Below the pieces are notes generated by a model. It was not told where the DNA came from. It did not search any database and saw only the letters and a list, made by a program, of their open reading frames with translations. A DNA stretch of 64,000 nucleotides from Candidatus Saccharimonadota bacterium (GTDB lineage: Bacteria > Patescibacteriota > Saccharimonadia > Saccharimonadales > Saccharimonadaceae), in assembly GCA_017545485.1 (NCBI GenBank), contig JAFWMY010000008.1, positions 62,001 through 126,000 of the forward strand. Reading direction: 5' to 3'. The position numbers were made by a program, and so were the translations under genes. Position 1 is the first letter of the stretch. Each line of letters begins with the position of its first letter. This document shows positions 1 to 64,000 of this stretch, in pieces.

Positions 1-766
1 GATTTGATAGTGTGAAGCAAGCTTGCTTTTTATCGATATGGTTGAAATATTGTTCAGCAGGAGTTAATCCGAATGTGTAGTTGTCTATGCCGAGGCAGTA
101 TTTAAGGATCGTAGGTTGATTATCTGAAAAAAACCTTTCAACTAATCTCACTTTTTGATTCTTTTGCAGATCTCTTGCGAGTCGACTGAGTTTTTCAATA
201 TCATATACTTCCCAACCGTCACCTTCGAGTTTTTGAACTTTTGTATCTGTAACATTTGCAGAGACTGCTAAAATTTTTCTTTGCGGTGTGTACTTTAGTC
301 TTTGTGTTAGCCCGTTTTCATCATATTCTTTGATAACGTCATCTGTTTTGCTGAATTTTGTTTCTTTGGTCTGTTTGCATTGTATGACAGTTTTTTTATT
401 GTTTGAATATAAATCAATTCCATATTGTCTATCCCCCTTTTTCCCAAGTTTATCTATATCGTCAAATTCAATATACCTAAAAAGGTCTAAACAAAAATCT
501 TCAAAAGCACTTGGTGTTAACTTTTCTACTGGTAAGGGGTTGAGCCTGGGGGACCCAAAAGAAATGTTCTGATCATGCATAGGATAGTCTAGCGAGATGG
601 CATTGAAAATACGTTTATTATACTCTGGGGACGGCTCGTTTATTCCGTGCGCCCATCTGCTTACGGTTTGTTGTGAAACTCCAACTTTTCTGCCAAGTTC
701 AGAATACGTGTTTAGCTTCGAACGGGAAACCCATTCGTTAATAAGTGCGCTGGTGTCTGTGTTCAT
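1..766 (-). CDS. HTH protein with Mrr-like restriction endonuclease domain (partial)
   Basis: Reading the minus strand from ATG at 766 gives an open frame that runs off the window at base 1 (255 residues seen), so the C-terminus is missing. Residues ~15-45 form a helix-turn-helix of the XRE/Cro type (ELGRKVGVSQQTVSRWAHG). Residues ~85-160 look like a PD-(D/E)xK nuclease of the Mrr type: AFEDFCLDLF, then GDRQYGIDLY and VIQCKQ, supplying the D...QxK metal-binding pattern. A perfect AGGAGG lies just before the ATG and a consensus promoter lies upstream. The likely role is DNA or invader cleavage, or a self-regulated defence gene. The fold is seen from motifs; the target is unknown. Its neighbours across the divergent gap are ASCH-domain genes, so the area looks accessory. 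Confidence 0.7.
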   Translation of the reverse strand, partial: MNTDTSALINEWVSRSKLNTYSELGRKVGVSQQTVSRWAHGINEPSPEYNKRIFNAISLDYPMHDQNISFGSPRLNPLPVEKLTPSAFEDFCLDLFRYIEFDDIDKLGKKGDRQYGIDLYSNNKKTVIQCKQTKETKFSKTDDVIKEYDENGLTQRLKYTPQRKILAVSANVTDTKVQKLEGDGWEVYDIEKLSRLARDLQKNQKVRLVERFFSDNQPTILKYCLGIDNYTFGLTPAEQYFNHIDKKQACFTLSN

Positions 767-796
767 TTGGGACCTCCTTTGGTACATGTTTATATA

Positions 797-825
797 AGTA
801 TATTGTACAAAACTACACGTGTCAA
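797..825 (-). promoter_or_regulatory. sigma70 promoter of the HTH-nuclease gene
   Basis: On the minus strand TTGACA (825-820), a 17-base spacer and TATACT (802-797) stand 31 bases before the ATG at 766, with AGGAGG between. This is the best consensus promoter of the first kilobase. Confidence 0.75.
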
Positions 826-859
826 GTGTGATTACGTATAAATAAACGATCTTTTTCAC

Positions 860-1064
860 TTCCAAAAGTTCGAATCCCAGTTCCTGTATGTGTATTTTAG
901 AATATACATGGCAACACTAATGGATAATCCTTTTTAGGTATCACACGTAGTTTCGCAGTGTATTCGGGGTGGTCAATACACCAGTCCACCACCATGCAAA
1001 GCCGAGCAACAACGTCTGGTCGCCCCTCACCACATGGATTAGAGTCAGAATTTGACTCTTTTTT
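860..1064. repeat. Flanking repeat element, copy 1
   Basis: This otherwise gene-free stretch (767-1180) holds a ~200-bp element that recurs at 2454-2690. The best-conserved core (about 953-988) is base-identical in both copies and can form interleaved pairings on the plus strand: GTGTATT with AATACAC, and GTGG in the loop with CCAC downstream, i.e. an H-type pseudoknot. The plus strand ends in a 7-bp hairpin (AGAGTCA/TGACTCT, 1041-1059) with a T-run to 1064, a good intrinsic terminator. On the minus strand a reading frame (ATG at 995, stop at 897) encodes a 32-residue peptide whose core VDWCIDHPEYTAK is shared with copy 2. It may be an RNA gene, a decayed coding fragment or a recombination site. 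Confidence 0.6.
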
Positions 1065-1111
1065 GTCGTGATAACTACAAATTAATACGGTAATATTGAT
1101 TTTTAGGTAGT

Positions 1112-1180
1112 TTTGTGGTATAATAATAGATGGAGCGGGTTTTATCGCTACTATTGATCTTTAAAAGGAGTTGATTAACG
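1112..1180 (+). promoter_or_regulatory. Promoter and RBS of the ASCH-GNAT gene
   Basis: A TATAAT box near 1120, preceded at 17 bases by TTGATT, and an AAGGAG ribosome binding site ahead of the ATG at 1181 show that the downstream gene has its own promoter after the terminator of repeat copy 1. Confidence 0.55.
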
Positions 1181-1996
1181 ATGACGAAAAAACACGTCTG
1201 GAGAGTCAAAAAAGAGTATTTCCGTCAGCTCAAAAGCGGAGAAAAGAGCCTTGAAATCCGCGTAGGTTATTCGCAGATTAAAAAGGTTCGTCAAGGCGAC
1301 ACTATAACCTTCGAGAATTACGGCCCAAATGAATTTGACGTAAAACGGGTTGCTGTTTACGACAGTTTCAAGAGGATGCTCGAGGTCGAAGGTGTCGATC
1401 ATGTACTTCCTGGTATGACTTTCAATGGAGCGCTTCGCACGCTTCAGAAAATCTATTCAAAAGATAAAGAGTCGCTTGGAGTATATGTGTTTGAATTAAA
1501 GTTCAAAACAGACGAAAAACCTTCTCGTGAGTTTTATAAAGTTTCGGATTTACTCAAAGCTGGCGAAAACAAGAAATTCGCTAAAATTATTGCGGAAGCT
1601 TATATGGTAACCGACTGGATTTGTAAAGATTATCCCGACCATTGCGACCACTTTTTTAGCAAGTATGTTCCTGGTATCTTTGATGGTGAACGTGAAATTA
1701 TTGCGTGCTATATCTATAATAAGATTGCGGCAGTCGCAATTCTAAAAAAGGATACTGAAGAGAGGAAAATTAGTACGCTTTTCGTAAAACCCGAGTATCA
1801 GAAACGCGGAATCGCTGCCGAACTACTTGAGAAATGTTTTGCGTGGCTTGGAACAACTCGCCCAGTCGTTACAATCGCTGACTACAAACTGGATCAGTTT
1901 GCTAAAATTATCGAAAAATATGGCTGGACTGAGACGGAAGTTCTTGCCGACGGTTATTATAATGACCACTCTCGCGAACATGTTTTTAACGGCTAA
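1181..1996 (+). CDS. ASCH domain fused to GNAT acetyltransferase
   Basis: Two domains are visible in this 271-residue protein. Residues ~3-108 are an ASCH (PUA-like) domain with the family signature LKSGEKSLEIRV and QGDTITF. Residues ~115-271 are a GNAT N-acetyltransferase: the acetyl-CoA loop is VKPEYQKRGIAAELLEKC. ASCH proteins bind RNA or nucleosides, and the E. coli member YqfB deacetylates N4-acetylcytidine, so coupling ASCH to an acetyltransferase suggests handling of acetylated bases or tRNA. That function is inference. A good RBS (AAGGAG) precedes the ATG. The gene converges on a second ASCH gene and shares a bidirectional terminator with it; both lie between the two flanking repeat copies. 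Confidence 0.75.
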   Translation: MTKKHVWRVKKEYFRQLKSGEKSLEIRVGYSQIKKVRQGDTITFENYGPNEFDVKRVAVYDSFKRMLEVEGVDHVLPGMTFNGALRTLQKIYSKDKESLGVYVFELKFKTDEKPSREFYKVSDLLKAGENKKFAKIIAEAYMVTDWICKDYPDHCDHFFSKYVPGIFDGEREIIACYIYNKIAAVAILKKDTEERKISTLFVKPEYQKRGIAAELLEKCFAWLGTTRPVVTIADYKLDQFAKIIEKYGWTETEVLADGYYNDHSREHVFNG

Positions 1997-2005
1997 TTTC
2001 TCAAC

Positions 2006-2034
2006 AAAAAGCGCCCTCTTTGAGGGTGCTTTTT
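2006..2034. terminator. Bidirectional terminator between the two ASCH genes
   Basis: A-run, 8-bp GC-rich stem (GCGCCCTC / GAGGGTGC, one wobble), short loop and T-run. It works in both directions and ends both convergent genes. Confidence 0.85.
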
Positions 2035-2041
2035 ACTATTC

Positions 2042-2380
2042 TTAAAGCATCTTCAAGCGAATACCAACAACTCCATACTTTGCTTGTTTTTCTGGAGTAT
2101 AGAACTCACTAAGCACACTAAGTAGCTCTTCCTTTGTCATGGAAGCATCGGCAAGAATAGAAATATCGAAATCTTCAAACAAGTCCTTAAAGGAGTTGTA
2201 ACGGAGAAGACCAATAACTTCAGCTTTTAATTTATCATTTTCAGACTTAGAAAATTCAATAATATCTCCAAGCTCTATCTGGCTTCGTTTTTCATCATAA
2301 AGGCGAAGCTCGATACGTTTCGTCCCTTCTTTCATAAAATCGAAGTATTTTGGTTGCAAATTCATTTCATGTGTTCTCAT
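2042..2380 (-). CDS. Stand-alone ASCH domain protein
   Basis: This 112-residue protein is a single ASCH domain (PUA-like beta barrel): FMKEGTKRIELRLYDEKR followed by IELGDIIEF and a C-terminal GVVGIRL strand. It is a divergent relative of the ASCH half of the neighbouring fusion; the shared order of strand motifs and the SFKDLFED segment (compare SFKRMLEVE in the fusion) point to duplication. A TATAAT box (2393-2388) ends 7 bases before the ATG, so the message is predicted to be leaderless. Substrate is not known; RNA or nucleoside binding is the family expectation. Confidence 0.75.
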   Translation of the reverse strand: MRTHEMNLQPKYFDFMKEGTKRIELRLYDEKRSQIELGDIIEFSKSENDKLKAEVIGLLRYNSFKDLFEDFDISILADASMTKEELLSVLSEFYTPEKQAKYGVVGIRLKML

Positions 2381-2387
2381 GTTTTAT

Positions 2388-2439
2388 ATTATACCATGAG
2401 ATCTCTATCATTGACACTATATTATAAATATTTTATAAA
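2388..2439. promoter_or_regulatory. Divergent promoters sharing one -35 hexamer
   Basis: The hexamer at 2411-2416 reads TTGACA on plus and TGTCAA on minus. On plus it lies 17 bases before TATAAA (2434-2439), firing into repeat copy 2. On minus it lies 17 bases before TATAAT (2393-2388), firing into the ASCH gene. The two transcripts therefore cannot initiate independently at full rate. Confidence 0.65.
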
Positions 2440-2453
2440 ATGTTTACGTTAAC

Positions 2454-2690
2454 TTAATCTAGGGCTACATTTACTCTAGCAACTTTAAAAGTTCGAATCT
2501 CTTTGCCTGCAAAAGTATACCTCAGAACTCGCACGGCATCAGAATAGGGTAATCTTTTTAGGTATAACCTTGATCTTCGCAGTGTATTCGGGGTGGTCAA
2601 TACACCAGTCCACAACCATGCATAACCGAATAAGGTAGTCTACTCGTCCCTCACCATTTTATTTAAAGTCCTGGGAGGACTTATTTTTAT
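2454..2690. repeat. Flanking repeat element, copy 2
   Basis: This is the second copy of the element at 860-1064. The core at ~2573-2612 is identical. The plus strand again ends in a 7-bp hairpin (AAGTCCT/AGGACTT, 2666-2682) plus T-run; the stem bases differ from copy 1 but pairing is kept. A consensus promoter fires into it from 2411-2439, so a ~240-nt plus-strand transcript is plausible. On the minus strand the peptide frame (ATG at 2619) stops after 26 residues, but a one-base shift restores similarity to copy 1 (YPILMP versus YPLVLP, then a shared IRTF) and stays open to a stop at 2454. The rest of the gap to glmS holds only the glmS promoter and leader. Confidence 0.6.
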
Positions 2691-2702
2691 GAGAAGAATA
2701 TA

Positions 2703-2711
2703 TGTTATAAT
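2703..2711 (+). promoter_or_regulatory. Extended -10 of glmS
   Basis: TGT followed by TATAAT at 2706-2711 is an extended -10 box. It leaves a ~110-base leader before the glmS ATG. I looked for the glmS ribozyme core in this leader and did not see it. Confidence 0.5.
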
Positions 2712-2829
2712 GTAGTTAAATTTAGAGAAGGAGAGTGCGGGTAATAAACTAGATGGAAATTGTCAAAATTGTAGAAGTTTGCACTACTTGATAAATGTTT
2801 AAAAGTTAATAATAATTTGGAGGTTAAAA

Positions 2830-4656
2830 ATGTGTGGAATCGTGGGATATGTAGGAAAAAATAAAGCACAGGATTTTTTGATTTCTGGCTTAAAAAGACT
2901 AGAGTATAGGGGATATGACTCGGCTGGTATAGTTACTTTAGATAATGACGGAAAGGCTACGTTGGTACGTGCGAAAGGCAAAATTACAAATCTTGAGGAT
3001 AAGTTAAAGAATAACAAAAAAGATGACAAGATTGGAATAGGACATACGAGATGGGCTACTCATGGCGAACCAAGTGAAAAAAATGCTCATCCACACCAAG
3101 TAGATAAATTGTTTTTAGTGCATAATGGAATTATAGAAAATTATAAAGAATTAAAAGCTGAGCTTAATGAATATGATTTCAAATCAGATACTGATTCGGA
3201 GGTGTTAGCTGCATTAATTAATTCTTTTTATGGTGATGGAAAATATCCTTTAACGAATGCTGTGGTACAGGCTTTGAAACTTGTGAAAGGGACTTATGGC
3301 ATTGCGGTAGTGTCAGAATTAAATCCTAATGAGATTGTGGTGGCGAGAAGTGGATCTCCGCTCGTGATTGGGATTGGTCACGATGAAACATTGATTGCTT
3401 CTGATGCTTCGGCTTTGCTTGGCCATACAAAAAGAGCGATTTACTTAAATGATGGAGAAGTTGCAACGGTCACTGCAAATAATATAGAGATTAAAACTTT
3501 AAATGCGGAGCCAGTTTCGGCTAAGGTAGAAAAAATTGAAACTAACCTTGCGGCAATTCAAAAAGGTGGGTATGCTCATTTCTTGTTAAAGGAGATAATG
3601 GAGCAACCGGAATCTTTAACGGAGACATTGCGGGGTCGTGTAAATATAGAAGATGGCGTAGTGCATTTAGGTGGGCCTGGAATACCTGAAACTGAACTTA
3701 GAAGAATAAAACATATTGTAATAGTTGGTTGCGGTACGGCATATCATGCTGGTCTTCTTGCTTCATATTATATAGAACAATTTACACCAGAAATAACAGT
3801 TGAGACGGTGATAGCATCAGAATATAGATATAGGCAAGCATATATACCAGAAGATTCAGTGGCTTTAATTGTATCGCAGTCTGGAGAAACGGCGGACACT
3901 TTGGCATGTCTTCGTGAAATTAAGAAACGTGGCGTGCGTACAGTAGGGATTGTGAATGCAATTGGTTCAACGATTGCGCGTGAAGTGGACGGAGGAACAT
4001 ATGTACACGTAGGCCCGGAAATTTCTGTAGCATCTACGAAAGCGTTTACTTCGCAGGTTATTGCTATGGTAATGTTTGGATTAACCATTGCACAAGCAAA
4101 AGGTGTAAAGAATGCGATTATAAGACCGTATGTAACAGAAATATCTAAATTGCCTGAAGCTATTAAGGAGGTTTTGAATGAGGCAGAGGGAACAGTAAGG
4201 AAAATCGTTAAGAAGTATGTAAGCTATGACCATGGTATTTATCTTGGACGAGACGTGGCCTATCCGACTGCAATGGAAGGGGCACTGAAATTAAAAGAAA
4301 TAGCATATGTGGATGCAAATGCCTATGCCTTTGGTGAATTGAAGCACGGGCCATTAGCTTTGATAGATGATAGATTCTTTGAATTAGCATTATTGCCAGA
4401 AGGTGAATTGTATGATAAAGCTGTTTCAAATGTGCAGGAAGTATTGGCTCGGGGTGGCCATATAATCGCAGTAACGAATGTTGATAAATTTGATTTATCG
4501 GTGGAGAGTATTATAAAAATTAATAGCGAAATTAAGATATTTGCACCATTACTTATGAATTTAGTATCGCAGTTATTTGCATATTATATGACTGTTGAAA
4601 AAGGTTATAATGTAGATCAGCCGAGAAATTTGGCAAAGTCCGTGACAGTGGAATAG
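2830..4656 (+). CDS. glmS: Glutamine-fructose-6-phosphate aminotransferase
   Basis: GlmS makes glucosamine-6-phosphate from fructose-6-phosphate and glutamine, the first step to UDP-GlcNAc for peptidoglycan. The 608-residue length is normal. Residues 2-~220 are the class II glutamine amidotransferase domain with catalytic Cys2 (MCGIVGYVG) and GYDSAGI, HTRWATHG and HNGIIEN. Two SIS sugar-isomerase domains follow (SQSGETADT and a second copy), and the C-terminus PRNLAKSVTVE is the family hallmark. The start is fixed by Cys2 and by the GGAGG site 8 bases upstream. The polysaccharide genes follow directly, and glmM lies at 9-10 kb, so the amino-sugar route is clustered. Confidence 0.97.
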   Translation: MCGIVGYVGKNKAQDFLISGLKRLEYRGYDSAGIVTLDNDGKATLVRAKGKITNLEDKLKNNKKDDKIGIGHTRWATHGEPSEKNAHPHQVDKLFLVHNGIIENYKELKAELNEYDFKSDTDSEVLAALINSFYGDGKYPLTNAVVQALKLVKGTYGIAVVSELNPNEIVVARSGSPLVIGIGHDETLIASDASALLGHTKRAIYLNDGEVATVTANNIEIKTLNAEPVSAKVEKIETNLAAIQKGGYAHFLLKEIMEQPESLTETLRGRVNIEDGVVHLGGPGIPETELRRIKHIVIVGCGTAYHAGLLASYYIEQFTPEITVETVIASEYRYRQAYIPEDSVALIVSQSGETADTLACLREIKKRGVRTVGIVNAIGSTIAREVDGGTYVHVGPEISVASTKAFTSQVIAMVMFGLTIAQAKGVKNAIIRPYVTEISKLPEAIKEVLNEAEGTVRKIVKKYVSYDHGIYLGRDVAYPTAMEGALKLKEIAYVDANAYAFGELKHGPLALIDDRFFELALLPEGELYDKAVSNVQEVLARGGHIIAVTNVDKFDLSVESIIKINSEIKIFAPLLMNLVSQLFAYYMTVEKGYNVDQPRNLAKSVTVE

Positions 4657-4683
4657 TCACTATTTCTATGTTATAATATGGTT

Positions 4684-6108
4684 ATGCGGAAAAAGTCTGA
4701 TTATATTTTGCGAGTGTGTTTGATAATCGGGGATGCCGTGGCATTAATTTTATCTTTTGCATCGGCATATTTTGTGCGCGTACATGTGGATCCGAGACCG
4801 TATGAGTTTGAATCACAACTTTTAAATTTTACTAAAACTACATTGGTTGTGTTGCCGGTGATGCTTATTATTCTTGCTGCATTAGGGCTGTATAAAAAAT
4901 CGATTTTCTTAGGAAAATCACGACTAGCAGAGCGGGGAAGATTGATTATTGCCGCTGTGTTGTCTGTAGCAGCTTTAATCGTGTATGATTTCTTCACGGG
5001 TGAGGAGTTATTTCCAGTGAGAATAATGGCCGTTACTGCTATGGTATTATCATTTTTGTATTTGTTGCTGGAGCGTATCTTGATAAGGCTAATTGTGAGA
5101 GTTGTCTTTAGGAAAGATTATGGAGTGAGAAGAGTAGTAATTATTGGGAATTCAAAGAGTACGGAATATTTGGCTGATTATATTACTTCGCATCCCGAGT
5201 CTGGTTTAAGATTGACTGGAATTGTGGCGAGTAGAAAATATATACCTGGTGATTTAAAAGCTCGTCAGTATTCATCATTAAAGGATGCTTTAAGAAAAGC
5301 AAAAGTAGATGCAATTTTTCAAACTGATGAAAAGGCTACAGAATACGTGTATAAACAGGCGGTGAATAAACATTTGTCCTATTATTTTGTGCCGAGTGAG
5401 ACGGCGTTGTCTTCGCATTTTGGAGAGCTAGAATTGATTGGTAATACGCCAGCAGTTTTAGTGATGACGACACCGCTGACGGGTGGAGCAGCGGCGTTCA
5501 AGAGAGGATTTGATATTCTTTTTTCGTTAGTTGCCATTATTATTGCAGCGATTCCAATGTTGATTACTTGGATTGCGGTTAAATGTTCAGATTTTAGACA
5601 TTCGGCATTTTATACGGATGAGAGATTGACTAGATACAATCGCAAATTTAAATGCTATAAGTTTAGAACAATGAAGCCGGAATATAGCGGGATGACTGCA
5701 GAAGAAGCGTTTATCAAAATGGGCAAACCACAGTTGATTAAGAAATATCGTAAGGATGGCGATTATATGAAAAATGATCCAAGAATTACTAAAGTAGGGA
5801 AGTTTTTGAGAAGGACATCGCTAGATGAGTTGCCACAGTTGTTTAATATTCTAAAGGGTGATATTTCGTTGATTGGCCCAAGAGCGTTACTTCCTGGTGA
5901 ATTAAGAGATTATGGTGATAGATCTTTGATTTTGACAGTAAAATCTGGGTTGACTGGTTTTGCTCAGGTTTCTGGTAGACGAGATATTCCGTTTGAAGAA
6001 AGGAGAGCTTTAGATATTTATTATGTAAAAAATTGGTCGCTAATGTTGGATTTCTCTATCTTTTTCAGGACTATTGCAGTAGTAATTAAAGGGGAAGGCG
6101 CAAAGTGA
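4684..6108 (+). CDS. Polyprenyl glycosylphosphotransferase (WbaP/ExoY type)
   Basis: This membrane enzyme should load the first sugar-1-phosphate on undecaprenyl phosphate for a cell-surface polysaccharide. The N-terminal ~140 residues hold four membrane segments, residues ~150-250 form a Rossmann-like CoA-binding_3 region (RVVIIGNSK), and the last ~200 residues are the bacterial sugar transferase domain: KCYKFRTM, RRTSLDELPQLFNILKGD, SLIGPRA and GLTGFAQVSGR. A TATAAT box ends at 4677, so ATG 4684 gives a leaderless mRNA by the pattern seen elsewhere; ATG 4678 is in frame and possible. The next gene overlaps its stop by 4 bases, making a three-gene operon. Confidence 0.9.
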   Translation: MRKKSDYILRVCLIIGDAVALILSFASAYFVRVHVDPRPYEFESQLLNFTKTTLVVLPVMLIILAALGLYKKSIFLGKSRLAERGRLIIAAVLSVAALIVYDFFTGEELFPVRIMAVTAMVLSFLYLLLERILIRLIVRVVFRKDYGVRRVVIIGNSKSTEYLADYITSHPESGLRLTGIVASRKYIPGDLKARQYSSLKDALRKAKVDAIFQTDEKATEYVYKQAVNKHLSYYFVPSETALSSHFGELELIGNTPAVLVMTTPLTGGAAAFKRGFDILFSLVAIIIAAIPMLITWIAVKCSDFRHSAFYTDERLTRYNRKFKCYKFRTMKPEYSGMTAEEAFIKMGKPQLIKKYRKDGDYMKNDPRITKVGKFLRRTSLDELPQLFNILKGDISLIGPRALLPGELRDYGDRSLILTVKSGLTGFAQVSGRRDIPFEERRALDIYYVKNWSLMLDFSIFFRTIAVVIKGEGAK

Positions 6109-7238
6109 AAGTTGCGCTAGTTTGTGATTGGCTAACAAATGTGGGCGGGGCGGAAAAAGTCTTGCTAGAAATTCATAATCTATATCCGGACGCACCAATT
6201 TTTACATCAAAATACGACCCGAAAGGCATAGATTGGTTTAAAGATGCAGACGTGAGGACTGGTTGGTTGCAGGCGTTTCCAGTGTGGACTAGGAGGATAA
6301 TGGGGCCATTTCGCCAACATTATTTTTCTCACCTTGATTTGTCTGAATATGATTTGATTATTTCAGTGACTGGAGCTGAAGCAAAATCTGTGAAGTCAGG
6401 AAAGTGGCTTCATGAGCACAAGAAGAAATCCGCGAATCCGAAGGGAATTCATATTTCTTATTGCCATATGCCAACGCAATATTATTGGCAGATGTATGAT
6501 GAATATATTCGTAATCCGGGATTTGGTGTGTTGAACCCGTTTGTGAGATTTTTCTTTAAAATATTTGTGAGGCCTTTAAGGTCGGCGGATTTTAAGGCGG
6601 CGCAGAGACCGGAGTATTATATTACTATATCTGAATATGCAAAAGAAGCATTTAAAAAATGCTATGGGAGGAAAGCAACGGTTATTAATCCAGCTGTGGA
6701 GGTCGCAGATTTTAAGAAGACCTGTGGAAAACCTGTGGAAAACTATTATATTACTACTTCAAGGCAGGTAAATTGGAAGAGGATTGATCTAGCGGTGAAG
6801 GCGTGTTTAATGACACAACGTAAATTAATGGTGGTTGGTGATGGATCTGAGCATGAGCGATTGGTGAGATTGGCGAAAGGTTCAGGTTTGATAGAATTTG
6901 TACCAGTCGTTGGCAAGGAAAAGCTTGCGAAATTACTGGCTAGTGCAAAGGGGTATTTGTTCCCTAGTATGGAGCCTTTCGGGATTGCACCAGTGGAAGC
7001 GATGGCGAGTGGATGTCCGGTGATTGCTTTTAAAGAAGGGGGTGCTCAGGATTATGTAAAAGCTGGAGTTAATGGAATATTCTTTGAAGAACAAACTGCG
7101 ACATCTTTAGCTGAGGCAATTTTGAAATTTGAGAAGATGAAATTTAACAGAAAAAAAATTTCTGAGAGCGTGGATAATTTTTCTGTTAAGCGATTTGATA
7201 AAGAAATTAGGAATTTCGTAAATGAAAAGACTAAGTAA
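6105..7238 (+). CDS. Group 1 (GT4-like) glycosyltransferase
   Basis: A 377-residue GT-B fold enzyme. The N-terminal half begins KVALVCDWLTNVGGAEKV, typical of family GT4 acceptor-side domains; the C-terminal half carries the E-x7-E nucleotide-sugar motif in EPFGIAPVEAMASGCPVIA. It probably adds a sugar to the lipid-linked product of the preceding transferase. Translation starts at GTG, overlapping the upstream stop (GTGA), which implies coupled translation. Donor and acceptor cannot be told from sequence. Confidence 0.88.
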   Translation: MKVALVCDWLTNVGGAEKVLLEIHNLYPDAPIFTSKYDPKGIDWFKDADVRTGWLQAFPVWTRRIMGPFRQHYFSHLDLSEYDLIISVTGAEAKSVKSGKWLHEHKKKSANPKGIHISYCHMPTQYYWQMYDEYIRNPGFGVLNPFVRFFFKIFVRPLRSADFKAAQRPEYYITISEYAKEAFKKCYGRKATVINPAVEVADFKKTCGKPVENYYITTSRQVNWKRIDLAVKACLMTQRKLMVVGDGSEHERLVRLAKGSGLIEFVPVVGKEKLAKLLASAKGYLFPSMEPFGIAPVEAMASGCPVIAFKEGGAQDYVKAGVNGIFFEEQTATSLAEAILKFEKMKFNRKKISESVDNFSVKRFDKEIRNFVNEKTK

Positions 7239-8634
7239 GGTTTTTTGCTTACTAGTTTATTTATTGCCTTTGATTTTATTTTTTTCTTATTATCCGGTGA
7301 TTTCATTTGGTGCGGATAGTAGAATGAATTTTGAGCTGTCACTACCTTTAATTTGGCTGGTGGTTTTTGATGTAATTGCTGGAATTCTGATGTTAAAAAG
7401 AAAGATTTTATTTAAAAGGATGCGGTTTGGTTTTTTGTGGTTGCTTTTGCCACTTTGGCTGAGTTTATCTGTAATATGGTCTTTGAATAATGTTAGAGGA
7501 ATATTGACGGTTGGGATTTTGTGGCTGATTTATTTTGCTGGGTATGGAATGTGGAGACTAAGAGATTTGTACGACGAAAAATTTAGAATTAAGTTTTGGA
7601 AATGGTTTTTTGGTTCGGCATTATTTATGTGTGGATGGTGTATTTTACAGTGCGTTTTAGATGTTGTAGGGGTATCTCGTGAATATACTTTGATGTGCGT
7701 TGGATGTACTTATAAGATGTTCGGATTTCCTCACCCGAATGGATTTGCGATTGAACCACAATTTATGGGAAATCTACTTCTCGCGCCGGCGATAATGGCA
7801 ATATATTTCTTTATTAAAAAGAATGAGGCTAGTAAGGTCAGGATTTTTGGTTTGTTGGCGTTTGCTTTTGTTGCCACACTATTTTTGACATTTTCGCGTG
7901 GAGCGATTTATGCGTTTGTAGTGGGACTGGTATTTTTATTAGCGTTCTTGCTTACAAAAGAAAAGAAAAACCGTGGATTAGTTGTTAAGCGAGTTGGGAA
8001 GGCTTGTGGGATTGTAATAATATCGTTTTTATTTACTTTAAATCTACAGGGTGTTATGACGGCAATAAGCCCGACCAATGATAATTATGTTGATGGTGTG
8101 GCAAAAGTGATAAATCATTTATCGTTAGGGATAATAGATATTCGTGGTGCTGAGGAAAATGTTCCAGAGAAAGATATTATTTTTGTCAGTGATGAAGACG
8201 ATGTAGATAATGATGCAGTATTTGATGGTTATGTAGCGGAATCTACGGACATAAGGATGGAATTAACTAGCTCGGCGCTTGAGACATGGTCGGGAGATTT
8301 TCGTACGATGATAATCGGTGTAGGACTAGGAGGCGCAGGGCAAGCAATGTATGAAAAAGGATTAACGGATTCGCCTAAAGAAATTGTGCAGAACCAATAT
8401 GCTTCACTACTACTTGAAAGTGGTATAGTTGGAGTGATTTTATTTGTTTTAACGATTGTGCTAGTAGTAAGAGTTTTAGTAAAAACAAAAATAAGTGGAG
8501 CATTATTTGCATTAACAGTGGCATACGGCGTAAGTCTATGTTTCTTTGCAGGTTTGCCAAATGTGCTGCATATTTATTTGCTGTTATTTATGTTTGGGGC
8601 ATTTTATAAAGATTATAGGGATTTGCGGAAATAA
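7222..8634 (+). CDS. O-antigen ligase / Wzy-like membrane protein
   Basis: A 470-residue protein with about 10-11 hydrophobic segments and the O-antigen ligase family features: PHPNGFAIEPQFMGNLL, then FLTFSRGAIYAF, a long charged external loop (residues ~295-375, rich in D/E), and a C-terminal membrane pair. It should polymerise or transfer the glycan assembled by the two upstream enzymes, on the outer face of the membrane. It overlaps the glycosyltransferase by 17 bases and its 3' end overlaps the convergent acetyltransferase by 22 bases. Confidence 0.8.
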   Translation: MKRLSKVFCLLVYLLPLILFFSYYPVISFGADSRMNFELSLPLIWLVVFDVIAGILMLKRKILFKRMRFGFLWLLLPLWLSLSVIWSLNNVRGILTVGILWLIYFAGYGMWRLRDLYDEKFRIKFWKWFFGSALFMCGWCILQCVLDVVGVSREYTLMCVGCTYKMFGFPHPNGFAIEPQFMGNLLLAPAIMAIYFFIKKNEASKVRIFGLLAFAFVATLFLTFSRGAIYAFVVGLVFLLAFLLTKEKKNRGLVVKRVGKACGIVIISFLFTLNLQGVMTAISPTNDNYVDGVAKVINHLSLGIIDIRGAEENVPEKDIIFVSDEDDVDNDAVFDGYVAESTDIRMELTSSALETWSGDFRTMIIGVGLGGAGQAMYEKGLTDSPKEIVQNQYASLLLESGIVGVILFVLTIVLVVRVLVKTKISGALFALTVAYGVSLCFFAGLPNVLHIYLLLFMFGAFYKDYRDLRK

Positions 8635-9053
8635 TTGGTGTCGTATATTTCGGCGCCTTTATTCTTGTAGAATGTTTGAGCGGCTTCGCGCCCATGACCG
8701 GAAGTGAAGCAAAGCTCGGAGCAGCCTTTTTCTTTGGCCCATTTTAGCATAGCATTCCAAAGTTCGGTGCCGACGCCTTGGCCACGGACTTCTTGGTCAG
8801 TGACAAAATCTTCTAAATAGGCTGCTTTTCTGATGATTGGCCCCATAATAATTGAAAGAGTGGCTATGCCTACGATTTTATTATTATCGTCGTATGCTAA
8901 CAACATTTCGTGGTTGTCAGAACGAATTAAATCATTAAACCATTGTTCGGGGATTTCGCCTCGGTCTTTGCCGCTTCTAGATAATTGAATTAATAATTCC
9001 CGAATTCGGTTGGCAGTTTCTTGGTTGTACTTGGTTAAAGGTTGTATTATCAT
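8613..9053 (-). CDS. GNAT-family N-acetyltransferase
   Basis: A 146-residue single-domain acetyltransferase: TLSIIMGPIIRKAAYLEDFV, then the acetyl-CoA loop VRGQGVGTELWNAML, and the typical FYKNKGAE near the C-terminus. It is the last gene of the leftward pta-glmM operon; its ATG overlaps the glmM stop (ATGA). In most bacteria glucosamine-1-phosphate must be acetylated after GlmM (by GlmU), so an acetyltransferase beside glmM may be relevant, but no substrate can be assigned. Confidence 0.8.
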   Translation of the reverse strand: MIIQPLTKYNQETANRIRELLIQLSRSGKDRGEIPEQWFNDLIRSDNHEMLLAYDDNNKIVGIATLSIIMGPIIRKAAYLEDFVTDQEVRGQGVGTELWNAMLKWAKEKGCSELCFTSGHGREAAQTFYKNKGAEIYDTNYFRKSL

Positions 9054-10366
9054 AGCGATTCTTCCAATTCTGCTTTGAGTTCATTTGCTAGGGCATTAAT
9101 GGAATCTTTATCATTACCCCACATCGTAATACGGATAAGCTCTTCTGTGCCGGATGGGCGAACGAGCAAGCGTCCTTGAGCAGATTTAAGCTTTTTTTCA
9201 TAGTTGTTTATGATTTTTTGAACAGATTCTTTTTTGATGAGAGCTAGTTTTTGCTCTGCGGTGGCCGGAACATTAACAACGATTTGAGGGAATTTTACGA
9301 TGTCGCTAGTTAGTTCGCCGAGCGATTTGTGCTTTTCACTAATGATTTTAGTAATCATAAGTGAGGTTAGCATGCCGTCGCCAGTTGCTTCGTCTGGAAG
9401 AATGATATGGCCTGATTGTTCGCCGCCGAGTTTGATGTGTTTTTCGTCCATGGCGGCTTTGACGTTGGAGTCGCCGACTGCAGTAACTTCTATATTAATA
9501 CCTTTTTTCTTAGCCCAATTTAATAAACCTTGATTAACCATAACGGTGGTAGCAATGGTTTTAAGCTTAAAGTAGTCTGCTAGAATGGCAATGATTTGAT
9601 CACCATCTATTTCTTCGCCAATTTCGTTAATGAGCATACAGCGGTCGCCGTCACCATCATAAGCAATGCCAAAATCTAGATGGTTTTCTGCGACGAGCTT
9701 TTGGAGTGATTTGAGGTTGGTACTACCGCAGTTTTTGTTGATTTTGATATTGTATTGTGGGTCTGAATGAATCAGTTTAACTTTGGCCCCGAGTTGTTCA
9801 AACAATGATTTATTAATGACGCTGGTGGCGCCGTTGGCGCAATCTAGGCCGATTTTAAGACCTTTGAAATCGCAAGGACGTACAGTTTTTAATAGATGTT
9901 CTTTGTAAATACTGAGGGCTTCATCGTGAAGATTTTCTCGTAGGCTGGGGGCAATTTGGGTATAGCTCTTTTGTTGTTGAAGTGATTTTTCAATAGTCTT
10001 ACAACCTTTTTCGCAAAGCTTGCGACCTTGGTGCTCGCCGCGTTCAAAAATTTTGATACCATTGTCGGTGTAAGGATTGTGGCTTGCGGTAACATCAATG
10101 GCAAAATCATATCCCATTTCATAAAAACAATAATTAATGGCGGGCGTAGGAAGAACGCTAACGTTGGCATATTCAACACCGAAGGTCTCAAGGGCAACTT
10201 CTAATTCTCGTAAAATCCATTCAGTTGATTCGCGAGTATCGCCACCGATTAGAACCTTGATATTATCATTAGAATAGTCAACAAGTCCTTCTACGATAGA
10301 CATGAGAAAGTCTTTGGTAAATTGTTCGGCTTTGCCACGGATGCCATCGGTACCGAAATATTGCAT
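9050..10366 (-). CDS. glmM: Phosphoglucosamine mutase / phosphohexomutase
   Basis: The enzyme converts glucosamine-6-phosphate to glucosamine-1-phosphate. At 438 residues it matches GlmM length. It shows all four family loops: YFGTDGIRG at the N-terminus, the phosphoserine loop TASHNPYTDNGIKIF, the metal loop DGDGDRC, the sugar loop GGEQSGHI, and the phosphate-binding RPSGTEELIRI. The combination FGTDGIRG plus glmS in the same window favours GlmM over phosphomannomutase. The start lies 2 bases after the stop of the pta-like gene, so they are co-transcribed. Confidence 0.9.
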   Translation of the reverse strand: MQYFGTDGIRGKAEQFTKDFLMSIVEGLVDYSNDNIKVLIGGDTRESTEWILRELEVALETFGVEYANVSVLPTPAINYCFYEMGYDFAIDVTASHNPYTDNGIKIFERGEHQGRKLCEKGCKTIEKSLQQQKSYTQIAPSLRENLHDEALSIYKEHLLKTVRPCDFKGLKIGLDCANGATSVINKSLFEQLGAKVKLIHSDPQYNIKINKNCGSTNLKSLQKLVAENHLDFGIAYDGDGDRCMLINEIGEEIDGDQIIAILADYFKLKTIATTVMVNQGLLNWAKKKGINIEVTAVGDSNVKAAMDEKHIKLGGEQSGHIILPDEATGDGMLTSLMITKIISEKHKSLGELTSDIVKFPQIVVNVPATAEQKLALIKKESVQKIINNYEKKLKSAQGRLLVRPSGTEELIRITMWGNDKDSINALANELKAELEESL

Positions 10367-10368
10367 AG

Positions 10369-11124
10369 TTACTCCTTTTTTAGTTGTTTTAAAATTACTT
10401 TAATAGTCAAAATGATGTCTTTTACAGTGCTGCCGCGGGAAAGATCGGCGAGAGGGATAGTAAAGCCCTGAATAATAGGGCCGGCAATTGTATATCCGCC
10501 AAATTGTTCAAGAGATTTGTATAAAATGTTGCCGGAGTTTAAATCTGGAGTAATGAGAATGTTGGCGCTGCCTTGCAAAGGGCTGTTTGGGGTCTTTTTG
10601 TTTGCTACTTGCGGATTAACAGCGGCGTCGAGTTGCATTTCGCCGTCGGTGAGCCAATCGGGGTGAGTTTGTTTTATTTTAGCAATGACGAAGTCTATTT
10701 TTTCTAAATCAGGGTTTTTGCCACCAGAACCGTAGGTAGAGTAGGAAAGCATGGCAATTCTGGGTTGTTCTCCGGTGAATGTTTGAAAAGTTTTTGCGGT
10801 ATCTTCTGTGATTGTAAATAGTTGTTCTTTAGTGGGTTGCTTGATGACGCCACCATCAGCAATGGCTAAAATTTGGTCATTTTTTTCGCAAATAAAACAA
10901 CTAGAAAAATAGTCAGATTTTAGGGGGATATGTTCTTTGAAAGCAAGTATTACATCGCGAGTAGGGTAGTCAATGCCAGTGATGATAGAATCGGCTTGGT
11001 TATCTTTTAATATTTTTGCAGCATGATCTAGATTATCAGCGGGGATGAATTCGGTATCGGGAAAAGATTGGCAGGCTTCTTTTACTATTGGATTGGTAGT
11101 CAGTTCAGGGAAAATAATTTTCAT
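10369..11124 (-). CDS. Phosphate acetyltransferase-like protein (short)
   Basis: The C-terminal two thirds match the phosphotransacetylase/butyryltransferase family: MLSYSTYGSGG, DGEMQLDAAVNPQVANKK, ITPDLNSGNILYKS, and GPIIQGFTIPLADLSRG. It is 251 residues against ~320 for full Pta, because the N-terminal portion is compressed. Pta interconverts acetyl-CoA and acetyl phosphate; here it may feed acetyl groups to cell-wall sugars or make ATP with an acetate kinase not in this window. A TATAAT box 6 bases before the ATG predicts a leaderless transcript that continues into glmM and the acetyltransferase. Confidence 0.8.
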   Translation of the reverse strand: MKIIFPELTTNPIVKEACQSFPDTEFIPADNLDHAAKILKDNQADSIITGIDYPTRDVILAFKEHIPLKSDYFSSCFICEKNDQILAIADGGVIKQPTKEQLFTITEDTAKTFQTFTGEQPRIAMLSYSTYGSGGKNPDLEKIDFVIAKIKQTHPDWLTDGEMQLDAAVNPQVANKKTPNSPLQGSANILITPDLNSGNILYKSLEQFGGYTIAGPIIQGFTIPLADLSRGSTVKDIILTIKVILKQLKKE

Positions 11125-11201
11125 GAAATAATTATAACATATTTAATATATAGATATGATATACTGAAACTATAGAATTAATGGTTATTTGAAAGGAGAG
11201 T

Positions 11202-11894
11202 ATGTTTCTTTTAAACGAAAAAAGTGTCAGCAATAGAAGTAGCTATGGAGCTGATTTTTCTGGTGGATTGGCTGGTTCTGGGGGCGGTATTCAGCCTGGG
11301 GTATTACTAGCCGTAGGGATAATTGCTTTGATTGTTGCTATCTTAGTATTTATCTTTGTTGTCCAAAGAAAAAAGGAATTTAAGGGGAAGTTTGCTAATT
11401 GGGTGAGAGAATATTTGAACTTTCGTTCAATTTTGATTGCAGGGATTATTAAAATTTTGTATATGTTCCTTGCTGTTTTTTTGACGATTATGAGTATAAT
11501 AGTGATGTTTCAGGGTAAAGGCGATGAAGTATTGCCGATGGTTTTGACTGGGCTAGCTATGTTAATATTTGGTAATATTTTATTACGAATTATGATGGAA
11601 TTAACCATGGCTCTGATTGTCGTATGGGAGAACACTTCAGACATTAGACTTATACTGGTAAAAAGGGACGAGCTATTTGGAAAAGATGGTCTGAAAGAAA
11701 TGAAGAAAGACGCGAGCCAACAACCAGAAACTAAAAAGGAAACTACAAAAATACCGGTTGAGACGCAACAACCGGAAATAATACAGCCGGAGATGCCACA
11801 GCCTGAGGTACCGCGACCGGAAGAGGCGCAAGGACTTCAATCCCATGAAGCTTCTAATGCGTCAGAATTGCCACCACAACCTGAAGCACAGTAA
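11202..11894 (+). CDS. Membrane protein with Pro/Glu-rich tail
   Basis: I do not recognise a family. The 230 residues show one membrane segment at ~32-55 (GVLLAVGIIALIVAILVFIF), two or three more at ~75-155, and a cytoplasmic or external tail of repeated PE-x-PQ units (residues ~190-230). A Gly/Ser-rich stretch precedes the first segment. An AAGGAG site lies before the ATG. It converges on dnaK and shares a bidirectional terminator with it. Confidence 0.7.
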   Translation: MFLLNEKSVSNRSSYGADFSGGLAGSGGGIQPGVLLAVGIIALIVAILVFIFVVQRKKEFKGKFANWVREYLNFRSILIAGIIKILYMFLAVFLTIMSIIVMFQGKGDEVLPMVLTGLAMLIFGNILLRIMMELTMALIVVWENTSDIRLILVKRDELFGKDGLKEMKKDASQQPETKKETTKIPVETQQPEIIQPEMPQPEVPRPEEAQGLQSHEASNASELPPQPEAQ

Positions 11895-11898
11895 GTTT

Positions 11899-11931
11899 AA
11901 AAAAACACCCTCTTTTGTGAGGGTGTTTTTT
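11899..11931. terminator. Bidirectional terminator between membrane gene and dnaK
   Basis: A-run, ACACCCTC stem, TTTTGT loop, GAGGGTGT, T-run. Serves both convergent genes. Confidence 0.85.
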
Positions 11932-11939
11932 GTTCGGTA

Positions 11940-13835
11940 TTATTTATCTACGACTTCGCCTTCTACTGGTTCATCGTCTTTGTCGGATTTTTTGTCATCT
12001 GACTTCTCGTCTTTTTTGCTGTCTTCGGAAGCAGATTGATAAAGTTTAGCACCGATAGGCATGATTTTGTCGTTTAATTCTTTCATGGCGTTTTCGTAGC
12101 TATCTTTATCAGATTTGTCGTCGTTTAGGACTTTTTTGGCTTCCTCGACGGCTTTCTTGATGGTTTCTTTGTCATCGTCGCTGATTTTGTCTTTGTATTC
12201 AGATGGCATTTTTTCGGCTTGATAAATAGTATTTTCTAGGTGGTTTTTAGCATCAATGCTGTCTTTCTTTTTCTTATCTTCATCGGCGTGAGCTTCGGCT
12301 TCTTTGCGAGCCTTTTCAATGTCGTCTTTACTCATATTACCGGAGTTTTGGATCGTAATGGACTGCTCTTTGCCGGTACCCTTGTCTTTTGCTGTGACAT
12401 TTAGAATGCCGTTAGCGTCAAGGTTAAAGGTAACTTCAATTTGTGGGACGCCACGAGGAGCTGGAGCGATACCATCAAGGATGAATCTTCCAAGAGACTT
12501 GTTGTCTGCGGCAAATTCGCGTTCGCCTTGAAGGACGTGGATTTCTACTTGAGGTTGGTTGTCGCTAGCAGTAGAGAAGACTTCGGATTTGGAAGTTGGG
12601 ATTGTAGTGTTACGGTCAATTAGTGGAGTGCGGACACCACCCATGGTTTCTATTCCAAGAGTAAGTGGGGTGACGTCAAGGAGAAGAATATCTTTGACAT
12701 CGCCTTGAAGAACGCCGCCTTGGATAGCAGCACCAACGGCCACGACTTCATCTGGGTTGACACCTTGCATTGGGTCTTTACCGAAGATTTTTTTGACTTT
12801 TTCAACGACGGCTGGCATACGAGTCATACCACCGACCATGACGATTTCATTTATATCTTTAGTATCAAGTTTGGCGTCTTTTAGAGCTTTTTTGACTGGC
12901 TCTTCTAGACGGTCTAGAAGGTCGCTAACTAATTCTTCAAGTTTGGCGCGAGTTAAAGTATATTCAAAATGCTTTGGACCATCGGCGTCGGCACTTAAGA
13001 ATGGAAGGTTTATATCAGTGGAAGTGCTGGAAGAAAGCTCCTTCTTAGCTTTTTCGGCTTCATCTTTTACGCGCTGCATGGCGGCGGCGTCACTTTTGAT
13101 ATCAATACCAGACTCTTTTTTAAACTCATCTACTAAGAAGTTAACGATGACGTTATCAAAATCTTCACCACCAAGATGGGTATCGCCATTGGTGGACATA
13201 ACTTCAAAGACACCATCACCGAGTTCGAGGATGGAGACATCAAATGTACCACCACCAAGGTCAAATACAACGATTTTTTCATCTTTTTTGGATTCTAGAC
13301 CATAAGCTAGAGCTGCTGCAGTTGGCTCGTTGATAATTCTTTTAACTTCTAGGCCAGCGATTTTACCGGCGTCTTTAGTGGCTTGACGTTGTGAATCATC
13401 AAAGTAAGCTGGGACAGTAATAATGGCTTCAGTAACTGGTTCGCCAAGGAAAGCTTCAGCGTCGGCTTTGATTTTTGAGAGAACCATAGCAGAAATTTCT
13501 TCTGGAGTGTATTCTTTGCCGTCCATTTCTACGGCTACGCCATTTCCTTTTTTAACAATTTTGTATGGGCTAATCTCTAAATCGTGTTTGACTTCTTTAT
13601 CTTCATATTTACGACCGATAAGGCGCTTGATACCATAAATAGTATTTTTTGGATTAGTGACACGTTGACGTTGGGCGACTTTACCGACTAATCTTTCGCC
13701 TTTTTTTGTAACAGCAACAACAGAAGGCGTAGTACGATCACCTTCGGCATTAGTAATCACCTCTGGCTTACCAGCAATCATGTAAGCAAAAGCACTGTTC
13801 GTTGTTCCTAAATCAATTCCGATAATTTTACTCAT
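11940..13835 (-). CDS. dnaK: Hsp70 chaperone DnaK
   Basis: ATP-driven protein-folding chaperone of the cytoplasm. The 631 residues contain the Hsp70 signatures [15 protein letters not shown], the phosphate-binding [14 protein letters not shown] and [10 protein letters not shown], a substrate-binding domain from ~residue 380 ([17 protein letters not shown]) and an acidic lid and tail ending [10 protein letters not shown]. Two CIRCE operators overlap its promoter, so HrcA (encoded at 40.4 kb) should repress it. No dnaJ or grpE is adjacent; grpE sits with hrcA instead. Confidence 0.98.
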
Positions 13836-13860
13836 TATTCCTCACTTTCTTTTCATTTTG

Positions 13861-13887
13861 TTGGCACTCGTTGTGCGTGAGTGCTAA
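13861..13887 (-). promoter_or_regulatory. CIRCE operator A of dnaK
   Basis: TTGGCACTC, nine bases, GAGTGCTAA: one mismatch from the CIRCE consensus bound by HrcA. It lies between the -10 box and the dnaK start. Confidence 0.9.
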
Positions 13888-13898
13888 TTTATATATCC

Positions 13899-13927
13899 AT
13901 TGTATATTATTGGCACTTTATTGTCAA
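13899..13927 (-). promoter_or_regulatory. dnaK promoter
   Basis: Minus-strand TTGACA (13927-13922), 17 bases, TACAAT (13904-13899). The -35 box sits in the spacer of CIRCE B, so HrcA binding would block RNA polymerase directly. Confidence 0.8.
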
Positions 13928-13936
13928 GAGTGCTAA
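13910..13936 (-). promoter_or_regulatory. CIRCE operator B of dnaK
   Basis: TTGGCACTT, nine bases, GAGTGCTAA. A second CIRCE copy covering the -35 region of the dnaK promoter. Confidence 0.85.
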
Positions 13937-13980
13937 TACAGGGGTAGAATAAAAAATGTTTTTTATGGTATAATGAAGGT

Positions 13981-15000
13981 ATGACAATAGAGAGGTTGGT
14001 GGAGCCGACAATGGCTTCGGGTGATAATGAAGAGGAAAAGATTGAAATAAGTCTTCGGCCGGTTACTTTTGAAGAGTACATTGGGCAGGAACATTTGAAA
14101 AACAATTTGAAATTGGCGATTGAAGCAGTAAAAAAGCGTGCGGATGGAACAACTTTAGATCATGTATTATTATATGGTCCACCAGGGCTTGGCAAAACGA
14201 CGATGGCGGGAGTAATTGCGCATGAACTAGGCGCGTCGCTTCGCGTGACCTCTGGGCCGGCGATTGAACGGGCAGGGGATTTGGCATCAATCTTGACGAA
14301 TTTAAAAGATGGAGATGTGTTATTTATAGATGAAATTCACCGTTTGCGTAGGACGGTGGAAGAAGTGCTTTATTCGGCGATGGAGGATTATAAATTAGAT
14401 ATAGTAATCGGAAAGGGGCCAGCGGCACGGTCGGTGAGACTGGATTTACCACATTTTACGGTAATTGGGGCAACGACGAGGACTGGGTCTTTGGCGGGAC
14501 CTTTACGTGATAGGTTCGGGATAATACATCGTTTGGAATATTATAAGGAACCAGAGATAGAGAAGATTATCAATCGGACGGCGGGAATCTTGAAAACGAA
14601 GATTTTACCTGAGGCCACATCGCTACTTGCAACGCGTTCTAGATTGACGCCAAGGATTGCGAATCGGATTTTTAAGCGGGTGCGAGATTATGCTGATGTA
14701 AATGGAGATGGGATAATAGATACTACTGTAGCGGAAAATGCTTTAAAGTTAATGGAAATTGATTATTTGGGGCTTGATCCGGCAGATAGAAATATGCTTA
14801 GACTAATGTATGAAAATTATGGTGAAAGGCCGGTAGGATTAACAACAATTGCGGCTTTAACTGGGGATGAAGCAGCAACGATAGAGGATTTTTATGAGCC
14901 ATATTTGATGCAGATGGGGCTGATTGCGAGAACTCCAAAAGGGAGAGTGGTGACTGAGAAAGGGAGAAAGCATTTACAAAAAGATAAAAATGTGCTATAA
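13981..15000 (+). CDS. ruvB: Holliday junction helicase RuvB
   Basis: Hexameric motor of the RuvAB branch-migration complex. The 339 residues carry the RuvB N-terminus [19 protein letters not shown], Walker [10 protein letters not shown], Walker B DEIHRL, the sensor region [18 protein letters not shown] and the C-terminal winged helix [18 protein letters not shown] ends 6 bases before the ATG, so a leaderless mRNA is predicted. A PH-like membrane protein follows 40 bases downstream with its own RBS. Confidence 0.97.
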
Positions 15001-15040
15001 TAAGATTAATAAGGGTTTTTGATGGCCCGAAAGGAGCAAA

Positions 15041-15613
15041 ATGGATGAATCTTTGGCAAAAATAAGACATGATAGAAGTCAGAGGGATTTTCCTGGGCTC
15101 AAACTTGAAGATGACGAATATGTTGAATTTTTCTTTAAACGGGCAAGAGTTTGTTTGATGATGATTTGGGGGGCTACATTTGCTGGGTTAGTAATTATTT
15201 TACTAGCTTTTTTGATGGTGGTGATTGGGCAATCGCATTTAGATGAGATGGGGAGGAATTTCCTATTTATTATTTTGTTTGCTTTGCTTGCTGCAACGTT
15301 TATAATCTGGATGTTGGCGTTGAAAGTTTATAATGGGAATAAGCTCTATATTACGAATAAACGTGCTATACAGATGATTATGAACTCTCCTGTTTCTACC
15401 TCTATTAATATTATTGATTTATTCTCCGTTGAAGATGCGAGCTTTAGGCAAGAAAATATTTTGCAGAAGATGTTCCATTATGGAACTTTGCGTCTTGCAA
15501 CGGTGGGCGATGAAACAACATACACTTTTAAGTATTCGGATATTAAGCCTTCAGAACTTAGGGCAGTGACTGATTTAATCACAAATGCAAAAGAATTAAA
15601 AGCTAAAGAATAG
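15041..15613 (+). CDS. Two-TM membrane protein with PH-like (bPH2) domain
   Basis: The 190-residue protein has two membrane segments (residues ~42-65 and ~75-100) followed by a small beta-rich domain with the YdbS/bPH2-type pattern LYITNKRAIQ ... DLFSVEDASF ... GTLRLATVGDETTYTF. Such proteins sit on the inner face of the membrane; no enzymatic role is known. A clear AAAGGAG site supports the ATG. It probably belongs to the ruvB transcript. Confidence 0.75.
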   Translation: MDESLAKIRHDRSQRDFPGLKLEDDEYVEFFFKRARVCLMMIWGATFAGLVIILLAFLMVVIGQSHLDEMGRNFLFIILFALLAATFIIWMLALKVYNGNKLYITNKRAIQMIMNSPVSTSINIIDLFSVEDASFRQENILQKMFHYGTLRLATVGDETTYTFKYSDIKPSELRAVTDLITNAKELKAKE

Positions 15614-15673
15614 TTATTTGGTGATCTTAGGTTATCGTTGTTATTGTAGTTGTTTTTGTGCTAAAATATAAGC

Positions 15674-18502
15674 ATGAGAGTTTTTTGCAGGCGGATTTTG
15701 ATTGTAATTGCGTCAGTTATAGTGTCTTTTTATTCGTGTGGTGCGGCGAATGCTTTTAACGGTGATGTAGAGTCTTTCTTAAAATATTCTGCAGTTAATG
15801 AAATGCAGTTTTACTATCCGTTTAAGTGTGATGATAATGAAGGTGGAAAGAAAACATGTATTGTCCCAACTGGAGACCAGATAACCTGGATAGGTGATTC
15901 ATATTCGGTGGGGGCGAAAAGTATAATTGAACAAAGTTTTAGCAGGATATCATTTGGTGGGTCAGTGGATGATGCAAATTCACAAATACAAGTTAGTAAG
16001 ACAGTAAGTGGAGGTAGTGCTAGTAATCCTTCTGGGTTTACAATACTTCAAAAAATTATTAATGAAGGTAATTTAAAACCATATTTAGTGTTTGCTCTTG
16101 GAACTAATGATGGTTGGGATAATGACAAAGTAAATAGTTTTAATTCAATGATGTCTGGGCATAGCAATACTAAAGTTGTTTTTGTGTCTTCTAAAACTCC
16201 AAAAAATGATTATGCGAGTAGTAATGCCACTCTCGCTGCAATGGTTGAGGCAAATAGTAATTATTCTTTAGCTGATTGGGCGGAAGTAGAAAAAGATGAA
16301 TGGTTTGAAGGCGATAGTGAAAAAATACATCCAGTTTCTGGTGATGGGTATAAGACTTGGGTTAATACAATTAAAGATGCATTACCTAAAAACTGTTCTG
16401 GTGCGTTGTGTGGGGCAAATGCTCGTGAGAAGTATTGGTCGGCATTGAGTAATCATTTTGGTCCTGCTGCTGCAGCTGGAATTATGGGAAATATTGATAA
16501 TGAAGGAGGATATAGCCCGACATTGATGGAGCAAACTTATTTGAAAGCGTATGATCTTAGTACTAAAACTTGGGTGAATGGATGGAGTTGGGACAGCTAT
16601 TATAACAGCGATGATAGACCAACAGGAATTGGAGCTTTTCAAATTACCTCTGGTAGATCTTCTTATTTGCATTATATAAATGATACTGACCCGGGGTTAT
16701 TAAAGTATTTTGAGGATCCGGGGACTTACTCAACTGGCGACGGGGACAAGTTAACAGAATTAATTGGTGAGGAAGATTTTGATAAATTGGTGGAAATTGA
16801 AATTGAGTGGATGTACAAAACTTTAGAGAACCATTATGATTTTGATTTGAATGCTTTTAAAAATATGGGTGATTATAGAGAAGCGGCTAAATATTTCTTA
16901 ATAAAATATGAGCGTCCTGCTGATCAAGGGGAAAGAGAACAACAAGAGCGTGCTGATGCTGCACAAAGAGTGTACAATGACTTTAAAGATTTTAAATGTT
17001 CACAAGGTGTGACAAATACGGAGTATTCGTCTACAGAAAATGTAAGTGCAAGCGGAAATATAGGGTATGATGCGACGGATGATGAAATTGATAAAATATT
17101 GAAGTTTGCTGTGTGGATAAACCAGAAAACAAATGAAAACTATAGGATGGTAATTTCAAAAATATTAGATGATTATGAGGCGCATGGGCAAGGAGGAAGA
17201 GGAAAGACTGCTGAACTTATAAAATACATTGAATCAGGGCAGGGTTTTATTTATCGAGATAAATATGATGAGTATACAGAGGATAAGACAAAAATAAAGG
17301 TGGATGCAGGGCAATTAGAGGGCGCAAAAGCGACAATTATTGATGGTGTGAGAGCGACCACTTCAGGAAAGTTGTTGATATCAAATGGGAGACAACAAGG
17401 TGCGGATTTCTGTCCAGATAACACTAAAAAAGCCGGTAACGGAAGAATTGCGGAAATCGCTGCTTTGATGTCTTGGCCGGTGCAGAGTTGGCAAACTGAG
17501 GCAGATGATTATAGCGCTGAAAGAGCTGGTCGTTGCAATGGTGGTAATGGCTGGACTGAATACATCTATGATATGGAGCCTTGCAGTAGTAATCCACGAG
17601 ATTTTTATAAGAACAATGTGAAGCCTGGTTTATATGGATGGCTGGATTGTGGGGTATTTGCTTTAGGCGTATTGCGTTATTTGGATTTAGTTGACGATAA
17701 TGCTGTGTCCGGAGGGCAACCTGGGGCTGGAAAGTATTTCAGGAGTCATTCAGATGAGTGGCAAGCGGTTGATGCCTCGTCGGAGTCGGACTTAAAACCT
17801 GGAGATGTAATTTGGAATAATGGGCATATTATAATTTATGTTGGTGAAAAATATGGAGGTGAATATGGGACACTGGCACATGCGTCAGCGCAAACGAGAG
17901 TTGGCGAAATTGGCTCTTTCTATTTAGATTTATCAGATTGGGATGTGTTTAGATATGTTGGGGATAAACTTGGTGGTGGCGTAGATGAGGACGGACTATC
18001 GTATGAGGATGCGAAGAAATTGATGATGAATTATGGTGAGGATATAAATGGAGTAGTATCTCGTACGATACCTGATCGTAAGGGTACAAACTGCTATGGT
18101 GGCTGGTTGTCTAATTGTGTCGCGTTTTCGGCTTTTTATATGGCGAAGTTCACGTCTATGAATTATGGTGGCGGTAATGGGTCGCAGGTAATTGATAAGG
18201 TGACGGGTGATTTTACAAGGGGGAGTGAACCTAGAGTATGGGCAGTATATAGTACAGGTGTTGCTGATGAGCATACTGGTGTGATATTAGGAAAAGAAGG
18301 TGATGAATGGATAGTTGGGCAAGCTGGGTGTTTAAATTCAGGAACTGGTAGAGGAAATGGGACGCCAGAGGGTGGGGGCGCTGGCGTAGTAATAAAAAGT
18401 TCGAACTTGCCGGCTGCTGCATGGGGTACGCCACGAGGGTTTGTATATCCAAACGAGGTGGACTACGATGCTATTATGAATTTTATAAATGCGGGAGAGT
18501 AA
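15674..18502 (+). CDS. Secreted multidomain wall hydrolase (SGNH, lysozyme-like, two Cys-peptidase domains)
   Basis: A 942-residue secreted protein. Residues 1-~28 are a signal peptide (hydrophobic, ending near GAANA). Residues ~68-240 resemble an SGNH hydrolase, with GDSYSVG, GTNDG and KIHPV. Residues ~248-440 match phage-tail lysozyme-like glycosidases (HFGPAAAAGIMGNIDNEGGY, IGAFQIT). Residues ~655-765 are NlpC/P60- or CHAP-like, with Cys in WLDCGVFALG and His in NNGHIIIYVGE. Residues ~785-935 hold a second CHAP-like domain with SNCVAFSAF and DEHTGVILG. It could open peptidoglycan, its own or a host cell's. A TAAAAT box 6 bases before the ATG suggests a leaderless message. Two membrane-protein genes follow at 1-base gaps. 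Confidence 0.8.
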   Translation: MRVFCRRILIVIASVIVSFYSCGAANAFNGDVESFLKYSAVNEMQFYYPFKCDDNEGGKKTCIVPTGDQITWIGDSYSVGAKSIIEQSFSRISFGGSVDDANSQIQVSKTVSGGSASNPSGFTILQKIINEGNLKPYLVFALGTNDGWDNDKVNSFNSMMSGHSNTKVVFVSSKTPKNDYASSNATLAAMVEANSNYSLADWAEVEKDEWFEGDSEKIHPVSGDGYKTWVNTIKDALPKNCSGALCGANAREKYWSALSNHFGPAAAAGIMGNIDNEGGYSPTLMEQTYLKAYDLSTKTWVNGWSWDSYYNSDDRPTGIGAFQITSGRSSYLHYINDTDPGLLKYFEDPGTYSTGDGDKLTELIGEEDFDKLVEIEIEWMYKTLENHYDFDLNAFKNMGDYREAAKYFLIKYERPADQGEREQQERADAAQRVYNDFKDFKCSQGVTNTEYSSTENVSASGNIGYDATDDEIDKILKFAVWINQKTNENYRMVISKILDDYEAHGQGGRGKTAELIKYIESGQGFIYRDKYDEYTEDKTKIKVDAGQLEGAKATIIDGVRATTSGKLLISNGRQQGADFCPDNTKKAGNGRIAEIAALMSWPVQSWQTEADDYSAERAGRCNGGNGWTEYIYDMEPCSSNPRDFYKNNVKPGLYGWLDCGVFALGVLRYLDLVDDNAVSGGQPGAGKYFRSHSDEWQAVDASSESDLKPGDVIWNNGHIIIYVGEKYGGEYGTLAHASAQTRVGEIGSFYLDLSDWDVFRYVGDKLGGGVDEDGLSYEDAKKLMMNYGEDINGVVSRTIPDRKGTNCYGGWLSNCVAFSAFYMAKFTSMNYGGGNGSQVIDKVTGDFTRGSEPRVWAVYSTGVADEHTGVILGKEGDEWIVGQAGCLNSGTGRGNGTPEGGGAGVVIKSSNLPAAAWGTPRGFVYPNEVDYDAIMNFINAGE

Positions 18503-18503
18503 A

Positions 18504-19214
18504 ATGGGTGTAGTTAAAAATTTTTGGCAGAATATAGATGCAAAGGCAAAGGTTTTGTTAACGATAGTGGCAGTAGTTGTTTTGGTGATTGCAGTGTGGT
18601 CTGTAATCAAGCTGATACCGGAAGCTCAGATGGATAGGCGCGTGACAGTGACGAACTATTCTGATGAAAATGTGAGTGTACCAAGAGGTTATCAACAATA
18701 TATTTCAGAAAGGATTGGTGATATATTGCGTAAGAGTACTATGCTTGACGAGACTGAGACGGCCGATGGAAAAATTAGAGAAGGGACATATAGCGAGAGT
18801 ACCGATGGAGATATTGTGACAGCTGCGTTTATTGTGGATGTAGAGAGCGTAAAACAATCTTTTGATGTGAAAGTTATTTGGCTAAAAGGTAAAGATATTG
18901 GTGATGACCCGAATGTGACGATTACTTGCCCTTATTATACAGATGTGATTTATACGGATACAAAATGTCAGGTGACTACACCAGAAAACCAACTAAAAAG
19001 ATATTTACCTCATTATGACTATATAGATGATACAAAATATGCAGTTAATTATCAGCGCTATACGGATCAGATGTATTTAAGAATAGAAATTGCTGCGTGT
19101 GGGGATGCAAACCTGCAAAAAAGCGCAATTGATGAGACTAAGAATTGGCTCAAATCGCGTTATTTAGATCCAAATGATTATAAAATTGAAACAGTAGATA
19201 CTTGTAGGAGATGA
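18504..19214 (+). CDS. Single-pass membrane protein with four-Cys outer domain (paralogue 1)
   Basis: No known family recognised. One membrane segment (residues ~18-40) is followed by a ~200-residue outer domain with spaced cysteines (ITCPYYTDVIY, TKCQV, AACGD, DTCRR) that look ready to form disulfides. It is a clear paralogue of the next gene. I chose ATG 18504, one base after the hydrolase stop, because GGGAG lies 8 bases ahead; the in-frame upstream ATG 18489 lacks that site. Operon position suggests it helps or anchors the wall hydrolase. Confidence 0.7.
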   Translation: MGVVKNFWQNIDAKAKVLLTIVAVVVLVIAVWSVIKLIPEAQMDRRVTVTNYSDENVSVPRGYQQYISERIGDILRKSTMLDETETADGKIREGTYSESTDGDIVTAAFIVDVESVKQSFDVKVIWLKGKDIGDDPNVTITCPYYTDVIYTDTKCQVTTPENQLKRYLPHYDYIDDTKYAVNYQRYTDQMYLRIEIAACGDANLQKSAIDETKNWLKSRYLDPNDYKIETVDTCRR

Positions 19215-19215
19215 G

Positions 19216-19965
19216 ATGCAAGATGATATAGTTATTGAGCAACCAGTTTTAAAAAAGAAATGGCCAAAGATTTTGCTAGTAATACTGATTTGCACTGTTT
19301 TAGTGGCGAGTGTTGGGTTTGTAATTTGGAAGTTGATGCCAAAGGAAGAAGATAGAATAGCGGTAAAAAACTCAGGAGAGTTAGGCCTCTCAGAAAAGAA
19401 ATTTGATGAATTTAGACGATATTTACTTAGTAATTTGGAGCAACAGGATTATATTACGGGTGAAGCAGACGTTACAGACGTAGTAGTAAGAGAAGGGTCA
19501 GTGAGGAGTTTTACAGAAAAAAGTAATGATGAGATTATGAAAATAACTAGTTTTTTGGTGGATATTGATTCTTTACGACAAACATTTAGAGTGAAAGTAT
19601 ATGATTATACTGGCGAATTGAAGGATTTACCAGTGATGATTAATTGCCCAGAAGCAAGCGAGACGAAATACCCAGATAGTGAATGCAATGGAGTATATGG
19701 CAGCACAAGCAAATCTATTCGTAATAATTTACCGTATGAGATGAAATTGACAACGGGTGAAAAGGTGCTAGTAAAAAGTATTGGTGTGACGCGAGATGGT
19801 CAACAACTGGTACAAGTGTATCTTTATTCATGTGGCGAAGATAATCCGCCAGCGGTGGAGACGGAACAGACAGTAAAGAATTGGGTAGAAGCGTTGGGTG
19901 ACCCAGCACGGGAATACTATACCTACAATATCAGGACTGGGTATTGTGAGGGTGACGCAATTTAA
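19216..19965 (+). CDS. Single-pass membrane protein with four-Cys outer domain (paralogue 2)
   Basis: A 249-residue relative of the preceding gene: one membrane segment (residues ~18-40), then an outer domain with the matching landmarks SFLVDIDSLRQTFRVKV, INCPEASETKYPDSEC, YSCGEDNP and TGYCEG. The start is one base after the previous stop, with AGGAG just upstream. Function unknown; likely works with the hydrolase and its sister protein at the cell surface. The convergent pilin gene ends directly after its stop. Confidence 0.7.
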   Translation: MQDDIVIEQPVLKKKWPKILLVILICTVLVASVGFVIWKLMPKEEDRIAVKNSGELGLSEKKFDEFRRYLLSNLEQQDYITGEADVTDVVVREGSVRSFTEKSNDEIMKITSFLVDIDSLRQTFRVKVYDYTGELKDLPVMINCPEASETKYPDSECNGVYGSTSKSIRNNLPYEMKLTTGEKVLVKSIGVTRDGQQLVQVYLYSCGEDNPPAVETEQTVKNWVEALGDPAREYYTYNIRTGYCEGDAI

Positions 19966-20349
19966 TTAATTGCGGCTATGTTTAACGTAGTCGTCTTCTT
20001 TTTCTAGCACAGCTTTGAGGACGTATTCTTTACATTTACCTTCTTTACAGTTGGCGGGTTCGTAGGAATATGAACTAAGCGGATCGCCTAAATTAATACC
20101 GTTAGGGTCGGTCCAGAGGGCGGGGTCGATGACTTTGATATTTTCTTCAGAAATAGAGTCAGGGTAGTATTTGTTTTCTTTATAAAAGCTTTCTTCTAGA
20201 GCGTAGTACATGGCGTTAATGGCGGTTTTGCGATCTTCGTCGCGTTCCATTGCGTCAATGTTGGATTTTTGAACGAAGAATAAAATGAATAAAAGAGAGG
20301 CAAAAACTGCCACTATGATAAGTTCTACTATGGTGAATCCTTTTTTCAT
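19966..20349 (-). CDS. Type IV pilin-like protein
   Basis: The N-terminus MKKGFTIVELIIVAVFASLLFI is a class III prepilin leader (cleavage after Gly4, Glu at mature position 5) plus the hydrophobic stalk helix. The remaining ~95 residues form a short pseudopilin head with a two-Cys loop (ANCKEGKCKE). At 127 residues it is small and resembles a minor pilin or competence pseudopilin. TATAAT ends 6 bases before the ATG (leaderless). It is separate from the pilin cluster at 32-35 kb. Confidence 0.85.
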   Translation of the reverse strand: MKKGFTIVELIIVAVFASLLFILFFVQKSNIDAMERDEDRKTAINAMYYALEESFYKENKYYPDSISEENIKVIDPALWTDPNGINLGDPLSSYSYEPANCKEGKCKEYVLKAVLEKEDDYVKHSRN

Positions 20350-20391
20350 ATCTTTATTATATCATGAATTTGTGATATAATAATATGAATT

Positions 20392-20468
20392 GGTACCGTA
20401 GCTCAGCTGGTTAGAGCGTGGGACTCATAAGCCCGAGGTCGGTGGTTCAATCCCACCCGGTACCACCA
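20392..20468 (+). tRNA. tRNA-Met (CAT), elongator type
   Basis: Full cloverleaf: acceptor GGTACCG/CGGTACC, D-arm GCTCAGCTGGTTAGAGC, loop CTCATAA with anticodon CAT, T-arm GTGGTTCAATCCCAC, encoded ACCA. A lysidine-type tRNA-Ile is possible on anticodon alone, but a UAU tRNA-Ile occurs in this window. Confidence 0.9.
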
Positions 20469-20479
20469 TTTTTATATAG

Positions 20480-20556
20480 GCACCCGTAGCTCAGTGGATT
20501 AGAGCATCTGTCTTCGGAACAGAGGGTCGTGGGTTCGAGTCCCTCCGGGTGTACCA
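20480..20556 (+). tRNA. tRNA-Arg (TCG)
   Basis: Cloverleaf with acceptor GCACCCG/CGGGTGT, anticodon loop CTTCGGA (TCG) and encoded ACCA. It lies 11 bases after tRNA-Met, so the two are co-transcribed. Confidence 0.9.
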
Positions 20557-20594
20557 TAAATAAAAATAAGACTCCTTTGGAGCCTTCTTTTTTA

Positions 20595-20669
20595 TGGTAC
20601 ACCCGACCGGAATCGAACCGATATCATTGGTTCCGGAAACCAACGTTCTATCCGTTGAACTACGGGTGT
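20595..20669 (-). tRNA. tRNA-Arg (CCG)
   Basis: Minus-strand cloverleaf: acceptor ACACCCG/CGGGTGT, anticodon loop TTCCGGA (CCG), T-arm and encoded ACCA. It converges on tRNA-Arg(TCG) with an imperfect hairpin (20570-20593) between them. Confidence 0.9.
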
Positions 20670-20764
20670 GACGGGACATATTATAACACTTTTTAGAGAA
20701 AGATGAAACCATAACAGAGATAAAACGATTGAAAAAAATTTTGTAGTGTGGTAGGTTGTGGCGT

Positions 20765-22222
20765 ATGGTAAAAAGAGTCTGGCAGATACTATTGAGTGAC
20801 ATCCACCAGTCGTTTATGGTAGTGGGGGTTTGCGTGGGGATTATGCTAGGTGCGATTTTGGCGATGGTTTTTAGGATTAATTATTTTGTGTCGCCAATAT
20901 GGATTGGGTTAGCTGTAGTCTTGCTGATGGTTGTTTATTTAAAGCCAAAATATGTATTTTTAGTTTTTGCGTTAATTGCTGGGATGATTTTGATATTTTT
21001 TAGAACGGCAGGTGAGTTGAAAGATGAAGCTTATGTGAGACAATTTGATGGGTTAAATGTTGTAGTAACTGGAACGATAAATGGCGATCCGGAAAGTGAT
21101 GAATTGATTACGAAATTTAAACTGACCAAACTAGCATTTGGTGAGAGTGGGGAATATGAAGTAGACAGTAGCGTTTATGTATCAGTGAATAAAAATGAAG
21201 AATTGGCACGGGGGGACAGAATAGTATTGGAAGGAAAAATGCTAGATGGATTTGGAACTTATGCGGGTTTTTTGTATAAACCACGAATTAAAAAATGGGA
21301 AAGACCGGAACCAGGGGACTTGGTTTTAAGAATCAGAAATTGGTTTGCCGAAAGAATAAAAGGCTTAATTCCTGAGCCCGAGGTAAGTCTGGGGTTATCA
21401 TATTTGTTAGGAATGAAATCGGGGCTGCCTGACGGTTTGAATGAAGATTTACACACAGTAGGGTTGGTACATATTGTAGTGGCAAGTGGAGCGCATTTAG
21501 CAATTTTGGTGGAAGTAGCGCGTAAACTGTTTGGAAAGATTTCACGGTTTGCGGGGGTGTTATTTTCGGTGTTATTTGTATTGTTTTTTATGTGTATGGT
21601 GGGATGGACACCATCAATATTAAGAGCTGGAGCGATGACTATTCTAACTATAATAACTTGGTATTCGGGACGCAAAATTGAAACTTGGCGACTACTTTTG
21701 CTAGTTGCGGCGTTTACTTTAATGATAGAACCGACTTTTTTGGTAAATCTTGGTTGGCTTTTGTCTTTTGCGAGTTATATAGGAATAATGGTAATTGGTC
21801 CAAAATTGATAAGATTTTTTTATGGGACAAAGAAACCTGGATTTTTAGGGAGTGTGATTATTACGACCATTGCGGCGACTTTAATGACTTTGCCTATAAC
21901 ACTATATTATTATGGAGCGATTTCTTTAATATCAGTAATAGCGAATTTATTAATACTGCCGAGTTTGCCGTGGGCGATGGGATTGGTGTTTTTGACTGGA
22001 GTGCTGGCTGGAATTCCTGGGTTAGAAATAGTGATAGCATGGTGTGCGAAAATGATGCTAAGCTATCATATTATGGTCGTAGAATGGCTAGGTAGTATCA
22101 AACAGTTATTAGTGGAAATACCCAAATATCAGTGGTGGGTGTTTTTATTATATTTTATAATTATGGCCCCTCTTGTAATTGGACTAATAAGGCGAAAAGT
22201 GGTAAAATGTAGGGTAAGTTGA
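20765..22222 (+). CDS. comEC: ComEC/Rec2-type DNA uptake channel (no nuclease domain)
   Basis: Membrane channel for single-stranded DNA in natural transformation. It has an N-terminal membrane hairpin, an OB-like segment (residues ~75-175) and the competence domain with LGLSYLLGMKSGLP and the hallmark LVHIVVASGAHLAIL, then multiple membrane helices. At ~485 residues it ends after the competence domain and lacks the C-terminal metallo-beta-lactamase domain of long ComEC. A weak -35/-10 pair ends 7 bases before ATG 20765, favouring that start over TTG 20756. Pilin and GspE-type genes nearby fit a DNA-uptake system. Confidence 0.9.
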   Translation: MVKRVWQILLSDIHQSFMVVGVCVGIMLGAILAMVFRINYFVSPIWIGLAVVLLMVVYLKPKYVFLVFALIAGMILIFFRTAGELKDEAYVRQFDGLNVVVTGTINGDPESDELITKFKLTKLAFGESGEYEVDSSVYVSVNKNEELARGDRIVLEGKMLDGFGTYAGFLYKPRIKKWERPEPGDLVLRIRNWFAERIKGLIPEPEVSLGLSYLLGMKSGLPDGLNEDLHTVGLVHIVVASGAHLAILVEVARKLFGKISRFAGVLFSVLFVLFFMCMVGWTPSILRAGAMTILTIITWYSGRKIETWRLLLLVAAFTLMIEPTFLVNLGWLLSFASYIGIMVIGPKLIRFFYGTKKPGFLGSVIITTIAATLMTLPITLYYYGAISLISVIANLLILPSLPWAMGLVFLTGVLAGIPGLEIVIAWCAKMMLSYHIMVVEWLGSIKQLLVEIPKYQWWVFLLYFIIMAPLVIGLIRRKVVKCRVS

Positions 22223-22247
22223 TTATAAATTTTGATGGGAGAATAAT

Positions 22248-22949
22248 ATGTCTGGACATAGCAAATGGGCGACGACTAAAAGACAAAAAGCCGTGGTAGA
22301 TGCAAAACGTGGCGCTTTGTTTACAAAAATTGGAAATCAGATTGCAATTGCAGCAAGAGCAGGGACTGATCCGACGATGAATCCTAGTCTTGCGATGGTA
22401 CTAGAAAAAGCTCGGCTTGCAAACATGCCAAAAGCAAACATTGAACGAGCGATTGCAAGAGTAGCAGATAAGTCTGCGGCGGCTTTAATTGAAGAAGTAT
22501 ATGAGGCTTATGGGCCTGGTGGTGTAGGCATTGTAATTGAAGTAGCTACAGACAATAAAAATAGGACTTTACCAGAAGTGAGGCATACTCTTGATAAAAA
22601 TGGTGGAAGAATGGCGGAGTCTGGCTCAGTGATGTTTCAATTTAAACGAAAGGGAGTGATTGAAGTTTCTGAAAAGGGTGATGATGCTATGATGGTAGCA
22701 CTTGATGCGGGCGCAGAAGATGTTGTGGATGAAGATGAAGGAACTGTAATATATACAGATGCGTCAGATTTAATGAAGGTAAGACAAGCGTTAGTGGACG
22801 GTGGTCTTACTATTACTTCGGCCGAGTTACAGTATGTGCCGACTTCGTACGTGCCGGTAGAAGGGGAAGTGGCGGAAAAATTGGAAAAGTTACTTGCTGC
22901 GGTGGATGATTTAGACGATGTGACGAATGTCTATACGAATGCAGAATAA
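22248..22949 (+). CDS. yebC: YebC/PmpR family protein
   Basis: Begins MSGHSKWATTKRQKAVVDAKR, the family hallmark, with YEAYGPGGVGIVIE and NKNRTLPEVRH in the middle. Length 233 is usual. Family members bind DNA as regulators, and some help ribosomes through proline-rich stretches. An AGGGAG-like site precedes the ATG. tRNA-Ser follows from its own TATAAT. Confidence 0.96.
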   Translation: MSGHSKWATTKRQKAVVDAKRGALFTKIGNQIAIAARAGTDPTMNPSLAMVLEKARLANMPKANIERAIARVADKSAAALIEEVYEAYGPGGVGIVIEVATDNKNRTLPEVRHTLDKNGGRMAESGSVMFQFKRKGVIEVSEKGDDAMMVALDAGAEDVVDEDEGTVIYTDASDLMKVRQALVDGGLTITSAELQYVPTSYVPVEGEVAEKLEKLLAAVDDLDDVTNVYTNAE

Positions 22950-22967
22950 TATGTTATAATTATCGGT

Positions 22968-23053
22968 GGAAAGGTGGCCGAGTGGTTGAAGGCACTGGTC
23001 TTGAAAACCAGAGATGGAAACATCCGCAGGTTCGAATCCTGTCCTTTCCGCCA
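22968..23053 (+). tRNA. tRNA-Ser (TGA)
   Basis: Acceptor GGAAAGG/CCTTTCC, anticodon loop CTTGAAA (TGA), long variable arm as expected for Ser, encoded GCCA. TATAAT at 22955-22960 lies 7 bases upstream; a terminator follows. Confidence 0.95.
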
Positions 23054-23060
23054 AGTTTCT

Positions 23061-23082
23061 AAAACGCCGATTGGGCGTTTTT
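23061..23082 (+). terminator. Terminator after tRNA-Ser
   Basis: ACGCC / GGCGT stem with GATT loop and T-run. Confidence 0.75.
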
Positions 23083-24544
23083 AATTTATGTCAATTTCGG
23101 TGCCGGAAGTGGTATTAATGCCTAAGTTTGATAAAACGATCATTTCGTCATCGGTAATCATGTGTGTGGAATGTAGCTCGGCGTCTTTGAGTTTATTTAA
23201 AGAATCTAAAAGTTTTTTGACAATTGGATTGGTGGTAGAACAAATTGATAAGGCAATTAATACTTCACCAAGTTTTAAATATGATTCTTTGAAATTGCTG
23301 GTTTGATTTTTGATATTGAGGATTGGTTCAAGAACGACGGGAGAAATGAGGTCAATTTCGTCTGGAATTTTATTTACTACTTTTAGAGCATTTAAGAATA
23401 CCGAGGAGATTGGGGAAAGATAGCCGGTTTTGCGTCCTGTGACGAATTTTTTACCAATTTGGATACAAGCGCTTGGAAGATTGCCTGAAGCGATGCGTTT
23501 TTTGTCGGCTTCAGTGACGACTGTGCGATCAGATTCGCTAATGTTTAATTCATTCATGAGGAGTTTAATACGTTCTGGAACTTCTGGAGTGACGGCGCCT
23601 TTTTTGAGATCAGTGAGAGCGCGATAATATCGACGAATGATTTCGTTTTTGGCGGCACGTCTAATAGCTTTATCGTCAGTAATGCATTCACCTATAACGT
23701 TAACACCCATGTCGGTAGGGGAGTAGTAAATAGTTTTGCCAGTAATACGATGGAGGATTTCTTTTAGCACCGGGAAAGTTTCCAAATCGCGATTGTAGTT
23801 TACGGCCGTTGTACCATATTTTTCTAAATGGAAGTGGTCAATCATATTAACGTCGCCAAGATCGGCAGTAGCGGCTTCATAGGCGACATTGACGGGGTGT
23901 TTTAAAGGTAATGACCAAACAGGGAAAGTTTCAAATTTAGCATAGCCTGCGTTTACTCCGCGTTTGTATTCATGATAGAGTTGCGAAAGGCTGGTGGCGA
24001 GTTTACCGGAACATGGGCCAGGAGCGGAAACAATGACGAGGGGTTTGGTAGTTTTGATATATGGATTAGCACCGTAACCTTCTTCGGAAACAATTGTATC
24101 AACGTCTGTAGGATAACCTTTAGTAAAAGTATGAAAATATGTTTTGACTTTGTAATCTTTAAGTCGGTTGGCAAAATCTTGAGCTTTCTTTTGTCCTTTA
24201 AATAATGTTATGACGACAGAGCTTACATAAATATCTTTGGAACGTAAAAATTCAATAAGACGGAGGACTTCGGTTTCGTAGGAAATGAGGTGGTCTGCAC
24301 GAATTTTGGATTTTTCAATAGCGTCGGCGTTAATACAAAGGATGATTTCGGCATCATCTTTGAACTCTTGGAGTAAACGAATCTTAAGATCTGGAAGAAA
24401 ACCTGGAAGAGTACGAGCGGCATGTTGGTCGTCAATTAGTTTGCCACCAAATTCAATATAGAGTTTGTCAAACATTTTAATGCGTTGCTTAATCTTTTTC
24501 TTTTGGATTTTAAGATATTTTTCCGCATCAAAACATTTTTTCAT
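23081..24544 (-). CDS. DUF1846 family protein
   Basis: A 487-residue protein matching the DUF1846 family (about 500 residues in Firmicutes and others): KCFDAEKYLKIQKKKIKQRI at the start, LYIEFGGKLIDDQHAARTLPGF, VIVSAPGPCSGKLATSLSQLYHE with a P-loop-like turn, KFETFPVWSLPLKHPVN, and YSPTDMGVNVIG. Structures of this family show a Rossmann-type N-domain, but the reaction is not established. A GGAGG site lies before the ATG. Family identity is firm, function is not. Confidence 0.85.
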   Translation of the reverse strand: MKKCFDAEKYLKIQKKKIKQRIKMFDKLYIEFGGKLIDDQHAARTLPGFLPDLKIRLLQEFKDDAEIILCINADAIEKSKIRADHLISYETEVLRLIEFLRSKDIYVSSVVITLFKGQKKAQDFANRLKDYKVKTYFHTFTKGYPTDVDTIVSEEGYGANPYIKTTKPLVIVSAPGPCSGKLATSLSQLYHEYKRGVNAGYAKFETFPVWSLPLKHPVNVAYEAATADLGDVNMIDHFHLEKYGTTAVNYNRDLETFPVLKEILHRITGKTIYYSPTDMGVNVIGECITDDKAIRRAAKNEIIRRYYRALTDLKKGAVTPEVPERIKLLMNELNISESDRTVVTEADKKRIASGNLPSACIQIGKKFVTGRKTGYLSPISSVFLNALKVVNKIPDEIDLISPVVLEPILNIKNQTSNFKESYLKLGEVLIALSICSTTNPIVKKLLDSLNKLKDAELHSTHMITDDEMIVLSNLGINTTSGTEIDIN

Positions 24545-24584
24545 TATACCTCCTTTGAATTTTTAAGAATTTTATTTAATAGGA

Positions 24585-24611
24585 AAAAATCCCCGTGAGT
24601 TGGGGGATTTT
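24585..24611 (-). terminator. Terminator of the 34-aa basic protein gene
   Basis: On minus: AATCCCC stem, AACTCAC loop, GGGGATT and a long T-run. It separates the tiny gene from the DUF1846 gene and overlaps the tiny gene's last bases. Confidence 0.8.
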
Positions 24612-24714
24612 AACGACCGTTCTTGAGACGGGGATGTTTGCGTTTGTCGCTATGCTTGTGATTGTTGTTGCGATTTTGCTTTGCTACAACTTTCATTTTT
24701 ACTTTTCTTGCCAT
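24610..24714 (-). CDS. Highly basic 34-residue protein (unannotated small gene)
   Basis: MARKVKMKVVAKQNRNNN, then HKHSDKRKHPRLKNGR: about 40 percent Lys/Arg, no acidic cluster. It resembles a small ribosomal or RNA-binding protein in character, but I do not recognise it as L34, L36 or THX. It stands as a complete transcription unit: an extended -10 (TGC TATAAT, 24726-24721) ends 6 bases before the ATG, the same leaderless spacing as at many sure genes here, and a strong terminator covers the 3' end. It diverges from the GspE gene. Confidence 0.6.
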   Translation of the reverse strand: MARKVKMKVVAKQNRNNNHKHSDKRKHPRLKNGR

Positions 24715-24771
24715 GAAAGGATTATAGCATATTTGAGAAAAAACGGAAAATGTTTGTGGTATAATTTGAAT

Positions 24772-26394
24772 ATGGATGAACGTGAGTTGCAATTAAAGCG
24801 ACGTGAAAATGAAGAACGGGCGACTGCTGAAAGGGCGCGGATTTTGGGCTTGCCGTATTTGGATACGAGAAGCTTTGAAAACGAAATACCTTTGGCTAAT
24901 GACGTACTGGATGTTGAAGAAATGCACCGTAATTATATATTGCCTTTGCAAAAGGGTGGTGGTGAAGAGCATTTTCAGTTTATGGTGACAAGCCAAACGC
25001 CGCGGTCGGTGATTGAAAGAATGCGTCAGGACTATACTGATAAGGGCGAAAGGGTGGATTTTTTCTTGGTTTCTGGTTCGGCCTACAAGGTATTTATTTT
25101 GCGCTATGATCCGCCGAGAGTGGTTCATTATGATGATATTAAAATTGCAGGTGAGGGTGATTCGGAAACAATTGCAAGCGTATCGCAGACTTTGGCGCAA
25201 GTGTCAACGGAAAAGGTATTTGATTTTTTGATTGATCAAGCAGATAAACTTGGAGCAAGCGATATTCATATTGAGAATATGCGAAATGAAATCAGAATTA
25301 GGATGAGAGTAGATGGATTGTTGCACCCGGTGGCTAATATTGATAAAGATAAGTATCGGATTTTTATGGGAGAATTGTCGTCACGTGCGAATATTTCTAC
25401 GGCCTCAAATAACCCACAGTCTGGACACATGCAAAAAGAAGTTCATAGAGATAATACTTCACATATGTTGAATATTCGTGTTGAAACAATCCCAACGATG
25501 TATGGACAGGATGCAGTTTTAAGATTATTTAATTTTGACGAATCGCTTTTGAATTTAGATTTGCTTGGATTATCTGATGAAGAAAGACATGAAATTAATG
25601 AAATAATATCGCATCCACGAGGGTTAGTACTCATGGTGGGGCCGACTGGTTCGGGGAAATCAACCACGCTTTATTCTATGTTAAATGCGCTAAATACCTC
25701 TGATAAAAAAATAATTACTTTGGAGGATCCGATTGAATATGGTATTACAGGAATATCTCAAATTCCAGTTAATACAAATGCGGGAGGGTCGTTTGCAGAG
25801 GGGTTGAGATCGGTGCTTCGTTTAGATCCGGATGTAGTAATGGTAGGTGAGATTCGCGATGCTGATACTGCAAAAACTGCAATTCAGGCTTCTATCACGG
25901 GGCATTTGGTTTTGTCTTCTTTCCATGCGAATTCTACATCGGCGGCATTTTCGCGAATGATTGATTTAATTGGAGTGAATCCAATTTTTGCTAGTTCAAT
26001 TAGATTAATTGTTGCGCAGAGGTTAGTGCGAAAACTAGCGGACTCTAAGAAAGAAAGGCCTGCTTCTGAATCGGAGACAAAATATATTCATGAGGTGCTA
26101 AAGGGAGTATCACCAGAAAGGTATGAAGGGATAGATTTAGATAATATTGTTTTATATGATGCTGTGGTAACTGAAGACTATCCGTTTGGATACAATGGAA
26201 GAACTGTAATCATGGAACAACTAGTGGTTTCTGATGAGATACAAGCATTCATTAGGGGTGATGTTGCTGAAGTTAATACAAAAGTGATTGAAGAAACTGC
26301 TAAGAAGAACGGGATGCTGACACTTGAACAGAAGGGAGTTTTGGCAGCGCTTAGGGGAGAGACAACTCTAGAGGAAATTTCCAGAGTAATATAG
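24772..26394 (+). CDS. GspE/PilB-type secretion or pilus ATPase
   Basis: Hexameric ATPase powering type IV pilus assembly or type II-like export. The 540 residues have a variable N-domain (~1-135), then the catalytic core: GASDIHIEN, Walker A GPTGSGKST, Asp box ITLEDPIEYGI, Walker B LRLDPDVVMVGEIRDADTA and His box TGHLVLSSFHAN. The four-cysteine zinc motif usual in PilB/GspE near the C-terminal third is absent. The start is ATG 24772: TATAAT ends 6 bases before it, and the longer in-frame extension upstream overlaps an opposite promoter and gene and looks spurious. Confidence 0.92.
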   Translation: MDERELQLKRRENEERATAERARILGLPYLDTRSFENEIPLANDVLDVEEMHRNYILPLQKGGGEEHFQFMVTSQTPRSVIERMRQDYTDKGERVDFFLVSGSAYKVFILRYDPPRVVHYDDIKIAGEGDSETIASVSQTLAQVSTEKVFDFLIDQADKLGASDIHIENMRNEIRIRMRVDGLLHPVANIDKDKYRIFMGELSSRANISTASNNPQSGHMQKEVHRDNTSHMLNIRVETIPTMYGQDAVLRLFNFDESLLNLDLLGLSDEERHEINEIISHPRGLVLMVGPTGSGKSTTLYSMLNALNTSDKKIITLEDPIEYGITGISQIPVNTNAGGSFAEGLRSVLRLDPDVVMVGEIRDADTAKTAIQASITGHLVLSSFHANSTSAAFSRMIDLIGVNPIFASSIRLIVAQRLVRKLADSKKERPASESETKYIHEVLKGVSPERYEGIDLDNIVLYDAVVTEDYPFGYNGRTVIMEQLVVSDEIQAFIRGDVAEVNTKVIEETAKKNGMLTLEQKGVLAALRGETTLEEISRVI

Positions 26395-26412
26395 TATGGT
26401 ATAATAGTTATT

Positions 26413-27162
26413 ATGAGTGAAAAAGTTGTTTCTGATTATAACGGGTATGACTATAAAAAAATCTTCTGGGAGGATGCTGACCGTGAGTATGAAGATCAGG
26501 CTGATAGAATGGCGATACGAAAACTTTTGCCAAAGCGAATGGAGAAATTTGCCGATATTGGTGGTGGTTATGGACGGCTTGCAAATGAATATTTGAAGCG
26601 TGCACGCAAGGTGATAATATTTGATTATTCTAAATCTGAGTTAAAACAGGCCAAAGAGATTTATGGTGATAAGATTGAAACAAGAGCAGGCGATATTTAT
26701 GAGTTACCATTTAAAGAGAATGAACTTGATGGTTTAATGATGGTGAGAGTAACACATCATTTAAAGCATATGGATAAGGCCATGGCGGAATTGTATCGTG
26801 TTTTGAAGCCTGGCGGAGTGGCGGTGATTGAAGTAGCAAATAAGAGAACTTTGCCGAAAATGGCTAGATTTGTGACGGGACGGAGTAAGGTAAATCCGTT
26901 TGACAAAAAGGTAGCAAATTATAAAGAAATTTCAGCGGATGGTTTTTATAACTATCATCCAAAATATGTGGAAGAGATTTTTGATAAAACTGGGTTTAAA
27001 CGCGAAAAAGTGCTGTCTGTATCTAATTTTAGAAGTCGTAGGCTTAAGAAGATTTTTGGAACACAAAACTTAGTGAAGATGGAAGATAAAGCACAAAAAG
27101 CTTTGGCACCAATTAGATTTGCTCCGTCGATATATTATAAATTGCGAAAACCAGAAAAATAG
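26413..27162 (+). CDS. SAM-dependent methyltransferase
   Basis: Class I Rossmann methyltransferase of the Methyltransf_11 type: SAM-binding DIGGGYGRLANEYL, the acidic residue in VIIFDYSKSEL, and the motif DGLMMVRVTHHLKHMDKA with VLKPGGVAVIEV. Substrate unknown (249 residues; small-molecule or lipid enzymes share this shape). TATAAT ends 7 bases before the ATG and only 18 bases separate it from the ATPase gene. Confidence 0.85.
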   Translation: MSEKVVSDYNGYDYKKIFWEDADREYEDQADRMAIRKLLPKRMEKFADIGGGYGRLANEYLKRARKVIIFDYSKSELKQAKEIYGDKIETRAGDIYELPFKENELDGLMMVRVTHHLKHMDKAMAELYRVLKPGGVAVIEVANKRTLPKMARFVTGRSKVNPFDKKVANYKEISADGFYNYHPKYVEEIFDKTGFKREKVLSVSNFRSRRLKKIFGTQNLVKMEDKAQKALAPIRFAPSIYYKLRKPEK

Positions 27163-27164
27163 GT

Positions 27165-27170
27165 TATAAT
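27165..27170 (+). promoter_or_regulatory. -10 box of the structured RNA / tRNA-Arg unit
   Basis: TATAAT seven bases before the first base of the closing stem of the RNA at 27178; predicted start of transcription coincides with the stem. Confidence 0.65.
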
Positions 27171-27177
27171 ATATATT

Positions 27178-27267
27178 GTGAGGGTGCGGGCTCGTTGGCT
27201 AAAAGAGCCATCGGCTACCTGCGTTCGTTCGTATATTAAAAAACAAGTTTTTAATATACTCCCTCAC
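27178..27267 (+). ncRNA. Structured ~90-nt RNA ahead of tRNA-Arg (three-way junction)
   Basis: The segment closes on itself with GTGAGGG (27178-27184) and CCCTCAC (27261-27267). Inside are two arms: TGCGGG/CCTGCG (27185-27190, 27218-27223) with inner TGGCT/AGCCA and loop AAAAG, and a perfect 12-bp hairpin (27231-27242 with 27248-27259, loop ACAAG). It starts where transcription should start and ends two bases before tRNA-Arg, with no terminator between. I do not recognise it as SRP, 6S, tmRNA or RNase P RNA. Confidence 0.55.
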
Positions 27268-27269
27268 TT

Positions 27270-27344
27270 GGGCTCGTCGTTCAACGGATAGGACATATCC
27301 CCTCTAAGGATACAATGCTGGTTCGATTCCAGCCGGGCCTACCA
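27270..27344 (+). tRNA. tRNA-Arg (TCT)
   Basis: Acceptor GGGCTCG/CGGGCCT, anticodon stem TATCC/GGATA with loop CCTCTAA (TCT), T-arm GCTGGTTCGATTCCAGC, encoded ACCA. Confidence 0.92.
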
Positions 27345-27353
27345 TTGTTTTAG

Positions 27354-27377
27354 TTGGAATCTTATTCCAATTTTTTT
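27354..27377 (+). terminator. Terminator after tRNA-Arg
   Basis: TTGGAAT, CTT loop, ATTCCAA and seven Ts. Confidence 0.85.
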
Positions 27378-29163
27378 AATCTTCTTCTGGAATAATAGCA
27401 AGATTTAATTCATCTAATTGGGATTGGTCTACGGCAGACGGAGAGTCCATCATAAGATCTACGCCGGAACCATTTTTTGGGAAAGCGACGATATCGCGAA
27501 TATTGTCTACACCTTCTAAAACCATGAAAATACGGTCTAGACCTGGAGCACATCCAGCGTGAGGTGGGGCACCAAATTTAAAGGCGTTTAGCATACCAGA
27601 AAAACGGGCCTCAACATATTCGTTGTTGTAGCCAAGAATATTGAAGGCTTTGTACATAATTTCAGGATTGTAGTTACGGACTGCGCCAGAACATACTTCA
27701 TAGCCATTCATCACCATGTCGTACTGGTCAGCTTTGATGTCTTTAGCATCGGTTTCTTGCAAAGCCTGGAGACCGCCTTTTGGCATACTAAATGGATTAT
27801 GACCAAAATCAAGTTTGTTGTTTTTGTCATCCCATTCGTAGAATGGAAAATCAGTAATCCAAGTGTAGGCAACTTCATCTGGGTTTTTGAGTTTGAAATG
27901 ATCGGCAAAAGCGATGCGAAGTTCGCCAAGGACTTTATTGACTTTGTCACGTTCATCTGCGCCGAAGAACACAGCATCGCCTTTTTTGGCGTTGGCCAAT
28001 TTAGTAACATCATTGATTTCTTGTTCACTCATGAATTTAAGAATAGGAGATTTAGCTCCTTCGTCAGTGTATAATATATAGGCTAGACCACCGGCGCCGA
28101 GTTTTCGGGCTTTTTCGGTAAATTCGTCTATCTCGCGACGCGTGAGGGAAGCACCATTTTTAACACATAAGGCTTTAACGCAGGGCTGTTTGAATACTTT
28201 AAAATCGGTGTTTTTGAACACATCGGTGAGGTTAATTAACTCCATACCGTAGCGAAGATCTGGTTTGTCTGTACCGTAGGTATCCATTGCAAAATCATAT
28301 GGTATACGTGGGATGGTGCTGTCTTTTGGAATGAATTTTTTGGCAGGCTCAGAGTTAATGACAAGTTTTTTGTGGGCAAATTTCGTTGCAAGAGAAATAA
28401 AGAGCGGTTCAATTTCTTGACGAACGGTTTCGCCGTCTTCGGTAAAGGCCATCTCACAATCTAGCTGGTAAAAATCACCATAAAGACGGTCTGCGCGAGG
28501 GTCTTCATCGCGAAAGCATGGTGCAATTTGGAAATATTTATCTACGCCGCCGACCATTAAAAGCTGTTTGAATTGTTGAGGGGCTTGTGGAAGAGCATAG
28601 AACTTGCCTGGATGAAGACGAGAAGGAACTAGAAAATCGCGGGCACCTTCAGGGGAAGAGTTTGCAAGAATTGGGGTAGTGATTTCGGTGAAATCATGAT
28701 CATACATATAATTGCGAATGAAGCGATAGAATTCAGAGCGTCGCTTTAAAATGTTTTGCATGGATGGGCGGCGGAGATCAAGGTAACGATATTTTAACCT
28801 TAATTCTTCAGAGGATTTTTCACCATCATCATGAGTATTAACTGGTAAAGGTTCTGATTTATTAAGAAGAGTAAGCTCTTGGACAACTAATTCAATTTTG
28901 CCAGTAGGTATATTTGGATTAATAAGTTCTGGCGAGCGTTCGCGCATGGTGCCGGTGGCTTTGAGAACATATTCATCGCGGACAGACTCAGCTAGTTTAA
29001 AAGAATCTTCGGTTTCTGGGGTAATCACGAGTTGGATGATACCAGTGTGGTCGCGGAGGTCAATAAATATTAATCCACCATGGTCGCGGCGTGAATTAAC
29101 CCATCCTTCTACTGTTACTGTTTTGCCTAAAAAATTGTGTAGTTCGTTTGCTAAATTTCTCAT
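27376..29163 (-). CDS. aspS: Aspartyl-tRNA synthetase
   Basis: Charges tRNA-Asp. The 595-residue bacterial-type enzyme has an OB-fold anticodon domain (VTVEGWVNSRRDHGGLIFIDLRD), class II motif 1 around FTEITTPIL, motif 2 FRDEDPRADR, the bacterial insertion domain (~300-410) and motif 3 GLDRIFMVLEG. Start ATG 29163 is chosen because TATAAT ends 7 bases before it and because the longer frame would overlap the upstream CBS gene. Whether it also charges tRNA-Asn cannot be told here. Confidence 0.97.
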   Translation of the reverse strand: MRNLANELHNFLGKTVTVEGWVNSRRDHGGLIFIDLRDHTGIIQLVITPETEDSFKLAESVRDEYVLKATGTMRERSPELINPNIPTGKIELVVQELTLLNKSEPLPVNTHDDGEKSSEELRLKYRYLDLRRPSMQNILKRRSEFYRFIRNYMYDHDFTEITTPILANSSPEGARDFLVPSRLHPGKFYALPQAPQQFKQLLMVGGVDKYFQIAPCFRDEDPRADRLYGDFYQLDCEMAFTEDGETVRQEIEPLFISLATKFAHKKLVINSEPAKKFIPKDSTIPRIPYDFAMDTYGTDKPDLRYGMELINLTDVFKNTDFKVFKQPCVKALCVKNGASLTRREIDEFTEKARKLGAGGLAYILYTDEGAKSPILKFMSEQEINDVTKLANAKKGDAVFFGADERDKVNKVLGELRIAFADHFKLKNPDEVAYTWITDFPFYEWDDKNNKLDFGHNPFSMPKGGLQALQETDAKDIKADQYDMVMNGYEVCSGAVRNYNPEIMYKAFNILGYNNEYVEARFSGMLNAFKFGAPPHAGCAPGLDRIFMVLEGVDNIRDIVAFPKNGSGVDLMMDSPSAVDQSQLDELNLAIIPEED

Positions 29164-29176
29164 ATCTGTTATTATA

Positions 29177-29755
29177 TCACTTGCCAAGTAAATAATCTAG
29201 TAGCATTTGGATAGTAAAGAAACCAGCGAGCGAATCTTTTTTATCTAAAACTAGAAAGTAATAACTATTGGTGCGTTCAATTTCGGAAACAGCGTATGAT
29301 AGTGGGTCAGTAAGATGAAGGTAATTAACATTTTTATCGTAGTATTTTTCGGCGCGGTCGGTGCGTTTTATTTCAAGGGCGTTTAGTGCTTCTGTATGAA
29401 TAATACCTTTGACCTTATCGTTGTTGTCAACGACAGGGAAATTAGTGAAGCCAGATTTATATAATTTATCTAGCATAAGTGGGCCGAGGATGTCTTTGGC
29501 GTTAACAAAAACCATTTTGGATTTAGGGACCATGAGTTCGCCAACGGTACGGTTGTCATAATTCATAATAGCGGCGATACGAGCACGGTCGCTGCTACTT
29601 AAAATGGCTTTAGGTGTTCGTTGCAAGACGCCAATAAAATCTTTAAGGGTTTTAGGGGTATATTCTTGAGGTTTTGCTGGCGTTTTGGTAGGGCGATATT
29701 TATCAAGCTTCGGGTCGAGCCAGCGAACGATTTTCCGCATTAGTTTATCAAACAT
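29177..29755 (-). CDS. CBS-domain protein (CorC/HlyC-like, soluble)
   Basis: 192 residues. Residues ~60-190 hold a CBS pair: RTVGELMVPKSKMVFV, then FTNFPVVDNNDKVKGIIHTEAL, and the second repeat YLHLTDPLSYAVSEIERTNSYYFLVLD. The N-terminus is a short basic region (VRWLDPKLDKYRPTKTP) instead of the DUF21 membrane domain seen in full transporters. Adenine-nucleotide sensing is the family expectation; the partner is unknown. A TATAAT box lies 9 bases upstream of the ATG. Confidence 0.8.
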   Translation of the reverse strand: MFDKLMRKIVRWLDPKLDKYRPTKTPAKPQEYTPKTLKDFIGVLQRTPKAILSSSDRARIAAIMNYDNRTVGELMVPKSKMVFVNAKDILGPLMLDKLYKSGFTNFPVVDNNDKVKGIIHTEALNALEIKRTDRAEKYYDKNVNYLHLTDPLSYAVSEIERTNSYYFLVLDKKDSLAGFFTIQMLLDYLLGK

Positions 29756-29796
29756 GATATAATAATTATATCATTATTTTTACTGAAGGAGTTATT

Positions 29797-30555
29797 ATGA
29801 AAAAAATGAGAGGTTTTTCGGTGATTGGCGTGATTATTGCAGTGGTAGTAGTAGTCATTATTGCGATTGGGGCTTATTTCGTGATAGATGGAAATAATAA
29901 AGCGACTGATTTTAGCAAATATGATTTTAATTCAGTGATTGCGCCAGATAGTAGTAATGGTAATATAGGTGATCATGTAAAAGGTGACCCGAATGCGCCA
30001 GTATTAATCTTTGAGTATGCGGATTATCAATGCCCTGGTTGCGCTGCGATTAACCCTAGAGTTAATAAAATTATTGAACAGCTAGATGGGAAGTTAGCCT
30101 TAGTATATAGAAGTTTTATTTTATCTTATCATCAGAACGGTACGGCGGCAGCTTCTGCGGTAGAAGCGGCTGGTTTACAGGGGTATTGGAAACCATATGC
30201 TGATAAGGTTTTCGCAGAGCAAGCTGAATGGGAATCAGCTTCTGCTTCAGAGAGAACAGAGTTGTTTGATAAATACTTTACAGAAGTAACTGGTGGGAAG
30301 GGTGATATAGAAAAATTCAACCAAGATATTGCTAGTGAAGCGGTCTCAAAGAAAATTAGCTTTGATATGGGAGTAGCTAAGCGAGTAGATGTTCAAGCAA
30401 CGCCTGCCTTTTATATAGATGGCCAATGGATAATGTGGAGTGAGGCTGGTAGCGTTGAAGTAAATGGTAAAACAATTTCTTGGGATTCAGCAAGAAACGG
30501 TGACGATTTTTCTAAGTTAATTAAAGATATCGTTGAAGCAAAGTTAGCTGAATAG
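29797..30555 (+). CDS. Membrane-anchored DsbA-like thioredoxin
   Basis: N-terminal membrane anchor (residues ~7-30), then a DsbA/Thioredoxin_4 fold with redox motif CPGC in FEYADYQCPGCAAIN, an alpha insert, and the cis-Pro loop VQATPAFYIDG. It should form or shuffle disulfides in exported proteins outside the membrane; the cysteine-bearing surface proteins at 18.5-20 kb and 38 kb are possible clients. An AAGGAG site supports the ATG, and a strong terminator follows. Confidence 0.92.
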   Translation: MKKMRGFSVIGVIIAVVVVVIIAIGAYFVIDGNNKATDFSKYDFNSVIAPDSSNGNIGDHVKGDPNAPVLIFEYADYQCPGCAAINPRVNKIIEQLDGKLALVYRSFILSYHQNGTAAASAVEAAGLQGYWKPYADKVFAEQAEWESASASERTELFDKYFTEVTGGKGDIEKFNQDIASEAVSKKISFDMGVAKRVDVQATPAFYIDGQWIMWSEAGSVEVNGKTISWDSARNGDDFSKLIKDIVEAKLAE

Positions 30556-30570
30556 ATGGATAAAGCTTTT

Positions 30571-30599
30571 AAAATCCCCCTTTATGCAGGGGGATTTTT
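30571..30599. terminator. Terminator after the DsbA-like gene
   Basis: AAAATCCCCC / GGGGGATTTT stem, T-run; symmetrical, so it can also end the possible small gene on minus. Confidence 0.85.
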
Positions 30600-30604
30600 G
30601 AGGT

Positions 30605-30685
30605 CTATATTTCGATAAACTCTTGCCATGGGGCAGGAGGAATTTTTGAATTTTTGTGTTTGACCTTTGATCGTTTGATACGCAT
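30605..30685 (-). CDS. Possible 26-residue small protein
   Basis: A short frame starting MRIKRSKVKHKNSK and ending PWQEFIEI. Minus-strand TTGCAT, 17 bases, TAGAAT (30699-30694, extended by TGC) ends 8 bases before the ATG, and a terminator follows 6 bases after the stop. Basic start and acidic end, no family recognised. The promoter-to-start spacing is the only real support. Confidence 0.3.
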   Translation of the reverse strand: MRIKRSKVKHKNSKIPPAPWQEFIEI

Positions 30686-30763
30686 ATTGTGACATTCTAG
30701 CAAACTTTTTTGCATTATGCAAGCATAAAATTTATGGCCGTTAGATGTGTTATAATATGATAT

Positions 30764-31438
30764 ATGAAAAAGCGTGGGCGCATTAAAATTCCCAAGATAA
30801 AAACATGGCAACTTTTAGTAATACTAGTACCTTTGCTTTTTGTTGATGCGACGCTTCTTAGATTAGATCATATTAGAATGACGGAGCTTAGGGATGCGGT
30901 ACTGACGGCAGATGCAAATGAAGATGATGAAGCGATAAAACAAAGTCTGGAGGAATTAAAAAAATTTGTTTTCTCAAATATGGTGATTAATGTGGTGGAT
31001 GATAATGGCGAAAAGAAAATTACTTTTGGGACCGGACCATTTTATCTGGAGCATCAATATATTAGGGCGGCTAACGCAGCGTTAAAAGAAGCAGAGAAAC
31101 AGATTGCTTCAGATAGTAACCCGAATGGTAATATATATGGTCTAGCGAGTGAAACTTGTAGGGCGCAAGCTATTAGTAATGGTTGGACTTGGGATAATCC
31201 AAACTATATTAATTGTATGGTGAGCGAAATTCAAAAATACCCCGCAGCCGATGAAATACAGGATAAGATAATTGCAAGTTTGCCATCTACTGAGTTGTAT
31301 CGCCATAATTATGCATCTCCGATATGGGCACCGACGTTAGCTGGGTTTTTGGCTTTGATTACAGTAATAATTATTGTTGTAATTTTTATACGATTCTTTA
31401 TTTGGCTTTTTTTGAGGTTATCTCTGTTGTTTATGTAG
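30764..31438 (+). CDS. Membrane protein with large outer loop
   Basis: Unrecognised 224-residue protein with an N-terminal membrane segment (~15-33), an acidic, partly helical middle of ~155 residues including one possible disulfide pair (ETCRAQA, INCMVSE), and a long C-terminal membrane segment (~188-222). TATAAT ends 7 bases before the ATG (leaderless). The neighbours do not suggest a role. Confidence 0.65.
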   Translation: MKKRGRIKIPKIKTWQLLVILVPLLFVDATLLRLDHIRMTELRDAVLTADANEDDEAIKQSLEELKKFVFSNMVINVVDDNGEKKITFGTGPFYLEHQYIRAANAALKEAEKQIASDSNPNGNIYGLASETCRAQAISNGWTWDNPNYINCMVSEIQKYPAADEIQDKIIASLPSTELYRHNYASPIWAPTLAGFLALITVIIIVVIFIRFFIWLFLRLSLLFM

Positions 31439-31487
31439 CTTACAAATTATTAGGGTTAAATTATTCTTTTGTTTTCTAAAAAAACAC

Positions 31488-31516
31488 TTGACAATTTGTT
31501 AACGGGGTCATAAGAT
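31488..31516 (+). promoter_or_regulatory. Strong promoter of the 67-aa gene
   Basis: TTGACA (31488-31493), 17 bases, TAAGAT (31511-31516), followed by an AAGGAGG ribosome binding site before ATG 31549. Confidence 0.7.
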
Positions 31517-31548
31517 AAGATTATATTAACTTAAGGAGGAAAGCTGAC

Positions 31549-31752
31549 ATGGCTTACGAACATACCAACGGTAAAGGTGTAAAGTACTATCTACATAAAT
31601 CTGAAGTGACGCTTCGCGGTGGCAAGCCTCAGACTATTTATTTCTTTACTAAGGAAGAGAAGGGCGGCAAGGGTACTCCTTGTGATTTGCCAGCAGATCG
31701 CATGGTGGTTGAAAATCCACGCAATGGTTTCTTGACACTCAAGAAGAAATAA
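31549..31752 (+). CDS. Small conserved-looking protein of 67 residues
   Basis: A lysine- and glycine-rich 67-residue protein with beta-strand patterning: KYYLHKSEVTLRGGKPQTIY, FFTKEEKGGKG and MVVENPRNGFLTLKKK. It has a near-consensus promoter, a perfect AAGGAGG and its own terminator, so it is probably strongly expressed, as with an abundant nucleic-acid-binding or structural protein. I cannot assign a family; the role is open. Confidence 0.7.
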   Translation: MAYEHTNGKGVKYYLHKSEVTLRGGKPQTIYFFTKEEKGGKGTPCDLPADRMVVENPRNGFLTLKKK

Positions 31753-31764
31753 TTAAGATTTATT

Positions 31765-31791
31765 AAAAATCGCCCTGAGGGGCGATTTTTT
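31765..31791 (+). terminator. Terminator of the 67-aa gene
   Basis: AATCGCCC, TGA loop, GGGCGATT and T-run. Confidence 0.85.
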
Positions 31792-31809
31792 GTTTTTCAT
31801 AATAGGTTA

Positions 31810-31886
31810 TGGTCGGGGTACTTGGATTCGAACCAAGGACACTGCGTGTATAAGACGCATGCTCTAACCAACTGAGCTATACCCCG
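31810..31886 (-). tRNA. tRNA-Ile (TAT)
   Basis: Minus strand: acceptor CGGGGTA/TACCCCG, D-arm GCTCAGTTGGTTAGAGC, anticodon stem TGCGT/ACGCA with loop CTTATAC, so anticodon TAT reading AUA, T-arm CTTGGTTCGAATCCAAG, encoded ACCA. Most bacteria read AUA with a CAU tRNA modified by TilS; a genuine UAU tRNA is uncommon. Confidence 0.9.
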
Positions 31887-31924
31887 TGCTATATATTTTA
31901 TCATAAAATGTTATAATATTAAGC

Positions 31925-32353
31925 ATGAACAAGATAAAAACCATGTTGAGACGTTTGCGATACAAAATGCGGCATGATTTTTTTACGGTAGAAAATATGG
32001 TTTTAATATTTGCTATAGCTCTTTGTTTGGTTTGGACCTACCAATCGGTAGCTGCTATGTCTAGAAACTGGGAACTTTCTGAAAGATTAAACAAGGAAAA
32101 AAGGGAATTGGAGCTTGCAAAAATTGAAGTTGAAGCTGCAGAATTAGAAAATGAATATTATAAAACTGATGAATATCAAGAACTGCTGGCAAGAAAGTTT
32201 TTGGATAAAGAATTGGCGGGCGAGCACATGGTGGTTTTACCTGAAAATTCCGAGGAAGCTAAGAATAAATTTAGTGAAGTGATAATTGAAGAAAAAGAAA
32301 CTGAAAAAACAAACTTTGATAAGTGGATGATGTTTTTATTTCCAAATTTTTAG
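31925..32353 (+). CDS. FtsB/DivIC-like septum initiator protein
   Basis: 142 residues: short basic cytoplasmic start, one membrane segment (~24-44), then a coiled coil (SERLNKEKRELELAKIEVEA ...) and a KTDEYQELLARKFLDKELAGEH segment followed by VVLPEN, the layout of DivIC/FtsB. It would link outer divisome proteins at the septum. TATAAT ends 7 bases before the ATG. Confidence 0.75.
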   Translation: MNKIKTMLRRLRYKMRHDFFTVENMVLIFAIALCLVWTYQSVAAMSRNWELSERLNKEKRELELAKIEVEAAELENEYYKTDEYQELLARKFLDKELAGEHMVVLPENSEEAKNKFSEVIIEEKETEKTNFDKWMMFLFPNF

Positions 32354-32391
32354 GTAGTAATAATAACGTGCTTATGTTATAATATAATAGT

Positions 32392-33195
32392 ATGAAGAGT
32401 AAGCGACTTGGTTTTACGATGATTGAAGTGGCAATCTTTTTGGTCATAACTGGTATTATTTTTGTAGGTATTGCAGTGGGGACACAAAATTCAATTTTTC
32501 AACAGAGATATAATGATGCGGTGCAAAATTTTACGGAGTTTTTGAGAACAGTTTATTCGGAAACTATGAATGTACAAAATGAAAAGGATGGTAGATCGGA
32601 AAAAGCGATTTATGGTAAGTTGGTGACATTCGGCGAAAGTTATAATCTGAATGGCGAACTTATAGATAATAATATGTCTGCTATTTACTCTTATAATGTA
32701 ATAGGCGATATTGGTGATATTGAATCAGGTAGCTTGTTGGAAACGTTGGTGGCTTTAAATGCGAACGTAGTGGTAAAAGAGGAAAATGAATTTCGCCCAG
32801 TAGGTTATGTCACTAATTATAAACCAAGATGGGCTTCAGCAATTCAGGAAATAGGTAGCAACAACAATTTTAAGGGTGCGCTATTGGTGGTGAGAAACCC
32901 AAGTTCTGGCACAGTTTATACTTTTGTAATGCATGATGGCAATGATGAAACGATTGAAGTGAACAAGGCTGTTCATGATGCGAATCTAGATAACGCCCTT
33001 AGTGCTAATCCGCTTCGTGGATTTTTGGAACAGAATAAATTTAAAATGGAGGCGGTAGATTTTTGTGTGAATCCTAATGGCGTCGGTGAAGGTGGGTTAA
33101 GGAAAGATGTGCGAATTGTAAAAGGTGCAAGGAATGGTTCTGGAGTAGAGATAATTGCTGAAGGAGCTGGAGACAGATGTGCACCTTCGGATTAA
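32392..33195 (+). CDS. Pilin-like protein 1 (GspH/minor pilin type)
   Basis: A prepilin leader MKSKRLGFTMIEVAIFLVITG (cleavage after Gly, Glu at mature +5) starts the 267-residue protein. The large head domain has no recognised motif beyond two late cysteines. The GFTMIEV variant is seen in minor pilins. Double TATAAT boxes lie just upstream of the ATG. First of three overlapping or adjacent pilus genes. Confidence 0.85.
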   Translation: MKSKRLGFTMIEVAIFLVITGIIFVGIAVGTQNSIFQQRYNDAVQNFTEFLRTVYSETMNVQNEKDGRSEKAIYGKLVTFGESYNLNGELIDNNMSAIYSYNVIGDIGDIESGSLLETLVALNANVVVKEENEFRPVGYVTNYKPRWASAIQEIGSNNNFKGALLVVRNPSSGTVYTFVMHDGNDETIEVNKAVHDANLDNALSANPLRGFLEQNKFKMEAVDFCVNPNGVGEGGLRKDVRIVKGARNGSGVEIIAEGAGDRCAPSD

Positions 33196-34040
33196 AAAAG
33201 GGTTTTACTTTGGTAGAGCTTTCACTGTCAATTGCTTTTATAGCAATTTTATCTATTATTATTGTAATTATGATTACGAATACTATTTCTTCGTATAGGC
33301 GAGGCCTAACTTTAAACAAGATAAACAGTACAGGCATGGATTTGGTTGACGAGATACGTGCTACAGTACAAAATTCTCCTTCGCGATCGCTAGTGGGGCT
33401 TTGTTCTAGATATAATGATAATTCTAGCTCTAGTAGCTATTATGCAAGATGCGTGCAGGATGGAGGAAGGTATTTCGTGTCTGTAGTTAAAAAAGGGAAT
33501 GTTGGTGCCAATGTAAATAGCCAAGTACCAATTTATGGTGCATTTTGTACAGGAACCTACTCATATATATGGAACTCTGGGTATTACTTCTCTGATGAAT
33601 ATGGATTAAGCAATGGAGCTGTTCTGACATATTCTGATGATGGTGATAAAAAACAAATTGAAGGTTTTAAATTATTAAAAGTTGAAGATGGAAGTCGTGC
33701 AATTTGTGCTTCTATGGTTAATGAGAGTTCTTATTCATTGAAAAGTACAAACGAATTTGATGTTACTGACAAGCTTATAATAGTTGATGAGCCAATAGAT
33801 TTGCTAAAGGGCGATGTAGAAAATGATTTGGCAATTTATGATTTAGAATCTGCTATTCCAGCAGAGAGTAAAAGTAGCCAGAATTTGTTTTATTCGGTTT
33901 CGTTTATTTTGGGGACGGTCCAAGGTGGTATAAATATTAAAGCATCAGGAAACTTTTGCGCTACTCAGGGAGAATTAGAAAATATGGATTTTTGTGCAAT
34001 TAATAAATTTAATTTTGCCGTTCAGGCGACTGGAGCATAA
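33177..34040 (+). CDS. Pilin-like protein 2
   Basis: A prepilin leader with LKKGFTLVELSLSIAFIAILSIIIV heads a 287-residue protein; it overlaps the preceding gene by 19 bases, implying coupled translation. The head region is Ser/Tyr-rich with several cysteines (GLCSRYND, ARCVQDG, AFCTGTY, AICASM, NFCATQ, DFCAINK), so disulfides are likely. Probably a minor pilin working with its neighbours. Confidence 0.85.
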   Translation: MCTFGLKKGFTLVELSLSIAFIAILSIIIVIMITNTISSYRRGLTLNKINSTGMDLVDEIRATVQNSPSRSLVGLCSRYNDNSSSSSYYARCVQDGGRYFVSVVKKGNVGANVNSQVPIYGAFCTGTYSYIWNSGYYFSDEYGLSNGAVLTYSDDGDKKQIEGFKLLKVEDGSRAICASMVNESSYSLKSTNEFDVTDKLIIVDEPIDLLKGDVENDLAIYDLESAIPAESKSSQNLFYSVSFILGTVQGGINIKASGNFCATQGELENMDFCAINKFNFAVQATGA

Positions 34041-34041
34041 G

Positions 34042-35397
34042 ATGATAAAGGGTAAATTAAAAAACAGGTTTAAAAAAGGCGCAGCGTCATTCTATGTAGT
34101 GGCATTTTCAACTTTAATATTGGTTATTATTGCGGCAAGTTTTGCAGCGATTATTATTTCAGAAATTGCACGTACTTCAAATGATGATTTGGCGCAATCT
34201 GCATATGATTCTGCTTTGGCTGGCGTGGAAGATGCAAAGGTTGCGATTTATAATTACAGAAACTGTATTGAGCAAGGGTTTACTGCTTCGGCTAATATTG
34301 ATGATGATGGGGTTTTGACTTGTGGTGAGATTATTAAATATGTTGAGAGCGATGAGAAGAGTTGTGATATGGTCGCGAAAATTTTAAATCGAAGTATTAC
34401 TAGCGTAGACGATGATGGTGATATGGGTGTTTTTATTTCGGAGAAATCTGATGGTAACAATAATAATATGAGGCAGGCTTATACTTGCGTGAAAATTTCT
34501 ACGAAGTTGTCTGATTATCGTTCTACTTTGTCTAGTGCTAATCCAATCAAAATAGTGCCTGTAAAATTAGATGGGAAAAATGCTAGCGATATAAAGGCGG
34601 TTAGGATTAGTTGGTTTTCTGATTCGGATAGTGCTCTTGTGAAGTATTTGAATTTTAAGAACAGCAGAGTATTATTCCCGGCTCTTACGCTTGGAGCTTC
34701 GGCACCTCCGACGATATCTGTAACCTTAGTTCAGACCGCAGGTACATTTAGTTTTAGTCATTTTGATAATACAATTGGCGACCGTACGGATCGTGGAACA
34801 ATATTCTTAGTCCCTACTAATGATTATGCAAGGGCTATAGCCGAACCACTGAGTCCTGCAACTTATGTTCGGGCTTATAATACTGATAGGTCAGAAAACT
34901 ATATAAACAAAAATGCATTTCTTAAATCTAATGACAAGACTGCAAAAAATTTACCATATTTAGCATATTGTAATAATGACAGCGGAAATGAGTTTTTGTG
35001 TTCTGCTACACTCCAGCTACCTGAGCCAGTTGATGGAGATAGAAATAATGATACATTCTTGTTTGCGGTTTCTTTGCCATATGGTAGACCAGCAACGAGC
35101 TTTGCGATGGAATTTTGTGATTCTAATGATGGATGTGTAACAAAAGTTATTGCTGATGATGGAAGCGAAAGCACTGAAAGCCATGTGGTGCATTTGGATG
35201 GGGTGCAAGTTGGTGTAGACTCAACTGGTAGGGCAAATGACTTGTTTAGAAGAGTTGAAACGCGATTAGAGAGTACTGATGCGGCGTTTCCGTATCCTTT
35301 GTATGCTCTTCAGCTATTAGGTGATGACAATACATCTCTATTGAAGAAAGATCTCAAAACAATTTGTGAATGGAATTTTCCAGAACGAGGTTGTTAA
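34042..35397 (+). CDS. PilX-like pilus assembly protein
   Basis: After a basic start (MIKGKLKNRFKKGAASFYVV) comes a single hydrophobic helix (~17-42) and SEIARTSNDDLAQSAYDSALAGVEDAK, the pattern of PilX/PilX_N-type minor pilins that lack a classical leader. The 451-residue outer part contains several cysteines. I chose ATG 34042, one base after the previous stop, because TGGAG sits 8 bases ahead; an in-frame ATG at 33994 is less likely. Confidence 0.7.
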   Translation: MIKGKLKNRFKKGAASFYVVAFSTLILVIIAASFAAIIISEIARTSNDDLAQSAYDSALAGVEDAKVAIYNYRNCIEQGFTASANIDDDGVLTCGEIIKYVESDEKSCDMVAKILNRSITSVDDDGDMGVFISEKSDGNNNNMRQAYTCVKISTKLSDYRSTLSSANPIKIVPVKLDGKNASDIKAVRISWFSDSDSALVKYLNFKNSRVLFPALTLGASAPPTISVTLVQTAGTFSFSHFDNTIGDRTDRGTIFLVPTNDYARAIAEPLSPATYVRAYNTDRSENYINKNAFLKSNDKTAKNLPYLAYCNNDSGNEFLCSATLQLPEPVDGDRNNDTFLFAVSLPYGRPATSFAMEFCDSNDGCVTKVIADDGSESTESHVVHLDGVQVGVDSTGRANDLFRRVETRLESTDAAFPYPLYALQLLGDDNTSLLKKDLKTICEWNFPERGC

Positions 35398-35405
35398 AAT
35401 AAACA

Positions 35406-35434
35406 TTGACAGATTGTTTATTTTGATGTATAAT
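35406..35434 (+). promoter_or_regulatory. Promoter of initiator tRNA
   Basis: Perfect TTGACA, 17 bases, TATAAT, ending 11 bases before tRNA-fMet. Confidence 0.85.
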
Positions 35435-35445
35435 GAAAAATGCGT

Positions 35446-35522
35446 CGCGGGGTAGAGCAGCCTGGTAGCTCGTTTGGCTCATAACCAAAAGGTCGTTGGT
35501 TCAAATCCAACCCCCGCAACCA
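35446..35522 (+). tRNA. tRNA-fMet (CAT), initiator
   Basis: Starts CGCGGGG with the initiator-type unpaired first base (3' strand CCCCGCA), has D-arm AGAGCAGCCTGGTAGCTC, anticodon loop CTCATAA and encoded ACCA. Confidence 0.95.
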
Positions 35523-35527
35523 TTTTT

Positions 35528-36892
35528 TTATTTCGTTAAAAGTTTTCTAGCGGCTAGTTTAACCATATAATTATATTCATTAGTAGCATGAGGAGTGCTG
35601 GCTAGTTCAAGGGCAGTAACGCCATGGCGAATACATAATGAGAGCTCGCCAGCTAGGAGACTAGCGTGTGGAGCGACGACAGTGGCGCCAATTAGATGGT
35701 TGGATTTATCAGAAATTAGTTTTACAAAACCATAATTTGAGTCATAAATTTTGGCGGCAGGAATGTCGTTTATTTTTATGATTGCTTTTTTGTATTTACG
35801 ATCACGTTTTAATAAATCGTCTTCAGTAAAACCGACTGTGAGTACTTCTGGGTTTGTATTGATGGTTCTAGGGAAGCCTTGATAATTTGGCACATTTTTA
35901 CTGTGGTTTAACAGATTCGTTGCGAGTAGTGTGCCTTGATATTCGGCGCGTTCAGTGGAAGATTCTCCGCCTAAGCAATCGCCGACTGCATATATATGCT
36001 TGGCGGAGGTTTGGAAATTTTTGTCTACTACAATGCCGGTGTTTTTATATTTGATGCCAGCGTTTTCTAAGCCATAATCTAAGACTGGTTCACTGCCAGT
36101 CGCAAGAACTATACAATCTACTCGGACGATTTTTTCGGTACGGGAATTGCGGAAAATTACACATTTGCTAGTCTTGTCTTGTTCTAATGCGACGACTTTG
36201 CAGTTTGGTAAAACCATGATACCTAGTTCTTTGGTGAAGTGATTACTAATCGCTTCACCAACCTCTTTGTCTTCGTGAGGAAGAAGACGTTCAGCCGTCT
36301 CCATAATAATGACTTTTATACCTAAATTTGCGTAGTATTCGGCAATTTCACAACCAGTAGGACCGCCGCCAACGATGAGGGCAACTTTTGGTGAACGGCG
36401 AATTTTGATCGCAGTTTCAGGGGTAAGGTAGCTGACTGTGTCTGTGCCGGTGATTTCGGAAATCTTTAGACTAGACCCAGTTGCAAGAATGAAGTTCTCA
36501 GCGGACAGCTGTTTACTACTAACTGCAATAGTGTGTGTGTCTATGAAACTTGCGATACCGTTTAAATGAACTATGCCGGCTTTTTCTAGGGCGGATTTAT
36601 TAGCTTCACTGGCTTTAAGGACGGTTTTTAGTTGGTGAGAGACGGCATTGGGAAAACTAAAAGAAATGTCTTGATTTTGGAAGACTGGGGAAGAAGTAAT
36701 TTTATGATATAACTTTGATAAGTGCAAAGATGCAGCATATGGAATGTCGCGGGTGTTAATATTAGAACCACCTAGAAAATGGCTTTCTACTATTGCTATG
36801 CGTTTCTTTGACTTAGCAAGCGTTAAAGCGGCTGCAGTGCCAGCTGGCCCGCTACCAATAATAATATATTCAAAATCGTATTTTCTTCCCAT
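35528..36892 (-). CDS. Lipoamide-dehydrogenase-like flavoprotein lacking the redox cysteines
   Basis: A 454-residue pyridine nucleotide-disulfide oxidoreductase fold: FAD motif YIIIGSGPAGTAAA, NAD motif ALIVGGGPTGCEIAEYY, second FAD motif IYAVGDC, and a C-terminal dimerisation domain. The active-site segment that normally reads GGTCLNVGCIPSK is here GGSNINTRDIPYAA: both cysteines are gone. It therefore cannot do classical dithiol chemistry and may pass electrons by another route or be an NAD(P)H oxidase. It starts 2 bases after an 80-residue gene, downstream of a six-helix membrane protein in the same operon. Confidence 0.85.
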   Translation of the reverse strand: MGRKYDFEYIIIGSGPAGTAAALTLAKSKKRIAIVESHFLGGSNINTRDIPYAASLHLSKLYHKITSSPVFQNQDISFSFPNAVSHQLKTVLKASEANKSALEKAGIVHLNGIASFIDTHTIAVSSKQLSAENFILATGSSLKISEITGTDTVSYLTPETAIKIRRSPKVALIVGGGPTGCEIAEYYANLGIKVIIMETAERLLPHEDKEVGEAISNHFTKELGIMVLPNCKVVALEQDKTSKCVIFRNSRTEKIVRVDCIVLATGSEPVLDYGLENAGIKYKNTGIVVDKNFQTSAKHIYAVGDCLGGESSTERAEYQGTLLATNLLNHSKNVPNYQGFPRTINTNPEVLTVGFTEDDLLKRDRKYKKAIIKINDIPAAKIYDSNYGFVKLISDKSNHLIGATVVAPHASLLAGELSLCIRHGVTALELASTPHATNEYNYMVKLAARKLLTK

Positions 36893-36894
36893 CC

Positions 36895-37137
36895 TTATAT
36901 TATTTTATCACGATTTTTATAAACATAAGCAAAATCAGCGTTATATTTTGCGAGTTCTTTTGTGACAGTCCTTTTTAAATCGTTTTGAGTGATGATTTGT
37001 CTGTTTTTCATAGCTTTTTTTGTGGCTTTTAGTGTTCGGTCAATAAAAGAATCAGCTGCGCCACTAGGGATGCCTAGACCTTTGGCGTCAATGGTAAGTT
37101 CTTTTCTGAGTTCTTCTTCGTTAAAAGTTGTCTCCAT
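36895..37137 (-). CDS. Small protein in the flavoprotein operon (weak ATP-cone resemblance)
   Basis: 80 residues, mostly helical and basic: IDAKGLGIPSGAADSFIDRT and NDLKRTVTKELAKYNADFAY followed by VYKNRDKII. The C-terminal pattern recalls the end of an ATP-cone domain, but the match is weak. It sits one base after the membrane protein and two bases before the flavoprotein, so translation is tightly coupled. Confidence 0.65.
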   Translation of the reverse strand: METTFNEEELRKELTIDAKGLGIPSGAADSFIDRTLKATKKAMKNRQIITQNDLKRTVTKELAKYNADFAYVYKNRDKII

Positions 37138-37138
37138 T

Positions 37139-37840
37139 TTAAATCCTAAAACATATTAATAAAATAGCTATTAAAAGATAAGATGTGCATAAAATAAATT
37201 TTGTAAAGTTTTTGTTATGAACGCGAGAACGTTGAATGACGGCAAGATTGTGTTTTTTGTGGTATAGCCAGCGCGTAATAAGTAGCGGGATGATAGGAAC
37301 TATTATATATATAATGGTGAGGAATGAGTTTGATGGGTGCGAGATACTAAGTTGGAGAATTTCTCCGGAAGTAATAACAAACAGCGGCAAAGTGAAAATT
37401 AGCTCAGGAGTACTGCAAAGTGCGCCGAGAGCGAAAGCGTCAGAGCGAGTTTTGGCGGTTTTAGCGTGATAGTTGATTGAATTTGCGATTTTGCGTGGAA
37501 TGAATAGCCTAGTGCCTTCACCGCGATGATAATAGAAAAATAAACTAACGATAGAAAGAGCAAACATGATTCCGGTTAGAAACCAGGTAATGATATCAAT
37601 TCCTAAATGTGATAAATCAGCAATTACTACTGCTACAAGTGTGTAGGTTGAAAGAAAAATACAGGAGGATGTGATTTCTGTCCCGAGAATGAATAGAAAA
37701 GTATATTCTGAAGCACGTTTTCTAGAAAATCTACCATAGGCATAATGGCAAAAAAGAGCGTATGCGCCGGAAGAAAGTGTCAAAAAAGACATGATAAGCA
37801 CAGCCAGTAAAATAATTCCTACAGAGACTAAAACGCTCAT
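37139..37840 (-). CDS. Six-helix membrane protein (DsbD/CcdA- or LysE-like topology)
   Basis: 233 residues with about six hydrophobic helices. Cysteines lie inside or beside helices (SSCIFLSTY, GALCSTPELIFTLP, KFILCTSYLL); the fragment GALCSTPELIFTLPLFVI loosely recalls CcdA/DsbD transporters that carry reducing power across the membrane. TATACT (extended by TGC) ends 6 bases before the ATG, giving a leaderless operon mRNA with the two downstream genes. Topology is seen; transport of electrons is inference from the flavoprotein neighbour. Confidence 0.7.
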   Translation of the reverse strand: MSVLVSVGIILLAVLIMSFLTLSSGAYALFCHYAYGRFSRKRASEYTFLFILGTEITSSCIFLSTYTLVAVVIADLSHLGIDIITWFLTGIMFALSIVSLFFYYHRGEGTRLFIPRKIANSINYHAKTAKTRSDAFALGALCSTPELIFTLPLFVITSGEILQLSISHPSNSFLTIIYIIVPIIPLLITRWLYHKKHNLAVIQRSRVHNKNFTKFILCTSYLLIAILLICFRI

Positions 37841-37900
37841 GCTAAAAGTATAGCATGTTTGGGGTTGATTTTCTAGATAACAAGTGTTAGCTTTGGCTTC

Positions 37901-39259
37901 ATGAAAAAATTTTATTTAGGTTTGATAGCAATTGTTAGCATCTTTATACCCGTATTTGGAGTTTATAAAGTGACAGCTACAAAAAATGAGGTATTACCAG
38001 AATTATTTATAAAGGCTATTAATCCTGGGTACACAATAGACGGAGTTAGCAATGTTGGAGAAATGATAGAAATAAAGAAGAACTCCGTAGAATCTGTTTC
38101 GCTCGCTGGGGCCACTGTAGGCTATACTAATTCGGTCGGGAATTATTCGGTGTTATACGAGTTTCCCGAGGACAGTTGGATAACTGGCGAGTCTATCCTC
38201 CTTCGTTTGGCCAGTTCACCGGATAGTGAACTGGCCGCCGTAAACTATAGTAAGACAATTGCGTTTAAGGCGGAATTAGATTTAAAAATCGGAGATAAAG
38301 TGATAGATAGAGTATGTTGGACGGGTAAAGAGGGTTGTTATAAAGAGTTTAAATCTGCTAAGCCAACTACTTTGGTGAGGGATGAGGAAACTGGCGAATT
38401 TAGCCATTTTGAAACCTATGAGCCTAGTTATAATAATGAAAGCTATTATGTGGAGGTTTTAAAAGAAGAAGAAGGGTACGGCGAGATAGCGGGACATTGC
38501 AAAGGTTTAGAATTTTCTGAGATTTTAAGTTATTACGAGACGACGAAAACTGAGCAATTTATAGAAATACATAATAGTGGAACGGAACAGGTATTATTAG
38601 ATGGGTGTGTTGTGAGATACAAGGGAAAGGATTACTTGTTGAATGGCATTGTAGGTGCTGATGGTTATTATGTTTATAATCCGGTTTTTAGTTTGACGAA
38701 GAATCCGGTGAATAGTAATAGGTTAGACATTATTGATGTTAATGGAGAAATAATTGATACATTAGTTTATCCAAATGGCCAAAGAAAAGGGACAGCTTTT
38801 GCTTTGATTGGTTATGATAATAATGGCGTGGAAATATGGAGAACAACTTATGCTGTAACCTCTGGAAGTCCGAATATTTTTCAAGAATTTAAAACTTGTG
38901 AGGAGGGGAAAGTAATAAACAAGGTGACAGGAAATTGTGTGAAAGTGACAAGTGTAGCTGCAAAGATTTGCCCGGAAGGTCAGTATTTAAATATTTTAAC
39001 TGGTAGATGTAAGAAGAACGTTACGGAAAGTGAGAAGAAGTGCAAGGAAGGGTATTTTTTAAACCCTGAAACAGGTAGGTGTAGAAAAATTAAAGAAAAT
39101 ACTGGTGCAAATTACAATATTGCACCAGAAAAATATGAGGAAAAATCTTCGTTCGTGGCTTTATATATAGTGCTTGGCGTAATAGGACTGGGACTAGTAT
39201 ATTTAGTGTATGAATTTAGGCATGAGATTGTGAAGCTTTGGCGTAAAGTTTTTCGATGA
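37901..39259 (+). CDS. Surface protein with two lamin-tail domains and three Cys repeats
   Basis: 452 residues: signal peptide (1-~26), lamin-tail-like domain ~37-140 (FIKAINPGYTIDG, GEMIEIKKN), second ~200-325 (FIEIHNSGTEQVLLDGC), then three repeats of the form C-x2-G-x4-N-x2-TG-x-C (CEEGKVINKVTGNC, CPEGQYLNILTGRC, CKEGYFLNPETGRC), and a C-terminal membrane anchor with a basic tail. It is thus tethered outside the cell. Lamin-tail domains are common on CPR surface proteins; their ligand is unknown. The 3' end overlaps the convergent kinase gene by 44 bases. Confidence 0.8.
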   Translation: MKKFYLGLIAIVSIFIPVFGVYKVTATKNEVLPELFIKAINPGYTIDGVSNVGEMIEIKKNSVESVSLAGATVGYTNSVGNYSVLYEFPEDSWITGESILLRLASSPDSELAAVNYSKTIAFKAELDLKIGDKVIDRVCWTGKEGCYKEFKSAKPTTLVRDEETGEFSHFETYEPSYNNESYYVEVLKEEEGYGEIAGHCKGLEFSEILSYYETTKTEQFIEIHNSGTEQVLLDGCVVRYKGKDYLLNGIVGADGYYVYNPVFSLTKNPVNSNRLDIIDVNGEIIDTLVYPNGQRKGTAFALIGYDNNGVEIWRTTYAVTSGSPNIFQEFKTCEEGKVINKVTGNCVKVTSVAAKICPEGQYLNILTGRCKKNVTESEKKCKEGYFLNPETGRCRKIKENTGANYNIAPEKYEEKSSFVALYIVLGVIGLGLVYLVYEFRHEIVKLWRKVFR

Positions 39260-39839
39260 TTTCATTAAAAACGTCTTCACGAGATTGATCGCCGTTTACG
39301 GTAATAAGTAAGTCTAATGTTTTGTAGTGATTTAAAACAGGAACGGTTTTTTCGCGGAATTCTTGGAGCCTAGTGCGGAAGATTTCAATATCTTTGTCGT
39401 CTTTGCGGTCACCTCGGTCATTTAAATCTTTAGCTGCTGTGAAGCGTTTTTCTACATCTGTTTCGGAAATATTTAGAAGAATGACGGCTTTTATTTCGTG
39501 TCCTGCACCGGCTGCGACTGACATTACTTGGTTTTCTTCACCTTCCCAACGGCCAATTGATGAAAGAATCAGAGGAGAGTTGAATAAGTCACGTCTTTCA
39601 AAATATGGTAAGACCCATTCGTAAAAAATATTAGTAGGGGCTAGTGAGCCATCGGCGGTGTAATAATTGCCAGTTTCTTTTTCCATAGCACGGATAATTA
39701 ATCCGGATGAAAGGAACTTGGCATTTAGGACTTCCGCCAGTTTAACGCCTTGAGTGTCTTTGCCAGACATAGGTAATCCGAAAATATTAACCGATCCGGT
39801 ACCAAGCCAGTTTTTAATAGTTTGAAGTTTTTCTTCCAT
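39216..39839 (-). CDS. Adenylate kinase-like nucleotide kinase
   Basis: A P-loop kinase of the adenylate kinase family: VNIFGLPMSGKDTQGVKLAE (Walker A with GK-D-T instead of GKGT), FLSSGLIIR, a short lid-region with RGDRKDD, and the DRGD-R-type sequence for catalysis. 207 residues. It may phosphorylate nucleoside monophosphates but is more divergent than normal Adk. The start ATG 39839 follows a TATCAT box at 6 bases; the longer frame is unlikely. Confidence 0.75.
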   Translation of the reverse strand: MEEKLQTIKNWLGTGSVNIFGLPMSGKDTQGVKLAEVLNAKFLSSGLIIRAMEKETGNYYTADGSLAPTNIFYEWVLPYFERRDLFNSPLILSSIGRWEGEENQVMSVAAGAGHEIKAVILLNISETDVEKRFTAAKDLNDRGDRKDDKDIEIFRTRLQEFREKTVPVLNHYKTLDLLITVNGDQSREDVFNEIIEKLYAKASQSHA

Positions 39840-39855
39840 GCCATAATGATAGCAC

Positions 39856-39882
39856 AAAAAGGCTCAACGGTTAAGTTGAGCC
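39856..39882 (-). terminator. Terminator downstream of the 80-aa gene
   Basis: On minus GGCTCAAC, six-base loop, GTTGAGCC, T-run. A second GC hairpin (CGCCCC/GGGGCG, 39898-39919) stands between it and the gene. Confidence 0.8.
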
Positions 39883-39934
39883 AGAATAATGTTAATTCGC
39901 CCCAGCGTGAGCCGGGGCGAGGATGTATATGATA

Positions 39935-40177
39935 TTAAGAATAAAGTCTTTCGACTTCATTCCTAATGGACTCAGGGGCATAATGTTTGTCTCCTTTTAT
40001 CCAGAGTTTTTTGTTGACTTTATAGGTCCCAACCACAAAGAGCTGGCCGTCAACGCTTTGCTTAACTTGTGCACTCTGGTCATTGTAAAAGACATAATAA
40101 ACATGGCTGCCTTCTTTAAACTGGACGGATTTCAGCTTACTGTTTTGCTTTTCTTTCCTGATGTCTTTGCTTTTCAT
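39935..40177 (-). CDS. Small basic protein of 80 residues
   Basis: Lysine-rich start (MKSKDIRKEKQNSKLKSVQF) then a beta-patterned domain (SHVYYVFYNDQSAQVKQ, QLFVVGTYKVNKKLWIKGDKH). No family recognised. AGGAGG is 9 bases before the ATG, and a promoter with TTTACA, 17 bases, TAAAAT lies ~85 bases up. The leader contains a perfect 15-base palindrome just after the predicted start site and a GATGCT/AGCATC hairpin, so expression is likely regulated. Confidence 0.65.
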   Translation of the reverse strand: MKSKDIRKEKQNSKLKSVQFKEGSHVYYVFYNDQSAQVKQSVDGQLFVVGTYKVNKKLWIKGDKHYAPESIRNEVERLYS

Positions 40178-40237
40178 ATACGTCTCCTCCTTTTAAAGGT
40201 GCTAGATGCTGCAGAGAGCATCCATGATGGGGTTATA

Positions 40238-40252
40238 CGAACAAATTGTTCG
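40238..40252 (-). promoter_or_regulatory. Palindromic operator-like site
   Basis: CGAACAA-A-TTGTTCG, seven-base arms around one base, placed a few bases downstream of the predicted transcription start of the 80-aa gene (promoter -10 TAAAAT 40269-40264, -35 TTTACA 40292-40287). Confidence 0.5.
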
Positions 40253-40317
40253 CGTGTTTAGAGATTTTAGCATGGATTATTTGGTTTGTAAAGCTAGGAA
40301 AGGGCAAATAAAAAAAA

Positions 40318-40344
40318 TTAGCACTCTTTACATTTTAGTGCTAA
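40318..40344 (+). promoter_or_regulatory. CIRCE operator of hrcA-grpE
   Basis: TTAGCACTC, nine bases, TAGTGCTAA; one mismatch to consensus. It lies just before TATAAT (40350-40355), so HrcA should autorepress. Confidence 0.9.
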
Positions 40345-40361
40345 TTTTGTATAATTAGAGC

Positions 40362-41090
40362 ATGGATATCACCGATAGACAAAAGAAAATTCTTTGCCAA
40401 ATAATAGAGGAGTATGCGGAGACCGCTTCACCGGTAGGAAGCGTGATGATGGCAAAGCTTTTTGGTGTTTCACCGGCTACTATTAGGGCAGAAATGGCAC
40501 GACTGGAGGCTTTAGGTTTAATTGCACAACCACATACTTCAGCTGGGCGGGTACCTACAGATGCTGGTTATAGATTTTATGTGAATAATTTGGAAGGGAC
40601 GACATCGTTTGGAGAAGAGTCAGAATTAGCAAAGAGATCTTTTGAGCGAGGGACGCATGCGATTGAAGTAAGAGTTACATCGCAGTCTCAGGCTGATGCG
40701 GCGATAAGACGAGCAGTGGATTCTTTGGTAGAATTAACAGGCAATTTAGGTCTTGCGACGATTGGAGGACAATTGTATTTGTCTGGAATTTCGCAGTTAT
40801 TCACACAGCCAGAGTTTGTGGATGTTCGTCGGGTGCAAGCGGTGGCAAAACTACTAGATAATTTAGAGCCATGGCTTAGGGAAGCGGCGCCGGGAGAACC
40901 TCTTAATATATTTATTGGACAAGAAAACCCAATTGGGCGAAATTCTGAGGTGTCATTGATTGTCTCAAAGTTTCGCTCGCCATTTTCGGACAGGAGCTAT
41001 ATTGGAGTGCTTGGACCGACGCGTCAGAACTATTCGCGCGTAATGTCGCTAGTAAGATACACTGGTAATATGTTGGAGGAAATATTATGA
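40362..41090 (+). CDS. hrcA: Heat-inducible transcription repressor HrcA (short form)
   Basis: Represses dnaK and hrcA-grpE by binding CIRCE. The N-terminal winged helix is typical: TDRQKKILCQIIEEYAETASPVGS, PATIRAEMARLEALGLI, PHTSAGRVPTDAGYRFYV. The C-terminal effector part ends SYIGVLGPTRQNYSRVMSLVRY, also standard. At 242 residues it is about 100 shorter than usual; the central region is reduced. TATAAT ends 6 bases before the ATG, so the message is predicted leaderless. Confidence 0.93.
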   Translation: MDITDRQKKILCQIIEEYAETASPVGSVMMAKLFGVSPATIRAEMARLEALGLIAQPHTSAGRVPTDAGYRFYVNNLEGTTSFGEESELAKRSFERGTHAIEVRVTSQSQADAAIRRAVDSLVELTGNLGLATIGGQLYLSGISQLFTQPEFVDVRRVQAVAKLLDNLEPWLREAAPGEPLNIFIGQENPIGRNSEVSLIVSKFRSPFSDRSYIGVLGPTRQNYSRVMSLVRYTGNMLEEIL

Positions 41091-41527
41091 AAAAAGAAGA
41101 AAAAAATATAAAAAAAGACGAGAAGGATGAAAAAATAGCTGAGCTTATTGCGGATTTACAAAGAACTAGAGCTGATTTTGAGAATTATCGTAAACAAGTT
41201 GAAGCGCAAAAAGCTGCCGCGATGCAAACGGCTATTTATGCGACGGTGATAAAAGTATTACCGCTTTTGGATGATATAGATAGGGCATTAATGACTTATG
41301 AAAATGAACTTGGGCCTTTGAAGGGTTCGTTATCTAAGACACTGAAGGAGTTGAGTCTTGAAAAAATAGCATCAGATGAAGGAGTGGAGTTTAATCCGGA
41401 CTTACATGATGCAGTAATGGTAGAAGGAGACGGAGAGAAGGAAGTGATAGCGGAAACTTTGAGACCTGGATATCGTTTTGATGGAGAAGTATTGCGTCCT
41501 GCGATGGTAAAGGTAAAGAAAATTTGA
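41087..41527 (+). CDS. grpE: Nucleotide exchange factor GrpE
   Basis: 146 residues: long N-terminal coiled coil (LIADLQRTRADFENYRKQVE), then VLPLLDDIDRAL and the beta-domain with EGVEFNPDLHDAVM and LRPGYRFDGEVLRPAMVKV. Releases ADP from DnaK. Its ATG overlaps the hrcA stop (ATGA), so the two are translationally coupled under the CIRCE operator. Confidence 0.95.
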   Translation: MKKEEKNIKKDEKDEKIAELIADLQRTRADFENYRKQVEAQKAAAMQTAIYATVIKVLPLLDDIDRALMTYENELGPLKGSLSKTLKELSLEKIASDEGVEFNPDLHDAVMVEGDGEKEVIAETLRPGYRFDGEVLRPAMVKVKKI

Positions 41528-41578
41528 AAAAATAACAGATAAGTGATATAATAAAACGAAGTTAGAAAGGAAAAATTT

Positions 41579-42271
41579 ATGGCTGAATACAAGCTGGCGC
41601 TAAAAAAGCGCGAAGTGGTGGGGAAAAAGTTGAAAGGATTGCGTGCTGAAGGGATGATCCCTTCTGTGATTTATGGTGGAAAAGAGCCAATTCTTGCTGC
41701 GTCTGAATATGTTTCTACAGAGAAAGTGTTGGAAAAGGCTGGATATCATTCACCAGTGGATTTGGATGTAGAAGGAAAGAAAAAAATGGCCATTGTAAAA
41801 GATGTGCACATTGATCCAGTTTCACGTAAGATTATTAATATTGAATTTCAAGCAATTTCGGCTAAAGAGGTTGTTGAAGCAACTACTCCAATTGTTATTG
41901 TTGGGTTTGAGGAATCTGAAGCTTCTAAAACTTATCATTTTGCAATGACGAGAGCCATTGAAGAGTTGGATGTTAAGGCTAAGCCGGCTGATTTACCAAA
42001 AGAGTTGGAAATTGATGCTTCTTCCATGAAAGAAGTGGACGATAAACTTAAGATTTCTGATATTAAACTACCAGAAGGTGTGGTATTTGCGGATAAGGAA
42101 TTGGATCCTGAACAGGTAGTGGCATCGCTTTACGATCCAGCAGCTGAAGCTGAAAAACGTGAGGCAGAAGAGAAAGCAGCAGCAGAGGCAGCTGCTGAAG
42201 AAGCAGAATCTGAAACTGAAGGCGAAGAACCGAAGGCTGAAGAGGAAGCTACTGAAGAAAAAGCAGAGTAA
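41579..42271 (+). CDS. rplY: Ribosomal protein L25 (CTC form)
   Basis: Binds 5S rRNA in the large subunit. The 230 residues hold the L25 domain (KKREVVGKKLKGLRAEGMIPSVIYGG) and the C-terminal TL5/CTC beta domain, then an acidic Ala/Glu tail of ~45 residues. TATAAT near 41547 and GAAAGGA before the ATG give it its own transcript. Confidence 0.95.
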   Translation: MAEYKLALKKREVVGKKLKGLRAEGMIPSVIYGGKEPILAASEYVSTEKVLEKAGYHSPVDLDVEGKKKMAIVKDVHIDPVSRKIINIEFQAISAKEVVEATTPIVIVGFEESEASKTYHFAMTRAIEELDVKAKPADLPKELEIDASSMKEVDDKLKISDIKLPEGVVFADKELDPEQVVASLYDPAAEAEKREAEEKAAAEAAAEEAESETEGEEPKAEEEATEEKAE

Positions 42272-44155
42272 TTACAATACTTTTGTTATTGCGATAAGCC
42301 TGTCAGCGAAAGCTTGGCGGGCTTTTTCGTTGTTTTGATTATCTCCTTGCCAAGCGAAGAGCGCAGGATCTTGAAGCGCACGAGCAAAAGAGAAAGTAAC
42401 TGGCCAAGGGAAAGGTCCGTTTTTGATGATTGCGGCGAGATTGTCGGTAGCTTGTTTTGGAGTTTGTCCACCAGAGAGGAATACGACTCCAGCCAGCTCG
42501 CTTGGAACGTGATTTTTAAGGGTTTCAGCAGTATTTGCGCCAACTTCTTCGGGTGTAGATTGGTATTCGGATTGTTTGCCGGCGAGAATCATATTAATTT
42601 TAAGAATACAGGCGTGAAGATTGACCTTGTTGGCGGATAGTTTTTGAAATAGACAGTCACAAATTTTACCAGTGATTTCGGAGTTTTGATCCACGCTATA
42701 ATTGCCGTCGTAAACGACCTCCGGTTCAACTATAGGAACGATATTGTTGTCTTGGCATTTTTTGGCGTAGTCAGCTAGGATTTGGCAATTGATGTCTATA
42801 GCGGTGTCGGTAGGAGTAATAATTTCTCCATTTTCCCCTAAACGTATTTCAAAAGCGGCACGCCATTTTGCGAATCTTAGTCCCATTTTATAGTATTCTT
42901 GTAAGCGGCTATCTAAATTGTCTAGTCCTTTGGTCCAGGTTTCTTCTGGATGGGCTGGATTATTTTCTGGATAGTTGACTGGGGTGGAATCACTGAATTT
43001 CTCTAGACCTTGATCGGTTTTAATACCTGGAATGATGCGTTTGGCGGTTAGATAATCTGTGAATGTTTGGCCGTTATCGGCGGTTTGGCGGGCGGTTTCA
43101 TCGTAAAGAATGACACCATTTACATATTTTTCTAATTCTGGAGTCGTAAAGAAAATATTACGATAGTCGCGGCGATTTTCATAAGTATCAGGGATTTGAA
43201 GCTGTTCGAACTTTTTATGAATGGAACCGCCGGATTCATCAGCGGCAAGTATACCTTTTGGCCTTAAGACAAGATTAGTTGCAATGAGTTCTAGATTATC
43301 TCTACTATTTGGTTGCTGGGTGAGGTTTTCTAGTTCCGCGAGGGTGAGAGTGGTGTCTAGCTTAGCATGTTCAACGTTGAGACGGGCTAATTCTAAGCTA
43401 TCTTCTATAGATTTTCCTAGGATGAAGGAACCGAGAATGGTAGCAGAGGCGATAGAATAAGCAGAAAGATGGGTAAGCATATGGATACGATGAATTGAAA
43501 TTTTCTCTGTAATATTTTCACATGTAAGATGAGATTCGGAAATATCAAGAATGAGATTCGGATCGCAGGATTTAAGAGGAGATGATGGGAAAGTGGGTGA
43601 AGCTTGAAGATCTGTGTAATTTTCACAAAAGACTAAATTTGCTCGCGATAAGAGGGAATTTAGGTAGGGATTATTAAGATTTTGGACGTATAAGATGAGT
43701 TGTGTATTTGGAGAAGAATCTAGATATGAATTTATTTTGGCGGTAGTTTCGCGATTTAGGGTAGCTGAACGATCAATGTAAAGATAGTCGGCTGACTCCG
43801 CTGGAGGGGTAAATTGTGTGACTTGGAATTGACTAGGGACGAAATAAGAAACTGCGTCGTCATTAATTAAGATATAGCGATGAATATAAGTATTTTGGTT
43901 TGGGTCAGTAGTCTCGGTTGTAAAATTTAATTCGGAACCAGATATTGTCGCCGTAAGACCGAGTTTTTGTAAAACTTCTAGAGTAACAGCGGCACCGCCT
44001 AGGCTGCTATTGCGGTTATAGTAGTGATGTTCGCTGGCATTAAAGCTTAAATCTAACCACTTGACGCCGTGGCGATCTGTTTCAAAGTTTTCGGTGCGAC
44101 TGTCAAGATTAAGGTAAACGTCATCTAAAATATTGCCCACGATTAAGATGTTCAT
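42272..44155 (-). CDS. Degenerate PfkB-like domain fused to class I fructose-bisphosphate aldolase
   Basis: 627 residues in two parts. Residues 1-~280 have the ribokinase/PfkB layout: N-terminal MNILIVGNILDDVYLNLD, the GG motif SLGGAAVTLEVLQKLGL, and a C-terminal helix pattern matching PfkB, but where the catalytic GAGD should be the sequence reads THLS, so phosphotransfer is unlikely. Residues ~283-627 are a complete class I aldolase: VLRPKGILAADES, KWRAAFEI, VEPEVVYDG, the Schiff-base Lys519 in ILKINMI, and VVFLSGGQ. It should cleave fructose-1,6-bisphosphate; the dead kinase half may sense a sugar. TATAAT 6 bases before the ATG. tpiA is close by, on the other strand. Confidence 0.88.
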   Translation of the reverse strand: MNILIVGNILDDVYLNLDSRTENFETDRHGVKWLDLSFNASEHHYYNRNSSLGGAAVTLEVLQKLGLTATISGSELNFTTETTDPNQNTYIHRYILINDDAVSYFVPSQFQVTQFTPPAESADYLYIDRSATLNRETTAKINSYLDSSPNTQLILYVQNLNNPYLNSLLSRANLVFCENYTDLQASPTFPSSPLKSCDPNLILDISESHLTCENITEKISIHRIHMLTHLSAYSIASATILGSFILGKSIEDSLELARLNVEHAKLDTTLTLAELENLTQQPNSRDNLELIATNLVLRPKGILAADESGGSIHKKFEQLQIPDTYENRRDYRNIFFTTPELEKYVNGVILYDETARQTADNGQTFTDYLTAKRIIPGIKTDQGLEKFSDSTPVNYPENNPAHPEETWTKGLDNLDSRLQEYYKMGLRFAKWRAAFEIRLGENGEIITPTDTAIDINCQILADYAKKCQDNNIVPIVEPEVVYDGNYSVDQNSEITGKICDCLFQKLSANKVNLHACILKINMILAGKQSEYQSTPEEVGANTAETLKNHVPSELAGVVFLSGGQTPKQATDNLAAIIKNGPFPWPVTFSFARALQDPALFAWQGDNQNNEKARQAFADRLIAITKVL

Positions 44156-44196
44156 GGCTATATTATAGGATATAATAATTTTTTTTACAACGAGAT

Positions 44197-44958
44197 TTAT
44201 GCTATTATGCCGAGAATGCCTTTAAGTGCATATGCGGTGTCTTCGTGGTTCCTAACTGTAATAGTATCAATACCCATTTGTACTACCGGATAATCATTAC
44301 CGCCTGGTTGAGTCATATCACCAAAGTAAAGAATATCTTCTTTGGCAACGTTTAATTCTTCTAATAAATGGGTCATACCGAAGGTTTTGTTCATACCTGG
44401 AGTAATAGCATTTATAGAGGTAGTACCGCCTATCTCGTAATCAAATTCAGGACTTAGTTCCTTACAACGAGCGACAATTTTTTCGCGTTTTTTGCAGTCT
44501 GGATCCCAGGCGTATTTTTCTTCGGTGCCAGCTTTTTGGCCGAGAGCAGAGAAAGTGACCTGGGAAAGACGATTCTCAATAATTTCATCGCCTGGTTGGA
44601 GCTTGTCTTCTTCCCAATAGCCTAATTCTTTGGCGGCTTGCTCTATAGTCGCAGTGATTTTGGCGACTTGTTCTTCGGTCAGAGGATAGTTATAAACTTG
44701 TTTCCAGTCGCCATTTTCGTAGCGATAATATTGGGTGCCTTGAGCAACGAATAGATGGAGATGAGAAAGCTGCTCTGGTGTGGGATTTGGCAAACGATTG
44801 ACAATTTGAATGAGAAATTGGTCAAATTTTTGGCCGGAAATTGGGCAGATTTCAAAATGATTTAGACATTTTGTTAGTAATTCTGCAATGTCGTCAGTAA
44901 TTGGGGTTTTGGCGACGTTTAAAGTTTGGTCTATATCAAATGCTAATACTTTTTTCAT
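44197..44958 (-). CDS. HAD phosphatase resembling eukaryotic-type phosphomannomutase
   Basis: 253 residues, HAD subclass IIB: nucleophile motif KKVLAFDIDQTLNVAKTPI, PISGQKFDQFL, and the motif IV region LYFGDMTQPGGNDYPVVQMG, very close to the FGD-x-T-PGGND signature of eukaryotic PMM. The cap carries NRLSQVTFSALGQ and GGTTSINAITPGMNKT. It may isomerise hexose phosphates or act as a phosphatase; PMM-like motifs favour the first. TATAAT 9 bases before ATG; divergent from tpiA. Confidence 0.75.
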   Translation of the reverse strand: MKKVLAFDIDQTLNVAKTPITDDIAELLTKCLNHFEICPISGQKFDQFLIQIVNRLPNPTPEQLSHLHLFVAQGTQYYRYENGDWKQVYNYPLTEEQVAKITATIEQAAKELGYWEEDKLQPGDEIIENRLSQVTFSALGQKAGTEEKYAWDPDCKKREKIVARCKELSPEFDYEIGGTTSINAITPGMNKTFGMTHLLEELNVAKEDILYFGDMTQPGGNDYPVVQMGIDTITVRNHEDTAYALKGILGIIA

Positions 44959-44991
44959 AATAGTTTTATTATATCATGCTATAATTGAGAT

Positions 44992-45762
44992 ATGAAAACT
45001 TATATTGTGGGCAATTGGAAGCTGAACTTTACGGTAGGTGAGGCGTCCATCTATCTTCATAAATTACTAAAGAATTTACCGAATTATCGTGATGTAGAGG
45101 TTGTAGTAGCGCCTTCGTTAATTGCTTTGCAACCTTTGTCGTTGCAAATTGATCGTCATAAGATGAAATTAGCGGCGCAAAATGCTTTTTATCGTGATTA
45201 TGGGGCATTTACAGGGGAGGTTTCATTTTCGCAATTGCGTGGGATAGTAGACTATGCAATTATTGGGCATTCTGAACGTAGGTATATTTTCAGAGAAGAT
45301 GACAAAATGGTTGCAAAAAAGGTTGCAGCAGCGATTCGTAATAAGATAACGCCGATTCTCTGTATAGGAGAGACTGAAAGTGAGCGAGCTTTTGGGGAAA
45401 CTGCCGATGTAATACGCGATCAGTTGATAGGTGGGTTGTCAGAGGTTTCTGATGACGATTTGGATAAAGTAATAATTGCATATGAGCCGGTTTGGGCAAT
45501 TTCTTCGGTGAGAGAATGTAAACTTGCTACTCCTGATGAGATATCTGAGGTGGTAAAATTGATAAAGAAAGCCTTAAAAGATACTTATGGGGCGAACTTG
45601 GCCGAGAAAGTACCGATTTTATTTGGCGGAAGCGTTAACCCATCAAATGCGGGTTCTTACCTGACTGTACCTGGTATAAATGGATTATTAATTGGTGGTG
45701 CAAGTTTGATTTTAGGTGAATTTACTGATATAATGGAGATAGCTAAGAGAGTGAGGGCATGA
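44992..45762 (+). CDS. tpiA: Triosephosphate isomerase
   Basis: Interconverts the two triose phosphates made by the aldolase next door. The 256-residue TIM barrel has VGNWKLNFT (Lys and Asn), the catalytic His in IIGHSERRYIFREDD, Glu in AYEPVWAIS and the phosphate loop LFGGSVNPSN. TATAAT (extended) ends 6 bases before the ATG. The following membrane-protein gene overlaps its stop. Confidence 0.97.
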   Translation: MKTYIVGNWKLNFTVGEASIYLHKLLKNLPNYRDVEVVVAPSLIALQPLSLQIDRHKMKLAAQNAFYRDYGAFTGEVSFSQLRGIVDYAIIGHSERRYIFREDDKMVAKKVAAAIRNKITPILCIGETESERAFGETADVIRDQLIGGLSEVSDDDLDKVIIAYEPVWAISSVRECKLATPDEISEVVKLIKKALKDTYGANLAEKVPILFGGSVNPSNAGSYLTVPGINGLLIGGASLILGEFTDIMEIAKRVRA

Positions 45763-46511
45763 ACAAAAGATATATTGATTTTGTCCCAACGGGAAAAACG
45801 AAAAGTGTAACAGGAAATACTGCAAAAAAAGAGCAGCAGAGTAGAGTTGCTATGGCTTTTCGTGAGACGCAGCATTCTCGGACTGGACAATCTCAGGTTA
45901 GTCAAACTCAGAGGGTTCAGGCTCAAGCGGTGGGTTCTCGTGCGAGACAATCTCAGGTGCCTCAATCTGTAAATCCGCGACAAGAGGTCATAAGAAGAAC
46001 TGCCGCGGCTTCTAGCAGTACTGTGAATAGAAGCGTTTCTTCGTCTGGAAAGATAGGATTTTCTGCTGAGAGCGGAGCAGCTTTGGGTGTGATTGAAGAT
46101 TTGAATACTAAGTTCGTGAGTAAAGAGGTGGAAAAGAGACCCTTAGGAGGTGAAAAACCGCAGCTTAAAAAGAGCGAAATTAAAGAGGTGAAGGCTAAGA
46201 AATTGATTGGACGAAAAACAAAAGAGCAGGTTGTGGAAAAGCCTGTGGAAAAACCTGTGAAAAAACCAACTCAAAACGCCTATAATGTGCCTAAAACGCC
46301 ATTTATTAATCAAGAGAAGGTTGTTAAAAGGCCTTTGTCTAGAAATGTTTATCAGAAGAAGGTAGAAGAGCCTAAAGAGGAACAGGGTCCTGTAACTATA
46401 ATTGCTAAACCAGAAAAGGAAGGATTTGCAGGGAGAGTCATAGCTATTATTATCATTATTATTCTTGGTGCGACGGCTGGTACAGTGGCTTTTCTTTTGT
46501 TGCCTAGATAA
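45759..46511 (+). CDS. Basic low-complexity protein with C-terminal membrane anchor
   Basis: 250 residues. The first ~215 are Gln/Ser/Arg- then Lys/Glu/Pro-rich and probably disordered (GQSQVSQTQRVQAQAV, VVEKPVEKPVKKPTQ); the last ~25 form one membrane helix, so the bulk is likely cytoplasmic and tail-anchored. Its ATG overlaps the tpiA stop (ATGA). No family recognised; charge suggests contact with nucleic acid or membrane lipids. Confidence 0.65.
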   Translation: MNKRYIDFVPTGKTKSVTGNTAKKEQQSRVAMAFRETQHSRTGQSQVSQTQRVQAQAVGSRARQSQVPQSVNPRQEVIRRTAAASSSTVNRSVSSSGKIGFSAESGAALGVIEDLNTKFVSKEVEKRPLGGEKPQLKKSEIKEVKAKKLIGRKTKEQVVEKPVEKPVKKPTQNAYNVPKTPFINQEKVVKRPLSRNVYQKKVEEPKEEQGPVTIIAKPEKEGFAGRVIAIIIIIILGATAGTVAFLLLPR

Positions 46512-46513
46512 AT

Positions 46514-46822
46514 ATGAGTTTTTTATTGAACAGATTGGATAAAAAAGATAAGGATGAGATTCTGCATTCCTCTCTGTATGGTCGTGCACAGAATAAGGAT
46601 GGGTTTGGAACAACTTCTTATTCAGCTTTTAAAGATAGGTTAGAGGTTGATCGTAATAGAAAAACTATTAGAGGCTATAGAGATGCTCAGATCGTGAATG
46701 AGGCGAGCATTAACTCGCATAAGAGTCGCGTTAAAGAAAAACCAATGCAGAATGCTAATGGTGTTAATGGTGCCAAAAATACTACTCCTCCAGCGATGAA
46801 AAATCCTGGGATTTTTAGATAA
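46514..46822 (+). CDS. Small charged protein of 102 residues
   Basis: Starts 2 bases after the preceding stop and is probably co-translated. Sequence is charged and poorly ordered (NRLDKKDKDEILHSSLYG, DRLEVDRNRKTIRGYRDAQI, then an Asn/Pro-rich tail). No membrane segment, no known domain. Last gene of the tpiA operon before tRNA-His. Confidence 0.6.
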   Translation: MSFLLNRLDKKDKDEILHSSLYGRAQNKDGFGTTSYSAFKDRLEVDRNRKTIRGYRDAQIVNEASINSHKSRVKEKPMQNANGVNGAKNTTPPAMKNPGIFR

Positions 46823-46844
46823 GATATGTTATAATAGTAAAGAT

Positions 46845-46922
46845 GGTGGGATTAGCTCAGATGGTTAGAGCGTCTGATTGTGGTCCAGAAGGTCGTCGGT
46901 TCGATCCCGATATCCCACCCCA
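46845..46922 (+). tRNA. tRNA-His (GTG)
   Basis: Encoded G-1, acceptor GTGGGAT/ATCCCAC, anticodon loop TTGTGGT (GTG), discriminator C and encoded CCA. TATAAT lies upstream at ~46830. Confidence 0.93.
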
Positions 46923-46995
46923 TAAATGGGGATAAAAAAGAGATGAACCGTGCTTAGAGCAAACGGTTCGATCCCGATATCCCACCCCATAAATG
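46897..46995. repeat. 32-bp direct repeat of the tRNA-His 3' end
   Basis: 46897-46928 (T-arm, acceptor, CCA and following bases) is repeated base for base at 46964-46995. Between the copies is a fragment TTAGAGC that recalls a D-arm, so the second copy may be an internally deleted tandem tRNA-His, or the scar of a tRNA-targeting element. Confidence 0.8.
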
Positions 46996-47001
46996 TACCT
47001 T

Positions 47002-47076
47002 GCGGGTGTAGTACAGCGGTTAGTATGCAAGTTTTCCAAACTTGAGATAGGGTTTCGACTACCCTCACCCGCACCA
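47002..47076 (+). tRNA. tRNA-Gly (TCC)
   Basis: Acceptor GCGGGTG/CACCCGC, anticodon stem CAAGT/ACTTG with loop TTTCCAA (TCC), T-arm AGGGTTTCGACTACCCT, encoded ACCA. Confidence 0.93.
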
Positions 47077-47084
47077 TTTTAACA

Positions 47085-47109
47085 AAATAACCACTTGTGG
47101 TTATTTTTT
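47085..47109 (+). terminator. Terminator after tRNA-Gly
   Basis: AATAACCAC, TTG loop, TGGTTATT, T-run. Confidence 0.8.
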
Positions 47110-47158
47110 ATATTAGCTTCTTGGAACTGGTTAGATTTTGGTGTTTATGTTTTAATTA

Positions 47159-47187
47159 TTGACAATTTTTGCATTGTGTGATATAAT
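47159..47187 (+). promoter_or_regulatory. Promoter of the coiled-coil gene
   Basis: TTGACA, 17 bases, TATAAT. The spacer and boxes resemble the promoters at 47840 and 48780, suggesting shared ancestry or co-regulation. Confidence 0.75.
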
Positions 47188-47245
47188 AAGGGCAGTTGTG
47201 GTAAGAAGCAATTTAAAAATTAGTTTCGTTAAGGAGGAAATAAAA

Positions 47246-47755
47246 ATGAGCAGGAAAGCGGACGATATTAGAAGGCAAAAGGAACTTGAGAATTCGGCTA
47301 GTACAGCAGTTAAGGCTAAAGAATCTCCGAAAACAGATGACGAGTTTGCAGCAGCAGTTGACGAGTATTTAAAGAAGCAAGGTTTCGTGGAAAAAGTATC
47401 AGCTTGTGAGAAAAAAGTTGAAAGTAATACCAATGAAATTAAGGAGCTTAAGAAAAAAGTAGATGATATTTCTACTACTGTTTCCAAAACAAAGGAAACT
47501 CTTGACTCACTTGCTTCTGGCAAATCATTAACAAAGTCTGTTCAGGGTGCTGAAGCATTACCTACTTCTATTACTATTCAGAGAGTAATCAAGGCAAAAT
47601 TTGTTGCCGGTAATTATAGCTCGGAAAATAAAATAGCGGTGGAGCAGGCTTCAGGCAAAAAGGCTGACATAAAATACATTTGGGATGATTCCAAAGAAGT
47701 TTTGTCAGCTGATGACCTTGAACGACTTGACATAGTAGAAAAGATCCAAGGATAA
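47246..47755 (+). CDS. Coiled-coil protein of unknown function
   Basis: 169 residues from ATG 47246, fixed by a perfect AAGGAGG 8 bases ahead. The first ~35 residues are charged, ~50-115 form a heptad-like coiled coil (VSACEKKVESNTNEIKELKK, VDDISTTVSKTKETLDS), and the last ~60 make a small mixed domain (TIQRVIKAKFVAGNYSSENK). No signal peptide or membrane segment. It opens the surface locus that runs to 52 kb and ends in a strong terminator. Confidence 0.7.
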   Translation: MSRKADDIRRQKELENSASTAVKAKESPKTDDEFAAAVDEYLKKQGFVEKVSACEKKVESNTNEIKELKKKVDDISTTVSKTKETLDSLASGKSLTKSVQGAEALPTSITIQRVIKAKFVAGNYSSENKIAVEQASGKKADIKYIWDDSKEVLSADDLERLDIVEKIQG

Positions 47756-47789
47756 ATCCTATTACCACAACAGCGCTCTTTAGAAAAGA

Positions 47790-47815
47790 CCTGGCTGAAT
47801 ACAGCTGGGTTTTTT
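47790..47815 (+). terminator. Terminator after the coiled-coil gene
   Basis: CCTGGCTG, AATA loop, CAGCTGGG (8 pairs with wobbles) and six Ts. Confidence 0.8.
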
Positions 47816-47839
47816 CTTGCTGAAAAAATGTTATTAGCA

Positions 47840-47868
47840 TTGACATTTTCGGTGTTGTGTGGTATAAT
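47840..47868 (+). promoter_or_regulatory. Promoter of leader 1
   Basis: TTGACA (47840-47845), 17 bases, TATAAT (47863-47868). Near-identical to the promoter at 48780-48808. Confidence 0.85.
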
Positions 47869-47874
47869 GTAGTT

Positions 47875-48034
47875 ATCTTTGGCTTGGTGAGAGACAGAGA
47901 GGTGTTTAACAATCAGATTATCTCAGATTTCAAATGAAATCTGATATGCTGTCAAAACCCCTAAACCCCCGTCACAAAATTAACTTAGTTCGGGGTGAGA
48001 GCCTCCGACAACCATATAGAAAGAGGTGAGATCC
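47875..48034 (+). promoter_or_regulatory. Structured leader 1 (candidate riboswitch-like element)
   Basis: About 160 untranslated bases before the five-helix membrane gene. Conserved with leader 2: an 8-bp hairpin CAGATTTC-AAAT-GAAATCTG (47924-47943), and a 3' part TTAGTTCGGGG ... CCTCCGACAA. CGGGG (47991-47995) can pair with CTCCG (48003-48007), or CCTC (48002-48005) can pair with the ribosome binding GAGG (48023-48026). The two pairings exclude each other, a switch logic for translation. Confidence 0.6.
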
Positions 48035-48649
48035 ATGAAAATTGGATTATTTATTTTATACGGAATCTTAGTATTCTTTATCACATTAACGGAGTGCTTC
48101 TTATTGAATGGAGGCATTTCTGTAGAGAAAGACTCCGAGGGGTTTCGGAGACTTAATCTAAAGGGAGAAGTCGGGTTTTATGACTGGGCAAGATCGTTTA
48201 TTTTGGCGATTATTGCTGGTTTTATGGCTGGACTAGCTCCTACCTCTGGCGTTTGGGGCATTGTAGCCTTTGTTGTAGCACTTGCTATGATGGGCTATAT
48301 TTGCTTCTGGTCTGCTACAGAGGCTTCTGAAATAAAGGAGATGGTATGTTTTGCATTTTTAATGCTAGTCATCCACTTTATTTCAAATACGGGCGCAATT
48401 GCCTCAGGGGCGGTGATTAGAAACTTCGGTTTTGTGAAGTTTTTAAAAGCAGTTCCTGGGATGGCATTAGTTGCCTGTATTGCGATTATGGTCGCAAGCA
48501 ACCTCTTGTACAGATCAAGGGGAGGAAATCTTCTAGAGCCAGATAAACTGGAAAAACAAAAACAGCTCAATTTCAAATACGCCGCTTATGCGGTAATTGC
48601 AATTGCAGCTGTTATTGTTATCGTGATGTTTATAAAAAGCATCACGTAA
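48035..48649 (+). CDS. Five-helix membrane protein
   Basis: 204 residues, about five hydrophobic helices: start MKIGLFILYGILVFFITLTE, a short polar loop (~30-50), three central helices and a C-terminal one after a basic stretch (RSRGGNLLEPDKLEKQKQ). No family recognised. ATG 48035 is chosen over GTG 48026 because GAGG lies 8 bases before it. The gene is governed by structured leader 1 and followed by hairpins, then by a paralogous leader and gene. Confidence 0.7.
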   Translation: MKIGLFILYGILVFFITLTECFLLNGGISVEKDSEGFRRLNLKGEVGFYDWARSFILAIIAGFMAGLAPTSGVWGIVAFVVALAMMGYICFWSATEASEIKEMVCFAFLMLVIHFISNTGAIASGAVIRNFGFVKFLKAVPGMALVACIAIMVASNLLYRSRGGNLLEPDKLEKQKQLNFKYAAYAVIAIAAVIVIVMFIKSIT

Positions 48650-48779
48650 CTAGGAGGGGTTAGGCATATACCTGGCGGCTCTTTGAGCCGCTGGGGAACC
48701 AGGATTTAAGAGGTTTGAGACTGAGATAAATTGATTGTTAAGCATAAGTTGATTAGGGATAGAGTTTATGGTTTATCTA
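48650..48779 (+). other. Intergenic hairpin region after the five-helix gene
   Basis: CGGCTC-TTT-GAGCCG (48676-48690) is enclosed by CCTGG/CCAGG (48671-48675, 48699-48703); alternatively CTGG-GGAA-CCAG forms a small GNRA-type hairpin. It is followed by GTTTGAGACTGAGAT (48713-48727), a motif repeated at 50731-50745. No T-run, so not a classical terminator. Confidence 0.55.
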
Positions 48780-48808
48780 TTGACTTTTTCGGTAATGTGT
48801 GATATAAT
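48780..48808 (+). promoter_or_regulatory. Promoter of leader 2
   Basis: TTGACT (48780-48785), 17 bases, TATAAT (48803-48808), sharing most spacer bases with the promoter at 47840-47868. Confidence 0.85.
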
Positions 48809-48814
48809 GTAGGT

Positions 48815-48980
48815 AGTCTGAGTTTAGGGAGTTGAATAAACGACGAAGGCCATTAACAACCAAATCATCCCAGATTTCAAATGAAATCTGAATACTATGC
48901 TATCTATGTCCCCTGTAACTATTTTTTGTCTTAGTTCGGGGGCGAAGTCCTCCGACAATCTATAAAGGAGGTGCGCAGCT
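48815..48980 (+). promoter_or_regulatory. Structured leader 2 (candidate riboswitch-like element)
   Basis: Second copy of the leader. The same 8-bp hairpin lies at 48871-48890. CGGGGG (48937-48942) pairs with CCTCCG (48949-48954); the same CCTCC (48949-48953) is a perfect complement of the ribosome binding GGAGG (48967-48971) 9 bases before ATG 48981. Thus one hairpin exposes and the other hides the start. Confidence 0.65.
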
Positions 48981-50639
48981 ATGCTGTTAACATCAATTGT
49001 ATCAGGTATTGCGATGGCAATGCTGGTTATTATTGCTTCTTACCTCTTTAATGGAGGTAATGAGTATTACCCTAATGGGCAAGCATATGGCAGTTTAACG
49101 GTTGCTCATGTGATAGGAGGAATCTTCCTGGGTGCTCTTGTTTGGGCTATCTATTATTTTAGTAGCTCTGACAGAGTTGTAGCTATAGTAGGGACAATTA
49201 TAGTCTCGCTACTTATTATAATGATGGTAGTTTGGTCTCTTAGAGAGACTTCAAGATGGTATGAAGCATTAGTAATGAGCGGAATCATTGTGATTCTGTG
49301 TCATTTATTAATGACTACCATTTCACGGATTACTTCCAATATCTCTTGGAGCATAACTCTCCCATCTGTAGTATTAATTGTAGCGCTTGCTATAATTTGG
49401 ATAGGGTATTTCATATATCACTATTATGGCTTACACTTGATTGAGCCAGTTATTAATGGCGCATATCTTGTCGGAGCAATTATAACCGCGATAGTAGCAA
49501 TAATCTTAATTATTTGCTTACTAACGGGATTATTAATTCCAGCTTCGGCAAGGGGAAGTGGTAAAAAGCCAAGCGATAGCGAGGCAGTTGTAGAGGAAGT
49601 AGAGATAATAGAAACTACTTCGGAAAATGATACTTGGTATCATTTCTACAACAGTGTCCTTCAAAAGGACAAGGACTCTAAAAATGATTTTAACTTCGGA
49701 CCTGACCCTACCAATAAAAATTGGAAAGTGAAGGAGTACGAAGAGGAATTCAGAAGAAGGATCAAATATGACCCTGCTCTTGCAGCGGCTGACATGGCAT
49801 GGCTTGATGCCAATGTTGGAACCCGTTATTTGGGTGAATTCTACGAGTCTTGTAAAGAAGATTGGGCAAAAACTATGAATCTGACGAAAGAAAGATTTAT
49901 GGCAGACCAGATAGTCTTTTACAAGCATCTAGATGCGTTTTTTGCATTTTTAGATTCGGCTGATAAAGTTGAAATAAGAGAATGCAAATCGGTTTCGGAC
50001 CAGATGTATATGAACCCTTACACCGTTAATGGTGTACCGGATATTATCGTCATGCTGACCGATGACCACTCTGGCTATGAGCTAGTATACACGTTCGTGA
50101 TTAAGGACAATGTGTTTGAGGTTGCATACCGTATTAATTGCGGTTATCAACCGACGGATGTTTCCGAGATTATGAACATTACACCTCAGCCGAAGCCGGA
50201 GAAGCCGACGCCTGAAAACCCGACGGAACCACCTACGGAGCCGCCAACTGAGCCACCTACTGAACCTCAATATAATAAGGACCCGAATAAAGCTCCAAAG
50301 AAAAACACGGAGCCGAATGACGACAAGGGTCCTGGAGAGGACACGAATAATGGTAAAGGTTCTCAGTATTCAACGAAGGACCAAGAAACCAACTCAAACC
50401 ATTATGATTCTTATGAGGATTATGTCAAGGATATTAATGACTTGAATAAGACAAATGAGAACCAGAAGACAGATAAGGATTCTAGTGAGCCTTCAACCAA
50501 GGCTGACAAGGGTACTAATGTTGACAATAATGGTGACAAAATCAATGAGCAGACTCCAATTAAAGAGCCTGCAAAAACAGAAGATGGTAAAGAAATTACC
50601 ACAGAGCCAGCTGGTCCATGGGGGGGACCAACTGACTGA
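48981..50639 (+). CDS. Six-helix membrane protein with soluble domain and Pro/Thr/Glu stalk
   Basis: 552 residues. Residues ~1-190 contain about six membrane helices; ~195-395 form a soluble domain (WYHFYNSVLQKDKD, WLDANVGTRYLGEFYE, VPDIIVMLTDDHSGYELVYT); ~400-425 are EPPT repeats; the rest is Asn/Asp/Lys-rich and probably disordered. No family recognised. Leader 2 with a perfect GGAGG controls it. The tail composition suggests a surface-exposed or crowding segment. Confidence 0.7.
   Translation: MLLTSIVSGIAMAMLVIIASYLFNGGNEYYPNGQAYGSLTVAHVIGGIFLGALVWAIYYFSSSDRVVAIVGTIIVSLLIIMMVVWSLRETSRWYEALVMSGIIVILCHLLMTTISRITSNISWSITLPSVVLIVALAIIWIGYFIYHYYGLHLIEPVINGAYLVGAIITAIVAIILIICLLTGLLIPASARGSGKKPSDSEAVVEEVEIIETTSENDTWYHFYNSVLQKDKDSKNDFNFGPDPTNKNWKVKEYEEEFRRRIKYDPALAAADMAWLDANVGTRYLGEFYESCKEDWAKTMNLTKERFMADQIVFYKHLDAFFAFLDSADKVEIRECKSVSDQMYMNPYTVNGVPDIIVMLTDDHSGYELVYTFVIKDNVFEVAYRINCGYQPTDVSEIMNITPQPKPEKPTPENPTEPPTEPPTEPPTEPQYNKDPNKAPKKNTEPNDDKGPGEDTNNGKGSQYSTKDQETNSNHYDSYEDYVKDINDLNKTNENQKTDKDSSEPSTKADKGTNVDNNGDKINEQTPIKEPAKTEDGKEITTEPAGPWGGPTD
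50222..50267 (+). repeat. Short tandem coding repeat (EPPT units)
   Basis: Four imperfect 12-base units encoding Glu-Pro-Pro-Thr within the stalk of the membrane protein. Confidence 0.8.
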
Positions 50640-50825
50640 TAGTTTTCAAGATAGCATGGATGGAGCCCGGGGGAGCTTGAACTTTATTTTTAGAAGTCCC
50701 AGTAGCATTTTGCTACTGGGCTCTATCCAAGTTTGAAACTGAGATGATTTGGTTGTGCAGACGATATTTAACAATTCGGCTAGCAGTAAGTCCAATTAAT
50801 TATTTTTTTAGAAAGGATTATAATT
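50640..50825 (+). other. Intergenic hairpin region before the surface-protein gene
   Basis: A perfect 10-bp hairpin CCCAGTAGCA-TTT-TGCTACTGGG (50698-50720) competes with a longer pairing of GGATGGAGCCC (50658-50668) and GGGCTCTATCC (50718-50728). GTTTGAAACTGAGAT (50731-50745) repeats the motif at 48713. No strong promoter is seen, so the next gene may be read through or use an unknown promoter. Confidence 0.5.
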
Positions 50826-52076
50826 ATGAAAAGTATTTATAAAGCTGTGCTTGGCGTGTCAGCTGCCGCGGTTGTGATGGCTGGAACGCTTGCTCCTGTG
50901 ATGGTGACAGCTTGGGGTGACTCTGATAATGGTCGTCCTAGCTATACGCTTGATCAGATTAATCATGGTGATCTAGGAGACACCATTACGTTTAACTCAA
51001 TTTCTAACGGTAAAATTGGGGATGAAAAGAATTTCGTAGGTGCTAAGGTAGCTGGTGCTACGGTTAGTACTTGGAATGCTAATACTATTAACGTGAAAGA
51101 TGGCGAAACTTATACGATTCGTTTGTTCGTTCACAATAACAGCCCTAAGGGTGAGGAAGCGATTGCAAAGGGCGTAAAAGCAACTTTTTCGCTTCCTACT
51201 ACTGTCGCTAAATCTCAAACGATTATTGGCTACATTGATTCTTCAAACGCAGCTCCTACTCGTTACTGGGATGAAGTAACTTTAAATGCTAACGAAGATT
51301 TTTACCTTGAATATGTTGATGGCTCTGCTATGTATAATAACAATATAGGTGATTTCAAACTTCCTAACGAAGTAGTTACCTCTGGTGCTCTAGTTGGTTA
51401 TACTTCTATGAATGGTGAAATTCCTGGTTGTTATGAATATTCTGGTGTAGTTACTATTAACGTGAAGGTACATACTTCTGTAGCTGCTAAAGTTTCTAAA
51501 CAAGTTCGTATTAAGGGTACTAAAACCTGGAGCGAATCTGTAAATGCTAAGGTTGGTGATGAAGTTGAATATCAAATTGAATATGTCAACTTGCTTTCAC
51601 AAACTGTAAATGATGTAATGATTCGTGATGTACTTCCTACTAACGTAGAGTATGTAAACGATTCAACTTATCTTTACAATGCTAATTATCAAAGTGGCGT
51701 GAAACTTGCTGACAACACACTTACTACGTCTGGCATTAACATTGGTAGTTATTCTGCTAAAGGTAATGCTTATGTACGTTTTACTGGTAAAGTTGTTGAT
51801 AAGTCACTCGCTTGTGGTTCAAACCAATTGGTTAACTGGGCAAGCGCAACTGTAAACAAATCTGTTTACAAGGATGACGCTTCTGTGATGGTTTCTAAGG
51901 ATGATGAAACTTGTAAAGATAAGCCAGTTGATCCAACTCCTACACCTGATAATCCAGGTACTCCGACTGAAATCGTAAGTACCGGTGCAGGTACGATTGT
52001 AACTGGCGCGATTGGTGCCGGTGCAGTGGTAACTACACTTGGTTATTACATTGCTAGCCGAAAAAAGTTAAATTAA
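50826..52076 (+). CDS. Surface protein with DUF11-like repeat and sortase-like tail
   Basis: 416 residues: signal peptide (1-~29, ending near VTAWG), an N-terminal beta-rich region, a DUF11-type isopeptide-like repeat (~240-365, VGDEVEYQIEYVNLLSQTVNDV, DVLPTNVEYV), a Pro/Thr linker, and a tail VSTGAG followed by a membrane helix and RKKLN. The tail has the layout of a cell-wall sorting signal with TG before the helix but lacks the LP of LPxTG. An AAAGGA site precedes the ATG and a strong terminator follows. Confidence 0.78.
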   Translation: MKSIYKAVLGVSAAAVVMAGTLAPVMVTAWGDSDNGRPSYTLDQINHGDLGDTITFNSISNGKIGDEKNFVGAKVAGATVSTWNANTINVKDGETYTIRLFVHNNSPKGEEAIAKGVKATFSLPTTVAKSQTIIGYIDSSNAAPTRYWDEVTLNANEDFYLEYVDGSAMYNNNIGDFKLPNEVVTSGALVGYTSMNGEIPGCYEYSGVVTINVKVHTSVAAKVSKQVRIKGTKTWSESVNAKVGDEVEYQIEYVNLLSQTVNDVMIRDVLPTNVEYVNDSTYLYNANYQSGVKLADNTLTTSGINIGSYSAKGNAYVRFTGKVVDKSLACGSNQLVNWASATVNKSVYKDDASVMVSKDDETCKDKPVDPTPTPDNPGTPTEIVSTGAGTIVTGAIGAGAVVTTLGYYIASRKKLN

Positions 52077-52117
52077 GGCTGACCGCTTCACGGATGGGAA
52101 GGGTGGTCTAAAGAAAA

Positions 52118-52151
52118 GCGACAGGATTGTAATGATTCTGTCGCTTTTTTT
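52118..52151 (+). terminator. Terminator of the surface-protein gene
   Basis: GCGACAG, 13-base loop, CTGTCGC and seven Ts. Confidence 0.85.
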
Positions 52152-52309
52152 GGGGCTGTCAGTGTTGATGTTGTTAGGCTTGGATTTGATTGTGGAGTCT
52201 TCTGGTTTATAGTTTTTAGTTTGTTGGTTATTGTTGATTTTTGTGAAGCTTTAGTTTTTTGCTATATTTTTTGTTGATTTGAAAATGGTTATGGTATAAT
52301 GAAATGTAT

Positions 52310-53335
52310 ATGGATCCTACACAAAACAAAGATTCTTTTGATAGTTTTGGTCCGGGTGGAAATAGCACTGGTGGGCCAGTTGGAGGGCAGGCTGTTAATT
52401 CTGCGATGCCGGTTAGTGACTTCAGACAAGCTGGAGTGAACCCTATGATTAGTAATGCACCTAATCAGATGAATAGTTTTGGCCCTGCGACTGAAGGTGA
52501 TATCGTTCTAAACGACGGTTCGGCACAGAAACAATCTCGTATCCCGATCGTTATTTTAGCTGTTTTAATTGTTGCCGTTATAGTGGTTGTAATTGTGGTT
52601 TTAATTATAACTCAAGGGTCTAAAGGTGGCGGAGTGAGCGCAACTGATGAACGAGAAGCTTTTAATAGCTATGCCAATTATATTTTGCATGGGACTGAGA
52701 GCAAAGAAGATTTAGATGAAGAAACTATTAAGTATTCAGAACCATACTTTGAGCAGTTAAAAACAAATGAATTATCTAATTATCTAGAAATGGCAGAGAA
52801 AAAATATGATACATTTTATAAAATATATGCGATAAATGGTAACAGAAACTCTGCAATGAGGGGTTTAGCAAATTATTATCAGAAATTTGCATCAATAATT
52901 CCGTTGACTACAAGTGAAATTATTGATACGTATTATGATAATGGTGCTATAGCGGTAAATAATTTAATTAATAGTCGGTATAAGGTAATTGAGATGAATG
53001 AGAGCGGAGTTTCTGCATATGTTCGGGCTTTGGAGCGAAAAGATAGATTTATAATGCAAATAGCAGAGGCAGCCGATTTAGCTGGGTGTATAATAAGTGA
53101 GAAGTTTACTAGCTCATGTTATGATTTAAATGATAGTCAGCGTCAAGCGATGGTAGAAAATGAAAAAGATGTTATTGATTATTCTTGGAATATTAGTGAT
53201 AGTGCTTGGTTAGCGTTGAATTCTATTTATAATAATGTTTATGATACTGGACGCGTGGTGGGCGGTGCGTTAGATTTGGATATTTCAATTACTGACGAAG
53301 AGAATAATTCTCAAGATGGGGAGGATGAGAAATGA
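52310..53335 (+). CDS. Single-pass membrane protein in VirB6-like operon
   Basis: About 341 residues: a Gly/Pro/Asn-rich cytoplasmic start (~1-70), one long Val/Ile-rich membrane helix (~76-100), then ~240 mostly helical outer residues (EAFNSYANYILHG, RNSAMRGLANYYQKF). No family recognised. ATG 52304 and ATG 52310 are both in frame; TATAAT ends at 52300, and I chose the second. The next gene overlaps its stop by 4 bases. Confidence 0.65.
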   Translation: MDPTQNKDSFDSFGPGGNSTGGPVGGQAVNSAMPVSDFRQAGVNPMISNAPNQMNSFGPATEGDIVLNDGSAQKQSRIPIVILAVLIVAVIVVVIVVLIITQGSKGGGVSATDEREAFNSYANYILHGTESKEDLDEETIKYSEPYFEQLKTNELSNYLEMAEKKYDTFYKIYAINGNRNSAMRGLANYYQKFASIIPLTTSEIIDTYYDNGAIAVNNLINSRYKVIEMNESGVSAYVRALERKDRFIMQIAEAADLAGCIISEKFTSSCYDLNDSQRQAMVENEKDVIDYSWNISDSAWLALNSIYNNVYDTGRVVGGALDLDISITDEENNSQDGEDEK

Positions 53336-56300
53336 AAAGGAAGCTGTTGTTTGTTGTTATTCTAGGCGCGAGTTTGTTAGTTGCTACATTGTTTGGTAAG
53401 AATGTTTTAGCTGCAGATAGGGATACAATTATAAAAAAATGGCAATTTACTCAGTATGTACAGTGTGCAAAAGATGGAGGATTTAATGCTTATTTTGTTA
53501 GCCAATCAGATAATCCTGCCAATAGAAATGATTTAATAAGAGAGACAATTTATAATAAAAAACTTGGTCTCCTTGTCCCATCTTATAATTATGCTAGTAA
53601 TATGACTGCAAACTATGACTGTAAAGAAGTCCTAGGAGATGCTTTAGCGTCTTCTCCTTTTGGTGCAGACGTAACATGGTCAGACGGAAATGAAGCAAAA
53701 TCTTTATTAACTTCTTTAGGTTACAGTTTTGAAAGCGATGGATCTAGTGAAATTTTTATCAAACCGGGGCTAAAAGGTGGAGATTCGGTTATGACAGATT
53801 TCTATTATATGCCCCCTCCAATAACTTATAAATTCTTAAATGATAGCTATTGGTATACAGTTCCTGATAGTAAAGGTATGTTTATTATGGAACATGATAA
53901 GAAAAAAGGCGAGCTAAAGATTTCGCTTAGGCAACAACTTGGCAATATGTGCGTGTATATTGGAGGAGATATTAAGGAAAAGACATGGACGATTCCGCTT
54001 AATAGACCGAGTGCGGTTGTAAGTGAAATAAGATCTGCTTTAGGAAACTTGACTTTTAAATACCTTTGTCCAAATACTAATTGGAATCAAGATGCGGAGG
54101 AAGTAGAAATAGGATTTACTGGTACTGATTTTGTTGGTATTTCTAATAGCGGTAGATACACTTTTGATAAGGATAGTAATGTTGGAGTAAACACTGCTTT
54201 AAAAAATTTGAGTGGTATGACGACTATATACTCCTTAGATTATTCAAATAGTGAACTTTACACTCTGTATACATATTACTTATCCCATGCTGTAAGTGAA
54301 ACTGGTGGTCAATTAACTTGTGAATCTATTAGTTCAACTAGCAATTTAAAGCGGGTTAAATTAAAGGATGATACAGGTACTTTTAATAGTAATTGTTATG
54401 TTGGTTTTAATGGGAAGGAGCCTGCAGACATTAAAGTTAATACTCAGTTGCCTAGTAGTAGACGGGCATCTGAGCCACCAAGACTTGTTGAGATTTCTTT
54501 GGAGAGAGTAATAAATTGGCTTAATGGTGTAGATTCATCTACTTTAACGGATGTTCCAAGTGTTAGTGATATAGGTTCAAATGGCGAGGTTTTGGATGAC
54601 CCAACTTCGGAAATGAATTGTGCGAATTCTGGAGGGGCAGAGTCGTTAGGGTGGATCGTGTGCCCAATTATGAAGTTTTTAAGTGATGGGGCAAATAAAG
54701 CCTACAATGACGTAGTTGAGCCTAGTCTAAGGGTTGATCCGAAATTGTTTTCAGGAAATGATGGTGGAGTGTACCAGGGGTGGGAGACGTTTCGTAATAT
54801 AGCTAATGTCTTATTTATTATATTGTTATTAGTGGTAATATTTTCTCAATTAACTGGTGTGGGAATTGATAATTACGGAATAAAGAAGATTTTGCCAAAA
54901 CTAATTATAGCAGCAATACTAATAAATCTATCGTATTTGATATGTTTGGTATTTGTAGATTTGTCTAATATCCTTGGGAATAGTTTAAGATCTCTATTTG
55001 ACGGATTGGGGGCTAATCTGAGTCCGGCGTTAGATATTCCGGATTCTAATGCTGTTGGTGAGGTCAAAGCAACAGCAATAACTGGTGTAGTTATATTAGG
55101 CACCTTGGCTGCTATGGTTGGGGCAGTATGGCAAAATCCTGCGATTATATTGTCGCTTTTAGTTGCGGCTTTAGGTGTAGCTATTTCAGTATTCTTCCTG
55201 TTTATTTTATTGTCAGTGCGGGAAGCAGCGATTGTGGTGTTAGTTGCAATTTCTCCACTCGCTGTAGTGTGCTACACACTCCCTAATACAAAAAAGTTTT
55301 TTGATAAATGGTTGAAGTTTTTTGAGGGGTTGTTATTAGTATATCCGATTTGTGGCTTGCTCGTTGGTGGAGGCAACTACGTTTCTAATTTATTATTATC
55401 AGCCGATTTTGCTGGTGGCGGCTTCTTAAATGCTTTTACGGCTATGATTGTGGGGATTGTACCAATTTTCTTTATTCCAACTGTCTTGAAGGGGTCGTTT
55501 GCAGCGATGGGGGCGATTGGAGGGAAGTTGGCTGGACTTGGGAGAAACGCGAGAAGCTTGGCGACAAATAAGATTCGAGGTTCCGAAGGCTACAAGATGA
55601 CACAGGCAAGAGGTTTAGAGCGTAGAAATAGGATAAAGGCCGGAATCGATTCAAAGGGACAGCCTACTTGGAGAGGCGCAATAAAATCAAGATTTGCTAG
55701 AACGGGTGTAGGTAGAGCAATGGGATATCAAAAATTACAAGCATCTAGAGTGGCGGCGGCAAATAAAACTAGAGAACAAGATATTCAGCAAGCAGCAGAG
55801 TTAGGAGATGTAGGTTTGAGATATGATGTTTCTAAAAATCCTACGCAATCAACTGAAGATATGCTTATAGGTAGACTAGATGCTGCAGCAGCGAGCGGTG
55901 ATACTAATGAAATCTTTTCTATTATTGAACAAATGAAGAAGTCTAATATGAAAGATTCTCGTATTGCACAAGCAACAAGACGTGCTATAGGTAATAATTT
56001 GAATATACGAGACGATGGGAGACGTAAGAATTTTCTTGAAGAATTTGGCAAGAAATATGGTGGCGATTTCCTGAGAAAGGATTTCGAGCAAGCTCACTGG
56101 GCAAGACAAGGTGGGGTTGGTGTAAATGGTATAAGTGCGTTAGGAATTGGTGGGCAATGGGCTAACCAAAGAAATGCTGCTGGTAAAAGTAATATGTCTA
56201 TTGATGATATGAAAGACGAAGATGTCGCAGCACTATCTTCTGATAGGTTGTATGATATGATAGCTGGTGGGATGATTTCCCAAGCGCAAGCGCAACGTGT

Positions 56301-56652
56301 TTGGTCGGCAAATGGTAACATGGACGATACAAATAGATTGATGTTAGGTGCGTATAGCAATGAGGGCACAATTCTTACTAAAGGACAGGCAGCGGAGCAA
56401 CTAGATCCAAATACTAGAACGATGGATGAGCGAACTGTTAGAGCTTATACCGAACGAGCGGCAACTGATACTAGGATAAGAGATGTAGAATGGAGAGATA
56501 GTCAAGGCAGGCACCAGCAGACTGACCCATTAATCGTGAGGCCCGAAGGTCATATAGTGGGTAATCAGAGTAATATGCATAATGGATATTTAGAGCAGCA
56601 AGGCACAAGTGCGGCAGAATTAGAAGAGATAAATAGGAATTTGAGGAGATAG
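53332..56652 (+). CDS. Large VirB6/TrbL-like membrane protein
   Basis: 1106 residues: signal peptide (1-~28), ~450-residue outer region with paired cysteines, then seven or so membrane helices (~480-730) of the TrbL/VirB6 type (FRNIANVLFIILLLVVIFSQL, SVREAAIVVLVAISPLAVVC, FFDKWLKFFEGLLLVYPICG), and a ~370-residue basic, helical cytoplasmic tail (RGLERRNRIKAG, RAMGYQKLQASRVAAANK). VirB6-like proteins form the inner-membrane pore of type IV secretion; VirB4 or VirD4 are not in this window. A very long outer N-domain is a feature of CPR versions. Confidence 0.75.
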   Translation: MKRKLLFVVILGASLLVATLFGKNVLAADRDTIIKKWQFTQYVQCAKDGGFNAYFVSQSDNPANRNDLIRETIYNKKLGLLVPSYNYASNMTANYDCKEVLGDALASSPFGADVTWSDGNEAKSLLTSLGYSFESDGSSEIFIKPGLKGGDSVMTDFYYMPPPITYKFLNDSYWYTVPDSKGMFIMEHDKKKGELKISLRQQLGNMCVYIGGDIKEKTWTIPLNRPSAVVSEIRSALGNLTFKYLCPNTNWNQDAEEVEIGFTGTDFVGISNSGRYTFDKDSNVGVNTALKNLSGMTTIYSLDYSNSELYTLYTYYLSHAVSETGGQLTCESISSTSNLKRVKLKDDTGTFNSNCYVGFNGKEPADIKVNTQLPSSRRASEPPRLVEISLERVINWLNGVDSSTLTDVPSVSDIGSNGEVLDDPTSEMNCANSGGAESLGWIVCPIMKFLSDGANKAYNDVVEPSLRVDPKLFSGNDGGVYQGWETFRNIANVLFIILLLVVIFSQLTGVGIDNYGIKKILPKLIIAAILINLSYLICLVFVDLSNILGNSLRSLFDGLGANLSPALDIPDSNAVGEVKATAITGVVILGTLAAMVGAVWQNPAIILSLLVAALGVAISVFFLFILLSVREAAIVVLVAISPLAVVCYTLPNTKKFFDKWLKFFEGLLLVYPICGLLVGGGNYVSNLLLSADFAGGGFLNAFTAMIVGIVPIFFIPTVLKGSFAAMGAIGGKLAGLGRNARSLATNKIRGSEGYKMTQARGLERRNRIKAGIDSKGQPTWRGAIKSRFARTGVGRAMGYQKLQASRVAAANKTREQDIQQAAELGDVGLRYDVSKNPTQSTEDMLIGRLDAAAASGDTNEIFSIIEQMKKSNMKDSRIAQATRRAIGNNLNIRDDGRRKNFLEEFGKKYGGDFLRKDFEQAHWARQGGVGVNGISALGIGGQWANQRNAAGKSNMSIDDMKDEDVAALSSDRLYDMIAGGMISQAQAQRVWSANGNMDDTNRLMLGAYSNEGTILTKGQAAEQLDPNTRTMDERTVRAYTERAATDTRIRDVEWRDSQGRHQQTDPLIVRPEGHIVGNQSNMHNGYLEQQGTSAAELEEINRNLRR

Positions 56653-57000
56653 CAGTTTTTGTTAATTGGAATTTGGCACCAAATTTTAACCCGTAATAAT
56701 AAGCGATAATCCTGTTTAAGCTAATAGCATCATGCTTTTATAAAATCTTAAAATTTCGCAAATAAAGAAAAGAGTGTGCAAAAAAATATTGTGCACATCC
56801 TTTGCACATTCTTTTAAGAAAAATATACACCCCTCATGTTTATATAAAAAATTTTGCTTAAAGACACTTTCTTGATAACTACAATCTGCTATTGGCTGTA
56901 ATATTCCAAAAATCCCTTCCAATTTTCCTTTACATAACCAAAAACATGATATAATAGAAGAGACCAAAAGGTCATACATTTAACAAACAGGTGTTTAAAA
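56653..57000 (+). other. AT-rich intergenic region with hairpins and repeated TGTGCA
   Basis: Holds a weak terminator hairpin AATTTGG-CA-CCAAATT (56670-56685), three TGTGCA/TGCACA motifs (56775-56808) that could bind a regulator, an extended -10 (TGA TATAAT, 56950-56955) and a leader hairpin GACC-AAAA-GGTC (56962-56973) before the GTG at 57001. No gene is convincing here. Confidence 0.5.
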
Positions 57001-60000
57001 GTGAAAAGAACAAATACAAAGAGTATTTTTGGGGCGTTGTGTTTGTTTTTTGCTATCTCATTATTTTCTGTATTTTGTAGTATTAGTTTTAATACTATTT
57101 CAGTATCTGCCTATTCAGCAGCGATTTCTACCAGTAATTCAGTAACTCTGGATGCAACCATTAATGGTACAGGTACCAGCATAAAAGCTGAATCTATTAA
57201 TATTCAAACAGACTGCCGTGCAGGATATAACCTAAATATAGCAACTCCTAATGGCAGTAATCTATATTTAAATGGAAACAATTCAGAAAATGCATCATTT
57301 ACTGCAGTAGATGGTACATCTGCTCTAAGCAGCAGTAATAATACTAATAAATGGGGCTATACTCTAGCAACTAATCCTACCAGCTCTACAGTATTCTTAC
57401 CATTATCTGCTAATACATCAGTGCTTAAAACTCCAGCTCAGACTGCCAGTCCTAATAGCAATATTAATGATACCTTTAACATTAATTATGGCGTACATAC
57501 AGACGAAACTATAACTCCTGGTGCATATAGAATGGGGAATAACGGTACAATCGTTTATTACCTTACTATGGATGAGACCTGTATGACAGTAAACATTGCT
57601 TATGATGGTAATAATGCAGATGCTGGTACTATGGGTGCAGCTGGCACCGGAATAATCCATACCGGAGTTAAAGATGGTGATACTATAGACCTAATTGCCA
57701 GTAACTTCAGCAGGACTGGCTATGGCTTTGCAGGATGGAGTACAGACCAGAATGCCGGAGCTAAACTTACCGATAATGATAATACTAATAATCCAATCGT
57801 TTATGGTCCACAAGAAACTGTTACTCTTCCTAATGGCTTTACGAATTATGACACAGACAATGATGGCATCGTAAAATTATATGCTGTATGGATACCAAGT
57901 CAAGGCAATCTACAAGGTTGGATGGGCTGTAGCAGTTTAGATACTGCCGCATATGACAGTACTACCGGAGCATTAGACCTCACTAAGAAATCTGTCACTG
58001 CATTAACAGACCAACGTGATAATGATACTTATGCCGTAGCTAGGCTCGCTGATGGTAAATGTTGGATGATTGAGAATCTAAGGCTTGATAATACCAATTC
58101 AGACAACTCTACTGGGGATTTGGCTCAAGGTTACGGCATATCTGCAACTTATGGTAATTTCGAAGGTTTAGCCAACGCAGAATCTAGCAACTTTACTGCC
58201 TCCGGTTACTCTAATAGCCTCTATTATAGTGGTACTCAAAGTGGTACTGCTACGGTAAACATTGGCACAAGTGACAACCCAAGTAATCGTATACCACGAT
58301 ATAACAATCTTAATACTCAGTTTAGAGCTAATAACCCAACCGGCAATACTTTCTCAAATAACAACACTTCTGGTGGTATGTATAGTTACGGCAATTACTA
58401 TACTTGGGCAGCCGCTATTGCAAATACTACTGCTTATACTACGGACGGCCAACCCGTTACTGATACTTCTCTTTGTCCTATTGGCTGGAGATTACCGCAG
58501 GGCGGTGATAAAACTAGAATTACGTCAAACGACGATAATGATTTCTGGAATCTCACAGTAGATGCACTTAACGGTGGAATTAATCCGGCGAATTACGATA
58601 GTGTAACTAGGCCGTACTATACAGATATTACCGAAGCTGGTCCAGTAGCGGTTAAACTTAGGAGTTTCCCTAATAATTTTCTTTACTCCGGTGACTTTCA
58701 ACAATCATCGTTGGCCGCCGGCGGTATCGGTCACTATTGGTCATCCACTGCTAACAATGGGACCAATTCGTATGAACTGCGCCTAGGTAATAATTACGTA
58801 TATCCAGGTACTAACCGTAATAGTAAGTACATCGGTTATAGCATTAGATGTGTTGCTTCTGAATCCGAAACTTTTGTCTTAACTTACAACGCTAATGGTG
58901 GTTTTGGTGCACCTGTTCCCCAAACTATCAGTGCAAACGTTTTGGCTACTTTTTCAATTAGCAGTACCACTCCTACTCGCTCAGGTTACACCTTTGCCGG
59001 TTGGACGGATGAAAAAGGCAATGAAGTTCAAGCTGGTGGCAGCTTCACTACTAAAGATCCAAACGCTGTACTCTATGCTATCTGGACCAACAACAACTGT
59101 AATCCTACGGCTACCACAATAGGTACTGGCAATACTTCTACAGATGCCGTCTGCCTCCAGGATGTCACTCCAAGTATGAAAGCCGCTCTTCCTACCGCTA
59201 CAGCTACTACCGGCACTTATAATCTCATTGATGCTCGTGACAACCAATCCTATACTATAGCTAAGCTCCCAGACGATAATCTCTGGATGACCAAGAACTT
59301 GAACTACAGTTCTATAAACCTGAATACTTCATATGATACAGATACCCCCACCACCTTCCGTCTGCCAGAAAGCACCACTACTTCAAACACCAACAATACT
59401 ACAGCAAGCATTCGTACCACTAATAATAGTGGCAATAATAATAACGGCACCTACTACTCCTGGCCAGCCGCCATCGCTAGCACAGCTAGCTATAGCAGTG
59501 GCAATGTTGCTTCATCCATCTGTCCCAAAGGTTGGGATCTCCCACCCAGCAATGCCTATACTAATCTCAAAACTCAGGCAGACTATAAGACTGGTAACCT
59601 CACCACCTCAGCCCCCAGCTCCTTCCTCATCAATGGTGGCTTCACTAATGGCGCTTCCTTTTACCAAACTAGTTACAGTCACTTCTGGACCAGTACCGTT
59701 AGCTCTTCCTCTGCTGCTTATGGCGCCAGAGTCAACGGCACTACTATGACCACCAGTAGCACTACTAGCACCACTTACGGTGGCAACAAATACTATCGTA
59801 AGAACATCCGCTGCATCGCCAGTAACGGTACGGTCACCATCAACTACGAAGGCAACGGCACTGCTGAATATCCAGTCACCGGCACAGTAGCCTCTCAAAC
59901 TAATGTAGATATAATCTCCACTAATACTCAACCCGGCACTGGCTTCACTAGAACCGGTTGGGTCTTTAACGGCTGGAACACCGCCGCCGATGGCACCGGT

Positions 60001-62418
60001 ACTGCCATTGCCGCAAGCACGGCTATCACTAACCTCAACCCTACTCCCGGCTTCACCATCACCCTCTACGCCCAGTGGCTCCCACAATACACTATTACCT
60101 ATGTGAATAATTGCCAGACCTACGCCAGTGCCAACACCAGCTGTACAACAACCGTTTCAAACGACACCAGCGAACAAAAGATTAATCTTACTAGTAACCC
60201 CAGCACTGGTACTGAAACTGGCATCCTCGCCGCTTACAACAAATGGACTCTTACTGGCTGGAAGATAGCTGGTTGGACCACTAATGCCGACGGTACTGGT
60301 ACGGAATATCGTGTAAGTACTACCTACACAGTTCCTAGTGGCTCTAGTGTAGGTAGCGGTATTACCCTATATGCTCACTGGGTACCAGTTTATTCTATTC
60401 AATACGATGGTAATGGCGCAGATAATAGCAGTACTGGTATGGGCTCTACTGACCCGTCTACTGGCATTAAATCCGTAGCCCACACTAATGTAGCCGAAGG
60501 TGATACCTTTGATCTCTTCGCCTCTAACTTTAAGCGTGCAGGTTACGGCTTCGTAGGATGGAGTACAGACTCTGATGCTTGGAATAAGCTAACCGACAAT
60601 GACACTACTAACGACGCTAAAATCTGGGGCCCGAATGAAATCATCACTGCCCCAGCTTATAACGGTATGCCAATTATCACTCTCTATGCCATCTGGGCTC
60701 CTGCCGAAACAGACGGCAGCAACCCAGTCTATCTCCAGAACTGGACTGGTTGCTCGGCTATGACTGCTACTACCTACGACACCACTACCGGCACCCTCAC
60801 CGTAGCTAAGGACAGCATCACTGCTCTTACCGACCAAAGAGACAACCAAGTCTATACTATTGCGAAACTCGCTGACGAAAACTGCTGGATGGTAGAAAAC
60901 TTAAGACTAGACAACACCCCAGAACTCTCTACCACAAATACTAATATAAACAGTAACAACTCTACATTACCAATCACCAACGAATATGGTAGCACTACGT
61001 CAAATTATCTTTCCGCTACATCTAGTAGCTGGTGCACCAATCAGAATGCCGCCTGTTACGACCAATCCCGCCTTAATACCACTAACACTACAGCTAACGT
61101 CACTCCATCCCAAACCCAAAATGTTACTTCTGCTAATGCTCACACCAACTTCAATAACACTATCTATAGTTACGGCAACTACTACAACTGGTATTCCGCT
61201 ACTGCAGGCTACGGTACTTATAGTAGAACTACTAGTGAACCCACCGCAGGCGACCTATGTCCAGCTGGCTGGAAACTTCCTTACGGTAATACTGGAACTT
61301 CCGGAACAACTAGCATAGGCGGAACTAAAGGCGGTTTCTACTACCTTGCTAACAGAATGAGCGCTACGGCGAGTAACCAAGTTAACTCCAACAAATTCCG
61401 CATGTTCCCCAACAACTTTATTTACTCCGGCTACTGGCGCGGCAGCTCGGCGGACAATCGTGGCGGCTACGGGAGCTATTGGTCAGCCTCAGCTAGCGGT
61501 AGCAGCTACGCCTACGGTCTGGGCCTCGACAGATCCTACGTCAACCCAGGCAATTATTACAACAATAAGTATTACGGCTTCGCAGTTCGTTGTATAGCTA
61601 ATAAAACAATCAATAGTATCACTTATATGCAGGAATTTAAGACATTAAGCGAAAGAGATAAAACAGATGTGCTGAATTCTATGATTGAAGGCGAGCAATA
61701 CCAACTAAAAGATAATCGTGATGAAAAAACTTACTATGTTTCTAAACTTGCGGATGGTAATGTCTGGATGACGCAGAATTTAGACCATGACATTGTGACA
61801 ACTACTGATTTCTATACTCCAACTAACACCGACATTCCATCTAACTGGACTGCGTCTACTGCGACTTATCCTACTGGGACTACGACTTGGAATAGTTCTG
61901 CCACTGCACCTCGTTCCTATGATCCGGGAAATAAAATTTGGGATGGAGGCCCCGACCGTCATTATAATACCGTTTTAGATAACATGGGTCAAGGAACTAA
62001 TATTCATTATCATCTTGGTAATTACTACAATTGGTCGGCAGCAGTGGCGATGAATGATACTAGCTCTTATTCTACCCAATATCAAAACATAGATCAATCT
62101 ATTTGCCCAGCTGGCTGGACTTTGCCAACTGGTGGTAATAATTCCAGTCAGGGTTCCTTCAAATATTTACATGATCAATATGGCTGGAATTCGGCATTAC
62201 CTCCACGCGTATGGTACGATCCAATGTACTATACATTTGGCGGTACTTGGATAGGGTATTCTGACGCAGTGGCATCAGAAGGCACTTTATGGTCATCGAC
62301 CGTGGGGACGTCTAGCACCTCTTACGTCATGAATGCAGATTGCGATGGTGGTGTTGTGACGCAAAATAGCAGTAAATATAAAAGCAGTGGCTATTCTGTC
62401 CGTTGTGTGGCGCGGTAG
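57001..62418 (+). CDS. Giant secreted protein with FISUMP and InlB-type repeats
   Basis: 1805 residues. Signal peptide (1-~38, ending near VSAYS), an N-terminal beta domain, then alternating modules: InlB/Listeria-Bacteroides repeats ending LYAVW, LYAIW, LYAQW or LYAHW (ends near ~300, 700, 1025, 1128 and 1235), and four FISUMP domains (~305-625, 715-940, 1245-1535, 1540-1805) with DQRDNDTYAVARLADGKCW, DARDNQSYTIAKLPDDNLW and matching CPAGW/CPKGW and SIRCVAS ends. No C-terminal anchor is visible. Likely an adhesin or surface layer component. Codons shift to C-ending, GC-richer use between ~59.1 and 61.6 kb, then back, so modules may have different origins. Start is GTG. Confidence 0.85.
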   Translation: MKRTNTKSIFGALCLFFAISLFSVFCSISFNTISVSAYSAAISTSNSVTLDATINGTGTSIKAESINIQTDCRAGYNLNIATPNGSNLYLNGNNSENASFTAVDGTSALSSSNNTNKWGYTLATNPTSSTVFLPLSANTSVLKTPAQTASPNSNINDTFNINYGVHTDETITPGAYRMGNNGTIVYYLTMDETCMTVNIAYDGNNADAGTMGAAGTGIIHTGVKDGDTIDLIASNFSRTGYGFAGWSTDQNAGAKLTDNDNTNNPIVYGPQETVTLPNGFTNYDTDNDGIVKLYAVWIPSQGNLQGWMGCSSLDTAAYDSTTGALDLTKKSVTALTDQRDNDTYAVARLADGKCWMIENLRLDNTNSDNSTGDLAQGYGISATYGNFEGLANAESSNFTASGYSNSLYYSGTQSGTATVNIGTSDNPSNRIPRYNNLNTQFRANNPTGNTFSNNNTSGGMYSYGNYYTWAAAIANTTAYTTDGQPVTDTSLCPIGWRLPQGGDKTRITSNDDNDFWNLTVDALNGGINPANYDSVTRPYYTDITEAGPVAVKLRSFPNNFLYSGDFQQSSLAAGGIGHYWSSTANNGTNSYELRLGNNYVYPGTNRNSKYIGYSIRCVASESETFVLTYNANGGFGAPVPQTISANVLATFSISSTTPTRSGYTFAGWTDEKGNEVQAGGSFTTKDPNAVLYAIWTNNNCNPTATTIGTGNTSTDAVCLQDVTPSMKAALPTATATTGTYNLIDARDNQSYTIAKLPDDNLWMTKNLNYSSINLNTSYDTDTPTTFRLPESTTTSNTNNTTASIRTTNNSGNNNNGTYYSWPAAIASTASYSSGNVASSICPKGWDLPPSNAYTNLKTQADYKTGNLTTSAPSSFLINGGFTNGASFYQTSYSHFWTSTVSSSSAAYGARVNGTTMTTSSTTSTTYGGNKYYRKNIRCIASNGTVTINYEGNGTAEYPVTGTVASQTNVDIISTNTQPGTGFTRTGWVFNGWNTAADGTGTAIAASTAITNLNPTPGFTITLYAQWLPQYTITYVNNCQTYASANTSCTTTVSNDTSEQKINLTSNPSTGTETGILAAYNKWTLTGWKIAGWTTNADGTGTEYRVSTTYTVPSGSSVGSGITLYAHWVPVYSIQYDGNGADNSSTGMGSTDPSTGIKSVAHTNVAEGDTFDLFASNFKRAGYGFVGWSTDSDAWNKLTDNDTTNDAKIWGPNEIITAPAYNGMPIITLYAIWAPAETDGSNPVYLQNWTGCSAMTATTYDTTTGTLTVAKDSITALTDQRDNQVYTIAKLADENCWMVENLRLDNTPELSTTNTNINSNNSTLPITNEYGSTTSNYLSATSSSWCTNQNAACYDQSRLNTTNTTANVTPSQTQNVTSANAHTNFNNTIYSYGNYYNWYSATAGYGTYSRTTSEPTAGDLCPAGWKLPYGNTGTSGTTSIGGTKGGFYYLANRMSATASNQVNSNKFRMFPNNFIYSGYWRGSSADNRGGYGSYWSASASGSSYAYGLGLDRSYVNPGNYYNNKYYGFAVRCIANKTINSITYMQEFKTLSERDKTDVLNSMIEGEQYQLKDNRDEKTYYVSKLADGNVWMTQNLDHDIVTTTDFYTPTNTDIPSNWTASTATYPTGTTTWNSSATAPRSYDPGNKIWDGGPDRHYNTVLDNMGQGTNIHYHLGNYYNWSAAVAMNDTSSYSTQYQNIDQSICPAGWTLPTGGNNSSQGSFKYLHDQYGWNSALPPRVWYDPMYYTFGGTWIGYSDAVASEGTLWSSTVGTSSTSYVMNADCDGGVVTQNSSKYKSSGYSVRCVAR

Positions 62419-62479
62419 TAGTTAATAACGTAAGGACTCTTTTGATAACAAAATAACTCCGGGTGGCCGAAGTTTTTTG

Positions 62480-62556
62480 TGGTCGGGGCTAGGAGATTTG
62501 AACTCCTGACCTCACGCACCCCATGCGTGCGCGCTACCGGGCTGCGCCAAGCCCCG
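62480..62556 (-). tRNA. tRNA-Pro (GGG)
   Basis: Minus: acceptor CGGGGCT/AGCCCCG, anticodon stem CACGC/GCGTG with loop ATGGGGT (GGG), encoded ACCA. Confidence 0.92.
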
Positions 62557-62599
62557 ACTTTGTTTATTATATCATGAAAGTATGTTATAATAGTGTTAT

Positions 62600-62675
62600 C
62601 TGGGTGTAGCACAGTTGGTAGCGCGCGACTTTTGGGAAGTCGAGGTCGCAGGTTCGAGTCCTGTCACCCAGACCA
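62600..62675 (+). tRNA. tRNA-Pro (TGG)
   Basis: Acceptor CTGGGTG/CACCCAG, anticodon stem CGACT/AGTCG with loop TTTGGGA (TGG), encoded ACCA. TATAAT lies ~10 bases upstream. Confidence 0.93.
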
Positions 62676-62683
62676 TTTTTTGG

Positions 62684-62759
62684 CTGGGTGTGGCGCAGTT
62701 GGTAGCGCGCAGCGTTCGGGACGCTGAGGTCGTCAGTTCAAGTCTGATCACCCAGACCA
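62684..62759 (+). tRNA. tRNA-Pro (CGG)
   Basis: Acceptor identical to the preceding tRNA-Pro, anticodon stem CAGCG/CGCTG with loop TTCGGGA (CGG), encoded ACCA. Eight bases after tRNA-Pro(TGG), so co-transcribed and probably a tandem duplicate. Confidence 0.93.
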
Positions 62760-62824
62760 TTTTTTTATTTCAATATTTAGGCATAACATGATAAAATAAT
62801 AGAGTATAAGGAGATAAATAAGAA

Positions 62825-64000
62825 GTGGCGGAAAATATACAGAAAAAGCCTGTTAATGGGCAGAGAAATAATAACAGTGCATCAAATAGAATACGAAGTA
62901 TTTTATTTGTTTTTGTGATATGTTGTTTTGGGGCATTTTTGATTGCGAATATGAGTTCAAATGGTGTGCAAAAAACTGAAGTGCCGATTTCGGAAGTAAT
63001 TCAGCGTGCAAATGACCCAAATGGGAATATCGCGAAAATTACTGTGACCGGGCAATCATTAGATATCACCCTGAAGGATAAAGATCAACCAACGGAAACT
63101 TCACGGAAGGATGGTTCGGGGACACTTTATGATCAAGGTTTAGTAAATCATTGTGAAGATTTAAAGGATGAAGAATTAAAAACCTGTGAATCGCAATATC
63201 CTATAATTGAGTATAAGGAAGATGTAAATGCTTGGGGGATTGTACTGGATGTAGCGCTTACTGTACTACCAATTATTGCAATTGTGATTTTCTTTTCATG
63301 GATGATGAGGCAGGCGGCTTCGGCGAATAATCAATCGTTAGCATTTGGAAAGTCGCGAGCTAAACTATATGGTCCAGATAAGAAAAAAGTAACTTTTCAG
63401 GATGTGGCTGGAAATGAAGCAGCAAAGCAAGATTTAACTGAAATAGTAGATTTTTTGAAAAATCCTAAAAAGTACGAAAAGTTAGGTGCGAAAATTCCAC
63501 GTGGGGTGTTATTGGCTGGCGATCCTGGTACAGGTAAAACTTTGATGGCACGAGCGGTAGCTGGTGAGGCCAATGTGCCGTTTTTCTCAATTTCAGGTTA
63601 TGAGTTTGCTGAGATGTTTGTGGGCGTTTGTGCGAGTAGGGTTAGGGATTTAGTTAGTAAGGCAAATAAAAATGCGCCATCAATTATCTTTATTGATGAG
63701 ATTGATGCAGTGGCACATAAACGTGATGCGCGCGGTGGGGCTGGTCGTGAAGATGAGCAGACTTTGAATCAGATTTTAGTAGAAATGGATGGGTTTGATA
63801 ATGATTCCGGTGTAATTGTGATGGCAGCGACTAACCGTGTTGACATGTTAGACAAAGCATTGCTTCGTCCGGGGCGGTTTGATCGTCATGTGAATGTAAC
63901 TTTGCCAGAAAGAAAAGATCGTTTGGAAATTTTGAAGGTGCATTTTAAAGGTAAACCAATAGAAGCGAATGTAGATCTTGAGTCGCTTGCAAAAAAGACG
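62825..64000 (+). CDS. ftsH: ATP-dependent membrane protease FtsH (partial)
   Basis: The frame from GTG 62825 (GGAG 11 bases upstream) is open to the end of the window, so the C-terminal protease domain is not seen. Two membrane segments (~26-45 and ~140-160) flank an outer loop, then the AAA+ domain: [16 protein letters not shown], Walker A GDPGTGKT, pore loop EMFVG, Walker [12 protein letters not shown], arginine-finger region [11 protein letters not shown]. Just after the pore motif the usual GVGASR reads GVCASR. FtsH degrades unassembled membrane proteins and some regulators. Confidence 0.95.

Follow-up and report, generated by a model that had tools for sequence, protein, structure and literature searches.

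To judge from sequence comparison, the leaders of two adjacent genes for membrane proteins in a Saccharibacterium from the gut are members of an RNA family that is absent from Rfam 15 and occurs throughout the bacterial family carrying it, and each leader has changed together with a complementary trailer located after the same gene. On balance, it appears probable, by a modest degree, that the leader constitutes the 5' half of a two-part cis-regulatory RNA bracketing its gene, in which the interaction with the trailer would open a hairpin (P3) and would be coupled to a translational switch at the Shine-Dalgarno (SD) sequence.

The window, i.e., the whole stretch of DNA analysed, covers 64,000 nucleotides of Candidatus Saccharimonadota bacterium (assembly GCA_017545485.1, contig JAFWMY010000008.1, positions 62,001-126,000, forward strand), and its features are collected in Table 1. 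The promoters, the hairpins, the CGGGGG of leader 2 (48937-48942), and the CCTCC/GGAGG and CCTC/GAGG pairs reported in a preliminary description of this DNA all coincide with the sequence. The same description held that the leaders are more alike than the coding regions, and indeed the leaders align well, while the two proteins lack BLASTP similarity (best E 0.85). Helix P4, a third alternative helix, and the trailers were absent from it. The folding energy of the two leaders is by itself unexceptional (z -0.62 and -1.78), so the case for them rests on comparison.

Table 1. Features of the two leaders, their genes and their trailers (window coordinates)
Feature	Position	Strand	Basis or remark
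Promoter 1 (TTGACA-17-TATAAT)	47840-47868	+	Consensus 12/12
Core 1, TTAACAATCAGATTATCTCAG, comprising the conserved unpaired linker and the first bases of P3	47906-47926	+	R1 match 46.2 bits; complementary to trailer 1
Hairpin P3, leader 1 (8-bp)	47924-47943	+	Helix covaries in relatives
Hairpin P5, leader 1 (TCGGGG ... CCTCCGA), with anti-SD CCTC at 48002-48005	47990-48008	+	Sequence; family-level tests
SD GAGG of gene 1	48023-48026	+	Sequence
Gene 1, 204-aa membrane protein	48035-48649	+	ORF
Trailer 1, made up of anti-core 1 (48721-48741) and an extension; complement of core 1 and of the P3 5' arm	48712-48741	+	Duplex -37.7 kcal/mol; best partner in blind downstream scan
Promoter 2 (TTGACT-17-TATAAT)	48780-48808	+	Consensus 11/12
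P1/P2 hairpin, leader 2	48815-48852	+	P2 covariation, P1 mostly wobble changes
P1, leader 2	48816-48819 with 48847-48850	+	Mostly wobble changes
P2, leader 2	48822-48826 with 48837-48841	+	Covariation; P2 halves z -10.7
Core 2, TTAACAACCAAATCATCCCAG	48853-48873	+	Columns nearly invariant, unpaired; complementary to trailer 2
Hairpin P3, leader 2 (8-bp)	48871-48890	+	Two-sided changes at 7/8 pairs in relatives
Alternative helix P4, leader 2: GUCCCC (48908-48913) with GGGGGC (48938-48943)	48908-48943	+	Family permutation z -7.6, 0/5000
Alternative hairpin P5, leader 2, with anti-SD CCTCC at 48949-48953	48936-48955	+	Folding; family tests
Alternative helix P6: CCTCC (48949-48953) with SD GGAGG (48967-48971)	48949-48971	+	z -4.1, 1/5000
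Gene 2, 552 aa, N-terminal membrane part and soluble domain	48981-50639	+	ORF
Trailer 2, made up of anti-core 2 (50739-50755) and an extension; just ahead of the DUF11 gene	50730-50755	+	Duplex -32.0 kcal/mol

The leader RNA family and its distribution

The earlier statement that the leaders match no known class agrees with the library search: Rfam 15 yields no match to the window leaders up to E 10 and none to the leaders of diverse relatives up to E 1, the library matches among the latter being tRNAs or sub-threshold. Within the genus the leaders are common. Leader 2 finds blastn matches in 80 of 100 sampled genomes, the covariance model R1, built on 28 relatives, matches 67 of 74 sampled members, and the covariance model R2 matches 151 of 174 genomes (104 of the 110 of good quality); moreover, the position of the promoter is conserved in 116 of 117 leaders (<=2 mismatches).

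Outside the genus, R1 and R2 give no matches because these models are too narrow, and confinement of the RNA to one genus is ruled out by a promoter-plus-core pattern and by R3, a sequence model built on the sister form. The pattern occurs in 21 of 152 genera, nearly all of the same family (about a dozen matches for the reversed-pattern control), while R3 finds matches in 22 genera of the family and, among 192 genomes from across the phylum, in two, of which one belongs to the family; pattern and sequence model place relatives in about 20 sister genera. A core-pattern scan of named genomes returns 104 contigs, of which two, from Lokiarchaeota and Flavobacteriales, look like chance; the remaining contigs among the matches listed are Saccharibacteria or one MAG with the RNA, and most come from ruminant guts. 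Phage and plasmid collections contain no DNA match, and none of six viral contigs with the short pattern has an R1 match.

The 5' domain of the leader

Hairpins P1 to P3 hold as predicted structures, with compensatory changes in P2 and P3. Among 98 distinct aligned relatives, P1, P2, and P3 are paired in 87%, 83%, and 98%, respectively, and two-sided changes occur at 14 of the 17 pairs. The covariation score, from an alignment fitted to the structure of the model, is 0.366, compared with 0.159 in shuffles (0/500) and no more than 0.107 on sliding; together with the distribution of R2, this supplies the homologues with covariation whose absence would have refuted the preliminary description. 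The linker AUUAACAACCRAAUCAUCYC is nearly invariant and unpaired. In the main subfamily of the genus, P1/P2 resembles a kink-turn (GUCU-GA-GUUUU / AAAAC-GAC-GA-AGAC), a likeness that is not kept in the other subfamilies.

Several other roles for these elements were considered and rejected. A pseudoknot of P2 with the P4 strand fails since a leader's own pairs are no better than those of other leaders (z -0.2), the alternative pairing of AGUCUGAG with CUCAGAUU lacks co-variation, and the core as a direct anti-SD shows just a slight excess over background genes. Attenuation by a uORF or a leader peptide does not hold, since leader 2's ATG in the loop of P3 shows no conservation and an earlier start preceded by an SD is found in just 22 of 113 leaders; transcription attenuation is rejected because the leaders have no intrinsic terminator on the + strand.

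The Shine-Dalgarno platform

In the 3' part of the leader, a G-rich strand has two possible partners, an upstream strand (P4) or CCUCC (P5), and CCUCC may alternatively pair with the SD (P6). In P4, the upstream strand faces the 5' arm and loop of P5. The strands of P4 differ in sequence from one leader to the other (CAAUACUCC:GGAGGUAUUG in L040, CAUACACCCCC:GGAGGCGUAUG in L061, CGUCAUCCCC:GGGGGCGACG in L009, CAACUCU:AGGGUUG in L175), and at three redundancy levels a leader's own strands beat those of other leaders (z -7.6, -6.0, and -4.9). The own anti-SD likewise fits the own SD (z -4.1, -3.2, and -2.7 at the three levels), and controls are null for both helices; these permutation tests ignore phylogeny, and similar sequences make them conservative. 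The corresponding value for P5 (z -14.7) is inflated, as P5 was picked by folding. Comparison hence establishes the predicted helices P2, P3, P4, and P6, folding indicates P5, and P1 is marked mostly by wobble changes.

The passing of the permutation tests by P4 and P6 sustains the original proposal of mutually exclusive helices able to free or hide the ribosome-binding site, a feature that the leaders appear to share with the anti-SD/anti-anti-SD expression platforms of translational riboswitches. Across the family, the expose-or-hide switch at the SD is supported as a predicted structure in 78 of 113 leaders, which carry the anti-SD (CCUCC or a variant) in the 3' arm of P5, whereas the other 35 lack P5 and its CCUCC hairpin; the switch is thus common, not universal. 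In these 35 leaders, a direct anti-SD as a substitute shows no excess over shuffles. The P4 and P5 states are near isoenergetic, with a median of 3.4 kcal/mol favouring P4, the predicted accessibility of the SD differs modestly between states (0.45 vs 0.32), and constrained folds of the window's own two leaders separate the states uncleanly.

Trailers and their complementarity to the leaders

The reverse complement of the core, CUGAGAUGAUUYGGUUG, lies between the leader's gene and the DUF11 gene in the genus members with the DUF11 gene region at hand, at a median distance of 2.1 kb from leader core to trailer. In the genome of the window, the + strand holds only two exact copies of the element, trailers 1 and 2; a minus-strand match near 48724-48741, for which chance had been a candidate explanation, proved to be trailer 1. 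A blind scan detects a partner 3' of the gene for every cassette scanned with sufficient contig, tandem and dispersed second copies included, and no partner for three copies that lie on contigs breaking off within the gene or close to it; in genome G038, the first core finds its best partner in the trailer belonging to the second cassette.

The core and anti-core of the same unit fit better than those of different units (z -10.2, or -9.2 in the non-redundant set), and the complementarity continues into P3, where it takes in the 5' arm and the loop (z -6.0, with z -0.8 for the control on the 3' side). Leader and trailer have changed together according to this comparison, and in the window trailer 1 tracks the divergence of core 1. 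Crude energy estimates give -34.7 kcal/mol for core 1 with trailer 2 and -21.1 kcal/mol for core 2 with trailer 1; core 1 pairs well with trailer 2 and core 2 poorly with trailer 1, so that cross-talk among leaders and trailers is possible. The predicted partners of the trailer, namely the core and the P3 5' arm, are situated tens of bases 5' of the SD; no pairing with the SD itself is found. On the + strand, from the start of leader 2 to trailer 2, there is no terminator-like site outside the coding region.

The trailers look structured in their own right, with a variable G+C-rich hairpin just before the anti-core (50659-50729 and 48672-48705); in trailer 2 an outer stem formed by GGAUGGAGCCC with GGGCUCUAUCC encloses the hairpin, and similar hairpins occupy the same place in relatives. 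After the anti-core (window 50760-50790), the 5' region of the relatives' DUF11 gene contains a second core-like piece, GACGAAAATTAACAATTCGGCTAGC, perhaps the worn leader of that gene.

Proposed mechanism and the riboswitch alternative

In the mechanism that we propose, P4 would leave CCUCC free to form P6, covering the ribosome-binding site, while P5, in which the G-rich strand engages CCUCC, would free it. The default state is probably OFF, since P4 is complete before CCUCC has been transcribed and is, as a rule, more stable. The trailer would dock on the single-stranded core as a toehold and displace or open P3, and the folding of the leader, hence the choice among P4, P5, and P6 and the translation of the gene, would depend on the complete transcript or, alternatively, on another transcript carrying a trailer. 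Given that each leader matches the trailer after the same gene, the two ends of the mRNA may control each other. The opening of P3 may be linked to the choice among P4, P5, and P6 or to cleavage by RNase III; neither the conserved stretch after P3 (GCUAUCUA) nor the 3' arm of P3 was found to pair with the platform, so that the coupling of the freed arm and its sign are what we infer.

A different account, which we regard as unlikely, is an ordinary translational riboswitch or protein-sensing leader, in which P1, P2, the core, and P3 form the aptamer, a ligand shifts P4/P5/P6, and the trailer is a separate element, e.g., a decoy or a second binding site. It would suit a conserved core between covarying hairpins, a genuine switching platform, and the recurrence of the leader before paralogues elsewhere in some genomes, but it meets the absence of an Rfam match, conserved unpaired residues for which complementarity to the trailer largely accounts, and targets that are fast-evolving membrane and small proteins instead of a metabolic pathway. 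The part of the leader that looks like an aptamer, namely the invariant core and P3, is largely explained by complementarity to the trailer, and a metabolite or protein ligand is possible, although no longer needed to explain the conserved core.

Tandem arrays in sister genera and other possible explanations

Two observations in sister genera raise the hypothesis of a DNA-level cassette. In g36, tandem arrays (L267, G249:C10; L268, G249:C16; L273, G272:C10) consist of small ORFs that differ from one another. Each lies between a core and an anti-core, often with a promoter of its own, and the usual order, as in L267 and L268, is promoter, core, small ORF, and anti-core, repeated; these may be cassette arrays. 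In g7, near-identical leaders lie ahead of different genes. Under such a hypothesis, the inverted repeats formed by core and anti-core would serve a recombinase, whole gene cassettes would be exchanged, and the RNA pairing would be incidental. The balance of transitions within the core would be in keeping with this, in that core-trailer differences, with the last G of the core included, are G-U on the mRNA strand in 36 cases vs A-C in 40.

In the P3-arm part, however, the mismatches are G-U on the mRNA strand in 44 cases and A-C in 5; once the most variable position is set aside, the counts are 24 and 5 (p 0.0005, uncorrected for the tree). The coevolution of P2, P3, P4, and P6 is likewise of the RNA type, a sense ORF follows every leader with sufficient contig, and no flipped unit is seen among the leaders examined, each species being represented by a single consensus assembly. 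Both the G-U bias and the helices of the platform favour RNA, and recombination as the sole function is improbable, while a dual RNA/DNA role of the inverted repeats is possible.

Also improbable is that the pairing of leader and trailer forms a processing stalk as in rRNA precursors, with a duplex of about 28 bp as the RNase III substrate for trimming or destabilising the mRNA and the SD switch as a separate layer, an account that leaves the selection on P4 and P6 unexplained, although it would suit the predicted duplexes of -32 and -38 kcal/mol, the adjacent anti-core and core of some neighbouring g36 units, which would form one hairpin, and the precedent of the icaR mRNA of Staphylococcus aureus, where a UCCCCUG motif pairs with the SD region and RNase III cuts the duplex of the 5' and 3' UTRs (PMC3868564).

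The genes and their neighbourhood

The start of gene 1 was set at the SD-preceded ATG at 48035 (the ORF list gives GTG at 48026), and a homologue lies at the syntenic place in genome G256. The soluble domain of gene 2, about 194 residues long (about 218-411, window 49635-50213), is conserved in 99 ORFs of the genus loci examined and is also found in sister genera; no known family could be assigned to it. Its AlphaFold model (pLDDT 94) has helices followed by an antiparallel sheet, without a clear match in the PDB (Foldseek E 0.2 or worse) and with one VIA-align row to a ketosteroid-isomerase-like protein (Z 2.5, 4.9 A over 88 residues); a VirB8-like NTF2 fold is one candidate. In divergent members of the genus, the membrane and soluble parts are separate genes under one leader. 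Dispersed second leader copies in these members precede paralogues of the soluble gene, answering the anticipation that further copies would be found before related genes.

Downstream of gene 2 lie the gene for a DUF11/B_ant_repeat protein and then that for a TrbL/VirB6-like protein, followed at 57001-62418 by a giant surface-type protein of 1805 aa with several FISUMP (Fib_succ_major) and Listeria-Bacteroides repeat domains. At 46920-46985, the tRNA-His gene is followed by a partial duplicate of its own 3' half (GGTTCGATCCCGATATCCCACCCCATAAATG). Excerpts of two published studies describe T4SS genes as widespread in Patescibacteria and VirB6 as essential in one cultured Saccharibacterium, and these excerpts make no mention of such leaders (PMC12102498; PMC11665869).

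Relation to known systems and significance

The two-part RNA proposed here resembles the icaR mRNA in the complementarity of leader and trailer around one gene. It differs in that the trailer would pair with the core and a hairpin located 5' of the platform, not with the SD region, and in that the pair of leader and trailer has coevolved throughout a whole family and is repeated from gene to gene. With riboswitch expression platforms it has in common the mutually exclusive helices, and it is set apart from them by a chain of three helices (P4, P5, and P6) and by a presumed aptamer core that is complementary to a downstream trailer. In synthetic toehold switches, a single-stranded toehold lies beside a hairpin, and the 5' arm of this hairpin is likewise complementary to the trigger RNA. 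The core and P3 would be analogous to this arrangement, although the present system is natural and family-wide, its trigger would be encoded after the same gene, and the opened hairpin does not hold the SD. The g36 arrays share with integron cassettes and their attC sites tandem small ORFs separated by imperfect palindromes; unlike the RYYYAAC/GTTRRRY boxes at the ends of attC, the GTTAAC of g36, as read by eye, lies towards the middle of the palindrome, and many g36 units have their own promoter and leader.

More tentatively, the whole may be described as a system of modular units, each composed of a promoter, a toehold leader with a three-helix switch at the ribosome-binding site, a gene, and a matching trailer, in which the 3' element of the mRNA itself would act as the trigger RNA by strand displacement, the units being single before surface or secretion genes or arranged in tandem arrays.

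How ultrasmall episymbiotic bacteria, with their few regulators, control their genes is little known, and the literature searched contains no structured regulatory leader from Saccharibacteria. If the proposed reading is true, these bacteria would possess a lineage-wide post-transcriptional system that, in the genus of the window, stands beside genes for a surface protein and a VirB6-like secretion component. It would be a rare example from nature of pairing between the two ends of bacterial gene units that is documented by compensatory evolution, and it would provide a natural counterpart for synthetic toehold switches.
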